64,000 nt of DNA from positions 496,001 to 560,000 of the forward strand of contig KQ965741.1 of NCBI GenBank assembly GCA_001574975.1, read 5' to 3'. The stretch is from Gonapodya prolifera JEL478 (taxonomy: Eukaryota > Monoblepharomycota > Monoblepharidomycetes > Monoblepharidales > Gonapodyaceae). Numbering within the stretch: position 1 is the first letter of the stretch; each line of letters opens with the position of its first letter. The notes beneath the pieces were generated by a model that was not told the DNA's origin, made no database searches, and worked only from the letters and a program-made list of their open reading frames with translations. Shown one piece after another: positions 1 to 64,000 of this stretch. The translations under genes and the position numbers were made by a program.

Positions 1-250
1 TGATGGTCTAGTACAAAAACTTTCCGGTCTCTCTTGGGCGTTTCATGTTTTACCACACACGATAGAATTTCTCAGCTCTTTCCCAACGTTGTATTGATTT
101 CGTCTCATTTCTGAGAGTGACTCACCCAGTTTTGGAATGGGTGCCGACAGGTGCCGACCTGGTGGTTGTCTGTCCTTCTCCCTTGCCTGAAACCTCCCGC
201 TCCCGCCGCCGCTCATACGCCCATCGAAAAACACCCATCATTCACGAGCC

Positions 251-1361
251 ATGACAAAGTTCTTGTGTGAAGAAGACGCCATCTCACAGCCCATCGAAGG
301 CGACGCTGCAAGCGCTGCGGAAGTTTCTTGGGGCAGATTGAACGGAAACGCCCGTCTCGACGAAACGGTGGTTTTGCCTCATTCAATGATCCTTTTGAGC
401 GTGATCTGACACATTCCTCTCTCTCGCAAAGGCTCCTCTCGCGTGCACTTCTGGAACAGGCATTCGTGGCAGCTACAGCGATTTCCTCAAAAGGTACTTC
501 GAGGAGGCAGGTGGTGTGGACGAAGAGAATGATGATGGAAGGTAAGCTGAGACCGCGGGATCTCACTTCCAGTTTCGTCATTGGTTGTGGTTCTCATTCC
601 GACGCCAGGCTCACCTACGGCACCACCACGCCCGCCGCGTCGAGCATTGACTCCACGCCCGATGTGCCTCTTTCCAAAGCCGCCATCACTGGTATTACTA
701 TGAAAAGCCTGTCCACCGTGGTTCCCTTCTTTCTGGCATTCTCCTGGCTGTCGCTGTAGCTGCTGTGTTCGGAATGAGCTCGTAAGTCTCGAAGCTCATC
801 CCCATGCTGCATCGGACGGAAGTATTGATACTGTATATTGTCTGACAGCCGCCCGTGCTAAAACCGTACCGATGCTGGTGAGTTTTTGTTCTCATCTTTG
901 ACCCACTTTATGGAATTGATGCGAATGAAATTTCGAAGATCTCGCCAAGATTTCGTCTGCAGTTCTCGACCTGAAAGGGGAACTGGCCTACCTTAAGAGG
1001 GTGAATGCAGCCTTGTTGGCGGACACAGGTTTGTACCGTATTTGCTCATCAATCTATGTGATCCCACTAAGTTAGCCCACCATTCCAGCTCGCAACATCG
1101 TCATGATCAAAGACGAGATAAATCATCTGAGGACCTCTATGGCTGAGTCTCGGGCGGAGATCCTCGAAGGCATTGAAGCCATACAGCGCAAAATTGCTAA
1201 GCTCGAGCAGGTCTACCACGAGGACGACGACAGCTTCGTTGTGAGTTGAACGAAGCTTTCTGTTTTGCCGCGGGGCTCTAACTTTGCTTCGCAACTGTGC
1301 CCAGAAGGTTCAGAAGTTGGCCCACGATTCTTCCAAACCTCCCCGCACCATAACGGTGTAA
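251..1361 (+). CDS. Small single-pass membrane protein with C-terminal coiled coil (unknown function)
   Basis: I do not recognise this gene. The ATG at 251 opens a frame that needs an intron before base 434 (likely 368-433, with a CTGAC branch site). The next exon contains SDFLKRYFEEAGG and ends at a donor at 541. An exon around 685-781 encodes one hydrophobic helix (SGILLAVAVAAVFGM) and ends at a gtaagt donor. Later short exons encode a charged heptad-like stretch (LDLKGELAYLKR, then MIKDEINHLRTSMAESRAEI, then IQRKIAKLEQVYHEDDD). The end is KPPRTITV and a TAA at 1359-1361. Six or seven exons are needed. The phase between the second exon and the helix exon is unresolved, because the frame carrying the helix has a TGA near 650 and one junction there is not placed. 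A tail-facing membrane tether or SNARE-like shape is possible but not shown. Confidence 0.5.
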
Positions 1362-1726
1362 TCTCCCGTCACCCCAAGATACGGTCCCGTCGATATGCAT
1401 TTTTTCACTCCAATTTTCACAATTGTATATACTCCACGTCACCACTTTGAATAACATCACTGGTTGGATCTAATCTTCAACAAAACGTTGAGTTCGTATC
1501 CACCCCATTGATGTCTGGAGCTGGTGATAAAGTGTATTTCGAAGCGCTTCATTGGTGCAATCATCTCGCTTTCTGTAAAAAGCGTACTGTTTCATCCGTG
1601 TGATATCACTTAACCCCGTACTTCTCGTTGCGAGAGATCACACGATCCAACTTCGAACTTCAAACCAGTTCGAACACCAGGCGCTTGCATCTATTACGTC
1701 ATCCAAAAAAAGCCGGGGCTATGTTT
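1362..1726. other. Intergenic, convergent gene ends
   Basis: This spacer lies between the stop of the coiled-coil membrane protein gene and the stop of the enoyl-CoA hydratase gene. It is AT-richer than its surroundings. I see no repeat, RNA gene or coherent reading frame in it. Confidence 0.5.
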
Positions 1727-3085
1727 TTATTTCGCATAGCTATTGAATGCCTGGAACACCGGATCCCTTTTCTCCACGATAGCATCCTGGGGAGGGCAAG
1801 ACAGGAAGAGACAACGGTCACCAAAAAAATGGACATCGAGCATCCGAGCGTGCAAGTGTACTCACCAATCCTTCGGGGTAGTCTGGCGACGCATATCCGT
1901 GGGCCTGAAACGCAACGAATCAGCCACCGGTCCCAATGCATAGCACCACCCGCGCGCTTGCAACCCACCTGTGAGTCCGCCTCCCTCTGCAACGCCCTCT
2001 CGAGCCCATCATCTACCCTCATCCTCAACGTTTTCAGCGTCCCCCGAACAGCGACGGGGCTGGCCTTGGCGATCCGTTCGGCGATCTTCTTCGCCTCCGC
2101 GACAACCTGGTCCGGTTCCACCGAGGACAAGACGAGCCCGTACCGAGCGGCGTCGTCAGCCGACACGAGGTCCCCGGTCAGCAGGAGGAGCGAGGCTGTT
2201 TGGTTGCCGACAAGGATTGGAAGGGTGTGGGAGCCGGCCATGCCGGGATGCATGCCGATGCTGGGTAAGATACGCGTGGGGTTGGGTGAGTGAGGAAGTG
2301 GGGAGAGTGGTCGGTAAAAACCGCGGCACTCACCGTGTGAAGTTAAGACCGACTTTGGCAGGTTTGGCTGCGACCCGCATGTCGCACGCAAGGGCCAAAC
2401 AGAATCCGGCACCTATGGCGTGCCCGTTAATGGCGGCGATGACGGGCACAGGAAGCTTGCGGACAGAAAGGAACCGGTCGTAGAACTGCCTCATGACCTC
2501 CACATTCTTTTGCGGTGTGGTGGTGATGCGGTCCCGCAAGAATCCGAGGTCACCCCCCGCAGAGAACGCCCGCCCGGCGCCCGTAAGTACGACTGCGCGG
2601 ACAGAGTCGTCGGCGGAAAGAGTCTAGGCGGTGCAAAAGGTGTTGATACGGTCGGAAGCAAAATGTGAGTCACGGGCCGTGGGAGTTAAGACGGGCCGAC
2701 ACGAACGAACATCGGAGGGCACCAATGGGGCGTGCTGGGACCTCTAACTCCCCTTCAATGCAAACCCAGGACACATGGCATCGCCCATCCCCCGCCCGGC
2801 AGTCCCACTCACCGCAACGGCTTCCCGAAAAGCGTCGCCGACTTCCTCCGTGAGCGCGTTGAGGCTTTTCGGGCGGTTGAGAGTCAGGATCGCGACGCCA
2901 CTTGGCTCGCGGGTGATGACGACGGGGTCGGAAGATGCGGGGGCTGCCGCCGAGGAGAGCGAGGGGATCGTTTGGTGAAGGAATCGCACAGAGGCAGATG
3001 CTGCAGCAGGACGGGTAGCGGCGAGGAATCGCGGGGATTGCGAGCTGCACAGGGAAAGTAGCGACGTGGAAGTACGGGTGGCCAT
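1727..3085 (-). CDS. Enoyl-CoA hydratase/isomerase family protein, probably mitochondrial
   Basis: This is a crotonase-fold enzyme; family members hydrate or isomerise enoyl-CoA in fatty-acid or amino-acid breakdown. The start at 3085 opens an Arg/Ser/Ala-rich leader (MATRTSTSLLSLCSSQSPRF) typical of mitochondrial import. The core then follows: VAILTLNRPKSLNALTEE, an exon with AVVLTGAGRAFSAGGDL (oxyanion-hole region), INGHAIGAGFCLALACDMR, and GMHPGMAGSHTLP leading to LLTGDLVSADDAARYGLV. Short 3' exons give HGYASPDYPEGL and the last exon ends FQAFNSYAK with TAA at 1727-1729. Five or more introns of 55-180 nt are needed. Length and domain order are normal for the family. The exact substrate cannot be told. 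The F-box gene upstream on the same strand stops 68 bases before this start, so any promoter is very short. Confidence 0.85.
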
Positions 3086-3153
3086 TGTCGAGTGAGGACG
3101 TCTCGAGTTCCAGCGGTTATATTATGTGGCCAAAACAACAATAAATTATCCGT

Positions 3154-4629
3154 CTAAACTTCATCATTCGCGTCCCATGCCGAAAAGTCCTCTCTAAACA
3201 CGACCCGCTTTCCACCGGCATTACCCTTTGCCACCCATTTTCGCAGGCGCTCGCGAGAATCGTCGTCTCCCACCAGCGACAGAACAAACACCTCGGCCTT
3301 ACAATCGCGCACAAGGCGCTCTCCTGCCTCCAGTTTCGCCTGGCCAAAGGAGACGTCGGAGGGGTTGTAGTACACGTACGACCGATCCACGAGGAAGTTG
3401 AGGTGGAGGGTGTGAATGTCGGGCAGGAAGAAATTGATGAGGATGGCAGAGCCAGTGGCCACCTCAATGTCGCGAAAGAGCTCGTTGGCCACTGAAAGCC
3501 GCAGACGAGTTATCCCGGACAACCGAGGCATGCCGCCGCTCAGCTGCGTCTCCTTGCGCGCGATCTTGCGCAGGGTAATGTCCATCGCTTCCCTGGAATG
3601 GAACAGACCTCCATCCTGTGTGATCAGGTTACACGTCTTAAGCGCCGTGTACATGAGCGTCGGCGTGGCAAGAGGACCGAACTCGAGCAGGTGGGGAAAT
3701 GCGCTTCGGATTCGTAAGATCTGGTGTGGATTCGTCTCCCAAAGGATAGAGTTAATGGTCAAAACACGAATCCGCTTCCTCATCTTCTGGTCCATCGCCC
3801 GGTCCGCGATGGCACCCAAATCCTCCCCGTAATCGGGGTAGCCGTTCAAGCGCAGGTGGTTTGCATTGGGGAAGTAGCTCTCGACCAAGCCAAAGATGGT
3901 GTCGTCGAGCTTAGGCATCGCGTCCGGCTGTGATATCTCCACGGTTGTAATCCAGTCGTAGGATTGGACCAGCTGCAGCTGACGCCTCTTTTGAAGAAAC
4001 GCAGCGCCACGAATGTTGACGCTAGAGGTCCTCGCAACCCTCACGAACGCGTCGATCTTGGTCATGGAGGTGAGGTTGAGGTCGTCCCAGAGACGTCCGT
4101 TGGATCCCCGTCCCAGGAACAAGACGTTTCTGATGGAACACACCACTTCTCGTTTGTTCCAGCTCGAGTCGAATATGCTTGCTGCAACCACTCTCGCAAT
4201 ATCGTCCAAGGCCGTGACCGGTGACAGCGGCTTGATCGCCATTTCGACCTTCGCTCTCCCGACGGCGACGAACCGCTTTCCGCCCGCGAAAAACGCCGTC
4301 GGCCGCTCGAGAAAGGTGCGATCGCGGCATCGTCGCGTCACTTTCACTTTCGCCACTTGCGTGGACCCGCCCTGCTTTCCAAACGCCCACCACCACCCAA
4401 CGATGTCCACAACGAAGGGGACTTTTCCCGACGGGTGCAACGCTGTTTCGGATACGGCCTTCCATGTGCGAGACACTTTTGGAATGCTCCACAGGAGGTC
4501 TGACGTGGGAAGCTGGAGGAGAATGGGGCGAAGGATCTCAATGGGAAGTTGCGGGAATCTGTTCGTGGATTGGTCCCCATCCATGTCGATCAATGGGGGA
4601 TTGTGCTCGGATGGGTCCAGGTTGTTCAT
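3154..4629 (-). CDS. F-box protein
   Basis: A single exon of 491 residues. I chose the ATG at 4629 (MNNLDPSEHNPPLID) because the F-box follows shortly after: FPQLPIEILRPILLQLPTSD then WSIPKVSRTWKAVSE, the usual LP-E-I-L and SRxW spacing. F-box proteins bind Skp1 and present substrates to an SCF ubiquitin ligase. The rest has regularly spaced leucine/hydrophobic segments but no clean LRR or WD repeat. The frame is open upstream of this ATG, so a longer form is possible. It is divergent from the GH18-GH16 gene, with 182 bp between starts. It resembles the second F-box gene at 28.7 kb in size and layout, though not closely in sequence. Confidence 0.8.
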   Translation of the reverse strand: MNNLDPSEHNPPLIDMDGDQSTNRFPQLPIEILRPILLQLPTSDLLWSIPKVSRTWKAVSETALHPSGKVPFVVDIVGWWWAFGKQGGSTQVAKVKVTRRCRDRTFLERPTAFFAGGKRFVAVGRAKVEMAIKPLSPVTALDDIARVVAASIFDSSWNKREVVCSIRNVLFLGRGSNGRLWDDLNLTSMTKIDAFVRVARTSSVNIRGAAFLQKRRQLQLVQSYDWITTVEISQPDAMPKLDDTIFGLVESYFPNANHLRLNGYPDYGEDLGAIADRAMDQKMRKRIRVLTINSILWETNPHQILRIRSAFPHLLEFGPLATPTLMYTALKTCNLITQDGGLFHSREAMDITLRKIARKETQLSGGMPRLSGITRLRLSVANELFRDIEVATGSAILINFFLPDIHTLHLNFLVDRSYVYYNPSDVSFGQAKLEAGERLVRDCKAEVFVLSLVGDDDSRERLRKWVAKGNAGGKRVVFREDFSAWDANDEV

Positions 4630-4811
4630 TTCATAGCCCGGAATGTGCCAGACGCGTCCGTTGCGCTTCGTTTTGCTTGAATGTTGGCCACGGTCACAAG
4701 CGTTCTGGCATACCGCCTGACTGCGTTGACCGAAGGTGAGAGTGTGAGCAACGGGCCCTGAGCAATCGCACCAACATTTCACATTGACTGCTCCGCTCCC
4801 CTGCCAGGCTG

Positions 4812-7800
4812 ATGGCAAAGCGAAAATCGTACATAGAGCTTGCGGAGACGCTTGACCCATCGTCAGCGGATGATTATTCTCCCAAAGACAAGCTCGCTCC
4901 TTCCCGAGGGCAATCGCGGTCTGACCTGCGCCGGCTTGAGGTTCAAGGCAAATCACAATCCAAGACGCAACTCAAGGAGACGCGAGAAAAATGGATTGCG
5001 CGCGCGCTCTACACGTCCGTCACGCTCGTTGTTTTTCTCGCAGGAGCAGTGGTCGGACGATTTGGAACGTCTTTTGACACCAACCCATCTCCACCGGAAG
5101 CGGCAGTGGGACCCAGACCTGCAATAGCAGCTTCGAGCGGTCAAATTATTTATGCTGGCACACGCGCTTACCCGGTTGACTCCCTCATGCCCGTCGGACC
5201 TGTCAACGAAACCCGAGCTGATGTTTTCGCTCAAGTGGCATCAGCAAGCTCCATCGTGGAAGATTTTAATTGGCCCTACAATTACGTGTACGCCCCATGG
5301 CGGGCTACGCAACCGACAGGGCTCCCCGAAGCGGCGGGAAGCGACGACGGTTCATCGGCACATCAAGGAATCGCAATGAGACGACCCGGCTGGGTGGACG
5401 CGGCTATTGCGGCCGCAGAGACCACCCAAGTTGTGGTGACCGCCAATAGACGACAAATAACGAAAACAACCGCCTCAGGGGTGTACACGGCGCGGCGAAG
5501 GACTTCGTCCTCAAGTGCAGCTGCTTCGGCAACTCAAACACCACAAGCGTGCGATGTGGCGAGCGGCTGGATGGCTGGGACTGGCAGTTCCTTCACATGT
5601 GTCTGCGATGTAAGGAGATACGCTTGCACAAGCCTTGTTTTTGGTTTTCACCCTTCACACTCCACACCACGCTCGACCACTTTCACCAAAGTGGACCCGC
5701 GGCTTTGTCTACAACTCCGTCAAAAAGAACTGCGAAAAACCTTCCTGCGACGCGTCTGCCGGGTGGATTCCAGGAGTAACGTCGACAGGCCCTGCCTGCG
5801 TGTGCGACTCAGTGAACGGCTACCACTACGATGCCTCATCTCGAACGTGTATAAAAACAGGATCCTCGCCATCTTCCACCACCGAATCGTCGTCACCAAT
5901 TGCATCGTTCACTTCCCAAACTGTAGTTCCCACCAGTATTGCGACATCGACGAACGGCCGCTGTGGACCGGAGTTCAATACGAAATGCCCAGGCATGTGC
6001 TGCTCGCAGTGGGGCTGGTGTGGCTCATCTTCCGACTTGTATGTTACATAAGTACATCGCTTACCTTTGAAGATGTGTCTCATTCTCCTTCATTCGTATC
6101 AGCTGTGGCACTGGATGTCAAGAACAATATGGTATTGGTTGTAGAACGTTGTCTTCCGCGCCTCCACCTCCCGCTTCAAGTGCCCCTGTGAGTACTGGAG
6201 CTGGACCTGGGATCGTGATGTATATGCCTAACTGGAGGTGAGCCACCGTGTTCGTTCAAAAAGTCAATTCCGATGTCCTCTCTGGTCCTCCCTAGTGGTG
6301 ACATTACAACGATAGACCTCACAAGAATCAACGTCATCAACTACGCATTCTACAAATGCGGCCCGAATGGAGAAGTCTACGGGGTTGACAGCGGGCTCAT
6401 TTACGCACTCAACACGATTTCTAAAAGGAGGTACCCTGGTCTCAAGTCCGTCGTGTCCATTGGCGGGTGGACGGACAGCACCTACTTCTCTGTCGTTGCG
6501 AAAGATGCGACCAAGCGTGCCGCGTTTGTTTCCAATGCTGTGAACTTTGCAAATAACAACGGATTCGATGGAGTGGATATCGACTGGGAATGTGAGTGAG
6601 CTGCATCGTTACGTCATCTCAAATTGCACAATACAAGATATACTCTCCACAGACCCTGGGGGTGGAGGTGTGGATGGAAACACAGCCGACCCAAACGACG
6701 CCGCCAATTTCCTCCTGTTGTTGAAGGAGCTTCGCGCGGCGCTCGGTTTATCCAAATTTATCACAATCGCGGCCCCGTTTGACCCCACGTGCTACAAAAA
6801 CCTCTTGCCCCAATTTGTCCAGCTCCTGGATTGGGTGAATCTCATGACGTACGATATGTGCAATTCCTGGAATGGTGAGTCGATTTTGAGCGCCCTCTAC
6901 AGGCGATAGTTAAACGGCCTCGTTGCCAAGGTTTTGCGTGCTTCAACTCACCTTTGTACACTGATTCGACCGCGTCCTACGATTATGGGTCAGCTTCTTC
7001 AGGGGTTCAAAAGTATCTCAACGCTGGGGTACCAAAGAATAAACTGAGCATGGGTATCCCTTTTTACGGTGAATCTCGACGCGCTATCATAGTCTTTGAC
7101 TTGCGTGATTCATTCGAACCAATTGCAACAAAGGGTATGGAACATATGTTTCCTCATCTTGGAACAATGGGTTGCACGCGACCGCCACTGGCAATATTGG
7201 CCAGATCTCGTGGAACACGCTGCGCTCCGAAGGATATCTCAGTGGACCACTGACTGCCACAAACGGCTGGACGCGGACGTGGTGGGACACCATCCAAGGT
7301 CCATCTATCTTCAAAGGCAATCTCTTCATTTGTATGTTGAATTCCAGAGGAGAGCTCTTAAAGTTGTTTTGATGTGTATTTGACGCTTCATTTTGTTCAG
7401 GCTATGACGATCCCCAATCCATCCAGGGCAAGGTCCAATACGCAAAGAACGAAGGATTGGGTGGTGTTATGGTTTGGGAGCTCTCAGAGGACAACGGCGA
7501 GCTGGCAGAAGCGATACGACAAAACTGGAATGGTGGCTCCACAGCATCACTTCCGGAGACAAAGCTCATCGAATCTTTCCCCAAATCGAATGGCGTCTGG
7601 CAGCTCGCTTGGAGTGAAGATTTTGATTATGCCGGGGCTCCAGACCCTCGCTTCTGGAACCTGGTAAAGGGAGCTGGGACATCAGGTGAAATGGAACAGT
7701 ACACATCAGATAACGTCAAAGTTGAAAACGGAATGCTCGTCATAACGGCGACGCAAGGGAACAATGGATGGACAAGTGGTCAAATCACAACAAAGAACCT

Positions 7801-8323
7801 GCTTCACCTCAAGTATGGGCGCATTGAAGCGCGAGTAAAATTTCCAACAGGGTCAGGAACTTGGCCAATAGTTTCATTGGTGTAGGTTACAAATGAACGC
7901 CTTCTTGGAGGGACCTTCTCACTGCACGTCTGTGTGTTTAGCGGGACTTCGTCAGATTCTTGGCCTCCACAGGAGCAAATTGATATACTGGAGTATGCAG
8001 GGGATGGCAAAGCCAACGGGGCAGTGCAAACAAAGTCCTACTCCTGGCAGCTGGGGAACGCGCCGACGGGTTCCATAATGGTTGACGATTCGGGATGGAG
8101 TCTGTTTGCCGTGGAGTGGTTTGAGGATCGCATTGACTTTTACGGGAACGAAAAGCAATTTCTCTCAATTTGCAAAGTGGCACTGCAGGAAGAATGGCCC
8201 TTCGACGACTTCTTTTACGTTTCCATGAACCTTGCGATTGGGGGCTCACATGCAGGACCCGTGACTACTCTGAGTTCGCAACAGCTCCTTGTAGATTATG
8301 TGCGTGTTTACCAATCTGCCTGA
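4812..8323 (+). CDS. Membrane-anchored CBM18-GH18-GH16 wall enzyme (chitinase plus GH16 domain)
   Basis: Multi-exon gene. The start at 4812 opens a charged cytosolic N-terminus, then one hydrophobic segment (ALYTSVTLVVFLAGAVVG, about residues 63-80), so a type II membrane protein. The outside part begins with two Cys-rich repeats (CDVASGWMAG and CDASAGWIPG) and a CBM18 chitin-binding domain (CGPEFNTKCPGMCCSQWGWC, next exon CGTGCQEQYGIGC). A GH18 domain follows: YMPNW, SVVSIGGW, and the catalytic FDGVDIDWE at about 6560-6594, then MTYDM and KLSMGIPFYG. Exons at about 7400-8323 encode a GH16 domain (YTSDNVKVENGMLVITAT, QIDILEYAG, FFYVSMNLAIGG, VDYVRVYQSA). The residue at the GH16 nucleophile position is Gln (codon 7976-7978). 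Role inferred: wall remodelling, cleaving chitin and binding or joining chitin and glucan. Intron edges are approximate. Confidence 0.85.
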
Positions 8324-8613
8324 CCTGGTTGCTTTAGAGGTGGTGGACGTTGCTAAGAGGACGCCCCAGAATATCTTTACATATTTACAATGGGTATCGA
8401 TTTCTAATAGAGTTGACTTCGAGTAAGTGTGTCCAGGAACCTGTGCTGACGATCACGTTCCAAGCTTTCCGGGCAACGAATTCTCGTCAGATCTGCTACA
8501 ATATTTTCGCAGTCTGCTTGATCGCACCAGCCGAAGTGGCGATACACCTTTCTTGTTCTAGGTTGAGAGATTCTCAGCTCTTAGGAGTGCAAATTTTGCA
8601 GGATGATGAATGC
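8324..8613. other. Intergenic, convergent gene ends
   Basis: Spacer between the stop of the GH18-GH16 gene and the stop of the ATAD5/Elg1 gene. It would hold both 3' ends. No repeat or reading frame of note. Confidence 0.4.
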
Positions 8614-11600
8614 TCACATAAGGCGCATAGAACGCGTCCCTTTCTGGTCCCCGTCTCCAGAGTTCACCCTCTGCGATCTCGTGATTTCATCTTGCAATCT
8701 CGTGATTTCATCTGAAAGAATACCCTGGACAATTGGACGGTAGAAAAGAAACAGCGAGGTTGGATGCACAATACGAGTTTGAAGCTTTGTGAACTGCATC
8801 AAGGAATATGGGGCAGTGAAGCGAAAATGCAATCTATGGGTTCGGTAAGCCACAGTAAAAGATTGCACAACGTTGTATAAAGGTCAAAACGCACCGGTCA
8901 GAATCCAAATCATCGAACAGCAGGCTACCAATGCATTTCTCATCAACGCCATACCCAACCCCAGAAGATACAACGGAATGAGGAGCAATAGACAAATCCA
9001 GAGGTCGGCGAACATTGAAGCGTTGGACAATCGACTCCAATGTGGAACGTAAGTGGTTCCGAACACCGTCCACCAATTCCTCCAACCACCCAGAAGCATC
9101 AAGTTCTCCTGCAAAGCATTGACGGTACTTCTGATGTCTCATATCAAAATCACTCGGCTTGGGCATCATAGTTTGGAAACGGGGTTCATCCGCGCTTCCC
9201 GCGGATTCAATCTCCGATATTCGTTGCGAGTCTTCTATAACGTCTGGTTCCTCAATCTATGGAGGATCGTAGTTCATTACACGCATTCTATAGCTGCGGT
9301 AACGTAGAGAGCTCACCATGAATGTATCCCAAGCATCATCGAAAACTATTTCCACGGAGCAAACACTATCCACGAAATCTGCGTAGGCAGTGAGAGCTTC
9401 AACAGTTTCCGGTATGCGCCTGGGATTGAACTCAAGAGAATCGTCTGTCTCCCCGACCGTTCGACTTAGTCGGGTGCTTGCAGGAAGATTAGAATTGGGC
9501 AAAACAGCTGCTTCAATACTACCGAGTGAAGATTCATGATTCGGTCCGTTGAAGTCGATCGAAACGTCAACAGCTTCAGGTTCTAGCCTTGCAGGTAGCC
9601 CAAAAAGTACCGCGTCCTTTGTGGGAACGGTCACGCCCTCCTGTCCAGACCTACAAAGGGAGGATGAGCTCTCCTCACTTTCGGGCTTCACATCAGAATT
9701 GGTCGTAAAAAGTTCTTTCGAATACTCCACGAGATCAAGAAGATCAGTTGGGATTTTATGAGACCACTTCCTTCTCAGAACGTCAACGATGACTCCTTGA
9801 TGCCCCAAATCATTTAAAATGGGTGTCCCATTGCTTCTAGCAGCTTCCCCATCAAGTGGCACAGCCACGCTTGGTGCTCCAAAGGTCAATGTTGACTGGG
9901 TAGAATCGTTTCCCCTCGGTCTTTTCGATCCATTCATCACGTCATTCGGGGCGTCATCTGCGTCATCTTGTTGTAAACGTGATCTCTTGAGACTTTGCCC
10001 ATTACGCTTGAGAATTGCGAGATCTTCCACAACATCACCCGACGACTGTATCAAAATTCGTGGCGCTCCTTTGCACTCGAACTCCAGCGAAGCAAGGGCT
10101 TTTGCGATGTCTCCTTTGCTTTCAAGAGCAATTTTCCCCACTTGCGATGGTCTTACCCACTTGCCTTCAGCCAAGGCCACTAGTTGAAGGTACGGCGCCA
10201 GTTCTTCGATTGGCGGTCGCTTTGTTTCCCGAACAACAAGGAACGGAGAAAGGGAAGAGGGCAGCCGAGTTGGGAGGCTCCAATCTGGGACAGATAGAAT
10301 CAACAACGTTCACAGCTTCGAAAACTCGATACAGATAAAATACCATTTGCCATCATCACGATTGGACGTTTGCTTTCGGCTGCAAGGTCCGCAATCGTCT
10401 TCCAAAAATCGCGATCTTCGCGAAACACCATGTCTGCTTGTTCAAATGCGATGACGGCTTGAGCTGGTGCATTTTTAGGAGCGTTCTCTGCGGACGGTTT
10501 CGATGTTGACATGGGAACGTTCTTTTCTTCGGAGTTGTTGATTTCAGCCTTCTTCGATCTTTCCCGTTCCATATCACGAGTCGAGGAGCCGGACCCAGGG
10601 GGACGCCCGCGACGCCTCTTTTGTGAGTCCGTAGAAGCTTTGATCGGCTTATTGATTGTTCTTCGCTGAACTGGTTGAAAGTCGGAGTCCTCGGAATTAT
10701 CCACCTCGTCATCTGATTTGTGTGAGTTTGTGAATCGTTCCAAACCTGAGGAGATGTTTGCATCGGTATGAGAAATATTTGGACCATCATTGCTTGGAAT
10801 GGAAACATCCGGAAGCGGTTCTACAGGGGCACTGCAAACATTCAAAACTGGTCCACTCTCAAAGTTCATACTTCCTTCCACCATGGTACCGTCCTCATCA
10901 TACTCTTCTTCGTCAATAACAATGAAAGTGTCGGAAGACGTCACATCCTCAGTTAATATCGGTGCAGAAGCTGTAGGAGCTGTCGCAGGTTTCTTTGGTT
11001 CTGCCTCAGTGTTGTCATCATTGTCGTCAATCACCAATCTACTCTTCCGCACTTTGGTGAGCGTTCCTGCATGAGATTCGTTGCTTCCGCTGATTTCAGC
11101 CGTCCTCCACACCATTTGTAAAGGTCCTTTCTTCCGAGCCTTCGAAGATTCTGATGTCTGTCCATTAGCTCCTCTCACCACGTGCGTTGTTGTCACGCTA
11201 CCAACAACCCCGAGAACGTCTGGCCTGCTCCTTCTCTCATTCGGAGCCATCTCGAGCACCTCGTACCCTTCAGTGGTAGCTGCAACCCGAACAAGTGCAG
11301 TTTTGCAAGAGCCAGTGGGTCCAATAAGGAGCAAAGTTGAGGTTGTTGGATCTGAGAGGGTCGGTAGTGAGTGGGTCAGATCTTCATCCCCCTTGCTCCC
11401 GTCGGAAAGCACGAAATCGTCATCGTCCGAGTCCCGTGGCGCCCGACGTCGGCGCCCACGTTTATTTGCTTGCTGAGCAGCGATGGCTGCCGCTGCCGCT
11501 CGTCGCTCGGCCTCGGCTGGGCCTGCAACTTTCCAGCGTTCCAGCCAAGCGGTGACTTCACAGGCTAGATCGGCATTGGCCAGGACTTCAGAAGTATCGT

Positions 11601-13604
11601 TGGGTGCGTACTTTTCACAAAAGAGTTCTGCTGCTGGTTCGTGGGTCGAAGGGTGAGGTCGAACAAGAAGCGACAACAGTCGAACACAGGCGGGGTGATT
11701 GAGGGACTCGGCAGAATAGCATGATGCGAGACGAGTAAGCATGGTCTTTAAGTCGACAAGTAGGGTTTCCGAGACGACATTTTGGTGTGGGGGCGCGTCC
11801 AGCTTCAAATCAGCGTACGGGAAATTCCGATGCATCGACACTGTTTGAGATGTCGAGACTCGTCCCTGCGAAGCCACACAAAATGGTCCGAGAACATGAT
11901 GACTCTTCCAAACACCACCAACTGGTTGGTCCTCTTGTCTCCCAATGTGTACAGCTCCGGGTCCGGGCCATCCAGCTTCCAGCGTCCCTAATTCGATTGC
12001 ACGGTCACGTTCTCCATCTCGCGATTCAACCGCTTCCTCCGTCTTTCGTTTGATCATTTCGAAAAAACGGTTCACGGCCACTCCACGATTCCCCATAGCC
12101 TCAGCATGACGCTTTGCCTCAGCGTCTCTCCGTTCCACTTCCTCGCGTGCTCGACGGGCTTGCGATTGGATGGCTGCCTCGCGTGCTTGGCCTTCGAGCA
12201 TAGCTACCTTTTGGGCACGCTGTGCAGGAGTAAGAAAGAAGTCCGGTGTCGTCGTGAGGTCCACGGACTTCACCGGGGCTGGTATACCTGGGGCAAGTTT
12301 CACAGCTAAACCCATTCCAGAGGAAGTAGGAGCCGCAGGTTGATGTTTAAAGGTTCGGCGAGTTGAACGACGGGGACCCGACGTTGTGGACATGGTCTGT
12401 TCTGCTTCAGGTTCAAAAAGTGTTATTTAAAGCACACTTCACGAGAAGATTTCACCTACGTTCATCCAAGGATATTGGCAGTGCTTCCAAGAGCTCCGGT
12501 GGCGTACAAGATACATCAGAAATTGACGGGGGACCAGCCTCCATCGGAGCAAACACCACATCCGGAAGAGCGTCCAGCTCAATTGTCTGTTTAGTCTGCT
12601 CGCGACTTCCAGAGACGTCTACAGTGCTGACCGAAACACGATGCGGAGAGTCGGGAACAAGTATTGGTTCTGGATCAACTTTGGTGGATTGGCTTTCGTG
12701 CGTGTCGGAGTTGGGCACTTTCGAGGATTCTTGGGGTTCTTCACTAGAACCCTCCGGGGTTGCTTCCATTGACTCTGAGACATGAGTCTCTGATTGTGGT
12801 GCGGGATTTGCGACCCGCTTTGCGAAAAATGGGTGTATTGGCTTGTTCGTCGAGAATGATGGGTTTTGGTTTCGGCTGGGACCCAGCGAAGGCCCTTTGG
12901 TGGACGGGTCAGAAGCAGCTGCTACAGTTCCAGAAGCTGCAGTCGATTGTGAAGCTCCGGCGGGTTGTTTGGCAGTTTTCGGATGGCGGTCTCGTTTTCG
13001 AGGGGCTGACTCAACAGGTGGGGGATTGGCGTCAGTGGAGGATTTGTATTTCGGTGGTCTACCAAGTCGTTTTTTCGGTGGATCCGATTGTGAAACTTGT
13101 AAATTAAGGTAACTATGCTAAAAAGAAGGAGAGATGAGAGCAATTCCCAAGACATACCTGCAGAATCTAGGACGGGAGCATCTGGGGAGGAACAGGGAAA
13201 TCCAATCCACTCATCACAGTCAACAAATTATTTGGAAGGCTGCAGAAACGTACCGATCGTGTCTGTCGGCCCAAGTTGACCCAAATCAACCAATTCTGTC
13301 TCTTGTTGTGCGGCATCACCACCCTACAGATGCCGATGAATGAAACGATGAAGAGAAATAGTGGATTTCAAAGTCCTAGCGATCAAAGAATAAATCTGAA
13401 GACAGACCAAGCCGTTCTCACCGACTTCACCCTCCCTTGAACAACGCCGTCTGTCATCGATTGTTCCACCTCGGTAAAGTGACCGATCTCCACATGCGGC
13501 ACTTCAGTGGGATTTGCAGCCAGACCATCTGCTTCGTCCATCAACGCGCTGTGAAAGCCGTCGCTCAGTGCAAGAATCGATAGGACCAGTGTGACCAAAG
13601 CCAT
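8614..13604 (-). CDS. ELG1: ATAD5/Elg1-like PCNA-unloading AAA+ subunit
   Basis: Large subunit of the RFC-like complex that takes PCNA off DNA after replication; nuclear. N-terminal exons hold an AT-hook (KKRLGRPPKY, about 13070) and a PIP-box-like NKPIHPFF (about 12830). The main exon (10300-12405) has FFLTPAQRAQKV, a Walker A (LLIGPTGSCKTALV), EVLEMAPNERRSRPDVLG (the family motif after Walker A), a second AT-hook (KRRRGRPPGSG), and AVIAFEQADMVFREDRDFW followed by KRPIVMMAN, the Walker B/sensor region. Downstream exons carry LAPYLQLVALAEGKWV and the C-terminal helical part, ending RSMRLM at 8614. Walker A reads GPTGSCKT, with Cys where Gly/Val is common. The frame opens at 13604, but the ATG at 13541 (MDEADGLAANP) is the more likely start for a nuclear protein. 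About eight introns. A 33-base duplication at 8680-8712 repeats DEITR-Q. Confidence 0.85.
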
Positions 13605-13682
13605 TTAACATGAAATGTTTATGTTTGCCTGCTTTTTGATTTTGTATTTACCCCTGGGCCCCCTTCCCCATAAAGAGACAGC

Positions 13683-16600
13683 CTAAATACTCCTATCTAA
13701 CCAGCTTTGAATAACGCCCTCTTGAGTAGCTGGGTAATCTACCCATTGAGCCTTCCCGTCCACCAATTTCGTGTTTCCCTGGACGTAAATCTTCCTGGGC
13801 ATTTTCTTTGTCTGTTTTGTGTGAAAACCGTGAGATGGTTTCAAAGTAGAAGGCAAAGTGTAGCACTCAACGCACCAAGACGATCTCCCTCCATCCGGCC
13901 CATTCTTCTGGCACCGTCGTGTAGTCCTCATAGAAATTCTTCCCTTGCTCAAAGTCACCGGAGCATTTGTAAATATGGAGCTTTTGGAGGAACGAGCCAA
14001 CGGCCTTAAAGCCCGTAGTATGGATCTTGCTCCTGTCCATGTGAATAACGAGATCATCTCCCTTCTCCTCGATCCGAACAAAGTTATCCCCAGCTCGAAG
14101 GAAGCATTGGAAAAGGGCATATCGACCACGCATATGAGCCTACAATGGAAACGGGGGTGTTACTTGGAAAAAAAGCAACATCTGGCACACATATGACATA
14201 CCTGACCCCAGACCTTCTTCTTAGGTTCATAATACTCAAGTGCGAGTACGCCTCTGCGACATGTGTGCTGTTAATATCAAGTTCTGAACATGCAATAGCC
14301 ATTGAACTTACGCCCGTGCCATCATCAACCACGAGATATACATCACATCACTAGCCGCAGCTTCGTCCTTGTGACCGAATATCTCAAGCATTTCAGAGGA
14401 AGTCGAGAGGTACATCGCTGAAATAGGAGACCGAGGTCGGATTCTGCACAGAAAGACCAAAACACCACAGAAAACCCACCAACAGCTTCGGCGCGACATT
14501 CCTTTGAAAGATGTCAAACGAACGGTTTGCAAGCGAACGGAAAATTACGTCCCACAATCAATGTTTAACATTACCTCATACGATGCTGCGAGTGACCCGA
14601 AGATCGAGCTCCATGTTTCCCCTGCCTTGTAATAAGTAGATACGGGCTTTCCGTCAATGGGAGACACAGGAGGATGGTCTTTGTCAAAGTTGAACTTTCC
14701 CGGCGATTCCTCCGACAAAAGTTTTCCAGTGCCATGACCTAGTGGACGATCCAATGTTATATAAAGCATGTGAAATATGCCTGTTAAACCCACCGAGAAG
14801 CTCGTGAATGCCGACTTGAACTTCAAACGCAGGCCCCCGCAGCTTTTGCATAAGGTCGGCGTCGGCATCCGTGAGAAAACTCAACTTCTCGCTGGGCACT
14901 TTTGCGTTCAGTACATTCCCGAGAGAGACGTTCTAGGATGGCGAAAGGCATGGTTTAAACGCAGTTCAAAATGCTTGCTGGTGTCCAGACCCACCTTAAA
15001 TCCCAAAGTCTCCCGGATATCTGTATTTGGGCAAAATGGATGAGATTCCGACCAAACGGACCTCGCGGAGACATACCGTCATAGTTTGGAATGTTGATCC
15101 CAGCAGGCACACCACCGGTGGCGAAAGCCAGAACCTCGAGCGAAGTGAAGTCGGGCTTACTAAAAACGTCCTTCTCGAACGCCGATGGCCAGGGCCTGCA
15201 TTTGTGTGGCGATACGAAAATAGCGTTCTAGATTTGCTTTTAATAGCAAGACTGTATAAGCTCACAGTTGGCTGATAAACTCGGGGGCTAGCGCGTGGCA
15301 GACTTGAGTTGCTTGATAGGCGAGAGAAAATAGGGTGACACGTACCCCTCTGAACCATCTCCTGGAAAATTCTCGTCCTTTCCTTGTTCACGACTGCAAC
15401 AAAGCCCTCCCATTCTGCGCGCACACCGGCGGGGCTGCAGGAAAACCGAGACAATTTGATCCTACCATAAACCACGAATGTATTCTTTGAACCCACTCTC
15501 GGTACGTTTCGACGAATCCAATGTTCGACTACACGCCAAGTGTAAGTCTCCGTCGGGGTCTTTCTTAATTATTGCTTGGCTTACCTCCACGACTGGGCCG
15601 ATGTCCTTGATCCACCATCGCTGGGACTCTTTGTGTGCCTCCATGTCCCCAGTCTCATACGAAGCAATGTACGCCTCAATCATCTTCCGAGCATTCTCGT
15701 TCGGAGCATATTTCAGCGCTGCCTTCATCTCTGTAGCGATCTGGATTGCGTGTTTTCAGGATGGTAGGCGTAAATCAACAATTAAAGATACCTTACCTTC
15801 GCCATTTCCTTTGAATGATCACCGTACTCCACAGTCAGTGTTCCACCTCCAGGGAGCGCGAACTTCTTTGGCTCTTCCTTGTTCGCGGAAGCTACCTTGA
15901 GCACAAAGCTACCTTCCCCCGTCTTGGAGAGCCTCGTGTTGAGCGGGGAGACGTTGTTCGCTTCAATGACTTTCTGCACCGCGTCAATTTCTGCCTGGGT
16001 GATGGGGCCGGAGTAGTACGACGTGTGGTGGCCTTCATCGAGGAATCCGAGGTGGCGACGGGCTTCGGAGAAGTGAGAGGCGTAAATTGATTCAGAATGC
16101 GCTTTGAAGAGACTGGAAGCCTTGGAATTTTCGTCATGTAAGAGATTTGTGATGGAAGTATTGACGGTTTCGTCCTTTCCAACGAACCTGCTCGCTTCCA
16201 CTTGCCGCAACCACTCTCTCAAACTGTTGTTCCGATATCCGCGGTACAAAAATGGTGTCCCCGAAACTTTTGTAGTTTCCATTGTTCGACAGTACTTGCG
16301 TCACGTATTCGAGGAAAAAGCTCCAGTCGTCATCAGAAACTCCCGACTCGCGTTTGAGCTGTTCTGCAGACTTTCGCGAAAACAAGGCAAGAATCAAGTC
16401 GAAAATAGACTCGGACTCGACGGAGCATTGGCTGCGACGGTGCCATTCACAAACAGTAACGGAACCAATGAGGACAAACATTCACCGTGTTTCCATTCCC
16501 ACCAGAGCTCACTCACCGCAGAATGATTCGGGTGCCCTCAAAAGCAGCCCTTGCCAGATGGTGAGCGTATAGCTTTTCGTTGTCCGATAACGTTCCAAAC

Positions 16601-16686
16601 ACGTCCGCTGCTTCAAGCTTCGCAACCGGTGGAGACTTGTCTGCGAAATAGCGAGGGGGAACAGCAGCTGTACCGTTGGAGGTCAT
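13683..16686 (-). CDS. Dipeptidyl peptidase III (M49 zinc metallopeptidase)
   Basis: Cuts dipeptides from the N-terminus of short peptides, normally in the cytosol. The ATG at 16686 gives [20 protein letters not shown] then [20 protein letters not shown], matching the family N-terminus. Further in are [41 protein letters not shown], and an exon with [10 protein letters not shown] joining [19 protein letters not shown]. The zinc motif HELLGHG is present but split by an intron (14739-14793). The second motif EECRAEAVG is also split (intron 14502-14574). The C-terminus has [36 protein letters not shown] and a short last exon ending SWLDRSI at 13683. At least ten introns. All catalytic residues are present. 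It ends 78 bp from the ATAD5/Elg1 start on the same strand. Confidence 0.9.
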
Positions 16687-17079
16687 CGATTCAAGATAAA
16701 ATCGTCTCTTAGTCGGATCGAAAGTTGGGAAAGGTGGGTTGTTCGCGTTCAAGAGGACGTATTTGAGGCCACGGTGAACTCCACCCTGGAATTTCGGACA
16801 GTAAATACGAGGACAACTCCTCAAATTCTGATTTGGCAAGCGACAGTATCGTGAGGTCCGACGGCCCGTAGCAGCGATACCATTCATGTAGCCGTCGGTC
16901 CTTTTTCTTATCTGCCCGCCAGCGACACGTCAGAACTGCCACAATATAGTAACAGTATATTAGGGTGTGGTGGAAAGTCATACCTTAAGAAAAAAGTGGA
17001 AATGGGCGCGCAGCGTGATTGAGAATAGAGCCTGTGTTGTTTGTTTTTCACAGACTGTTGGGGACTGTCATGTAATCAC
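16687..17079. promoter_or_regulatory. Divergent promoter region
   Basis: About 390 bp between the starts of dipeptidyl peptidase III (-) and the unknown gene at 17080 (+). It must contain both promoters. There is an AT-rich run near 16945-16965. I see no specific factor site that I would defend. Confidence 0.4.
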
Positions 17080-17967
17080 ATGGATTCCAATCGTCGACCA
17101 ATCAAACTCTCTGGCACGGCGCACGTGGTGTTTGTCCCGACTCCTACCAGCTCCTCAGATGCAGATGACAGTGGAGCGACCAGTCACGGGAGCGGGCTGC
17201 CATCGGACTGGTTTCAGGCTCATATGATTCCAAATGCACCTTCACCGCTTCGATTGCTTGGACTTCTAGGAGTGCCATCGCAAACGCCACCGCAACCGCG
17301 CTCCTGTGGGATGCCTACGGGTGCAGATGCCTTCGTGTACTATGATGTGACTGTGTCGGACTACGCGGGCGGGATATGGAAAATTGGAAATGTTGCGAGG
17401 AAAGGGATGGCTGACGTGGTAGAAATGGATAGTGCCGAAGTAATAGTGGAAGAAGATTCATTGGTTGGAGATGAAGAAGCCACAGACAATGTCGACGAAA
17501 CGATGGAGGTGGAGCTGGAGGGATCCAACTTTATGGCATCCAGAAATGAACACTCGGACAACACACCCAGACCGCCAGTTAACCCGTCGATCGCGCTGAA
17601 TCCCGAACGAGTTGACATAGCCCCCCAGTCGCGGAGATCTCCCTCACCTGCACTTCCTCCTTCAGCATCCGAATCTCGATCTGTTGGCCCATACCCCACT
17701 CAAACAGTCGCAAACATCACACACACCGCGGCCTCCACTTCCACATCTTCATGGCGCAAACCGGCGCAACCACGGCGTCCCGGGCTCTCACCACGCCTTC
17801 GTCGCCTGACCTTCAGCACAAACGAAGTGAAGGTGGCCTTTGCCGCGAGGGAGCATATGATGAAGCACTTCGTGAAATTGGCGACTGCAGCGCAGACTGG
17901 GGGCGAAGCTGGGTGGGATGACTATTTGGTCTGCGTTGGGGAAATGAACATGGAATTTGATTGGTGA
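17080..17967 (+). CDS. Hypothetical protein, largely disordered
   Basis: I do not recognise this gene. A single open frame of 295 residues from the ATG at 17080 (MDSNRRPIKLSGTAHVVFVP) to TGA. It has Ser/Pro-rich linkers, an acidic middle (EEDSLVGDEEATDNVDETME) and a more ordered C-terminus (LRRLTFSTNEVKVAFAAREH, then HFVKLATAAQTGG and CVGEMNMEFDW). No signal peptide or membrane segment. The frame remains open a little upstream of the ATG. Codon use and clean termination support a real gene, but function is unknown. Confidence 0.5.
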   Translation: MDSNRRPIKLSGTAHVVFVPTPTSSSDADDSGATSHGSGLPSDWFQAHMIPNAPSPLRLLGLLGVPSQTPPQPRSCGMPTGADAFVYYDVTVSDYAGGIWKIGNVARKGMADVVEMDSAEVIVEEDSLVGDEEATDNVDETMEVELEGSNFMASRNEHSDNTPRPPVNPSIALNPERVDIAPQSRRSPSPALPPSASESRSVGPYPTQTVANITHTAASTSTSSWRKPAQPRRPGLSPRLRRLTFSTNEVKVAFAAREHMMKHFVKLATAAQTGGEAGWDDYLVCVGEMNMEFDW

Positions 17968-18178
17968 TTCAGTTGGTGATTCATATAAAGCAGGCGATAC
18001 CACGAGGAAGGTAAGAGGCTCGTCATTCCTCAAATGTAACAATGAATGTACAAAACATTGGTCAAAGAGAAAGTCTCGTTGGCAACTATGGGATTCCATT
18101 AACAGTCAGCAGCAAACGTCTGAAGCTTCTTTTTTTTTACCATCAGGGAATCAAGAAGACAAAAGGAACCATCAGGAC

Positions 18179-21100
18179 ATGATCCTGGGGGAAGGCAGTC
18201 GGCGGGAGTTGAGTGCTACCTTCCACCTGACTCACAAGAATTCGAACATGCAGCATCAAGACCAGATGCGGCGACAGCGGAAGACCAGGATGGGTTTTGA
18301 GAGGAATCAAGTCGAGAAGCTGCTTCATAGCGTGTAAGATATGGTCCGATCATGGAGTTTGATGCCAACTCCAACTGACAATTTTAATCCCCTCGATTCC
18401 ACCCAGATTGTATGCTCTCTGCCGACAGAACAGTCTTCCACACCAGATCGAATACGCTTTCTTCCTACTGGAAGATATTCAGCTCAGCGGATTCAGTTGG
18501 AATGCCATGTTCATCCCAGGACTCCCGCCTATTATCGAGACGATTCTCCGTCCCATATCTCTCGTGGTCAATTCATCTCAAGCTTTTGATGTTGCGTTTT
18601 GGACTGTATCGTGTGCGATTCTGTGTACTTGGATCCTCCTCGGTGTTGTGACATACGCAACGGCAAAAGGCGAATTCAAGGCGATTTGGGTGAGTCCCTT
18701 GGTTGTATCACTACGCACGAAGAGAAAAGTAATCTAGCTCTTTTTGGTAGCCTTTGCGAGCCATCAGATTCGCGGCGGCTCTCTTCGTAACATTCCTCTA
18801 CATTCCGTCTCTGGAAGTACTCCTGCACGCTTTCCGATGCCCACATACGAGCGGTAGTGCCTTAGTGCTCCCGTCCTGCCTTGGAACTTCTAACGAAATC
18901 GTATACGTGGTGGCCTCGGGGGTTGCCCTCGCTCTTCTGTTTTGCTTTGTAATGGTGACAAACTTGTACCTGATCGATACCGATCCAAAGTCGAGGTGAG
19001 GCGATCAAATTTGCTTTCGTCCGATGGTTCTAACCTCAAGGGAAGCAGCAATATATCCGCCCGAGTTTCTTGCCATTTCGATATCATATATGCACTTTTG
19101 AAAACATCAACTGTATTTGCGGATACGTTCGACGTAAGCAATAACCGTGTCACGGTCCTCGCTGTTGTATTCGTGGCGTCCACTTCTGCTGTGCTTATTT
19201 TGTTGTGGAGGCTTCCATATTTCCACCTCCGGACAAATGGCCTACGCGTCGGTATGTATTGAGAGCACATCCGTTGAAGCCCCTAGGTGCTAACGACACG
19301 GCGCAGGGACCAATATTCTTGGAGCTCTATCAGCCTTGATTGCCCTCTTCACCAACAAGTTTGCGGACCCAACTACACCTGCCTTTGGTTCTTTTGCACT
19401 GCTGGGAATCTCGGTTTTGATTTCCTACGCCTTCGGATACGCTGCAACTTATTACACCCAAAAATGGATCACCTTCTCCACCATAGACCTGTTACAGGCC
19501 AAAATGCGTGCCCGTAATGAACCGCCAGCAGCCCGAACTAATGTGAAACTGTCGTCGGTTATGGACCCGACGAATGCAGACCCCCAAAGCTCTCCGAGGA
19601 GTGATGCTGACAAGCTGGGAATGTTTAACCCCGTGAAGCAAGCAGTGGAATATGCCGTCGAGGCTGTGCGGGTTCTCAGCTACAGCTCGGGTGGAACTCA
19701 TTTGGAGCGGAAGTGCGAACAAGATCAACGCGACTCTATAGGTGTTCTGGAAGAAGCTGAGAAGATAATCAGGAGAAAGCCCAAAGTCGTGCTGCGAGTT
19801 TTTCGAACTCCATATCATGTGGAGGTAGGTATCATCAAGATAATAGAACAAAGTCTCAGACACGCTTACGCTGTGTTTATCAAATAGGTTGCAGCTCGTT
19901 TCATTCGCTCAAATCCTGATGCCAGTTCGCTGAAGCTGATGAGAATCGTATTCGAAGAAGGGTTATCGGTAAGCAGGCTTCACTCCACCCAAATGACTAT
20001 TTGCATCACTGACTCCATCGGCCTAGCAATACCCCAAGACTGCCTTCCTGCCTTGGGCATTTGCCAAGTACCTGAGTGCATTTGATGAGAACACGGACGA
20101 GTCTTTCGAAGAAATTCAAAGCCTCCTATCAGATGCAAATGAAATCAAATCAGGATATTCCCTGAGGTTTTTTATATTTACAACATTGGAAGCAGAGGCA
20201 ACCACACGACAAAAGGCTCAAGACCTGGGGACTACTGAATCCATCAATATCACAACCTTTGTCGAGTACTCCACTCTGGAAGTAGTTGCCAAGCGCTTTC
20301 ACAAAGAGGCTCTTCTAAGTCTTCGCAGATTTTGGGTGAATCTGGAGAACGTAAGTAGAGGGAATGGGGAAGTGAGGCATTACTTTTCCCATCTCAACTG
20401 TTCTTTCTCCAGGAAAAACCAAACCCGACGTTGATGACAAAGCTGCTCGAAGAGTTTCATATAAAGGCAGAGCGTGCTGGGACTTCGTACGCAAAGCTCA
20501 CTGAGCGCTTCCCCACATGCAAGCAACTTTTGCGACTTCATGGTGCATTCCTTTCTGGGGTCCGTGGTGATGTTCTCGCTGGGGCGATTTTGGTTTCTAA
20601 GGCTGAAGATGTGGAAGCACACCAAACAAGAATCGTATTTCGGCGCAAGTCATCAATCATACCTACATCGCAAGTTCTTGACGGCACTCCCGGAGACCCT
20701 TCTGCTTTTTCTGTGCAAGCTCAAGACACCGCCGATGTCAGTCAACCACTACCAGAAACTAGTACCAGCATCCTCTCACCAACTGTTACTCGGATGGACG
20801 TGATCAGCAATGAAAACGAAACTGAGATCCGCACATTGACTCAGTCTCCCGAGAAAGAATTGCTGCGGACCAGGTTTGGCAATGGAGAACCCGAAAAGTT
20901 GACAAGGATGCCCAGTGAACGCCATTCCGAGACCAGTGGCAGCTCTTTGAACAAGGATGCAAAGCGCCAACGACACCTTCACGATCTATTCCAAGCTCGA
21001 ATGCAGTCGCCACTCGTGACGCTGAATCGAATGTTTATCGCGGCAATGGTTATAAGTCTTGGATTGCTCGTGGCTAGCTATGTGGTCGGACGGCTTACCT

Positions 21101-23339
21101 TCGAAACAATATTCAACGATTTCAACAACACCAAGTCTTTCCGCCGGTGAGCATGCAAAGTTGGTTATATACATTGAACTTGGGGTAATGGTGCGCGATT
21201 TGCAGTGGCCGAACAAGCATCGCTGATGTGATTCAAGAAGTTCGTCTCATGACCACTTCCCTGTCTGCCAATGACAGGGCCGGATTTGACACACATCGGG
21301 CTTACGTCGTAGCACAGCAGACAAGTCTAAAAACGGGAATAGTTCCCGCATTCTTCGATGCTGTTGCTGCCGATACAAGGCGCGACTATTTTTTCGGAAG
21401 GTTATCAACCGTTGATGCAACCCAACCTCCGCTTATCACCTATACGGAGACGTCACTCTATGAGCTCATTCTGGAATGCACCGGTGGGTTGAGGACTGAT
21501 GATATCTGGGGTTTCCTTGTATTTTTGAGCAATTTTCCGTCACCCTTGACAGACGCTGTGAATGGCATCTTGGATCGGTCCTTTGCATATCTTCAAGCCG
21601 AAGGAAACGGACTATGGGATCCCGACGTGCACTTCTTCTTGTTCAATGGAGAGGTAACTATGCTCTTGGTGCGTTTCAATTTTATGTCATCTGACAGAAA
21701 CCCACGCAGAGACTCCCGGAACAGTTAAATGAAGGAATGGTTGTCGGTATTGAAAATTTCCTGGAGGTGCGATATGGTCCATATTAGTTTTCTTCCGATT
21801 AACAAATTGCACATGACTACAGACGATTGGAGGAAGCGTCCAGACCATTTGGGTCCTGCTTGGAACGCAGCTGGCGGCGACCGCGATAACGTTTATTTTT
21901 ATCTGGTTTTGGACGATCAGCAATTACGAGCGACGCGCGTTCACCGTGGTGAGTCTGGAGTCTGCATTTGAGCGGGAATGGTGTGGTGGAATGACAACTG
22001 AAATCTTGGTGTCAGATCAAGCTCCTAGCAAACATTCCACGACGGGGCAAGAAAACTATCATTGGCGATATCGACGAGTCCCTGGAGGCTTTAGCACTCG
22101 AGGAAGGCGACGGAGATGGAAACGGAAACTCAAGTATGACAGGCGCCGAGGAAGTTGCCGAAAGCGCGGATGCAGTGATAAGAAACGAAGACCACGAGTC
22201 GTCCTTTCGGGTTCCGAGGCACAAGATTCTCTTCCTGGTCGGGTGCATGTTGGCCACGATTGCAGGGCTGTCAATATTTTTACCTGCCATTCTGGAGGTG
22301 AGCACAAGCCAGACCAGTAAAGGAGCGTCTTTAATCTATTTGTGCGACTAGGTTGAATACATGTGCGGTCTCATTCAAGCGACCGAGAACGTCGCCAAGC
22401 AGCGCTACTACATCAGTCGCATCTTGATGCTAGCAACCGAAGTCGCCGTCGACGACACAACCGTGTGGAACCGCGGCGAGGCCGAAATGTACCTCATTCA
22501 TTCCATCGATGTCGCTACGACAGCCGCGGAGATCGTTCGCGTGGGACAAAATGGCGTTCCTGGCACGGACGATTTGCCGTTTCTGTACAACCAGCTTGTT
22601 GTAGGAGGAATTTGGTGCGTGCGTCTTTGGGAGTCGTGATTGGGTCATGTGACCTCATGCGTTGTGTTCCCGGTTGCGGCAGCAATAATGCTGCTGGCTG
22701 TAACTCTAACCGGACGTACAACGCGTCCATCGGACTGACCCCAGCCCTCGTCTACAGCGGTGTCGAAGAGGTGCGTGGAGACGTCCCTCCAAAGTGTTCC
22801 TATTCGTGTTCGAGTACCCTCGCGACTCTAACGTCCCTCGCACATGCACGCACAGGTCCAGCGCACGTTCCTTGTCCACGCGCGCGCATTCGCCACGGCC
22901 CCACCGTCCCAGCGCACCTTGCAAAACAGCGACTACATGCTCATCTATGCCATCTTCCGAGATCTCGCGGCGGGGCTGACCAACGCTTACAACCCAATGT
23001 TTAACCTCGGTACGTTTTCCGCACACACGCGCCCCTATCGCCACACACACCGTCTCACCGTTTCGTTCTGCCCACTCTATCACTGCAGGCGTGGCCGCGC
23101 ACGACCGCTCCACCGCCGAACTGACCTGCGTCTTCTCTCTCGCCATCATGCTCCTCCTGTGCAACTTCCTCTTCATCTTCCGCCGCCTTGTGCGTGACCT
23201 GTCGGGGCAGACCGACGAGCTTGTCGGTATTGTGTTCGCGGTGCCAAAGGCGGTTGTGCAACCAGGGTCGCCACTGGCGAAGTGCATCGAGACGGGCGGG
23301 TTGTCGGTGGAGATGGCCATGGAGGATGCGAGCGTGTAG
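18179..23339 (+). CDS. TmcB-like large multipass membrane protein
   Basis: Resembles Dictyostelium tiny macrocysts proteins B/C and their many chytrid homologues, which combine an N-terminal membrane domain, a TPR-like region and further helices. An N-terminal exon (MGFERNQVEKLLHSV) joins LYALCRQNSLPHQIEYAFFL and EDIQLSGFSWNAMFIP.. with several helices (CAILCTWILLGVVTYA; LFVTFLYIPSLEVLLHAF; VASGVALALLFCFVMV; VLAVVFVASTSAVLILLW). The TPR-like block reads VAARFIRSNPDASSLKLMRI, then FEEGLSQYPKTAFLPWAFAK and SLRFFIFTTLEAEA. Later exons hold more helices (MFIAAMVISLGLLVASYVVG; FLVGCMLATIAGLSIFLPAI; LAIMLLLCNFLFIFRRLV) and end EMAMEDASV at 23339. About 15 introns. The exact start is uncertain; the ATG at 18179 is one of several in frame, and a T-rich acceptor-like tract at 18128-18146 suggests a further 5' exon. 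No PAS or cyclase domain is visible. Role probably sensory or signalling, by analogy only. Confidence 0.75.
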
Positions 23340-23717
23340 CGGGAAGAGATAGTAGTAGCAACAGATGCAATCCTTTTGTTATATTTATTTTCCATCCTTC
23401 AAGATAACGTTTTTTAAAAATTTAACTCCTACTCGCTTTGCGCTGTTTGTTGAGTCCACCACAACACAACTCCTCCCACCCCCTTTGTCTATGGTGGTAG
23501 CCCCGCTTTCCGCTAACCCCTGCCATCACAGATAATGAGGAAGTCTCCACGCCGAGAGTACGAGTCCGCAGCACGTTCGCCGTTCGCCGTTCGCCGTCCG
23601 AGCCCGCAGACTCGTTGTGATTAGCGACGTCGCAAACCCGTCAGTCCAGGGGTCACCACTGGAAAAGTGTGTGGTGACGGGCGGAGTGTCGGTGGAGTTG
23701 GCGAAAGGTAACCACGG
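23340..23717. other. Intergenic with repeats and a decayed gene-end copy
   Basis: Between the TmcB-like gene and the membrane protein gene. It contains a T-rich 3' flank, a short tandem repeat of CGTTCGC units at about 23573-23600, and the decayed copy described separately at 23600-23707. Confidence 0.5.
23600..23707 (+). pseudogene. Decayed duplicate of the 3' end of the TmcB-like gene
   Basis: Bases 23641-23707 match 23262-23316 of the TmcB-like gene closely. The parent encodes GSPLAKCIETGGLSVEMA; this copy reads GSPLEKCVVTGGVSVELA. Weaker similarity extends upstream to about 23600. No start or full frame is present. It looks like a partial tandem duplication of the gene end; the amino-acid-level conservation suggests the copy was once longer and translated. 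Confidence 0.6.
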
Positions 23718-24657
23718 TCACATAAACGCCTGAGTCCACGCGAAAGACCCAACACCCGCCACAAGCAGCGCAAGGATTGCATCGACGGGTGGTGAGAATC
23801 TTTCTTTTCCCCAGGATGTGTTGTCTAGGGTGGCTGGGTAGAGTGCGTCGTAGAGGGATGAGGCGGCGGCGAACAGAGGCGCGGCGAGCGTGTCGGCGAG
23901 ACCAAAGTATCGTTCCCAGGGGTGCTGAGATGGTGGTGCATAAGCAGATGTGGCGTAGTAGTGATAAAGCAGTGTTGTGAGGGTGAGGGAAGCGGGTTCT
24001 AGCCCGACGTGCCGTGCCCAGTCAAAGGCGGGCAATGTGACAAGCGCGGCACGGTAGATTGCGTGCGCTGTGATCCATTCCGCCGAGACTGCCGTAAAGA
24101 GGAATGCCCCGGATGTGGAGGGCGGGTCGATGGCAACTGTACTCCATCCTGCGTCGTTGCACTGCCGGACAAGCCACGCCGTGAGTCCCGTACACGCGAA
24201 CCTGCACGCCCAAGCCCGTTTGGTGCCGTCGGTGGGCACGAACACCATCATGAAGACGTTGGCGAGCACGGCGAATGTGATGTAGGATGTGAAGAGGGGG
24301 AGGTACGCGGATTGGGAGGAGGGAGGGAGGAGGAGGAAAGAGAGCAGGGAGGCCAGGCCGAGTGGCAGGAGGGCGAGGATCTTGGCCTTTTGGGAGAGGG
24401 TGAGGGGGGACCTTGAGTTGGGAGGGTGGGTGAAGACAAGTTGGGGCACGGACAGCCATCCATCCATCGAACGACGAGGAAAATGGATTAAAAATCCCTC
24501 TGAGACAGTCTGGCGGACGAATTGCGGCTCACCATGTGAGGATTGCCGCGGATGCCGCGACGACGAGTATGAGAAAGGCGGGTCTGGCCGCAGTGATTCC
24601 GACGTAGGCAGCCGCGAGGGAGCAGATAAGCGCCGCGTAGTAGGAAAGAGGCGGCAT
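23718..24657 (-). CDS. Multipass membrane protein (unknown)
   Basis: Two exons. The ATG at 24657 gives MPPLSYYAALICSLAAAYVG and a second helix (AFLILVVAASAAILTW). A donor at about 24536 joins an acceptor near 24421 (SPLTLSQKAKILALLPLG). Exon 2 adds hydrophobic segments (LASLLSFLLLP; LFTSYITFAVLANVFMMVFV; AFLFTAVSAEWITAHAIY; ILALLVAGVGSFAWTQAFM), six or seven in all. The protein is about 270 residues and ends at 23718. An upstream in-frame extension exists, but only from non-ATG codons. I do not recognise a named family. Confidence 0.65.
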
Positions 24658-24985
24658 CGCTTGGTACGGTATATCTGGTGTACGTCGGAATGTGTATCCA
24701 ACCTGCGCTGCTCGGGTGAATGTCCCTGACAAAAGGTTTGGGGTGGTGGAAGGAGGCGCCGGGCGGTGAACAGCCCGTAACCCGTTCTCCTGCGCTGGAC
24801 ACTTGTTTCTTGGCGCTGCCTCCGTTACAAAACGCTTACCCGCGACTCGCTGCGTCTATATCATTCCCATCGACTACCCCCGTGCCCTGCCCGGGTGAAG
24901 CCAACCACACCCTAACGATATCAGTGTGTTTATTATAGAGGGGATCTCCTCTGTCCAAAGCTACTACAGTAGTGCGGTAAAGCTA
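24658..24985. other. Intergenic, promoter side of the membrane protein gene
   Basis: No coherent frame. GC-rich near 24735-24790, AT-richer towards the LINE fragment. Nothing specific seen. Confidence 0.3.
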
Positions 24986-25067
24986 GAGCAAATCAAAGAC
25001 TAATTCACAAATAGTATGTGTCCAACATCTCAATTCATGCCAGGTGCCCAAAGTTCATACCCTCAGT

Positions 25068-25960
25068 TCATCTAAAGAACCCATTCTCTGTCTGCTCTCT
25101 GCCTCTGCAGTCTTCCTCTATCTTGGTGATTGCCTTCACTAAGAGCTCCGAGNNNNNNNNNNNNNNNNNNNNNNNNNNNNNNNNNNNNNNNNNNNNNNNN
25201 NNNNNNNNNNNNNNNNNNNNNNNNNNNNNNNNNNNNNNNNNNNNNNNNNNNNNNNNNNNNNNNNNNNNNNNNNNNNNNNNNNNNNNNNNNNNNNNNNNNN
25301 NNNNNNNNNNNNNNNNNNNNNNNNNNNNNNNNNNNNNNNNNNNNNNNNNNNNNNNNNNNNNNNNNNNNNNNNNNNNNNNNNNNNNNNNNNNNNNNNNNNN
25401 NNNNNNNNNNNNNNNNNNNNNNNNNNNNNNNNNNNNNNNNNNNNNNNNNNNNNNNNNNNNNNNNNNNNNNNNNNNNNNNNNNNNNNNNNNNNNNNNNNNN
25501 NNNNGTTCGCAGAGGGGCAGCGGCTCTGCGCCAGATATCCACACCCAAGGTGGACTTGTCAGTATTGTTGTGAAAACGGGAAGCACCGAGAAAGTTGATT
25601 TCTCGGCACCTGTCTTTGACTAGGGGGATGACAAGGATGCGGTGGAGTGCAGCCTCGCTGGTGTGGGAAGGGGCATTGAGGATTGTTCTCAGTGCCATAC
25701 TTTGTGTCTTTTGGTAGACACGTTGAAGCTGAAAGTCAGGCTCCCTCAACTCCATGCCATATTCCAACACTGGGCGCACAAATGTCTTGTAAACATTTGC
25801 TGCAGCTGCTGGAGCCCACCCTGTAATGTTCATACCCACTGGTCTCATCATGTGCACCACCTTTTTTGCCTTTTCACATCTCTCTCTGCAAAGAGCAGTA
25901 AAGTCAATGCCATTTTTGGTGAAAGGGTAGCCAAGGTATGGTGCATTTGCTACAGTGCCA
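25068..25960 (-). mobile_element. LINE (non-LTR retrotransposon) reverse transcriptase fragment
   Basis: On the minus strand the frame reads NAPYLGYPFTKNGIDFTALC, then CEKAKKVVHMMRPVGMNITG and ANVYKTFVRPVLEYGMEL. This is the C-terminal part of a LINE-type reverse transcriptase (thumb/after-palm region, with VRPVLEYG). After the gap the same frame continues weakly (SELLVKAITKIEEDCRGREQ) and stops at about 25068. The 5' two-thirds, including the YADD core, is missing. I found no target-site duplication or poly-A tail. The 352-base gap (25153-25504) lies inside it. Confidence 0.7.
25153..25504. other. Assembly gap (352 N)
   Basis: Run of N inside the LINE fragment, most likely a scaffold join across a repeat. 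The gap length may be an estimate. Confidence 0.99.
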
Positions 25961-26006
25961 CACCCTAACCATTCCCTTCTCTTGTTCGATTGGATTACCC
26001 CACCTA

Positions 26007-28466
26007 TGCCCGCAGCCAGCGACTTTACCTATTCCCACCAATCCAAACAACACCTCGACCCATTCGCTCATACCCACACCGCGCAGCGCGGTCCTGATGC
26101 AACTTCCCTGACCATGCCAGATGAGGATGCGACTCTCGACGAGGTCGACGACGAGTACGAGAACCTTGTCGACCCATGGACGTCGCGCCAGCCGTGGACG
26201 TCATGGGCGTCAAAGGACATTCGTGCCGACGGGTACGAGGAGGTCGCGCATGCGCATATCTTGCACGAATGGAGGTCCTGACTCCCCGAGATGGCATTCA
26301 TTCCCTATACCACTCAAACGCCCGGGGGAACCTCGTATTCAACTTCGAGTGGCACAACGGCTGTGAATCCAGATCTGGCAGAAACTCTGTTGATGGCCGG
26401 GGGCAAGGAAGGCAGTTCAGGGTGGGTGTCATCAATTCAATCACAATTTCTAGGGTTAAAGTAACCTTGCGTGTAGGTTTATGAAAGGATACCAAATACC
26501 ATTACTGGAAAAGGGCGTCAAATCGAGCAACATCAAAATCCGACGAAAGACCAAAATCCAAATCACATTCAACACGTACAAACGCGTGAGTTGTGCATCA
26601 TTTTGTTAGGGCCATGTATATTTTTGTGGGGGGTCTGAATTTTCACGTGACACTGTCCTCACCTCGTCTCACCCGCACCATCACAGCTCTACGTCATAAC
26701 CCTCATCGCGAACGCCATCATGCTCATATGCGCCGCGACGAGTTCCTTTCCCTACGCAAAGCAGAACTCGGGCTCGTTCGCACTGGGGAACATCTTGCTG
26801 GCCGTCGCGTGCAGAAACGAGCTTATTCTGAGAGTCGTCTACGCGGTCACGGCGACGATTTTCGAGCGGGTACGTGGGCGAATGCTGTTTGGAAACGTTG
26901 GAGTAAGAGATGATGTTGACGATACGATACTTGCTGCTCTTTCGACGCCTGTGGAACGTAGATACGGAACTGGACTCCAGTCTGGCTCCGAGGTGGCATC
27001 GTACTGCTGCTCATGTCTCTCGGCGGCATACACTCTGCCGCCTCCATATCCGCACTCGCGTGGCTCATTGTGCGTACCCCTTTCCTCAATCACCATGGCA
27101 GTTGGCACTCAGTTGTCGATTCTCAATTCCTTTCACCACGTCATCTTTAGTATTTCTTAGTGCTCCTCTTCACATCCGCCGGGATCCACCTTGCGATCCA
27201 AATATCCGTCGTCATCGTCTCGGGCGTCATCGCGGTCGTGATCGTCACCGCACAAGCCCCGGTCCAATACCAGAAACACGAGTAAGCACTTCCACAATCC
27301 AAGGCCTTTTGCCTCTTTTCTCACAAATCTTTGTCTACCCAGAAAAAGGATCTTTGAGTACACCCACCGCTGGTTCGGCTGGCTGGGCATGGCGTGCGTG
27401 TGGTTCTATGTCGTGAGCACCGCATTTTTCCTCCGCGCGCCCGACATATCGCCCGGTCTCGCCCTGGTGCGGGATCAGAACTTTTGGTTTTGTGTCGTCG
27501 TGACGATCCTGTCAGTACTTTGGCACTTGACGGTTGTGCGTGGGAATGAGTTGAAACAAGACTGAACTGGTACCGTTTTCGCTATCCCTCGTCGTCCCAA
27601 CAGCCTCATCGTTCCATGGCTTAGCGTGCGGCACATTCCTGTCAAAATCATGCCCGTGAGTCACACGCTCAGAAAGCACGAGTGCCAGCGCAATTTACTC
27701 ACACGCACTACCCTCCCCAATGAAATCGTTCCAAAAGGGCCCCAACGGCAGAGCTGCCATCCTCAAATATGAAGGCGGGGTCAGCAACGGTGTTTTGGGC
27801 AGAGTGGCGAGGGACCATGGTCTGAGCCAGTGGCATCCCTTTGGGCTGTGAGTGCATGGTCGACGCCGCGCCGTGTCGTGGATACCACATGACGTGGCAC
27901 CACGTGTCTCTTGAACCAGATATGGCCGTGGGTGTGCAAGGAGGCTGGACCTCGGCCCTCGTGCGCGACCGCCCGACGCACCTGTACACCCGCACGGTGC
28001 GCTTCGCCGGGATCGCGCGGCTGACGCCCATGTTCCCTCGCGGCGTCGCCATCTGCACAGGGTCCGGGATCGGGGCGTCGCTGTCGGTGCCCATGCGGGA
28101 CCCCAACTACTTCCTCATCTAGATCGCGTCCGACATGGAGAACACGTTTGGACTAATGCTGTTTGACTTGATTGATAGGACGATCCCCCCGGAACGGAGG
28201 ATTATATTTGATACAAAGAAGGAGGGAAGGAGACCGGATACGGCGAAGCTCCTCAAGGACGTCTTTTATGCGTATAAAGCTGAAGGTATCTTGTGTTGCC
28301 AAGGAGCTTGCTTTACTTCCCATGACTCACGGCTCAAAACCTCTGCATCGACAAACCCCACCGTCCAGTCGTATTTATAACATCGAACCCTCGCGGCACA
28401 ATCGACTTGATGGAAATTTGCCGTGAGAATGGCATGCCCTGCTTTGGACCGATTTTCGACTCGTGA
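26007..28466 (+). pseudogene. TmpA-like membrane flavoprotein gene, probably broken
   Basis: Resembles fungal TmpA-type integral membrane oxidoreductases (FAD/NAD-binding, ferric-reductase-like). Exons give DLAETLLMAGGKEGSSG, FMKGYQIPLLEKGV, LYVITLIANAIMLICAATSS, FALGNILLAVACRNELILRV, GIVLLLMSLGGIHSAASISA, FEYTHRWFGWLGMACVWFY, LIVPWLSVRHIPVKIMP, then the FAD/NAD part (FQKGPNGRAAILKYEGG, LSQWHPFG, LYTRTVRFAGIARL, AICTGSGIGASLS, IASDMENTFG) and the last exon VFITSNPRGTIDLMEICREN ending CFGPIFDS at 28466. In the last long exon a TAG at 28120-28122 sits where relatives have Trp (FLI-stop-IASD). A TGA at 26279-26281 separates an upstream acidic segment from the ATG at 26291. The junction after HPFG (about 27845) is also not clean. 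It may be a pseudogene or carry assembly errors. Confidence 0.65.
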
Positions 28467-28684
28467 TGCATATCCACGCGTCGTGGGGCGGTAACTTTGC
28501 ATAGATAGAACATCGTGCATCGATGATTGTGATTGTAATTGAATTTCGCATGTAAGCTGTAATGTCATGTCTTCGAACGGGTTCTCTAAGAATCGGACTG
28601 AGGCCCTGCGAGCGTAAGCGGGGCCGCAGCTTGCTGGCTCGTTCATAAAGCCGATTGGATTGAGCGGTTTCACCAGCTTTCACG
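28467..28684. other. Intergenic, promoter of second F-box gene
   Basis: Short spacer between two plus-strand genes. No motif that I would name. Confidence 0.3.
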
Positions 28685-30042
28685 ATGAACACGATACCAG
28701 CCGAACTCTTACCCCGCATCTTCACGCATCTTCCCCCGCGCACGGTCTACCGCGATCTCAGCCGGACGTCGCGATCCTTCCATGCAATAACATCCGGAAC
28801 AGTTCCCGTTGGACTCTCACTGGAGATTAGAAACAAGTGGAGACTGCGCGCCGCCGAAGCGGAAATCACCGTCAAGCCCTTGAAAGCCTTCGCTGATGGC
28901 GTCGGTGTCCGCGCAGAAGTAGCCATCGAGAAAGGTAACGATGATTGCAATTTTTAGTTGCCCCCTTCTTTCAGATTTCTGACCGAATTATTTTATTTTC
29001 ATCAGGGTTTTTCGAAGGGCGCGCATTCCCCACACCTGCTGCCGCGCTCCAGTTCTTCAACGAAGCCGTCACTCCCAAACTTCCCCTCGGTTTGGCGAAA
29101 TCCGGGATCCTCTGGCATTGTTCACGTGTGCACTTGCGGTTCAGTGAATATAGCAAAATCACGGAGCTGGATCCAGACATGGAAGCCATCGGACAACTCT
29201 TCGCAGCCCTAAAACCGCCCACGATCTACGTGGCGGACGACCTATCCCCTCTTCTTGTTTTCACGCAAAAGACACCAAGCTACTTTGAGTCAGTGCAGGA
29301 TGTCAGCTTAAGCTACTGGCCCACCCGGAAGCTGGACTATGATGTCGAGCCTGACATTCGAGCCGGGGCGATCGAGCAATGGCTCAAGGACATTTTTCGC
29401 ATCTTCCCGTCCACGACATCAATCGCGACGCAAATGTGGTGCTTTACCGAACACGACGCGAAATATATCCAGGACAACATTCCTGCCAATGTGCGCGGAC
29501 AGATCCGAGAAATCCGATCCTCGAGTGGCGGTCCGTGCTTCATCAGTTCGGATAGCAGCGGAGTCTTCCGCTTTGTCCCCGTGTTTCCATCGCTCGCGTC
29601 TCTTGGGGACCTTGAAGTGTCACCTTCGATGTGGAACAACATCAGTGACGCAGTGGATACAGAAACGCTCCGTCGCGTACGCCACCTGTATCTGGATCTC
29701 TCTCCGGTTGACTTTTTCTACTACAACACCGAGAAGCAGAAATCTATTGTGGAGGGGTTTGAAAAGTACTTTCCCAATCTCGATGAGGTGACCATCCAAT
29801 ACCAGGTGGTTCTGGGCTTGGTTCCTGACAATTACGAGCTCCCTCCATACCACTCAGGCGAGGGCTTAGACACTGTTTTGGGGGTTTTCCGACGCCTGTT
29901 TGAGAACATGCCTGCACCCACCGTAAAGATTGTGGGACCCAGTGTCCAGAGAACATGCGACGTGAAGGATGCGGGAGACGTCTTGGAAAAGGTCGTGCAT
30001 GTCGCTCAGACCTGCGGCAAGGTGGTCGTACGAAGTGCTTGA
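28685..30042 (+). CDS. F-box protein
   Basis: Two exons, 28685-28934 and 29006-30042; the join GAG AAA G / GG TTT gives EKGFF. The protein starts straight at the F-box: MNTIPAELLPRIFTHLPPRT then YRDLSRTSRSFHAITS. The remaining 350 residues show alternating hydrophobic strands without a clear repeat class (LYLDLSPVDFFYYNTE, YFPNLDEVTIQYQVVLG) and end KVVVRSA. It is a likely SCF substrate receptor. Same size class and general layout as the F-box gene at 3.2-4.6 kb; both may belong to an expanded lineage family. Confidence 0.8.
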
Positions 30043-30107
30043 TTGATGTATAGGTGCTGCGAGGCGCCCCCAATTTTGTTTAGCAATTTGTCAATTTTCG
30101 CTTTTAA

Positions 30108-30319
30108 TGGTGGGTTTCAAAATTAACTGGAATGCTCCGGAATGAATCACGAACAACGTTTCTATAAGTCCTACAGAGGGGGGAGTACCCAACTCGTAAA
30201 GAGAAATGTATTTCCGGAAGGTTCCGGGTGCAAAAAAGTCGCGGGAATGCTCCGGAATGCCCACTAAAAGGTACGATGTGCCACTCCGGTGGAGCCATTC
30301 GGGCCAATTTTGAAACCCA
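30108..30319. mobile_element. MITE with TTAA target duplication (piggyBac-like)
   Basis: A 212-base element flanked by TTAA at 30104-30107 and 30320-30323. The ends are inverted repeats: TGGGTTTCAAAATT at the left (from 30111) and AATTTTGAAACCCA at the right. Similarity continues inwards (AACTGGAATGCTCC against the complement of GGAGCCATTCGGGC). The inside holds two direct copies of GGAATGCTCCGGAATG (about 30131 and 30244). There is no coding capacity. The TTAA duplication is the hallmark of piggyBac-type transposition. Confidence 0.75.
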
Positions 30320-30450
30320 TTAATACTTCTATTTTCTCCATACTATCAAAGCCGAAGTCCGTACCACATCACAGATTACGACCACACGTCACAGCTCATA
30401 GTGCAATTACGTGAGGAGAAAAAATGCGAGACAGCTAACGAGGGCACACA

Positions 30451-33340
30451 TCATTGGCACACTTTTCGAACGCAACTCTTTGATGCGCACTGCGAGCCAG
30501 CCGTACACGACGAGCCGGCAGGTCTCAGAGTGATGGTGGTCGTCCGCGTTTTGGTCGTGGTGCTGGAGCGTAAAGGTGAGAGAGGACACAATTGGGTGAG
30601 ACTTTTCAAAATCACAAGAAATCACATCACGCCTGTCGTGCTCACGTTTTGGTGAAGGTGCGTGACCTAAGTGTATCGTTTCATAAGTGAATGTGTCCCC
30701 ACAAACAAGGGCGGGACCCATCACTTACTTTGTTGTGGTCGCAGATTTCGTCGTAGTCCCCGGCTTTGTGGAAGTTTGTGTTTTTGTGGTCTGCGGAGCA
30801 GTCGTCATGGAGCTCGTTTGAGTCGCCGTGGACGATGTCTGAGTTGTCTGAGTCGGTGTGGAAGTGGTATCCGTGGTCGTACTTGCCTCAGTCGCGCTGG
30901 GATCAGAAAGGGGAGTGTTTCAAATTACCCTAGGAAGCACATAGAGTAGCGCAGATTTACCTGGTCGTGGTGGTGTATTCTGTGGTTGCCGTTGTCTCAG
31001 TCGTGATAGATTCTGTGGTTGTTTCCGTGGCACTAAAGTTGCAAAAGGGTGTCAACAGGAACGAAATTGGAACGTTTTTGTTGACGGCGACACAAATGTA
31101 CCTGGTTGTTGAACTTGACGTTGAAGTTTCCCTGCATTCGTTTGGGATTGATAAAATATTGATGTTAGCAAAGTTGGGGGCGGGGGAAATCAGGGGGTTC
31201 CTACTCACGATGTGGTTGCCGTGGTTTCGGAGGTAGTCGTCCCGCTGTATTTGAAACGCGTAAGCCTTTTCACTGCGCTTTAAAGTGAAAACAGCGCTCT
31301 ACCTGGTAGTTGTAGATTGACTTTTGAAGGCGATTGGAGAAATCAATTATACTGCGATGTCGATTATGTTCTCGGTACTCACGTGGATGTAGTCTCACTG
31401 GAGGAAGTCCCAAAGGTTTTTCATGAGGTAACGAGGGCGAATAGTACATAATGTCGAGGGAAGTGAACTCACGTGGAAGATGTCCTGGATATGACCACGT
31501 TCTTGGTTTCAGATTACGTTTGATCGTCCAAACAGCAACAATACAACTCACGTAGGAGTGGCAGATGTTGTTGGGACAAGGGTTCTATTGTCGGCGTTCC
31601 GAACAAAGGTTCAAACAAAGTCTAAGTCGGGATGTTCGTGCGCTTACTCACGTGGTACGAATCGTTGTCGTCGTTGACACTGGCTTAGGTGCATCAGTGT
31701 ACGTCCTGCAGTAGGTGCGAGGAGCACTGAGCGCAAGAGCTTTCTTTTGGGCGTCGATGTTGAGTGGTGTGGTCCTGCTGCACATCGTGGTTGTTGAGGT
31801 CGAGTACTCAATGCTTGAATGGAGAATGGTGTCAGGAAGCTTTTGAAGAAATTGATGACGAAGAACTCACTCGAACACTGCCTTCCCCGCATTAATAAAT
31901 GGCGACGATAGTGCACATTCGTCGTATTGCGCGCATTGTTCAACCACGGCGAAGTCATACCATGGGAGCAACGTCGTGGCAAGATCTTGGCAGTTTTTCA
32001 GTGCAACCTAGGAGGAAAGGCTTTTGGAAGGTGGCGATTCAAAAGTATACGATAGAAAGCGCACGAGTTTCCCCAGCGAATGGGCGGTATCGGCAAGCAG
32101 ACGGTTGTACGCAAGCTGGTTTGTAACGTTAAGGGGCCAATTCGTTTCCTTCTGCGTGTATGTATACTCGTCGACATTGTCAGGATCGAAGCCTGGATGA
32201 AGCGGAAGATTACGTCGATGTCGACTTTTGCTCAAGGAGGCGGTTCGCACAACCAACCATCGCACCCCTTTTCGACACCGAGAAGCATGCGATTCTTCAT
32301 GATCGGCCCGAGAATTTGGAGCTGGCGGATGTCCAGCCAGTACTCCCCGGCCCACTATGGTGGGCGCACGTGAAGGTAACATGGCACGCCGGTGAAGGTA
32401 AGATGCGCACGTCAGTGTGGGTGAAGAAAGAAATGCGATCAGCATATGAACGCACCCCCGCCATCGCTTTTCCAATGACACTTGAGGGAAACGCGCTGAT
32501 ATCTGGACGCCAGTTCTGGAATGCACCAAAACAGTTCCGGTGTTCACATGTTTGATTGGTCCATGACAATTTCACTTACTTCGTAGGACCCTGCAGAAAA
32601 GTACTGTCGCGTGGAGGACATGTATGAATCGATAAGTGTTTGCGGGGAAGCATGGACGTGACTGACCGGATCCCGCGCTACTCACGCAAATTACGATTTT
32701 CCCCTGCAACTTTAGTGTGCTGATTTGTGCTACTGTGGTGTCATATAAATCGACTGTGCGCAAGTGAGGAAGAGTTGGGAAGAGGGGGGAGATGGTGGAG
32801 ATGAAATGGGGACAAGGGGGGGCGGGGATGAAGTCATCTTGGCACCGAAAATTCTCCCGAAAATCCTTCTCACCCTCTGGACATCAAATGGAAATCATCA
32901 GCGAAACGCGTTAAGGTACATGTGTTAATCACGTCTCACCGTAGACCCTAGCGTTGTACGAAGCTAAGAGGTTGGACCGACACAGGAGTTGTGTGTGTTT
33001 GCGTTGATCGATCAGGTTGTCACCGAAGCTACGAAGAGACACTCACTGTCAAGAGAAATTCCATCGATTTGAATTTGAAAAGAAGTTCCCTGTTGTTGTT
33101 GGTGGGGAAGGAAGGATACAGATAAGGGCACGTCCACGACAGCAGGGAAGCATGCATGCGACGCCATCGTCTCTCAAACTCACTGGGGGAATCTGAGGAA
33201 GCTGTACGGGGGAGATAACCTTGATGAATTGCATGCTGTCAGTTCTATGTTGTCCGGGCCGCTACACATGAACAAGCAACCTGGGCGTTCGTCAACGGCA
33301 AGAGGATTCCGAGAAGCACTGCAACGATTATGAGACCCAT
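30451..33340 (-). CDS. GH114-type glycoside hydrolase with Thr/Ser-rich mini-exon tail
   Basis: Secreted enzyme resembling endo-alpha-1,4-polygalactosaminidase (GH114). The ATG at 33340 gives a signal peptide (MGLIIVAVLLGILLPLTNAQ). Small exons rebuild the catalytic domain: GTSFQIQIDGISLD, SYNARVY, VDLYDTTVAQISTLKLQGK, YFSAGSYE, NWRPDISAFPSSVIGKAMAG, WAGEYWLDIRQLQILGPIMK, GFDPDNVDEYTYT (the family motif), AYNRLLADTAHSLGKL, WYDFAVVEQCAQYDECA, FINAGKAVF, IEYSTSTTTMCSRTTPLNID. From about 31652 the tail is Thr/Ser-rich and made of nine exons (31552-31584, 31473-31484, 31383-31397, 31303-31320, 31209-31244, 31102-31131, 30961-31032, 30729-30896, 30648-30668). A last exon carries a Cys-rich end (CTAGSQCASKSCVRKVCQ) and TGA at 30451-30453. 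The tail should be O-glycosylated. The join after the signal peptide is not settled. Confidence 0.85.
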
Positions 33341-34139
33341 GCCGGAAGGAGATCGCAGTGTTTGGGATGATTGATGATTTGAATCCACAGTCTTTTCGTG
33401 CTTAGATGCCAAAGAGATTCCCCGGCTCGGAGTATTTCTGAAGTATATGTGAGATCTTCGGTGATCCTTAATATGCAGTATCAAGCAGATTCGGGAAAAT
33501 TTGCTTCTTTGGAGGCATGAGAGAGTCCAGAACTCCTCTGCACAGTCTTTGGCTCGCTATTTACAATTGCTTTGGACCGTCTGTAGGAACGATGTTCGTC
33601 TGTGTGGGGAAGTGGGAAAGAAGATCAACAACGCCATCAAAACAGATTACTACTTATGCATGAAATTTCACTAGATTCATTAGGTAACAACACGTGTATC
33701 TTCGTACGTATTCTGTGGAGAGGTGGATGCACGCAGTGGTGGTGTGTGCGGAGTTGCGAATCCGACTCCAAATTTTCCCGAGATACTTACATATACAATC
33801 CGCAGAGTTCCGGAATCGGACGGCGTGTTCAAATTCAAAAGTCGGATAGAATCAATCAAGTGTTACACCCCGCCCGGCCCGGCCGGCCGCTGAGTCTTCG
33901 CAGAACTTGATCGAGATTACAAGGCATTTCAAGGAACGAGCTACCGACCATAATCAATAAATATTGATTCGACTGGTGGGACACTAAAGGAGAAGTTTGG
34001 CGATCCATACGGACCAGGTTCGTGTCTGTGATGGGTGGAATGTTGGTCGGGAATCAACTTACCTCAACTCTTACCCGCCGATCCTCTTGGCCGCGCTGAA
34101 TTACCGACACAATACTTCAGTTGCGAACCTCGACCCGCG
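33341..34139. promoter_or_regulatory. Divergent intergenic region
   Basis: About 800 bp between the GH114 start (-) and the calcyphosin-like start (+). It holds both promoters. A GC palindrome-rich patch (CCCGGCCGGCCG type) lies near 33870-33893. No convincing gene; short frames here lack conserved features. Confidence 0.4.
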
Positions 34140-37100
34140 ATGGAGGGCAAGGATTCCAAAGATTCGATAGGTAGCGATGGGAATACCACTGTGTCGCCGC
34201 ATGCCCCAGGACCCACACGGTTTGCTGGCGCAGTGGACACACTGCGGCGTAAGAGCAAGAACGGTAGTGAAAAAGGTGGGACAGCTGGGACAGCTGGTGC
34301 GGAGAGGAGCAGGGACCCAGAAAAGGACTTCATACAACTCAACCGAATGAAAGACCCCAAGGAAACGAAAGAAGCCACGCCCTCGTCTCACGCTCTGTCT
34401 GCGAAACGTATGTCGGTGGTCGCCGTGGCTACAGTACCACTTAAATCTGGTGATCCGCAAAAGTCACCAAGTTCTGCACCTCGGGGACAGGCCCCTCCAG
34501 CTCCGATGCCCAACATGCAAACGAAGCGGCAAAGCTTTGCGCCGATAGCGCAGGATGCTGGTGATGGCGGGGAGCGCTTTGATCGGAGCGAACGCAAAGA
34601 GGGAACCTCACGTGCTCATTCTCCTGCCTCCTCCTTGGCATCATCGTCACAGTCGCTCTCAGATTCTGCTTCAGATTCGGACTCTGATGAGGCCTCTGAA
34701 ACGCAAGACGATCAACCATCTTCCATGGACGGGCCTAGAAGATGGACTGGAAACTCTGAGTGGCCCATTGACTTCCGGAGACCTTCTCTCGCCGCTGTCG
34801 CGGGTACCACAGCTGCGCCTGCTACCGCCCCTCTTGAAACCTTTCGCCGGCCTTCCATCGTGCCCTCCTCGCCCGCCGTGCCGCTCCGCCGTCTGTCGTT
34901 TGTGGCGGCAACAGCGACATCCAACGGACCCCTCCCGATCCAGCAATCGCAACAACCCCTTCCCGGCATGGGTGGACCTCGACGCGATTCCGTGTCTATT
35001 GGTGTTCCTGGACGGCGCCAATCCATTTCCACCTCCGCCTCCTCGCTCCCTCCTCTCATTCTAACCAACTCTGAAGCGGAGCAACTTTCAGGCCAGGTTT
35101 CCACCCCACCACCATCCTCTCCCCTGCATGCTGCTGCAACCCGTCGCGGCTCTATAATTAACTCGGTTGGGGACGCGTCATTTCCATCCCCACAGCGGCG
35201 CCCCTCCGCTACCAGTGCGGATCGGCGAGCTTCCACCTTCTCAACAACCGGCTTCTCGGACCGTCGAGCCTCCACCTTTTCCACGACTGCTGCCGATCGG
35301 CGTGCTTCTATTCTTTCCACCTCCGACACCGCCGACCTCGTCCCCGGAACAATCACCGACGGGACCTCAAAGCGCTCCTCTGTCGCAGCCCCAATACCCG
35401 AGTCTAGGGAACCATTTGACTCAATGGAAGAAGTAGATGGCGGCATGCGTGACGCACCTCCGTCATCGTCCGAAGAATCCAACATCTCCGGGCCTGTCTC
35501 TGCCACCATTTCCACCCTCAAGCGAGGGATCGCATCTATACGCAGAAGATCTTCCCTCATGTCAGCATCCCCGACGTCGGTATCTCGGCGACCATCAGCG
35601 GCGCCGGCGATGTCATCGTCATCATCATCATCAACTGCCTTGCCGAATTCACGACAACGATCCTCCTCTGTTCCAGCGGCGCCCCCGACCGTGCTGATCA
35701 CATCAGACTCATCGCCTATTCCTCTGGACAAAGTCGGGATCGTCCCTACGCAGGGCAGCTTGCCCCCAGGCGGAACTGGCCAACAGGATCACCAACGACC
35801 CCTCGAAGGGCATGCCAGGGACTCGTCAACAGGGCTTCCACCGGAAAACGCATGGGCTGAGATTCCGCCTAGCGTCGCAGGGACCATTGGAGTCAAAATT
35901 GACGTTGTCCCTGAATCAGATGAAACGCCTATTGCACCGGCATGGGCTGCTCCAATCTCCCCAGCAATTGTCCCACTGCTCCCAAACATTATTCCTATTT
36001 CCACGACTACACCGCCACCCACCCAGCCCATTGGCGTCAAGGACCTCCGCCGTGCCACGACTCCCATCGTTCCGCTAAGGTTCACTCCAGCTATCGCCCA
36101 AAGTCTCGAGTCTATTACATCACGTACGCGGGCTGCTATCTTGGCTCTGCGCAAGAACCTTGCACCCTCAGCTGTTGCGATGGGCGGCACTGGTGAAGCG
36201 CAGACATTGCTTGGCACCCAAAAGACTGACATGGACGACACGGTACACACTTTTCGCCCGGTGCTTGCGCTGTTTTTTCAACTGTGCGCCAAGGCCGTTC
36301 CAGTAAAGGGTCGCAGGACTTGGCTTAAAGATGAATCATCTCTGGGGTCCCTTGAGAGCTCCAGAGAGTCGGAGTCCATGGGGGAAATGCGGGAGGGGGG
36401 AGAAGATGATGACGGCGATGACGATGGGGAGGAGCATCACGACCCGGCAGACCCAAAGGTTCTCACAGACGCGTTAAGGGATGTTTTCGTATCGTTTCTT
36501 GGCGTAGATGTCAGCAAGGGAGAACAACGCGTGCTGGAGGCGCTGTATGGTGGGAAGGGGTGGGTATCGGTGAGGGATGTCGTGATTGGAGTAGGAGTGA
36601 GTGTCCAATATTCCCAAAGTCAATCGTGCGATGAGGTTCATTGCCTTTTGTTCAGGGAGGATTAAACAAGAGACGCCTAGAAGTTGTGCGGGACGCCTAC
36701 GAAGTTTTGCTGGAGAAGAGTAACGCCGGCTTGGGAATGGTGACGTTCAAGGGTGAGTCCCAAGAAGGTTGGGTGTCACTGTCACTTTCAACAGGGTTCT
36801 CAACCGGTTCCTTTTCCCCATCCCCCATCTCTGTAAACCGTCGCATATTCTACCTCAATGCTTTCACTGTCCCATCGGCATCGCGTTTCAGAGGCACGAT
36901 CACACTTTAATCCTCTTGAGCACCCTCGCGTTCGCACAGGTGAACTCGCCGCAGAGGGACCTCTTGCGGAGTTTGTCGACTTTTTTGCTACCGAAGAAGA
37001 CGTCATGCGCGGAGGTTTGGTGCGCTCTGTGCGGAGCGCACTTGAAAGGGGCTCAATGACCACGGGAAGTCAGAGAGCAGGAACGGCCGCAAACGATCTG

Positions 37101-38201
37101 GCAGCCCTAGCAAGTACGAGCGGATCGGCTGTGCGAACGGAAGTGAAGGAACCGGAAGGAGACGGCAAGGTCTTGTATGTTGCAACGAGGGGGACGATTG
37201 AATTGATTGAGTGGGAGTACTATTGGGGAAGTGAGTTCGTGGTTTGGTGTTTGGGGGTGTTCGAAGTTTCGTGAACCGTTTCGATTTGGCCATCTACAGT
37301 ACACTCGGCCCAGATCGACTCAGATGAATACTTTGAGCGTCTTCTTTTTGGGGTGTGGAAGGAGATCAATCTCGAGGCCAAGACTCGTGCAAGAGACGCC
37401 TGGGCAGCAGAAGTACCAAACATGAGCCGGCCCAGCACACCCGTTTCCGCATTAGCGAGCGCGGGAACCCGAGGTTCTAGGGATGAGGTGAAGAGGAGTA
37501 TCGATGGTGCCATTGCTGGGGCGGCGGCGAGATCACACAGCAGGGCAGGGAGCAAAATGTTACTTGCTGAGGAGAACGAGCCAGAGCAGGTATGTTGGAA
37601 CAGAGTTTGGTAGAGCACGACACAAAGAATCACACACTCCTCCAGGATGGACATAAACACTTGTACGACTTTGAGACGCGGCGGAGATTGGCACAGAGGT
37701 TGAGACGGATGAGTTACATCAGTAAGCTTTGCTGTGATGGACGAAATATCCTTGCTGGTTTATGACGTATCAATTCCAGTTTCCGATCCTCGAACATATC
37801 GCCACGCACTCGACATTGCTCTCCTCCCAATCACGCCTCCCGTTGTTTTCTCTGCGGAAACGTCCCTCGTGAAGTCGACTGTTCACCAGATCTTGAGCAA
37901 CCTTTACACACTCTTCCCCTCTCCTCCTTCCATATCTTCGGAAGCCTCGTCACGACCGTCAAAACCACTCAATGGAGTATCCTCTTCTGGGCTCGACCTG
38001 CGGGGTCCCGCAGCACCACATACCGCCTTTTCCCCGTCGCTGGACCCTGCTACGTTTGAACAGGTTTGGAGAAGGTGTAAACGAGACGTGGAGAAGGTGA
38101 CAACTGCGAGCGAATTAGAGTGGGTTTGCAGAGAAACTCTCTTGAAAGAGGTGGGATTCGCCGAGTACCTCATCTTTGCACGGACAGTCAAGCGAGAATG
38201 A
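34140..38201 (+). CDS. Calcyphosin-like EF-hand protein with long PKA-site-rich N-terminal region
   Basis: The first exon (34140-36600) encodes about 820 residues of disordered, Ser-rich sequence. At least twelve RRxS and three KRxS sites occur, including a tandem DRRASTFST-type repeat near 35220-35320. From ALRDVFVSFLGVDVSKGE the protein matches calcyphosin: RVLEALYGGKGWVSVRDVV, GGLNKRRLEVVRDAYEVLLE, SNAGLGMVTFKG, ARSHFNPLEHPRVRTGE, LAEFVDFFATEEDVM, GTIELIEWEYYWG, SDEYFERLLFGVWKEIN. The EF-hand loops are degenerate (few Asp/Glu ligands), so calcium binding is doubtful. Short introns lie at about 36600-36656, 36755-36890, 37230-37300, 37590-37646 and 37722-37779. The C-terminus (TYRHALDIALLPITPP; LEWVCRETLLKEVGFAEYLI) is not recognised. 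Calcyphosin relatives occur in flagellated organisms. The start follows the first good ATG; upstream in-frame codons are not ATG. Confidence 0.75.
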
Positions 38202-38304
38202 CAAAGACAATGAGGAAGGAGTCGGTACATTGCGCTTATATCAAAGGTATCATAATAGCCAGCTCAGTCATAATGTAGTCGAACCAAAACATGCCAGAAC
38301 CACG

Positions 38305-39659
38305 TCAATTCAGTTGAATCCCCTCGGCAGCCGCCTTTCTCAGCTCCTCCCATGTCCTTTTGACCACCGGCCCGGACGCCGGAACAGCAAGGTCCTCCTC
38401 GTCGTCGTCAAGGACGGTGTCAATCATAGCCCGTTGAGACGATGCTCGCTTGGTATCCACTGCCCGGCCTCGAGTGTCCGAAGGTTCAACTTCCTCCTCG
38501 ACACCGCTACCCCCCAATTTCGAATCCACCCGAGGCTCTGAACCGGTCCCATCTCCCGTTCGTGTGCGTTCATTTGGCAAACCCGCCGCTCGTCGCCGTA
38601 CTTGGTCCCAAGCACCACCAGTGGACGCAGCCCGAGCGCGTACACTATCCCATGCGGAGCGGCCTTGTCGAGGTGTCGTGTCATCGGTGGAATTGGTGAA
38701 GGAATCGGATGTTGTGGAGGATGAAGACGAGAAGGAGAAGTCGTCGGAAGGAGAGGTTGAGACTGTAGGGAGAGTGTAGCCCCTAGTGGAGCACGCGTCG
38801 TGTAAGCAATCAACCAGATTGCCATTGACGGCGAGATATGGTCACCCACTTGGCTTGAGCGATTATCTTCTTCAGCTCTGAGGTGTCTGGTAGGTCGTGG
38901 TACACCTGAGCTGTCATTATTCTGCGTGCAATTCTGTGTACGGAATGACGAGGCTGTGTAAGAGCGACGTCAGGCACATCCACGACCTCCTTCGTGGAGA
39001 CCGTGTTGTAATAAAATGGTGCCCGAGAGAACTTCCACCGACTGATAACATATCCTGTCTCGACTCCAATCTCCTTGGCCTAAAGCCAATGAAAGCGTGC
39101 ACACCTTCCTCAGACTGTGCATAAGTCAACCCACAGAAATCCAGCTGTTGCTCCAGCGAATGTGAACCCAGTAACAACACCGAGTGCTGCTGGCGAAGGT
39201 ATTTGCAGTCGCATCCGACGGACGGATATAAGCGACCCCACTTTTGATGGTTACCACGAAAAACAGGTAAGCCAACAGGTAAGACTGGTGATGAATCGAT
39301 GGTTGCTCACAGAAGCCGGCAGTCAGTCCCGTGAAAGTTACGACATAAACGCCCCTCTCTGCTTTCGAAAGGACCACTCCTTCCATCATCGTTGGGGTAT
39401 AGGCACGGATGCGTTCTCTGGCGAGCTCGCGCGGGGTTTTGGTCGTCCCAAATGGAGGCCCTCCATCGGATGATGGGTACGTTCGATCTTCAGTGTATCC
39501 AGCGGATTGCATAAGATCGATTTGATAACGTGAAGCAGTCCAATGGCAATCCAACAATCTGAGCCAGCGAAGTGAGGGGTGTTTGTGCCACGTCACTCCG
39601 GATTGTAGACTCACAACACTGTGTTCGGCCTGCTTTGGGTTCTCCACCTCGTTTTTCAT
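38305..39659 (-). CDS. Uncharacterised membrane protein with disordered tail
   Basis: Not recognised. The C-terminal part is well supported: one helix (AALGVVTGFTFAGATAGFLW) joins, by a donor at about 39132, AKEIGVETGYVISRWKFSRA, PFYYNTVSTKEVVDVPDV, HRIARRIMTAQVYHDLPDT and ELKKIIAQAK. A second intron (about 38775-38848) joins GYTLPTVSTSPSDDFSFSSS, WDSVRARAASTGGAWDQVRR and a Glu-rich end WEELRKAAAEGIQLN with TAA at 38305. The N-terminus begins MKNEVENPKQAEHSV at 39659 with a donor straight after. The middle (about 39240-39570) has conserved-looking pieces (RERIRAYTPTMMEGVVL) whose joins I could not fix. It lies between two other genes with under 110 bp on each side. Confidence 0.55.
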
Positions 39660-39721
39660 AGTTTTAAATAAGAGTTATTTATTAATCCTACGATGCATTT
39701 CAGACGCTCTCTTATTCACAA

Positions 39722-41698
39722 TCAACTATCTTCGTCAACCAACGCGCTGAAATAATTGGCCTGGTTCGCGGCAACGTCCGCCAGCGTCCACCTCGCACGG
39801 GGCCGCGCAAGTCGCGTCGCAGTCCTGCCCTTCCTTCCTTCCGACTCCCGCTGCGTTGTTGCCCCACGACGACCTGCCTCCTCCCCTTCCTCCTCGCCCT
39901 CCCACATCTCCCACAGCTTTGTCGCGATCCGCTCGGCGCCCACTCTCCCGCCCTGAATGTTGGCCGCGACGGGTCCCAGTGCAAGAGCGGAGTATCCGCT
40001 CATGAGGAAGAAGGGGAGGTCTTTATGCAGTTGCAGATCATTCGTGAGCACGGGCAACCCGTTGACGGTCTCGACGGGGTACTTGTGGACCAGGTTCTGA
40101 AACACAGGCTCCTTGTTGAAGTCGTACACTACGCCGGTCGCGAGCCAGATGTGCGATACGTCCAGCGTAGTGGCCGACGGTCCCGAGAGTGCCACTTTCC
40201 ACTCTCCACCCATCTCTTCAGGACGTTTCCCTTGCACGTCGCCGTCCTGCGGCACACCCGTTGCGTCTAGTCGCTCAGGCACCCACTCGCACTTCTCCAC
40301 GGTCGTCTTTTCATAAATCACCAGCCTTCCACCACTCTCAAGCTCCTTCAGCCTGCGTGCATACTCGGGCGTGATACTGCCGCCGTTACGCTCCTCCTGG
40401 ATCATCCTTAGCCTCGCCTGCGGGGACGACTCCATCCAGAACCGGGCGTACCACCGCGCCGCGTTACGGCCCATCAGGTCGAGCGAGAAGTCGAATTGCC
40501 GGATTTTTATAGATGAGCGCAGAATGAGCGCGACGGAGGTGAACCCACGCGCGAGCGCGACGTCCACCATTTGGGCGCTCGTGAGCCCACCACCAACAAT
40601 GAGCAGGGTGCGTGTGAGTGTGGGTGGGGAGGGGTGTGCGAGTGCGGCGGTGGTGTCGTGGTTGGGTGTTGCTGTTGCACTGGCCATGTCGGGACCTGGA
40701 TCTGCAAAGCTTTCAGGCCTCGTCGACTCCGTCGCCGCCGCCTCCTCCGAATCGCCGCCATCCAAGCATTGATCCACAAACTCCGATGCGTGGCAGATTC
40801 GTGAAGCCGGGTACTGCCCCTGAATACTCCTGACGAAATCCGGGACGCGGCTCATGTTGTTGTTTCCCACGGCCGCCACGACAGACTTGGCGAACAGGGT
40901 CACGGTGTGCGTGCACGAAGATTCGGTGCACTGGTACGTCACCCGGAACCGTGGCGCGGACGACGACGACGAGGGCACGACGTCTACGCCGGTACACACG
41001 CCGCGCACGACCATGTCGTACAGGTTGTATCTGTCGACCAGACTTGCGCAAAAGTCGGCAAACAGCCGCGTAGAGGGCGAGTGGAACTGCTCCCGGTCGC
41101 GTTGGTTGAAGTTGGTGGGGCGGCGGCCTGACTTTGCCCCTCCTCTGTTTCCGCTGCGGGCACAGCCCGACCGGGAACAGCCCTCGTCCACAATATGCGT
41201 CATATCATGCAACTCGTTGCATCGCCCTTGGGCGTGCGCAAACGCGCGTAAACTGTCGATATCCGCCGGGTCCATGTGGAAGAACATGGGCGAGCGCAGA
41301 TGCGAGATCTGGTAGGCAGAGAAACAGGCGTCCCATCGGTGCATCCAGGCGCCGTACCGGTCGATGACGAGGATCCGCTGTGACCCGCCCTGTCGTGGAG
41401 CTGCCGCCCCCCCACGACGCGTCGATTGGAGTCGGTGCAGCCTCCCGTGCTCTGCGTCTGAGATGAGCGCGTGCGGTCGGCGTTCGAGCAGGCGGGCCAC
41501 GAGTGCGAGGGCGTGCGGTCCGGCGCCGATGACGACGAGGTCGTAGCATTGGTTGGGGCAGCATGGCTCGAGTTCAGCGACGGTGGCGGTGGCGGTGGAG
41601 GGGGTCGTAGATGGTGGGTGGATGGGATCAGGGGAGTGCGCTTGCGCTTGCACTTGCGGTTGTGGAGATGAGGTGTCGGTTGCGACAAAATTTCCCAT
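39722..41698 (-). CDS. FAD-dependent monooxygenase-like protein (SidA/lysine N-hydroxylase-like fold)
   Basis: A single exon of 658 residues from the ATG at 41698 (MGNFVATDTSSPQPQ). After a low-complexity Ser/Thr/Pro stretch comes an FAD-binding motif (YDLVVIGAGPHALALVARLL). Next are RILVIDRYGAWMHRWDACFS, ISHLRSPMFFHMDPADID, FCASLVDRYNLYD, a second dinucleotide-binding motif (TLLIVGGGLTSAQMVDVALA), RNAARWYARFWMESSP, HIWLATGVVYDF and a C-terminal GYSALALGPVAANIQGGRVG. This is the two-dinucleotide domain layout of N-hydroxylating or related flavin monooxygenases. Substrate unknown; no siderophore cluster partner is visible here. The C-terminus is Glu/Arg-rich and ends LVDEDS. Confidence 0.8.
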   Translation of the reverse strand: MGNFVATDTSSPQPQVQAQAHSPDPIHPPSTTPSTATATVAELEPCCPNQCYDLVVIGAGPHALALVARLLERRPHALISDAEHGRLHRLQSTRRGGAAAPRQGGSQRILVIDRYGAWMHRWDACFSAYQISHLRSPMFFHMDPADIDSLRAFAHAQGRCNELHDMTHIVDEGCSRSGCARSGNRGGAKSGRRPTNFNQRDREQFHSPSTRLFADFCASLVDRYNLYDMVVRGVCTGVDVVPSSSSSAPRFRVTYQCTESSCTHTVTLFAKSVVAAVGNNNMSRVPDFVRSIQGQYPASRICHASEFVDQCLDGGDSEEAAATESTRPESFADPGPDMASATATPNHDTTAALAHPSPPTLTRTLLIVGGGLTSAQMVDVALARGFTSVALILRSSIKIRQFDFSLDLMGRNAARWYARFWMESSPQARLRMIQEERNGGSITPEYARRLKELESGGRLVIYEKTTVEKCEWVPERLDATGVPQDGDVQGKRPEEMGGEWKVALSGPSATTLDVSHIWLATGVVYDFNKEPVFQNLVHKYPVETVNGLPVLTNDLQLHKDLPFFLMSGYSALALGPVAANIQGGRVGAERIATKLWEMWEGEEEGEEAGRRGATTQRESEGRKGRTATRLARPRARWTLADVAANQANYFSALVDEDS

Positions 41699-42455
41699 GA
41701 TGTGAATAAGAGTCACTGAGTAACCGAAAAATGGAATTGGAATCTCAACGAAGAGCGATGAAGGATGAATGACCGCTAAACGAACCGTGGGTATATATTC
41801 AGGTGGTATCCGGTGGAGGTACCCATTGTTGGTTCCTCCTTCATGAGGCCCAAGGATTGATCGGGTTTCCTGGTAAGGAACACAAGAGACTCGAGAGGAA
41901 TGATTATAAATCGGTCAATCATCGCTTCATATAACATTGCCACCCACTAGCGCGCACGCAGGTCTTCAAGGTTCAGCTGACTACAGCGTCACGGACGATC
42001 CCGTTGTAAAGCAAACCGACGGTACACGCTTGAACAAAGAATGTTTTGTGGCTGAGCGACATCCATCTGCGTAAGAACTCGTCGAAAAAAAGCATGTGGA
42101 CCAGATGTGTGTTTTGGACATCCCCCCCCGCTACTCCGCTAGTCCGCTCCTCGCTTTGCCTTGGCGCTGTTTTCGGGGACTTCGAGGGAGGTTTGCGTCG
42201 ATGTCTGTGAAGGAGGACACTCGAAGCTTGAAGCGTCCCTCAACGCTTGGGAACAACTGAAAGGCAAACGACGGTGTTCCACCTGCACCTTCTGCGTCTC
42301 GACAGTTGAGCTCCGCGTCATCGCCATCGCCACTCTCGCTGCGAGAAAATCATTAATGGTGCCACGTTTGGGCGTGGCAGATGGAGGACAGGGACAGGCC
42401 ACAGCGAACACACCCGCAATCTCCAGTGGAGGAAAGCTCGGTCGAGGCGGAAACG
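41699..42455. promoter_or_regulatory. Divergent intergenic region
   Basis: About 750 bp between the flavoprotein start (-) and the first BTB gene (+). A TATATAT-like stretch near 41792 is a plausible minus-strand core promoter element. Overlapping open frames at 42139-42516 on both strands have no conserved features and were not called. Confidence 0.4.
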
Positions 42456-43518
42456 ATGGCGAGGAGTAAAGATAAAAGGAAACAGAAGGATTTGTCGCAG
42501 AGGTGATCGTCGACAAGGGGCCATTGTATCATGGGCCGAAACACACTCTCACATGCCTGCTCGATTGGTCGCTGGCCGCGCTCGGCGTGCATTTCCAGCA
42601 CCTCTTCAGCAGCGTTAAATGGCGCCGAGGCCGAGACAGAGCGCTCCCGCTCCAGCGATTTCTACTCGGAAGAGGGCGATCTCATCATCGAGCTGGACGG
42701 CGGGGAAACCGGCTCGCCGACAGTCCAGTTCCGCATTTACGGGGGACTTTTGTGTACTTTTTCGGGATTCTTCCGAACGCTCTATTCGGAGAAGTGGTCA
42801 AAAGCGGACAAGGATGCCGGTAGACGAGAAGACCACGTGAAAGTGGTGCGTGGTCCTCAAACTTCTTCCGAGACCCACGTTCCAACGCACGTCTTTTCTT
42901 ACATGTCTCTGCTCCGTATCACTCACGCAGCTCGAACTCGACGACGACCCCGCCGTATTCCACGACCTGCTGCGCTGGGCCAACATGATCGAAGGCTTCA
43001 GCATCAACGACGCAAACTACGCCGGGCTGCTCCAACTCGCCGACAAGTACGACATCCCACTTCTCCTCAAATTGTGCGTCGCGCAGCTGCGAGGCAGACC
43101 GCTCACGGACGCCCTGGACAATATCCTGCTGGTGGACAAGCACGTCCACGGCGCCGACGCGCGGAAGGAGCTCACCGACATGCTGGTCCAGGACGCGGCA
43201 AATCAGGTCGTTGCAAGGGCGCAGCGTGACCATGATGGGGATTTTCGATGCGTGATCAGTGATTTCAGTGAAGAGATGGGGAAGCAGCTGATTCAGGCAA
43301 TTTCCGCAAGTCACGGCGGAAATAAGTTGCCTGCACTTTTACGTCTTATCAATCAAGTTGTGCCCCTTGTCGAGCAGAAGGAGCAAAACGCTACTTGCCC
43401 TTCGTGTAACACGTCCATCTACAACCCCTATAACAACTTCAATGGATACGGAAATGGAAACGAAACAATAGCGGTACATTTCATAAAATGCTTGAGAACA
43501 AAAGGTCACCTGAAGTAG
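42456..43518 (+). CDS. BTB/POZ protein with C-terminal CxxC-HxxxC motif (copy A)
   Basis: Three exons. A short first exon (MARSKDKRKQKDLSQR, from 42456) ends at a donor near 42502. An acceptor at about 42598 opens STSSAALNGAEAE, then the BTB domain DFYSEEGDLIIEL, TVQFRIYGGLLCTFSGFFRT. After an intron at about 42845-42928 come LELDDDPAVFHDLLRWANMI, YAGLLQLADKYDIPLLLKLC, RPLTDALDNILLVDKHVHGA and ANQVVARAQRDHDGDFRCVI. The C-terminus carries CPSCNTSIYNPY..AVHFIKC, a possible zinc-binding CCHC arrangement, and stops at 43518. BTB proteins commonly dimerise and serve as Cul3 adaptors. First of three tandem paralogues, with a fourth at 57.7 kb. Confidence 0.8.
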
Positions 43519-43804
43519 GGAATCAGGGTAAAGTGCTGCTCATTATTGTAGTTCAGTTGTTATAGTCCGAACGTTATTGTCGTGCATTTTCCCACCCCGT
43601 CAAGCAAATGACGGGGGACCCGGCAGTCTTGCAATCCATCGCTCGCAGAGCATGGCAACATCCAGGTGCCAGGCGAGTAACGTGGCCGGTCGGAGCGAGG
43701 ACACTTGAAGGACAGAGGGAGGCACCAGGGCAGGCCCCTCCCGTGAACGCGAAATCTCCATGTGTAAATTTTACATCCATTGGGATTGGGACGGTAGCAC
43801 AACG

Positions 43805-44874
43805 ATGACGAAGAGCAAGGAGAAACGAAAACCAAAGGAGATGTCGCACAAGTGGTCATCCAGAAGAGGCAGACGGTCGTTGCATGTGCACTGTCTAGAT
43901 CCCGTGTTCTCATCGTCACATGTTCGTATTTGTTCGATTTGCACGATCGCTGCACTCTGCACCTGCAGCTCCTCGTTATCAACACTCCACGACGCCCACG
44001 CCCACGCCGAAACCACCCGCTCGCTCGAGTTCTACCTCGACGACGGCGATCTCGTCATCGAGATGGACGCCGCGACCGACTCCGCAGCAGAGACGGCGCC
44101 CGTCCAGCTCCGCGTCTTTCGGGGTCTGCTGTGCCATTTCTCGGGATTCTTCCGAACGCTGGCTTCGGACAAGTGGTCCAAAATGCCAGTGGAAAGCGAC
44201 GAGGGAGGTGATGGTGATGTGCACATTGTTGGTGCTTGGTCTCATCTCTCGTGATCTGATGCTGGTGCCTGGTCTCACACCCACGCCCCGTCCATCATCG
44301 CCAGCTCAAACTCGACGATGACCCCGTCGTGTTCGCCAACATGCTGCGCTGGCTTACTAAGGCCGCAGATTTCACCATCAACGCCACAAACTACGCTGGG
44401 CTGCTGCAGCTCGCTGACAAGTACGACATGCCCCTGCTGCACCAAAGCTGCATCGCCGAGCTCAAGAACAGACCACTGACCGACGCGCTTGACAATATGA
44501 TGCTTGTCGACGCGCATGTCCACCAGGATGAGGAAAGGAAGGCGCTCTGCAACAAGCTTTTTGTGGAAGCAGCTAATCAGGTCGTGGCGAGGGCAAAGTC
44601 GGCGCACGATAATGACTTCAGGCCCGTTCTGGGAGTGTTCACGGAACGGACACAAAAGCAGATCATAAACGCCGTTGTCAACAACTACAAGGGGCCTGGC
44701 AGCGCCAACGTATGCACCATGGTCAAACAAGCGATTCCGATGGTGAACAATAGGAATCTGAACGTCACTTGTCCCTCATGCCATACAAACATTCACAACT
44801 ACCACCAAAGTGGATACGAAACCTTTGCCGATCATTTCGTCAGATGCCTCCAGACACGAGGACATATTGGTTAG
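43805..44874 (+). CDS. BTB/POZ protein with C-terminal CxxC-HxxxC motif (copy B)
   Basis: Same three-exon plan as copy A. The first exon, MTKSKEKRKPKEMSHK, starts at the ATG at 43805. The second begins at about 43974 (NSSLSTLHDAHAHAETTRS) with the BTB strand LEFYLDDGDLVIEMD and LRVFRGLLCHFSGFFRTLAS. After an intron at about 44235-44306 come LKLDDDPVVFANMLRWLTKA, NYAGLLQLADKYDMPLLHQS, RPLTDALDNMMLVDAHVHQD and QVVARAKSAHDNDFRPVLGV. The end has CPSCHTNIHNYHQSGYETFA and DHFVRC with all four putative zinc ligands, then QTRGHIG and a stop at 44874. The conserved intron positions and matching first exons show tandem duplication. Confidence 0.8.
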
Positions 44875-45212
44875 ACGGGCGACTACATATGGGATCATAC
44901 TCTATTTCTCTTTTGTTCTTTCCATGTTGCTGTTCAAAAAACAACGTTATTTGTCGTTTGTAAACAAGAGACCGGGCAGAGCTCATTCGGCAACAGATGT
45001 CGAAGGGGTTTAAGCTATTGCTACGTGAAATTCTGCGTCGGCAGTTGCTCAGAGGAAGTATTCTGTTCGGACATGCGTGACATTCGTCCTCTCGAATAAA
45101 AAATGCATTATCGCGCTTCTGTCCCACCAGTGTCTGGACTCTGGTGTCCTTCCCCTACGATGTGCTGAGCCCTAAAATGTGGTCATCGTCGTTCTCACGT
45201 GCAATCGACAGC
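44875..45212. other. Intergenic between BTB copies B and C
   Basis: Contains the 3' flank of copy B and the presumed promoter of copy C. No separate feature seen. Confidence 0.3.
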
Positions 45213-46329
45213 ATGTCTTGGGCAGCCACGACGGCAAGCAAAGAAACCATCCAGAAAAGGTGAGTGCTGGAGCAAGAGCTCTTATGGAAAGAGAAGTTCG
45301 TGATTGTTAGAGACATCACCTCAACAGATTTGTTCTTTATATCACAACGACAACCCCCAACCCCACCCGCAGGGATTCTGAGCAGTCAGACGAGAAGTCA
45401 AGCTGCTCTCCAGAGTTCTACCTCAAGGATGGTGACCTCGTCATCGACCTACCACGGGCTTCTGGTACCGTCCAGTTCCGGGTTTTCCATGGGCTTCTTA
45501 GCCACTTTTCTGGATTCTTTCGGACTTTCTTCAGAGAACTGGAAAACTTGGGAAGGACGCGAAAGGAGCCGCAGATCTGAGAATTGTACGTCTTCATCGT
45601 GGCTTCAAGTTCCCGTATTCGTCATTATCACCTGATATATTTCACAACCGCAAATCTCCAAGTTGAAACTTGATGACGACGCAGGTGTATTTGCTGATAT
45701 ACTCAGATGGCTCACAAAAGCCGAAGGCTTCACTATCAACGGGGCAAACTTCGCTGGGCTTCGGACAAGCACGACATCCCCCTTCACTTGAAAAGCTGTA
45801 CCTCGGAGCTGACGAGAAGGCCTCTTGCTGAAGCTTGCTTCTTGTCGATCGACACGTCCATGTTCTGTCGACCCGGAAGCAGCTGTGCGATAAGCTCATT
45901 GAAGAAGCTGCCAATCAAGCAATAGTCCGTGCTCGTCGTTATCATGACGGCGATTTCCGCTGTGAGCTCAGCCCATTTACCGAAGGGACACAGAAGCAAC
46001 TGATCCAAGCAATTTCCTTGAGTCGTTCCGAAACAAAGTTGACAGGGAAACAGAAGCAACTTAATCCTACCCAAGCAATTTCCTCAAGTCGTGGTGATGC
46101 TAACCTGGCGGAAATCAGAGAACTCATTTCTAAGGTCATTCCGCTTCTCAGCCAGAAAAGTCAGAACGTTGCTTTTCCTGTGTGCGGAGTTAGCGTTTAC
46201 AATGGCAACACTGAAATCGTTCGATCCTATCAAGGAGACCGACGCCTCATGACATTCCCGGGACATAGTCATACAACCATCGCGGAACATTTCATCCAAT
46301 GCATGGAAACAGATGGTCTCCTGCAATAA
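45213..46329 (+). pseudogene. BTB/POZ paralogue (copy C), broken
   Basis: The first exon is MSWAATTASKETIQK (ATG at 45213). The BTB strands are readable (FYLKDGDLVIDLPRASGTVQ; FRVFHGLLSHFSGFFRTFF), but compared with copy D the frame is lost by a one-base deletion near 45550. Two further deletions of 11-13 bases fall near 45757 and 45833, removing LQLAD and DNML. The rest reads cleanly (LLVDRHVHVLSTRKQL; DKLIEEAANQAIVRAR; TIAEHFIQC) and ends at 46329. In the C-terminal motif the first Cys is lost (AFPVC for CPSC), and a 15-20 residue stretch around KLTGKQKQLNPTQAISSSR is a duplicated insert. At least three breaks. It is closer to copy D than to A and B. Confidence 0.75.
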
Positions 46330-46638
46330 GAGATGAAGCAACGTTCAGTGGGAATCTGCGAAAGTTCTGCAGAGATTGTTCTGGTCTAGTAGTTTCAATC
46401 TGAAGTACAAAGTCCGCGCAATAATGTGTACGATTCAAACCAGCAATATAGGGCATGCCAAAAAGTGACGAAGCTTGAGTGGAGCTCTGGGTCCCTACAT
46501 TCTCACACTTCTTGCTCTCGCCACCACCAAATCTGTATTGCGATGATGAGTCACGAGTAAACCAAGTAATAAACTAAACTTCCAAAAGTCATATATTTAC
46601 AAAACGTATTAGCGTCGAACAATAACTTAGGTGGCGTC
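46330..46638. other. Intergenic, convergent gene ends
   Basis: Spacer between the BTB pseudogene and the stop of the ankyrin-kinase gene; AT-rich near 46550-46630. Nothing specific seen. Confidence 0.3.
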
Positions 46639-49224
46639 TCAAACACTCATGTCTTTCAACCTCCTCGCAACCTCCTCAAATGTGGGCCTCAGTTTGGGCT
46701 CTCCATCCCAGCACTCCTTGACGAGTTGGTGTAGGGGTTCAGGCATCTTGTCGGACTTCTTTATCATTGGGCGAAGCTCCTCCTCAATGATGTTCCGATA
46801 CAGCGCAATGTCGGCCATACCATATTCACTGTACGGGGCGCGACCAGTCCATATCTTTTAAATACGTTGCAATAAGTCCGAAACATCAGCTTGCACATGT
46901 AGGACAGGTCCTCTCACCCGATACGCTGTGATGGCAAATGCATAAACATCCCCTTCCTTTGTTGCTCCTCCTCCTTCAAGTCGCTCCGGTGGCATGTAAG
47001 CTGCCGTGCCTGCGCGATGCCCCGTTGATCTTTCAGGTGGGACCGAGAGAATCTTGGACGTTCCAAAGTCGGTGACGCGACATGTTCCATCGTTTTCCAC
47101 GAGAACATTTTGAGCTTTGAGGTCAGCATGGATGATATTACGAACGCTGTGCAGGTAGTGCATCCCTGCTGCAATATTGTGGATCTGTGAAAGGAGACGG
47201 TTATGAATCCAACAGCTCTGAAGATCGCACCTCTTGCCTCCTTCATCCCACGCCGCGACGTCACACTCACCATCCTAAGTTTGTCAACTTCAACTCCACG
47301 CTTCTTGCATGATACCAAGTAGTCTAGAACGTCTCCATTCACCATATAAGGGGACAACATCAAGGGTTCAGGCGAGTCCCATGAGGCTCCAAGAAGAGGA
47401 ACGACGTTTGGATGGTATCCTACGGCGTACCAGGCCGACACCTCTTGAAAGAAAACCTTCAAGCCTTTGAATCAGCGTGACACTGTCGGAGACAAAAAAA
47501 AACCTTTGGCCCAGAGGCCAGAGGGCTGAAACGCTCACGTCTTTGAAAGAGTCACGAATTGCTCCACTTTCCACCTTCAAGTACTTGACCGCCACTTCAG
47601 CCGATGCCCATTCACACTTGTAAACAATTCCAAAACCGCCTTCACCCAATTTCTCGCCCGGACGAATCCCACGATAGTCGACATGCCACATAGGTATTGT
47701 GCCATCGCTCGAGGAATGTGTAACATGCGAGATGTTTACCTCTGCAACGCGGGTAACTTGATGCGCCATGGCTTTTCCTTTGGTGTCGTCGCCTTCATTC
47801 GGTTCCTCTCCAAGATGGGTCTTGAGCATTTTCAGGAATTCTAAATTGTCCGACTTGCCAGCAGCAGCAAGAACTGGGTCAGAAACAATGGCGCCATGCT
47901 CCAAGAGGAGATTCAAGATCTCCAGCTTCGGCTGCACCACAATGTCCACCTCCACATAGCTCCAACCTGCTGGATCCACGAGCATAACTTTTCCACCTTT
48001 TTTGTTGATTTGGAGTTTAGAAGATAATATATCGCGGGTGTCACCATTGTTATAATTGGTATACTTTGCGCCTCCTCGACCCATTGCAAGTGCAAGGGGA
48101 CTTGGAAACGAAAAAGTCCATATCCAGCGATACTTATCCCACCTTTCCCGATCCCAATCAGAAGTAATATTCGAAGTTTTCCACTTCACGTGCTCATTGG
48201 GATCAGCGCCCTTCTCCAAAAGTACCTTGACGATAGGAGTGTGGCCGTGCAAAATTGCGAGTGTTAATGCTGACTCGCCATCAACTGTGTCCGTCTTGAC
48301 TTCTTCCATTTCCTCATACTTATCGGAGAACACAAACCAGGCCTTTTTTATGAGTCGCTTCTCCCGTAGTGTCACTGAGAGCGTGGCCGACTTCTTTGCA
48401 TTGGGATTTGCCCCTTTGTGTAGCAACTCGGAGACCTTTTCCAGATCTCCAGCCTCCACCGCCTCAATCAGTGAGAAGTCGCAAGACGTTTGCGCCTCTA
48501 AAAGTTGTCCCACTGGCTCACTCGTGGCCGCTCCGTCCAAATTCTTATCCTCTTTCACTTCCTCTCCAAGATGCGTTTTCAAAGTTTTTAGGAATCCTAT
48601 ATTCTCTTGCTTCCCAGCAGCAGTAAGAACCGCGTCAGAAACAGTGGCTCCGTGCTCCAAGAGGAGAGTCAAGATCTCCAGCTTGGGGAGCACATCAATG
48701 TCCACCTCCACATCATCCCAAGTCTTTGGATCCACGAGCGTAACGCTTCCACCTTTCGCATTGATTTGGATTCTCGAGCACTTTATATCTAGGGTTTCAC
48801 CGTTGTTATAGTTGGTACTCTTCTTGCCCCCTGTTGCCATTGCGAGCGCAAGGGGGCTTGGAAACGAAAAGGTCCACACCCAGCGATACTTTTCCCACCT
48901 CTCCTGATTCCAATCGGACGTCATAATATCTGATGTTTTCCATTCGACAAGCCCATTGGGATCGGCACCTTCCTCCAACAGGGCCTTGACGATTGAAGTG
49001 TGGCCATACAATATTGCGAGGGTCAATGCAGATTCGCCGTTGATGGTGTCCGTCTTGACTTCTCCCTCGTAGTGATCATCAGGTTTCTCTCGGAGGGTTG
49101 CTGAGAGCGTGATCGACTTCCTCGCGTTTGCGTTCGCCCCATCCCGCAAAAGCAACTCGCCCACTCTCGCCAGGTTTCCTTCCTCTATGGCCTCAATGAG
49201 CGAGAAGTCGGCAGAGGTTGCCAT
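46639..49224 (-). CDS. Ankyrin-repeat TKL-type protein kinase
   Basis: The ATG at 49224 (MATSADFSLIEAIEEG) opens exon 1 (47538-49224). It encodes two tandem modules of about 250 residues, each with DFSLIEA-E-G-L, NGESALTLAILYGHTSIVKA-type ankyrin units, ERWEKYRWVWTFSFPSPLAL, a TNYNNG segment and a closing PKLEILTLLLEHGATVSD unit. A kinase domain follows: GEKLGEGGFGIVYKCEW, EVAVKYLKVE, NVVPLLGASWDSPEPLML, GMHYLHSVRNIIHADLKAQN, TDFGTSK, GTAAYMPPERL, EIWTGRAPYSEYGMADIALY and RPTFEEVARRLKDMSV, ending at 46639. Three short introns interrupt the kinase part. The catalytic loop is HAD in place of HRD; Lys, Asp and DFG are present, so it is probably active. Partner or input unknown. Confidence 0.85.
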
Positions 49225-49829
49225 CGTCTGCCCTTCCCCCAGTTTGCGAGTGTTATCTCGTTGCAATCGAGACCAAATGAACACGGCGGTGCCATGGCCA
49301 ACCCCGATCACCGAAATTCCCAGTTCATTGGCGGATTGATAGAGAAAGAAGAACGAGGTTGGATGGGGTGGTAACAACTTTAATGCATTGTATGGAGTGT
49401 ATTCGTTCTTAACCGCAACGAGACCTGAGAAGGGTTACATAATAGTGATCGTAATCCATACAATTTAGCGATTCGAAAACCATTGGTTTTGATTTTGACT
49501 TGCTTTGATTTCCTTAGAAAAGAGCAGTTCATGAAATGGTTTAGTCACGAAACTGAAGAACTACAACCTGAAACTGCCGGTGAATCCAGATAAGACAGCG
49601 CTCGCTCCCCCGTATGTACCAGTCCTTCCTCATTCCGTTTCGACCCAGACACCAGCGTTTGATCCGTCGCTCCATGTACGGAACTCGATGCCAGCCCGAC
49701 ACTTGGTCCATTCGACGCGAAACGGATGCTGGAATCGTTCTGGATAGGAAGACGGCCCGTCCTGTTGTCCCAAGGGGGGACCGTGAGTACCGTTCCTGGC
49801 GGACCAGTGGCCCCTGGCGCTGCTAAAAC
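49225..49829. other. Intergenic, no gene seen
   Basis: Promoter side of the ankyrin-kinase gene followed by non-coding sequence. Short frames on both strands (for example 49614-49826) show no conserved features. Confidence 0.35.
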
Positions 49830-50185
49830 TGAAGACGGTGGCGCTATGGTTATTGGAAAGCCAGGAGAGGGGAAACCTGGCTCGCGTTAGACCTGGCTCA
49901 AACCAGTTACAGTGTCTAATGCGTGGACAAAGTGGCGGAGAGCAGCAACGAGGAGACTCGGACACCTCCAACTTCAATCCTGGACGGAACGTCACCCGTC
50001 CTATTGGCAACGTATGTACCCCGGCACAGCAGTAAATCTTGGCGCTTCCGAGAATGAGGACGGAGGCGTAGACTGAGCTGCGAAGGCTCACAAGGTTGCG
50101 CTGGGGTATGGGAAAAAGGGGCGCGAACCAGACCGGGCTCCAGGCCGGCTCAACAAGGTCTATCGCGTGGACTTATGGGGTCGAC
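49830..50185. repeat. Dispersed repeat, partial tandem copies
   Basis: Bases 50021-50180 match 54611-54775 at clearly more than 80 % by eye, with shared runs such as CTTGGCGCTTCCGAGAATGA and GTGGACTTATGGGGTCGAC. An older partial copy lies just before it (49855-49910, CCTGGCTC-AA-C-GTTA then GCGTGGAC). The phrase CGTCACCCGTCCT recurs at 49989 and 50215. No long frame or terminal repeat is visible. A SINE, MITE or solo element remnant is possible. Confidence 0.6.
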
Positions 50186-50265
50186 AGACGACATATGACA
50201 GCCTCTGGAACGGATCGTCACCCGTCCTGAGTCCTATCTTCTCGATGGGAGTCATGGGACGGCAA

Positions 50266-50415
50266 GTACAGTCGACTCTCCCTTTTTTGACTCTGCACAA
50301 TTTGATTCTCTGCCTTGTTTGACGCCAAAACCCGTCAACCACCAAAAGACAGGGAAATTGACTCTAATTTGACCTTTGTTAGTTTGACGGCAAATTTGGC
50401 TGACAGTCAACTTAT
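50266..50415. mobile_element. pogo/Tigger-like DNA transposon end (MITE-like remnant)
   Basis: Starts TACAGTCGACTCTC, then TTTGACTCTGCACAATTTGA and further GACTCTG/TTTGAC units, the sub-terminal pattern common in pogo/Tigger-type elements. It ends near CTGACAGTCAACTTATA. The same GACTCTGCCTTGTTTGAC motif occurs at 54540. The right terminus does not match the left well, so it is a damaged or composite copy. Confidence 0.45.
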
Positions 50416-51300
50416 AGAGAGCCTGCAGGGCAGAAAGTACGCGGGTCAATAGTGTTGTCACAGCATTAATGACTTACCAAATTGCACTCAAAAAGAAGAA
50501 TTTAGTGGGTTCAACAATATATGGGGTCTCTCATCAGTTTCATGGTGTTTGGAAGGGAGAGATTCAGGCAACAGATATATCTTTTTACACATGGAAGGTG
50601 GTGGACGGGGGTCTGTGCCACATAGAAGCCCCGACCCCTTACCCCATTGGAAAACTATCTTCGCCGATGAAAACCTTATCGGACAGATATCTTCTGAACG
50701 GCCGATGCGATGATGACCCACGCAAAGAATTACTTGATGGTGAGCAGCTGGACTTGGGCGAAATCGCTGCCGACGATGCCCTGGATCTGAAGGAGAATCG
50801 ATGGAGCGGAGCTGCTCCGGTGCATTCATTATATTCTTAGTCCCCAATGGCACTCGTAGCGCTGTCGATGCAAATACTGCCACAGGGATTTCGAGTCAAG
50901 CGGACTCAGTTTCAGTGGGAGAAGTGACCATGATTTGGGGTTGCCAAAGACTTTACACGCGCACTCCTGGATTTACTGGCGCCCAGTGGGGGAAGAACTT
51001 TACGATCAGTACCAAGCTATGTATACATATTGTAGGATTGAATTTCAAAATAAAACCGCCGTCAGATAAGTGAAAACCATTGTATGTCCCGGTTACATGG
51101 TCATTTTCCTGCTTAAAATGGTCGCCTGGGCATTTGGAACTATGTGAGTCTTGAAAGACTGAAATTTTACGTGCCTCGGTCTGTCAGGTGCGCCGCCCGC
51201 CCGTGGAAGTGAGGGCAAATGGCGGGCGAGACACAAGTACGAGAGGGAGAGCGGAGAAAACAGAGAGGTTACACGGTGAGAGGGGAGACAAAATGAGTGA
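50416..51300. other. No gene recognised
   Basis: Unique-looking sequence with scattered short frames on both strands. The frame 50469-50840 (+) starts with ATG but shows no domain or splice support. I cannot assign a feature. Confidence 0.3.
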
Positions 51301-51309
51301 GATGAGGCC

Positions 51310-51915
51310 AGCAAGGTGAGATGGGAGAAGCAAGATCAACTTCCAAGTCAGAACCAGTACTGTTGTGTAGTGTTTTGCACTCGAGATCGCGGGGCGATGA
51401 GTGAGACCGAGCGCACACGGATGGCATGCGAGATAGGAGACCAAGAGAGAGTCAAGATACGCGAGAGAGCCAGTCGAGAGTCAAGAGGTCACACAGAGTG
51501 GCTGAGGAGACAAGTTGAGCGATGAGACAAACGAGTTGAGATGGGAGAAGCGAGAGAATTCCAAGTTGGCACATCATTATTTTTAGAGTTTAACATATCG
51601 CCAAAGTCTTTCTTATGCTTTCCTTCTCTGCATATGAGACGGAAATCCAATTGGTTTCAGTGTGGATAAGCGAGTGGATGACGTGTGGAACGGGCCGGGC
51701 GAGGGTTGCTGGGTGATACCGAGGGCACGCGGAGGGCATGCGAGAGACGAGACCAAGAGAGAGAGACGAGAGAGAGAGCCGGGAGCCGAGAGGTCACACC
51801 AAGTGACCGGGGAGACGAGACGAAGAAGCGGGAGATTCCAAGTCAGAACATTCTTGTTACTTTGTAGTGTTTTACATTCATTTACATATCTCCAAATTCT
51901 AGTTTACGCTTTTCT
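51310..51915. repeat. Purine-rich repeat block, three diverged units
   Basis: GAGA-rich sequence in which a module ending TTCCAAGTCAGAAC then TGTAGTGTTTT-CA recurs three times (about 51343, 51560 and 51837). Each is preceded by AGAAGC and GAGACAAG-like purine runs. Spacing is about 220 and 277 bases. No coding signal. Confidence 0.5.
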
Positions 51916-52078
51916 TCCTCTCAAGTCCAAAAGCTTCCGGTGTCGATGACTGATGAGGAGAGGAGCTGTCAAAGAGCTCGGCCACAGCAACTTGCGACGG
52001 GGCTTGCTCAAGCCCCTCGCATTACCGCAGGCGAGCAGTGGAGTAGCGTTCCAGTAAGGGTTCCAAAGCAGAGAAGTC

Positions 52079-53240
52079 CTAATATGTGTCTAAAGAGTCC
52101 AAAGCAATGCCATACCAAAGTCCAAACGGTGCGAGAATCCATCGTCCATCAAAAAAACGGTGCTTTCGAGAAGCGGGAGTCCCGGTGAGAGCATATAGAA
52201 GAGAAAGGGGGGAAGGAATTGGGGGACTTGTCAGAGATGATACGGGTGAGGTCATCTCGGTGCGGAGAGTCGGGAAAGAACGGACCAAGGTGCCGGAAGA
52301 TACCGCTGGGGGTGGTTGAGATGGAGGGCGATCCTGTGGGGAGAGGTAGCCCGGAATGGAGACCTTCGTCGTGGAGTGATGAAGTTGAATGGTTTGCGAC
52401 GACGGAAGTGCTGAGAGGGCAATGTTGTAACAGTTGATGAACGCAATGCCGAGTACGAGAGACTGGGGGAGGTCGCGACCAACAAGAAGTGTTACGGGAA
52501 GTTGGTGCTTGAGAGTGTAGGCGCCACGAATGTGATTTGGTGCTTTGCGCGTGCAACGGTGTTGACAGGTTGTCGATGACGACCACAAACTGTCGGAAGA
52601 TCGTTGGAGAAGGGTTGAAGGGGTGTGCCTGGAGGGAGGCAGCGTGCGTCGATGAGGTTGGCTAAGGTGGTGGTGTCGAGATATGCCATGACTCCAGCAG
52701 TGTTAGAGGACGAGTTGCGTTGCAAGACAGAGACGAGTAGATGTGGTGGTTGTGGTGGCGAGGTGCGTTCTTGTTGCTGATATGCGAGAGTGACCTCGAC
52801 GATGGGAGTTGGAGCGATGGGGACCGAGTGAAGTTGCGTTTGAGAGGAGCTTCCGTCCGTGTCCGAGGCCAGAAACGAGTCGAGAGGTTCCAGTTCGAGT
52901 AGAGGAGACGAGGGTTCAGGGTCGGGGGTGGCGAGAGGCGGTTGAGGCGGCGTTTTGCTGGGGTTGACATGTCCAAATGTTGCGAGAAAGCGTCACCAAG
53001 TCCAGAAGAATTGCAAAGAGAGATCGAGAGTGCAAGTGCGAGGAGCCCGGTGGAGGAGGTGGACGTGTGCGGGGAATGTAAGCAGAGTCACCCGGAGTTG
53101 TCAGCTCGCGCGTCAGTTTCCCTGGTTTCCTGCCAAGAAACTGCCGCGATACGGGAAGTATAAGCGTTTCCAAAGTTGTAACCGGTGGGGATGTTGTTCG
53201 GGTATGTGGCAGCAGCTTGTGGTGAGTTGGGTTGGTGGAG
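52079..53240 (-). mobile_element. Fossil of an LTR-type retroelement protease region (fragment)
   Basis: Minus-strand pieces resemble the zinc-knuckle-to-aspartic-protease part of a retroelement polyprotein: a protease-like AYLDTTTLANLI, followed by LVLGIAFINCYNIALS as in the flap/second half. The element is incomplete and broken several times, with no reverse transcriptase and no LTRs that I can see. Age: old, judging from decay. The family is uncertain (Ty3-like is the closest in feel). Confidence 0.35.
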
Positions 53241-54536
53241 CTGTTCCTGTTGACTTGTCTTCCTCGTTGACTGCACTGCTAGTAATTTCATTGCCTTGAT
53301 TCTGGTCGCCGGCATTCTGTCGTGACCCTTCATTACGATGAATGACATCCTGAAAACAAGAAGATCGAGGAAGTAAGAACACAGACTGATTCAAATGGAT
53401 ACAAGCGACCTACAACAACGCGAGAAGACAAATTCAAGGCAGCGTCTGTTGTTCCAGCTGGCGAAGCGGGATTCCTACCGGCATGAACGGTTGTCGACGA
53501 TTGCGATGCAGATTCCACTTCCGAGCTGGATCCGCCAGCCGGCGGCGATGGGTCTTGTACTGTAGAAATCAAGCGATGTAAAGAATGAGGGTGAGTTCAT
53601 CGAGAGAAAATCTGCAAGAACATTCAACACAGTGGCGAGAAAGCAACGGTAAAGGCGGATGGTTAACGTCCAGTTCGCCTCTTCTTGCCTTGCGATCCTC
53701 CCTCCACTGCGGCTCCAGAGGTATCTTCTGTCACTCGAAGTGCGCTTGGAAGAGCGTTGACTGATTTTCTGTGGTTGCGATATCGGCGGGGAGGTCGACT
53801 GGCCCCGAATCCACCTCGAGCAAGGCAGCAAGCGAAGGCAATCGACGCAATGGCTTGCTGCGCACTTTGTCCCGTGGTTGCTTGGCTTGGAGATTGCGGA
53901 TTCAATGGAAAATCTTACCGAAGTTAGGTTTGGTGGAAGCGTCACCCCCTTCCATTTACCACCGATTGTTTTAGGTCTGGAAAACCCTTTGCAGAGGCAG
54001 CCCTTCCAAGACCCTTCCATCTTGCGGGTGACCACAACCCAGATAGAAAGCGAAGATGGAAGGGTTTTCTTAGCGGACAACTGGGAACACATCTCTAGCG
54101 GGAAGCGCACATGCTTTTTATTCTCTGTAAGCGGGGTCTAGCGGGGTCAACCGGGTACAAAAGTCTGGGCGGGGTCTGGTAATTTAGTTCGCCCCACCTG
54201 TCCTCTTTTCACTTCTGCCGTTGTGTCCCTATTGGCCCCTATACAAAAAAACCAGACACTCCGTGCCACACACCCTTCCATATGTTGTCACCTCAAACAC
54301 AGGACAAAACCCATTCAAAATTAAATTTCATAGTATTGTCGAGCTTTTGGGCTCATCCTACAGCAAACCTTGTGACCACCGCATGGTTGTGCAGGGTTCC
54401 ACATTGCCCACCACACAACCGCACCGCATATTTTTTCATTCATCCAATGAAGCTCTTGCACTACCAAAAATATTGTTGTACATTTAGGTAATTTATAAGT
54501 GTTCTAATTGGGAAAAACAACTGACCTCTCCCCACG
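53241..54536. other. No gene recognised (degenerate sequence)
   Basis: Overlapping short frames on both strands, none with a recognisable domain. Part of it may be flank or remnant of the retroelement-like fossil. From about 54180 to 54536 it is AT-rich and featureless. Confidence 0.3.
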
Positions 54537-54608
54537 TTGACTCTGCCTTGTTTGACCCCAAATTCTGTCGGCCAGATTCCGTCAAATTAGGCAGAGTCGA
54601 CTGTACTA
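54537..54608. mobile_element. pogo/Tigger-like solo hairpin remnant
   Basis: An inverted repeat: TTGACTCTGCCTTGTTTGAC at the left against GTCAAATTAGGCAGAGTCGA at the right, about 25 bases apart, ending CTGTA. The right end is the complement of the start of the element at 50266 (TACAGTCGACTC). It looks like a short deletion derivative of the same family. Confidence 0.5.
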
Positions 54609-54610
54609 TA

Positions 54611-54775
54611 CCTTGGCCCCGCAGTAAAGCTTGGCGCTTCCGAGAATGAGGACGGAGGCGTAGATTGAGCAGTAAGGCTCACAAGTTTGCGCTGAGGTAT
54701 GGGAAATATGCCCTCGCACCAGACCTGGCTCAAGCCGGTTAACAAGGTTTACCGCGTGGACTTATGGGGTCGACT
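54611..54775. repeat. Dispersed repeat, second copy
   Basis: Direct-orientation copy of 50021-50180; see the entry at 49830. In both places a pogo-like piece lies within 100 bases, though on opposite sides, which suggests the two repeats moved or were duplicated together. Confidence 0.6.
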
Positions 54776-55340
54776 TGCAACTGCTGTCTTGGACACCTGG
54801 AAGGATCATTGAGGAGGCTTTGGAACACTGTTGTGCACAGGGCGACAGGATAACTGGAAGCATTGGAGCGTGGAATGGAGCACTGGCTGTGACAGGTGAG
54901 CTCACATCCCCATTTCGGATTCTTTCGCAGTCCATTCAACTCAATTCCCTTTCGTATTCAGTCGCTTTGTCGCACGTCTCAACACGGATTCGGACACTTA
55001 TTGGAGAATGGACTGTGGACCTTTAATTCATCGTGATAATGTGCAAAATGTACATGTGTTTGTAGTGGGAATAATGGAATTAACGAAGAAATTCTTGAGG
55101 ATGACTCGGATAAAAGCGCTTCTAATGTCAGAAGGACGGTTAAGTTGTACATTACATTCATCCTTGCACTTCAATGCCCAATGGTCGAGTGCTCAGGCTG
55201 ACGTAATCCATAGGGTGCTATGACAGCAACGAACGACGGAGGGGCGGCCTAATAAGTGGACAGACCTAAGTTAGTGCACCTATGTACATCATTGAATTCA
55301 CACGGAAACATCCCACATCCCCAATTGAGGTCTTCACCTT
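54776..55340. other. No gene recognised
   Basis: Non-coding by eye; short frames only. Confidence 0.3.
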
Positions 55341-55349
55341 TGAACGCTA

Positions 55350-57425
55350 AGCTCATCGACGCGGTGGAAGCCGGGCGGGAGGTCGAAACGGTTGATCGAG
55401 GCAGGGGCGAGCCCCCATTGTGACCCAGGGGTCAGTCGTGACGCGGAAGGGAGGAAGAAGAGCTGTTCCACGATACTGTATCAGTATCCAAATACACAGG
55501 AGTGTCCGCGCACCGCACCTGTTCCACGGCGCCTACCGTCGTAACCTAACTATCTAGCCATCTGCGTCACTAAAACACTGGGTGCTGTGCCACCCGCGCC
55601 ACCTTGCACGCATTCCAAAACACCCACACCCGCACCTATCACCGAGTGGTAGCTCGTCGGTGTAACACCGATGCGCTGAAGAAGGTGACGCTGCGGGCCA
55701 AGATTGACAGTGGTCAGCAGTTGAGTGGTTGGAGGACTCACCGGAGTGCACTAGTACTCCCGGAGGTGCACGCGAGGATCGCAGTTGTCTGTGTGTTGCT
55801 TGAAAATGGTGCAACGGTCGATGGAGAAGTGAACTGGAAATGTGGCAATTCAGGCATTAGCAGTCGGAAGTGGCCGAGCGACAGGTGCACCGAGAGAGAT
55901 GGTATTCGAGTACAATTTCAGCTCTGTCCTAAGTGTGGCCATTGGATGTGTCGGCAAGTTGGCCGGGTAATTCGGACGCACATGGAAAAGTCCAGACAGC
56001 GGTGGCAAACTCTATATCAGCCTTAGAGGAGGCACCATTACTCTCAATTATCCCGCGACAGGAACCCCCACCTATGTCATGCTCGGCGTTCGGTCGACCA
56101 AACGTGGAGATAGTCCGACTCCTGTAGGCGTATGGTGCCCACGTCACCGACTCGGAACTCGAAGCGGCACTCTGGAGTCACAGCAACGCAGTCTGATCCC
56201 TAGCCCTGCTCCAACTGGACCTTCCCCTCTCGAACTCGCCAACGCCGCTCTCACAGCGCAAGTTCGCGAGCTCAACGCGCGCGTTGCGGCTGCGGAATCG
56301 CGTGCAGTGGTGGAGGCAGAAAAGGCGCGGGTTGCAGAGACATGGGTGGTCTTTCATTTTCGTTGAAACTAGTGCGAATCGAACTTTGATGCTTCCCGCC
56401 AGGAACCTTGTCGAAGCGGAGACAAATACCGCGGCCTTAAAAGCCCGCAACTCTGCGCTGCACGAGGAGATCTCCACAATCCGCAACCGCACCTCCACGG
56501 AAGAGCAGGACAAACTCCACCCTTACGAAGCCGCACCTCCACCCTCGAGCAATTTAACGCGGCCCTTCCCCTCAACGTCCCGACCCTCCGGCAGGAAACT
56601 ACATCTCTTCGACGAGAAATCAGTTCCTTGCGGCAGGAGAAACCCTCACTCCGCTCCCACGTAAACCTTCTCGCCGAGAACACCACACACGTCGTTCTCA
56701 TGTTCCCACACCACCCCAAGCAACAAGCGGGCGCCGCATGATGTTCGCCATCGCGGACTACGAACCCCAAGATGTTGACAATATTGCCTTCGCCGCTAGG
56801 ACGGGATCTTTGCCAGCCTTGCGTTTTCAAACGGATTGGGATGCATAAGTGAACCCTATTACATACTCATATCCTCTAATTGAATCACTAACGGGCAATG
56901 GCAGGGCTTCCACACCACCACACAAGCCCTTGGGTACTTCCCCCTCTCCCAAGCCACACCAGACCCCACCATCACACTCATTCAAAATGATCTATCACCC
57001 ACAGCATCCCGCCTGGACTCAGTCCCCCAACTCGCAGCCCAACAAGCGCCAACAACAACGCTCTCGTCGCATGATATAAGTGCCGTCGCGGGGCTGTCGT
57101 CGAGAGCGGTCTCGGAACGGGTTGGTGGAGTGGCATGGAGTGCGGCAGGTGCAAGTGCAGGGACAGGGAAAAGCGCTGGGGAGTCCGTGGTGGGCGATTT
57201 TTCCAGTGCAGACCGGTGTTGGTGCAGTGGAGTTTCAGTGAGCAGGCGAGAGGGGCTGGTAGAGGTGGGAGGTAGCGCGTGGGACAAAGGGATGAGTGTA
57301 GTCTGCGCAGTTGTTTACGTGGTGGTGGAAAAGGGGGGATTTGCCATCTTCAAATTGATATTGAAAAAGAAAACGAAAAGAAAGCGGAAAGTTTCATCAA
57401 AATGCATAAATACACGAGGATCTTA
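55350..57425 (+). pseudogene. Decayed ankyrin / coiled-coil / SH3 gene
   Basis: Fragments in shifting frames line up with the ankyrin module of the kinase gene at 47.5-49.2 kb: NAKLIDAVEAGREVET, IAVVCVLLENGATVDGEVNW, LYISLRGGTITLNYP, RPNVEIVRLL and AYGAHVTDSELEAALWSHSN. Downstream comes a coiled coil (NAALTAQVRELNARVAAAES; ALKARNSALHEEISTIRNRT; then, one frame over, TSLRREISSLRQEKPSLRSH). Then come SH3-like pieces: FAIADYEPQDVDNIAFAA and, after an apparent intron, ALGYFPLSQA. The last part to about 57425 is an open Ser/Thr-rich tail. Several frameshifts and stops lie in the ankyrin and coiled-coil parts. Ankyrin plus coiled coil plus SH3 was probably the original order. Confidence 0.6.
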
Positions 57426-57500
57426 ATTTTCAGAGTCTGAAATATACATTGTCGTACCTGGTCGCAGTGTCCACCAGCGTTCACGCCACATTAGGCAAAA

Positions 57501-58719
57501 ATGGTTCATACACTAGAAACACGGGATGTCTCTTCTCCGCCCAACGCATCGATCCACCTTTCCGTTCCCACCGTCGAGTCCAAACCGCCGCCGCTGCCGG
57601 GGAAGAAGCCCGCGGTGGTTTCCTTTGACGTCGCTTCCGCCATAGCCAGGCTGAGCAAGAAAGTGGTCACCATCGGTTCTCACGAGCATTCAACGACATG
57701 TCTTGGGCATCCGCTACGCCAAGCAAAGAAACAATCCAGAAAAGGTGAGTACTAGAGGAAGAACTCTCATTCCAAGAGAAGTCCGTGGTTTAAGTGTGGT
57801 TATTTACTAAAACGGCTCCGTTCTTTCCATGACGATCCATAGCTAGGGTAAAGATGTTGCACCTTCGGAGACGAAATTGAGCCACTCTCGTGACTTCTAC
57901 CTCAAGGATGGAGATCTCCTCATCGAACTGCCATGGGCATCTGGCAGTGAAACCGTCAAGTTCGGTCTTTTCCAAAGACTTCTCTGCCACTTTTCCGGAT
58001 TCTTTCGGAAATTTTCTTCAGAGAGCTGGAAAAGAGTTGAGAAGGATGCCAAAGGAGGAGCAGATCTGAGAATTGTGAGTTTCTGCCTTCATTGGGCACG
58101 AACTCGAACATCTCTCACCGCCGCGAAGTTGAAGCTTGACGACGACGCACTGGCACTTAACAATATGCTAAGAAGGCTCACAAAGGCCGAAGGCTTCACC
58201 ATCAATGGGTCAAACTACGCAAGACTTCTTCAGTTGGCCGACAAGTACGATATGCCACTTCTCCTAGGAGAGTGCATCTCGGTGTTGTCTGAGAGGCCTC
58301 TCACCGAAGCTTTGGACAATATGTTGCTTGTCGACCGACATGTCCAGGTGCTGTCCACGCGCAACAAGCTGAACGACAAACTAGTCGAAGAAGCTGCCAA
58401 TCAAATGATTGCCCGTGCTCGACTTAATCACCGTGGCGATTTTCGCTGTGAGCTTAGCCCATTCACTGAAGAGACGCAAAAGCTATTGATCCAAGCAATG
58501 GCCGCAAGCCATCGTGGAGCTACATTGACGGAATTTATGTGTCTGCTCACTCGAGTTGTTCCACTGGTGGCTCTAAAGGATCAATACGTCATCTGCCCTT
58601 CATGCAACTCCAGGATTTTCAACCCAGACCCACACAACCTTGACGATTATGATAGTGGATGCGAAACTATTGGGGATCATTTCATCGAATGTATTGTCTC
58701 CAGAGGCCTCGGTAAGTAG
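57501..58719 (+). CDS. BTB/POZ protein with C-terminal CxxC-HxxxC motif (copy D)
   Basis: Exons at about 57876-58074 and 58129-58719 are clear. The BTB part reads DFYLKDGDLLIELPWASGSE and LFQRLLCHFSGFFRKFSSES. After a gtgagt intron follow LKLDDDALALNNMLRRLTKA, NYARLLQLADKYDMPLLLGE, RPLTEALDNMLLVDRHVQVL and NQMIARARLNHRGDFRCELS. The end has CPSCNSRIFNPDP.. and DHFIEC with all four putative zinc ligands. The first exon is ambiguous. By homology with copy C it would be MSWASATPSKETIQK at 57699, but that frame does not join exon 2. The frame from the ATG at 57501 (MVHTLETRDVSSPPN.. QAKKQSRK) joins in phase to DVAPSETKLSHSRDFY if the acceptor is at about 57848. It is convergent with the aldo-keto reductase gene (85 bp between stops). 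Confidence 0.75.
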
Positions 58720-58804
58720 GATTAGTACCGACTGGGGAACATATATTGGAAATACATCCACTTTTTTTGGTCAAGTCGCCCAAACGATACCAGTCAAACA
58801 AACG

Positions 58805-61358
58805 TTAAATATGCCCAGCCACCCTTCGAGGGGTGTACGCATCCTCCAAGAATTTGACTAGGAGCGAGAGGCGGCGTTACAATCCCTCCACCTTACAAAA
58901 GACCCAAATCACTCACTTTCGTCATCGTTTAGCTTCACTTCGAGCGCGCCAACCAAATCGTCAATGTATCTACCGCACCGCCGTTTTAGCATGACTGTAT
59001 CCTCGGACGCAGCACATAATGGGCACTCACTTCGTTTTCGAGACTCCCACAATGGGCGAAGTGACGTAAGGTTTCGTGTACCTGTATCAGGTGTTTCAAC
59101 TGTCACTTCAAACCGGCTGCGACAGTAATAAAGTCCGTCACTCACATCCAAGCAAGGGCTACCTGCGACGGCGTCAACTTCTTCTTTTCACTGAGCTCCA
59201 CGCATCGATCCACGACAACGTCCTCGGTTGTCTTTGACGTCAAATCAGGCCTGCTTCAGTGCCTGCACACACGCCCAGGAGGCGGACAAGGTGCGACCAA
59301 CCTTGATAAAGCGCTTGATCCCCGGATCCGTGGTCACCCGAACACTTTGCCTGTTTTTCCCTGTGAGGACACCTCGGGCGAGGGGAGACCAAGGAATCCT
59401 GCATTGCGGATTGCGTTAGGGATTACATTAGAGGAGAACGCACAGCACGGAGAGGACCGACATTCCGACGCCTTGGTCTTGGAGGAGCTTCAAAACGAGA
59501 CGTTTAGAAAATGTGTCATGAGCTTGCGAAGCTGGTGCACTCACAGGGATCATTTCACGCTCTCTGCGCGGTCAAGAGAGTAGTCGGCATTTGAGCAAAA
59601 CAGTGGCCATTCGCAGAAGTCACTTACTCCTCCCTGTTGTGAATCACAAGGTCAGTACGTAGTTTGGTGAGATGGTCACACGAAAAGAGCATCTACCCAC
59701 CGGTACACTGAAAATTGAAGAGCCGAGGCATGGACAGAGCTCAGTACGATCCCGGTTTACGCATTGAAATCAACGAGGTCACTCACGCTTTGTCAAAAAC
59801 GAAGGGGAAAGGGAAATAGAGGTTCAGTACTGAAAAGGTGAAGCACAAATGCAATCCTGCAACGCACCCTGTGGAAAGATCAAAGATGAAGGGAGTTGAG
59901 TGAGGTGCGTGAGCCCACACAAGACTTACACTAGATAGTGCCGGTTGTCACGCCACACCGAGAGACAATCGGGTGTTCAGATTGATTCCAACGGATGCTG
60001 TGCAATGCACTTACGCTGTTAGGTGGATTTTAGTCAGTAATGAGCAGGAGAAAGCAATTTAGCCCATACGTACATTGTAAAAGTTTTGCTGCAAGAAACG
60101 GGACCACAAAGGATCAATCAGTTCGCGGGCGCAAACGATTCTCACGTGATTGAGATCTCAGCATTTACCATCGACACAAACGGAGTCCACCCGTTCAATT
60201 TCGCAGTGTACTGTGCCTTGGAGAATTGCCATGCGTACATGGAGGACGCGCCCAGGTAGCGGACTTTGCCGATCTGTATGGTGCATGTGCACGTTTGTGT
60301 TAGTGATACTCAAGCCAAGCGACCGCACAAGAGAGAAATTGCTCACTCGGACAAGATCGTCCAGCGCGCGCATCGTTTCTTCGATGGGGGTTTCGTTGTC
60401 GTAGCTACGGGTAGAGGGTCAGTGAAGGAATAGGAATTGTAAAGAACAGGGAAGAGGCGTAGTTACCGGTGGATTTGGTAAAGGTCGATGTAGTCCGTGC
60501 CTAGACGCTTGAGCGAGCTTTCGACTTCCTAACATCGGGGATGTTGGGATTTTCTAAAGGGCTGGAGGAGGACACGTGGGCGATGTTGAAACGCACTTGC
60601 ATGATGCACTGTAGAGATAGGGGGTTAGGAAGACAGAGGTCACGCAAACGAGAAGAACAATCACCTTCCGCGACAATCCTCCACGGTTCATGTCAACCAC
60701 GCCAGGACGCGCGGCACCGAATGCACGGTATCCGATATCTGCACAATATGGAGTGAGAAAGTCATCATTCAGCCCGTCTCCGTCTCCAATTCGTACCCTC
60801 GGGATATATGGATGAGAACACCTTGGTGGCGATCACAACACGGTCGCGTGGGATGTTGTACTTGGTGAGCGCGTGGCCGGTGATGATCTCGGAGATTCCG
60901 TTGGAGTAGACGTTGGCCGTATCCCCTATCGGGACCGGATATCCCGTCCAAGAAGTGACGGGGGCACGGCTCCGTACATCCACCTACAGAAATTGATTCC
61001 GCTGTCCCACTTTCCCCCATTTTCTTTAGCCAGCCGCGCCAAAAATATACGTGCTGTCGCTACTCACGGCGTACTTAATGATGGGCAGGGCGTCTTCCTC
61101 TTCGATGACCCATTCGGCCCATCGCTTGTCTCCGTACGACATCATCCCGAGGGTAAGACGAGACACCTGAAGCAATCTGGATGAGATCGCACGAAGTAAA
61201 TGAGACGGCACGCGTGGAACCCGCCTGGAGTCCCGTCTTGCCAAGTCTCACGCTTCGGTGAACGACAGTGTCAGATCGTTCCCGTGGATGCTTCTTTCTC
61301 GCTGTGCCACTCACTACTTCATTTTCTCCAAATTCTTCTGAGCACCCGAATCGGCCAT
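58805..61358 (-). CDS. Aldo-keto reductase, 24 exons including four of one nucleotide
   Basis: NADPH-dependent aldo-keto reductase of the YajO/aryl-alcohol-dehydrogenase-like type. I traced 24 exons: 61315-61358, 61225-61252, 61068-61166, 60988-61009, 60797-60925, 60665-60738, 60597-60608, 60467-60528, 60347-60404, 60169-60273, 60074-60088, 60015, 59930, 59868, 59787, 59701-59707, 59628-59633, 59545-59563, 59462-59487, 59302-59398, 59146-59222, 59031-59081, 58917-58969, 58805-58857. They sum to 1041 nt (346 residues), the family length. Motifs: [34 protein letters not shown] (catalytic Asp/Tyr), [10 protein letters not shown] (catalytic Lys), [13 protein letters not shown] (catalytic His), [54 protein letters not shown] and [14 protein letters not shown] with TAA at 58805. 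The intron 61167-61224 begins GC. Nothing in it looks decayed. Confidence 0.85.
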
Positions 61359-61796
61359 TGCGTGGTGTTGCAGTTGAGTTGCGATGATGCTTGTGTTCGG
61401 GCCGGAACATAAATTTAACCGGTTTGAAAACCTTCCGGCTGCACGTGGAAGGTCCCCCTCCCACACGTCCGCAAATTAATTCATTGGCTTTGTTCACAAC
61501 ATGATATAATCTCATTTGTCTGATCGAGAGATCCTTACACCAGCTATCGCTTACCGTTTCCATTCAGCCCCAGACTGCTGTCGTCCCCTGCCATAAACGT
61601 TCCACCTCCAACCGATCAAGACTTTACAGGAAGTCAACTTTTCTCCGAATTAGTATTTAAAAGTGTTTAATCTACAACAAAATGAGAGCTAGAATACGCT
61701 GAGGATGTGTACGGAGACATTGCGCGCGGAGCATCTATAATATGTGCAACTCTCCTGAGGTGATGCCTTTCACGAGTGGGATTCTTTGCCCTCCCA
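61359..61796. promoter_or_regulatory. Promoter region of the aldo-keto reductase and 3' flank of the kinase
   Basis: Tandem minus-strand genes. AT-rich near 61480-61510 and 61655-61690. No defined site. Confidence 0.35.
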
Positions 61797-64000
61797 TCAC
61801 TCAGCGTCGAGGACTTGAAGTTCTCCGGAAACGCCCACCATGCCCTTCCCGCCGCATTTTTTCCAATCCTGGACTGCATCTCGCACTCTCTTGAACCCAG
61901 TTTGTACCATCTTGGCAATGTTCACCTTGGACTTGTGACTTAGTTTCCACATGTGAACTTTCCCCAAATGCTCGACATTTTCGGGCAGCGAAGGCACCGC
62001 TGTTGTTCCCGAGGAAACACTCGTGGTGTTTGTCGCACTATCGCCTTCTTCGCCTACACGAACGGCAGTCCTGTCCGAGCCGTGGGACGCAGCCCTGTTC
62101 GGAGACACCACGGTGCTCGCGCTCGGCTCTTTCATCACAACGTCTCTTCCTGGCATGCCAGGCCCCACCGCGATATCGGGCTTGGACCATTCCTTGCTTG
62201 ATCGGCTGCTCTCCAGTGTCATACTGTCGTCCATGTCCACATCCTCTTCCTGCACTAAACCCGCAACCATCCGCTCTTGCTCCAACACGCACTGCGGAGG
62301 CTCAATGCCCAGCATGCCAAACATGGCTCTCCGAATCGCAAAGAACTGAACGTCCAGGTCGTCAGACGTCATTTCCGGCGAAACACCGTCCTTGTTGATC
62401 GTCCAGAACCTCCGAAGTTCGACCGGAAGCTTCGCGGGTGGCGCAAACGCACTTTCGACCGGTGTGGCCGCAAGCACGCGTGGGTTGTGCGCTGTCGGAT
62501 ACCACGTATCCTCAAACGCGGGGACGCCTGCCAGGTACGGATCCTCCAACAGTTCACCCGCCGTGAGCCGCCCGACGCTGCGTGGGTCGAGCATCTTCTC
62601 GGCGAACCGCCTCGCAGCGGGGCCAACGTGCTCAGAGTCGACCCACTCGAGGGGTCGCTTCTCCAGTCGCAAAATTTCGTTGTACAGCTTTCGTGGCGTT
62701 TGCGAGCGCTGGAGGGGTGCAAAGGAAGAATGTAAATCGAAGGCACCTCATGGCAAACAAACAACTCCAAAAAAGCACTCACGAAGGGGAAGAACCCAAC
62801 CAACATCCCGTACATCACGACTCCACTCGCCCACAAGTCGCTCCATCCACGCTCGGCGAGGTATCCGCCTCGGTCTGGGAAGATGGCCGTCTCGAGAATC
62901 TGGGGAGAGCTGTAGTTGATGCAGCCGACTGGCTCGTGCAGGCGGACCGTGGGATGGTAGAAGGCTGCGTCAGGGTATGAGTCGAATTATAAGACGAACG
63001 AATGGGGGTGGAATCATATGTGTCGAACTCACCCGCGAGGTTGAAGTCGATGAGCATGATGCGAAGGGTCCTACAAGATGACAAAGGCAGTGTCAGCTAG
63101 TGAGGGGGCTAGTGTAATGCACTGCAGGGCTCACTTTGGGTCGATGATGATGTTGTCGAGCTTGATGTCTCGATGGATCACACGGTTGGTGTGCATGTAG
63201 TCTGCAGGAGCAGGCAAGTTAGAATCGCGTAAACGTAAAGAGTATAAGCTCCCGCATCGCGACGTACCGAGCGCCCTCAGCAACTGCTTCATGATGATCT
63301 TCACTTCGGGTTCGGGGAGCTTTCCGCCCCGCTCGCGGAGGAAGTCAAAGAGCTCGATCCCGTTCGCCCGCTCCATGAACGTGTGGAACATGCGGTTCTC
63401 GGTGTCAAAGACACCGTCGTAGATCTTGACGATCGATGGGTGACCATACTTGACATGGCACGCGGCCTCAAGTCCAGGGAACGTCGGGTGGCTCCTCGAC
63501 AGGTGCACCAACGTAGTCAGCTCGCGGATCACGTAGAGGAACTGATGCCTGTTCTCGTCGTTGGCGTCCCACTCCGAGTAGGGCACAACCTTGGACGATT
63601 TGAACACTGCGCGCACGTCCCGCCCGCAGCTCGCTATGCTGGTGGTGGCTTCACCGACGGAGGCGAAGGCGCCTTGTCCGAGCGTTTTGCCGAGAGACCA
63701 CTGTGAGAAGTGTGTGGAGAGAAGATTGGGAAGGTGAGTTATGATACGGGACGAGTGTACGCAAAGGACAAAAAATGATACGCAAGATCCCTTCCTTCGC
63801 CCTCGAGTGGAGAAGGTGGTGGGGAAAGTGGGGAAAGTGTATCGAGAAAATGGACTACATATTCCGAAATCCAAGCATTCCTCGCACGTCCGGAATTCCA
63901 GCGTGGAAAACAATTCCCATTCCTTAATTTCGCTTTTCCAATCCGTGCCGAGAGCGTCCGCGTGTTCATTCTCGTTTTGGTTCCGAAGGTTTCCGGACTC
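61797..64000 (-). CDS. Ser/Thr protein kinase, 5' end beyond the window
   Basis: Partial at its start: the frame is open to the window edge (ESGNLRNQNENEHADALGTD), so the first exon lies outside or at the edge. After an acceptor at about 63702 comes WSLGKTLGQGAFASVGEATT, VRAVFKSSKVV (ATP-binding Lys), IRELTTLVHLSRSHPTFPGL, IVKIYDGVFDTENRMFHTFM and KIIMKQLLRALG. Later exons give VIHRDIKLDNIIIDPK, TLRIMLIDFNLAG, CINYSSPQILETA, DLWASGVVMYGMLVGFFPF and FAEKMLDPRSVGRLTAGELL. A long disordered C-terminal region follows and ends with a basic helix (KSKVNIAKMVQTGFKRVRDA) and LQVLDAE at 61797. The activation-segment motif is DFN, not DFG. Introns are short. A CAMK/Snf1-like relationship is plausible but not certain. 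Confidence 0.8.

Follow-up and report, generated by a model that had tools for sequence, protein, structure and literature searches.

A probable run of four consecutive one-nucleotide exons in an intron-crowded aldo-keto reductase gene of Gonapodya

The minus strand of the window (the whole stretch of DNA that was analysed, 64 kb in length) carries what is probably an intact, intron-crowded aldo-keto reductase (AKR) gene in which four constitutive exons, each a single nucleotide long, follow one another. These four exons are probably real, and we infer the use of their splice sites. It also seems likely, with slightly less confidence, that a leucine codon is built letter by letter, five short introns being placed at consecutive inter-nucleotide positions so that a one-base ratchet would yield CTGC. 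The features concerned are given here in the direction of transcription.

58805..61358, minus strand: aldo-keto reductase gene, 24 exons, 349 aa; hand model identical to free spliced alignment, PF00248 match of 261 bits
60597..60608, minus strand: exon 7, another microexon of this gene, 12 nt; hand model and spliced alignment
60074..60088, minus strand: exon 11, 15 nt, CAAAACTTTTACAAT (QNFYN), ending in AAT; sequence, hand model and spliced alignment
60016..60073, minus strand: intron 11, 58 nt, GTACGT...ACAG; sequence and parses
60015..60015, minus strand: predicted exon 12, single C in AG-C-GTAAGT, codon position 1 of the first Leu; parses and spliced alignment
59931..60014, minus strand: intron 12, 84 nt, GTAAGT...CTAG; sequence and parses
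59930..59930, minus strand: predicted exon 13, single T in AG-T-GTAAGT, codon position 2 of the first Leu; parses and spliced alignment
59869..59929, minus strand: intron 13, 61 nt, GTAAGT...ACAG; sequence and parses
59868..59868, minus strand: predicted exon 14, single G in AG-G-GTGCGT, codon position 3 of the first Leu; parses and spliced alignment
59788..59867, minus strand: intron 14, 80 nt, GTGCGT...AAAG; sequence and parses
59787..59787, minus strand: predicted exon 15, single C in AG-C-GTGAGT, codon position 1 of the second Leu; parses and spliced alignment
59708..59786, minus strand: intron 15, 79 nt, GTGAGT...TCAG; sequence and parses
59701..59707, minus strand: exon 16, 7 nt, TGTACCG; sequence and spliced alignment
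59628..59633, minus strand: exon 17, 6 nt, GGAGGA; sequence and spliced alignment
59545..59563, minus strand: exon 18, 19 nt, the end of REEEREMIP; sequence and spliced alignment

At all four sites a single base stands between AG and GT with a full intron on each side, and the bases read C, T, G and C in order. The eight stretches quoted in the original prediction agree with the DNA in position and flanks, and its seven intron lengths (58, 84, 61, 80, 79, 67 and 64 nt) are correct. The in-frame join that it proposed reads QNFYNLLYREEEREMIP, giving N-L-L-Y-R-E-E-E. Its statement that the frame is lost when the four bases are skipped was borne out by a subset test for the case in which exons 16 and 17 are kept. 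The bases are needed for the frame as a set; any one of them alone also restores it, with one residue fewer.

The gene model is complete, with a length of 1050 nt including the stop and all 349 codons open. The original prediction had the 24 exons right, but not the length, for which it gave 1041 nt and 347 codons. The predicted protein is a member of the aldo-keto reductase superfamily (PF00248, matched over profile positions 1–288 of 291), for which reductase activity is predicted, and it shares 49–55% identity over nearly its full length with bacterial homologues (the best 80 of 418). The introns are crowded: 23 within 1.05 kb, or approximately 22 per kb, with seven of them splitting a coding span of just 17 nt. 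Gonapodya, a chytrid, is the most intron-dense fungus in one survey, at 4.5 introns/kb, according to the part of that source drawn on here (PMC8476143). The 27 undisputed introns of three genes in the window measure 56–80 nt; 16 belong to the AKR gene and 11 to two neighbours, the latter having been read by hand with an unsure donor for one. Intron 2 of the AKR gene (61167–61224, minus strand) is apparently of the GC-AG type, with donor GCGGGT.

Alignment to family members had been proposed originally as a check on the spacing of two residues at this motif, and all 80 bacterial homologues aligned (the best 80 of 418) agree with it. The FVSMQNFYNLLYREEEREM...WSPLARG stretch is gapless in every one of these sequences, which by record title include Actinomycetota, Chloroflexota and Proteobacteria and are rich in Streptomyces. 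Of the two residues after N, the first is Leu (79) or Ile (1), and the second Leu (53), Ile (14), Val (12) or Met (1). A strict text pattern matches 77 of the 80, each with three residues before Arg, and the other three are gapless by alignment. Two residues, the first always Leu, are likewise found in the five PDB alignments listed out of 84 matches; two of the five look like one and the same protein. This spacing calls for four bases to lie between AAT and TGTACCG, namely a Leu codon plus base 1 of a hydrophobic one. The PF00248 profile itself does not discriminate, with 261 bits for the two-Leu protein against 260.9 for a one-Leu version. A search of viral contigs for relatives gave six pattern matches, none of them a relative, and 1884 plasmid records with a match were left out of the spacing count.

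Alternative parses of the block were enumerated with up to 13 nt inserted and a splice score above −60 bits, which gave 687 parses, 215 of them in frame; intron density and intron length are charged for in these scores and in those of the alignment, the interior shuffles and the matrix comparison. The four-base parse ranks first of the 687 with 60.1 bits, followed by one at 43.1; the best parse with one single base reaches 34.4 bits and the best without any one-nucleotide exon 33.6, all scored without an extra charge for the rarity of such exons, and an independent per-exon charge at their known rarity would reverse the ranking. Two considerations led us not to adopt this charge: the AG-N-GT sites have to be accounted for, and short exons of 6, 7, 12 and 15 nt already occur in the gene. 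The main splice matrices and the profile columns derive from the AKR gene itself. When the frame is ignored and splicing starts from the donor at 60073, the use of zero to four single bases scores −11.3, −8.6, −6.4, −5.1 and +4.7 bits, respectively. The whole gene, from start codon to stop codon, was also put through a spliced alignment that permitted any GT/GC-AG intron of 45–800 nt (328 donors, 126 acceptors) and took its residue scores from the 80 homologues with the query excluded. It recovered the 24-exon model exactly, with no additional one-nucleotide exon. Gene length was not wholly independent here, since the query defined the column layout of the profile. Four consecutive one-nucleotide exons are the top reading under every scoring tried.

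Chance is no explanation for the four AG-N-GT sites within 366 nt. In 20,000 dinucleotide shuffles of this stretch one site occurred in 363, two in 2 and three or more in none, and Poisson extrapolation from the shuffle rate gives approximately 5e-9 for four. When the interior was shuffled 5000 times with its ends fixed, a chain of four one-nucleotide exons was possible in 2 instances, at −57 bits or lower compared with the observed +4.7, and the best 4-nt insertion of any kind reached −9.1 bits. The window contains 12 AG-N-GTRNGT sites on its plus strand and 8 on its minus strand, exons 12–15 making up four of the latter; 30 window shuffles gave a mean of 6.6 and a maximum of 11, which the plus-strand count slightly exceeds. 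The remaining 16 occurrences are scattered, and no further run of one-nucleotide exons with 40–120 nt spacing was found in the 64 kb.

The original prediction of four one-nucleotide exons in an intact gene is partly supported: it has the best score and the family spacing behind it, but there is also a simpler in-frame parse, left unmentioned in it, that reads N-V-L-Y-R. Here exon 11 would be extended to AATGTAC, with donor GTATGG at 60069, and a single intron of 362 nt would end at TGTACCG, the AG-N-GT sites being disused or relics of introns inserted into an intron. Frame and protein length are kept in this way without a microexon or any exceptional exon size. How far the parse trails depends on the splice matrices: by 26.5 bits with those of the AKR gene, by 17–20 (19.8 or 16.8) with those from all 27 introns, and by only 5–8 with those from the 11 neighbour-gene introns (8.2, or 5.2 if 10% long introns are allowed). 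We consider it unlikely, as the intron would exceed the longest of the 27 undisputed ones more than fourfold, Val is the first residue in none of the 80 homologues, and the four regularly spaced sites would stay unexplained. Donor–acceptor pairs spaced 200–400 nt apart number 140 versus 163 expected, or 54 versus 58 when only the nearest acceptor is counted. A 4-nt exon, TCTT (59924–59921), is an example of how other small exons could supply the bases, with the reading N-S-L-Y-R; it becomes the top parse if exons below 2 nt are barred under a cruder scoring with a flat 6 bits per intron, which is too low a charge for its margins to be used. Such a solution is barely credible, however, given 20.5–25.9 bits where the main model reaches 43.3–60.1 in six settings, and Ser at the first motif residue in none of the 80 homologues.

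The use of one single base only would give N-L-Y-R with C 60015, T 59930 or C 59787, and N-V-Y-R with G 59868, in each case one residue fewer. All four versions are in frame and stop-free with an unchanged Pfam score, yet none of the 80 aligned homologues lacks a residue at the motif, three AG-N-GT sites would be left unexplained, and the two cases scored are 13–26 bits worse, according to the matrices used, and would require a 286-nt or a 307-nt intron. The one-base, one-Leu version obtains 627.4 in the spliced alignment versus 653.5 for the full model, and we regard single-base use as very improbable. Only a little less remote is the idea of a gene that is not expressed, has died recently or is frequently mis-spliced at this block, in which case correct mRNA would be rare and the arrangement an accident without selective effect or a cause of mRNA decay. 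In its favour, 43 of the 64 subsets of exons 12–17 lose the frame or hit a stop, and 20 of the 21 subsets that are in frame and stop-free change the motif. Against it stand the 349 open codons, the 23 introns with usable sites, and the degree and length of the match to the 80 bacterial homologues.

If the four single bases are indeed exons, intron definition is the most likely route, since each intervening intron has its own donor, branch-like motif and acceptor; introns of 58–84 nt would each be recognised across themselves and excised singly. The splicing machinery can hardly occupy an acceptor and a donor at the same time when a single base separates them, and intron removal should therefore be stepwise. 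Each step would append one base to the growing exon and expose the next donor, much as in a recursive-splicing ratchet, with one letter left behind each time. After four rounds this would have supplied C-T-G-C, the first Leu codon and base 1 of the second, within the conserved NLLYREEEREM motif, and the final product would be identical whichever end is spliced first. Intron definition, stepwise and recursive modes cannot be distinguished by sequence alone. Weighing against the reading, the distance from the best branch-like motif to the acceptor is 46, 41 and 51 nt in introns 12, 13 and 14, and 8–31 nt in 15 of 16 undisputed introns, as found with untrained motif weights.

Recursive ratchet points are of zero length, leave no base and divide long introns, whereas the sites in the AKR gene would each leave one coding base and their introns are short. 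What recursive splicing (the subject of PMC5126111 and PMC2773006) and the AKR block appear to share is the juxtaposition of acceptor and donor and, presumably for the AKR sites, stepwise removal. Stwintrons, as described in portions of four reports (PMC9024468, PMC6616335, PMC8469720, PMC7138796), resemble the AKR block in being compound intervening sequences removed by consecutive splicing reactions. In a stwintron, however, one intron sits inside a splice element of its partner, while each AKR intron has complete sites of its own. The stwintron-like nesting entertained in the original prediction thus fails, as donor and acceptor are uninterrupted in all five introns.

An introner-like, repeat-derived origin of the introns was also considered. 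The best-scoring pair among the 23 AKR introns reaches 20, below the 21.3 that the best pair averages over 30 shuffles, and a search for intron copies elsewhere in the 64 kb gave no hits with E < 0.03 other than the introns themselves. Copied introners are therefore unsupported within the window, in the lack of mutual similarity among the introns.

That one-nucleotide exons are known singly in a plant gene, as was originally put forward, is outdated: in the parts of the literature drawn on here they are described for APC11 and VPS55 in plants and for CYP621A in Fusarium (PMC8831610, PMC12940212). The accompanying view that no run of four is known is in line with the literature search, which found no run among the matches listed. 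The single-nucleotide exon of Arabidopsis APC11 is constitutive and frame-essential, as shown by cDNA and by base substitution in reporter genes (Guo and Liu 2015, PMC4674806, in part), and like the AKR sites it consists of one base between AG and GT. The CYP621A exon was found because frame and family motif demanded it (Nelson and Syed 2026, PMC12940212, in part), and it too lies inside a conserved motif in a genome of short introns. Each of these is a lone exon, within a stretch of 422 nt in APC11 (PMC4674806) and of 139 nt in F. graminearum, where SRA reads support it (PMC12940212), whereas the AKR gene would have four in a row, 61–84 nt apart. The plant VPS55 microexon of 1 nt is conserved, has a GTRAGT donor and is supported by RNA-seq and RT-PCR; it is again single, and the nearest approach to a run in the part of that report drawn on is a rice transcript with adjacent exons of 5 and 12 nt (PMC8831610). 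In organelles, placozoan cox1 (PMC5436844) and fungal rnl (PMC12308204) have one-nucleotide exons, with adjacent introns one base apart as in the AKR gene, but these introns are self-splicing ones of group I or group II according to the portions drawn on, and those of the AKR gene are read as spliceosomal.

Single one-nucleotide exons being known already, what would be new here is the extreme run. Minimum exon size and the joint use of sites one base apart are old questions in splicing, which a natural gene of this kind would open to direct test. If the reading is true, an exon would need no length of its own, and one base would suffice even for neighbouring exons. Since every base would mark a particular splicing step, the sequence of steps could be read from intermediates. 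A conserved codon would be splittable at every internucleotide bond, which would bear on intron gain, and annotation pipelines would have to permit exons of 1 nt.

Rfam and tRNA scans of the 64-kb window gave no matches. A run of N lies within about 25015–25620, and 352 bases are undetermined across the window as a whole. In a domain scan covering 20 of the 787 listed open frames, 46917–49434 (minus strand) holds ankyrin repeats followed by a kinase match in another frame that is just below the cut-off (22.4 of 23.1 bits), perhaps constituting one ankyrin-kinase gene, and a TmcB TPR repeat match at 20359–21147 (plus strand) is barely under its cut-off (25.4 of 27 bits). These two observations tentatively suggest a zoosporic fungus. 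The gene at 5960–8320 (plus strand) apparently joins three domains: chitin-binding (under the cut-off), GH18 chitinase and GH16. The seven introns read in it by hand measure 56–71 nt. A protein kinase gene adjoins the AKR gene on the same strand (62500–64000, minus) and is without its crowding of introns, as four, of 64–74 nt, were read there.
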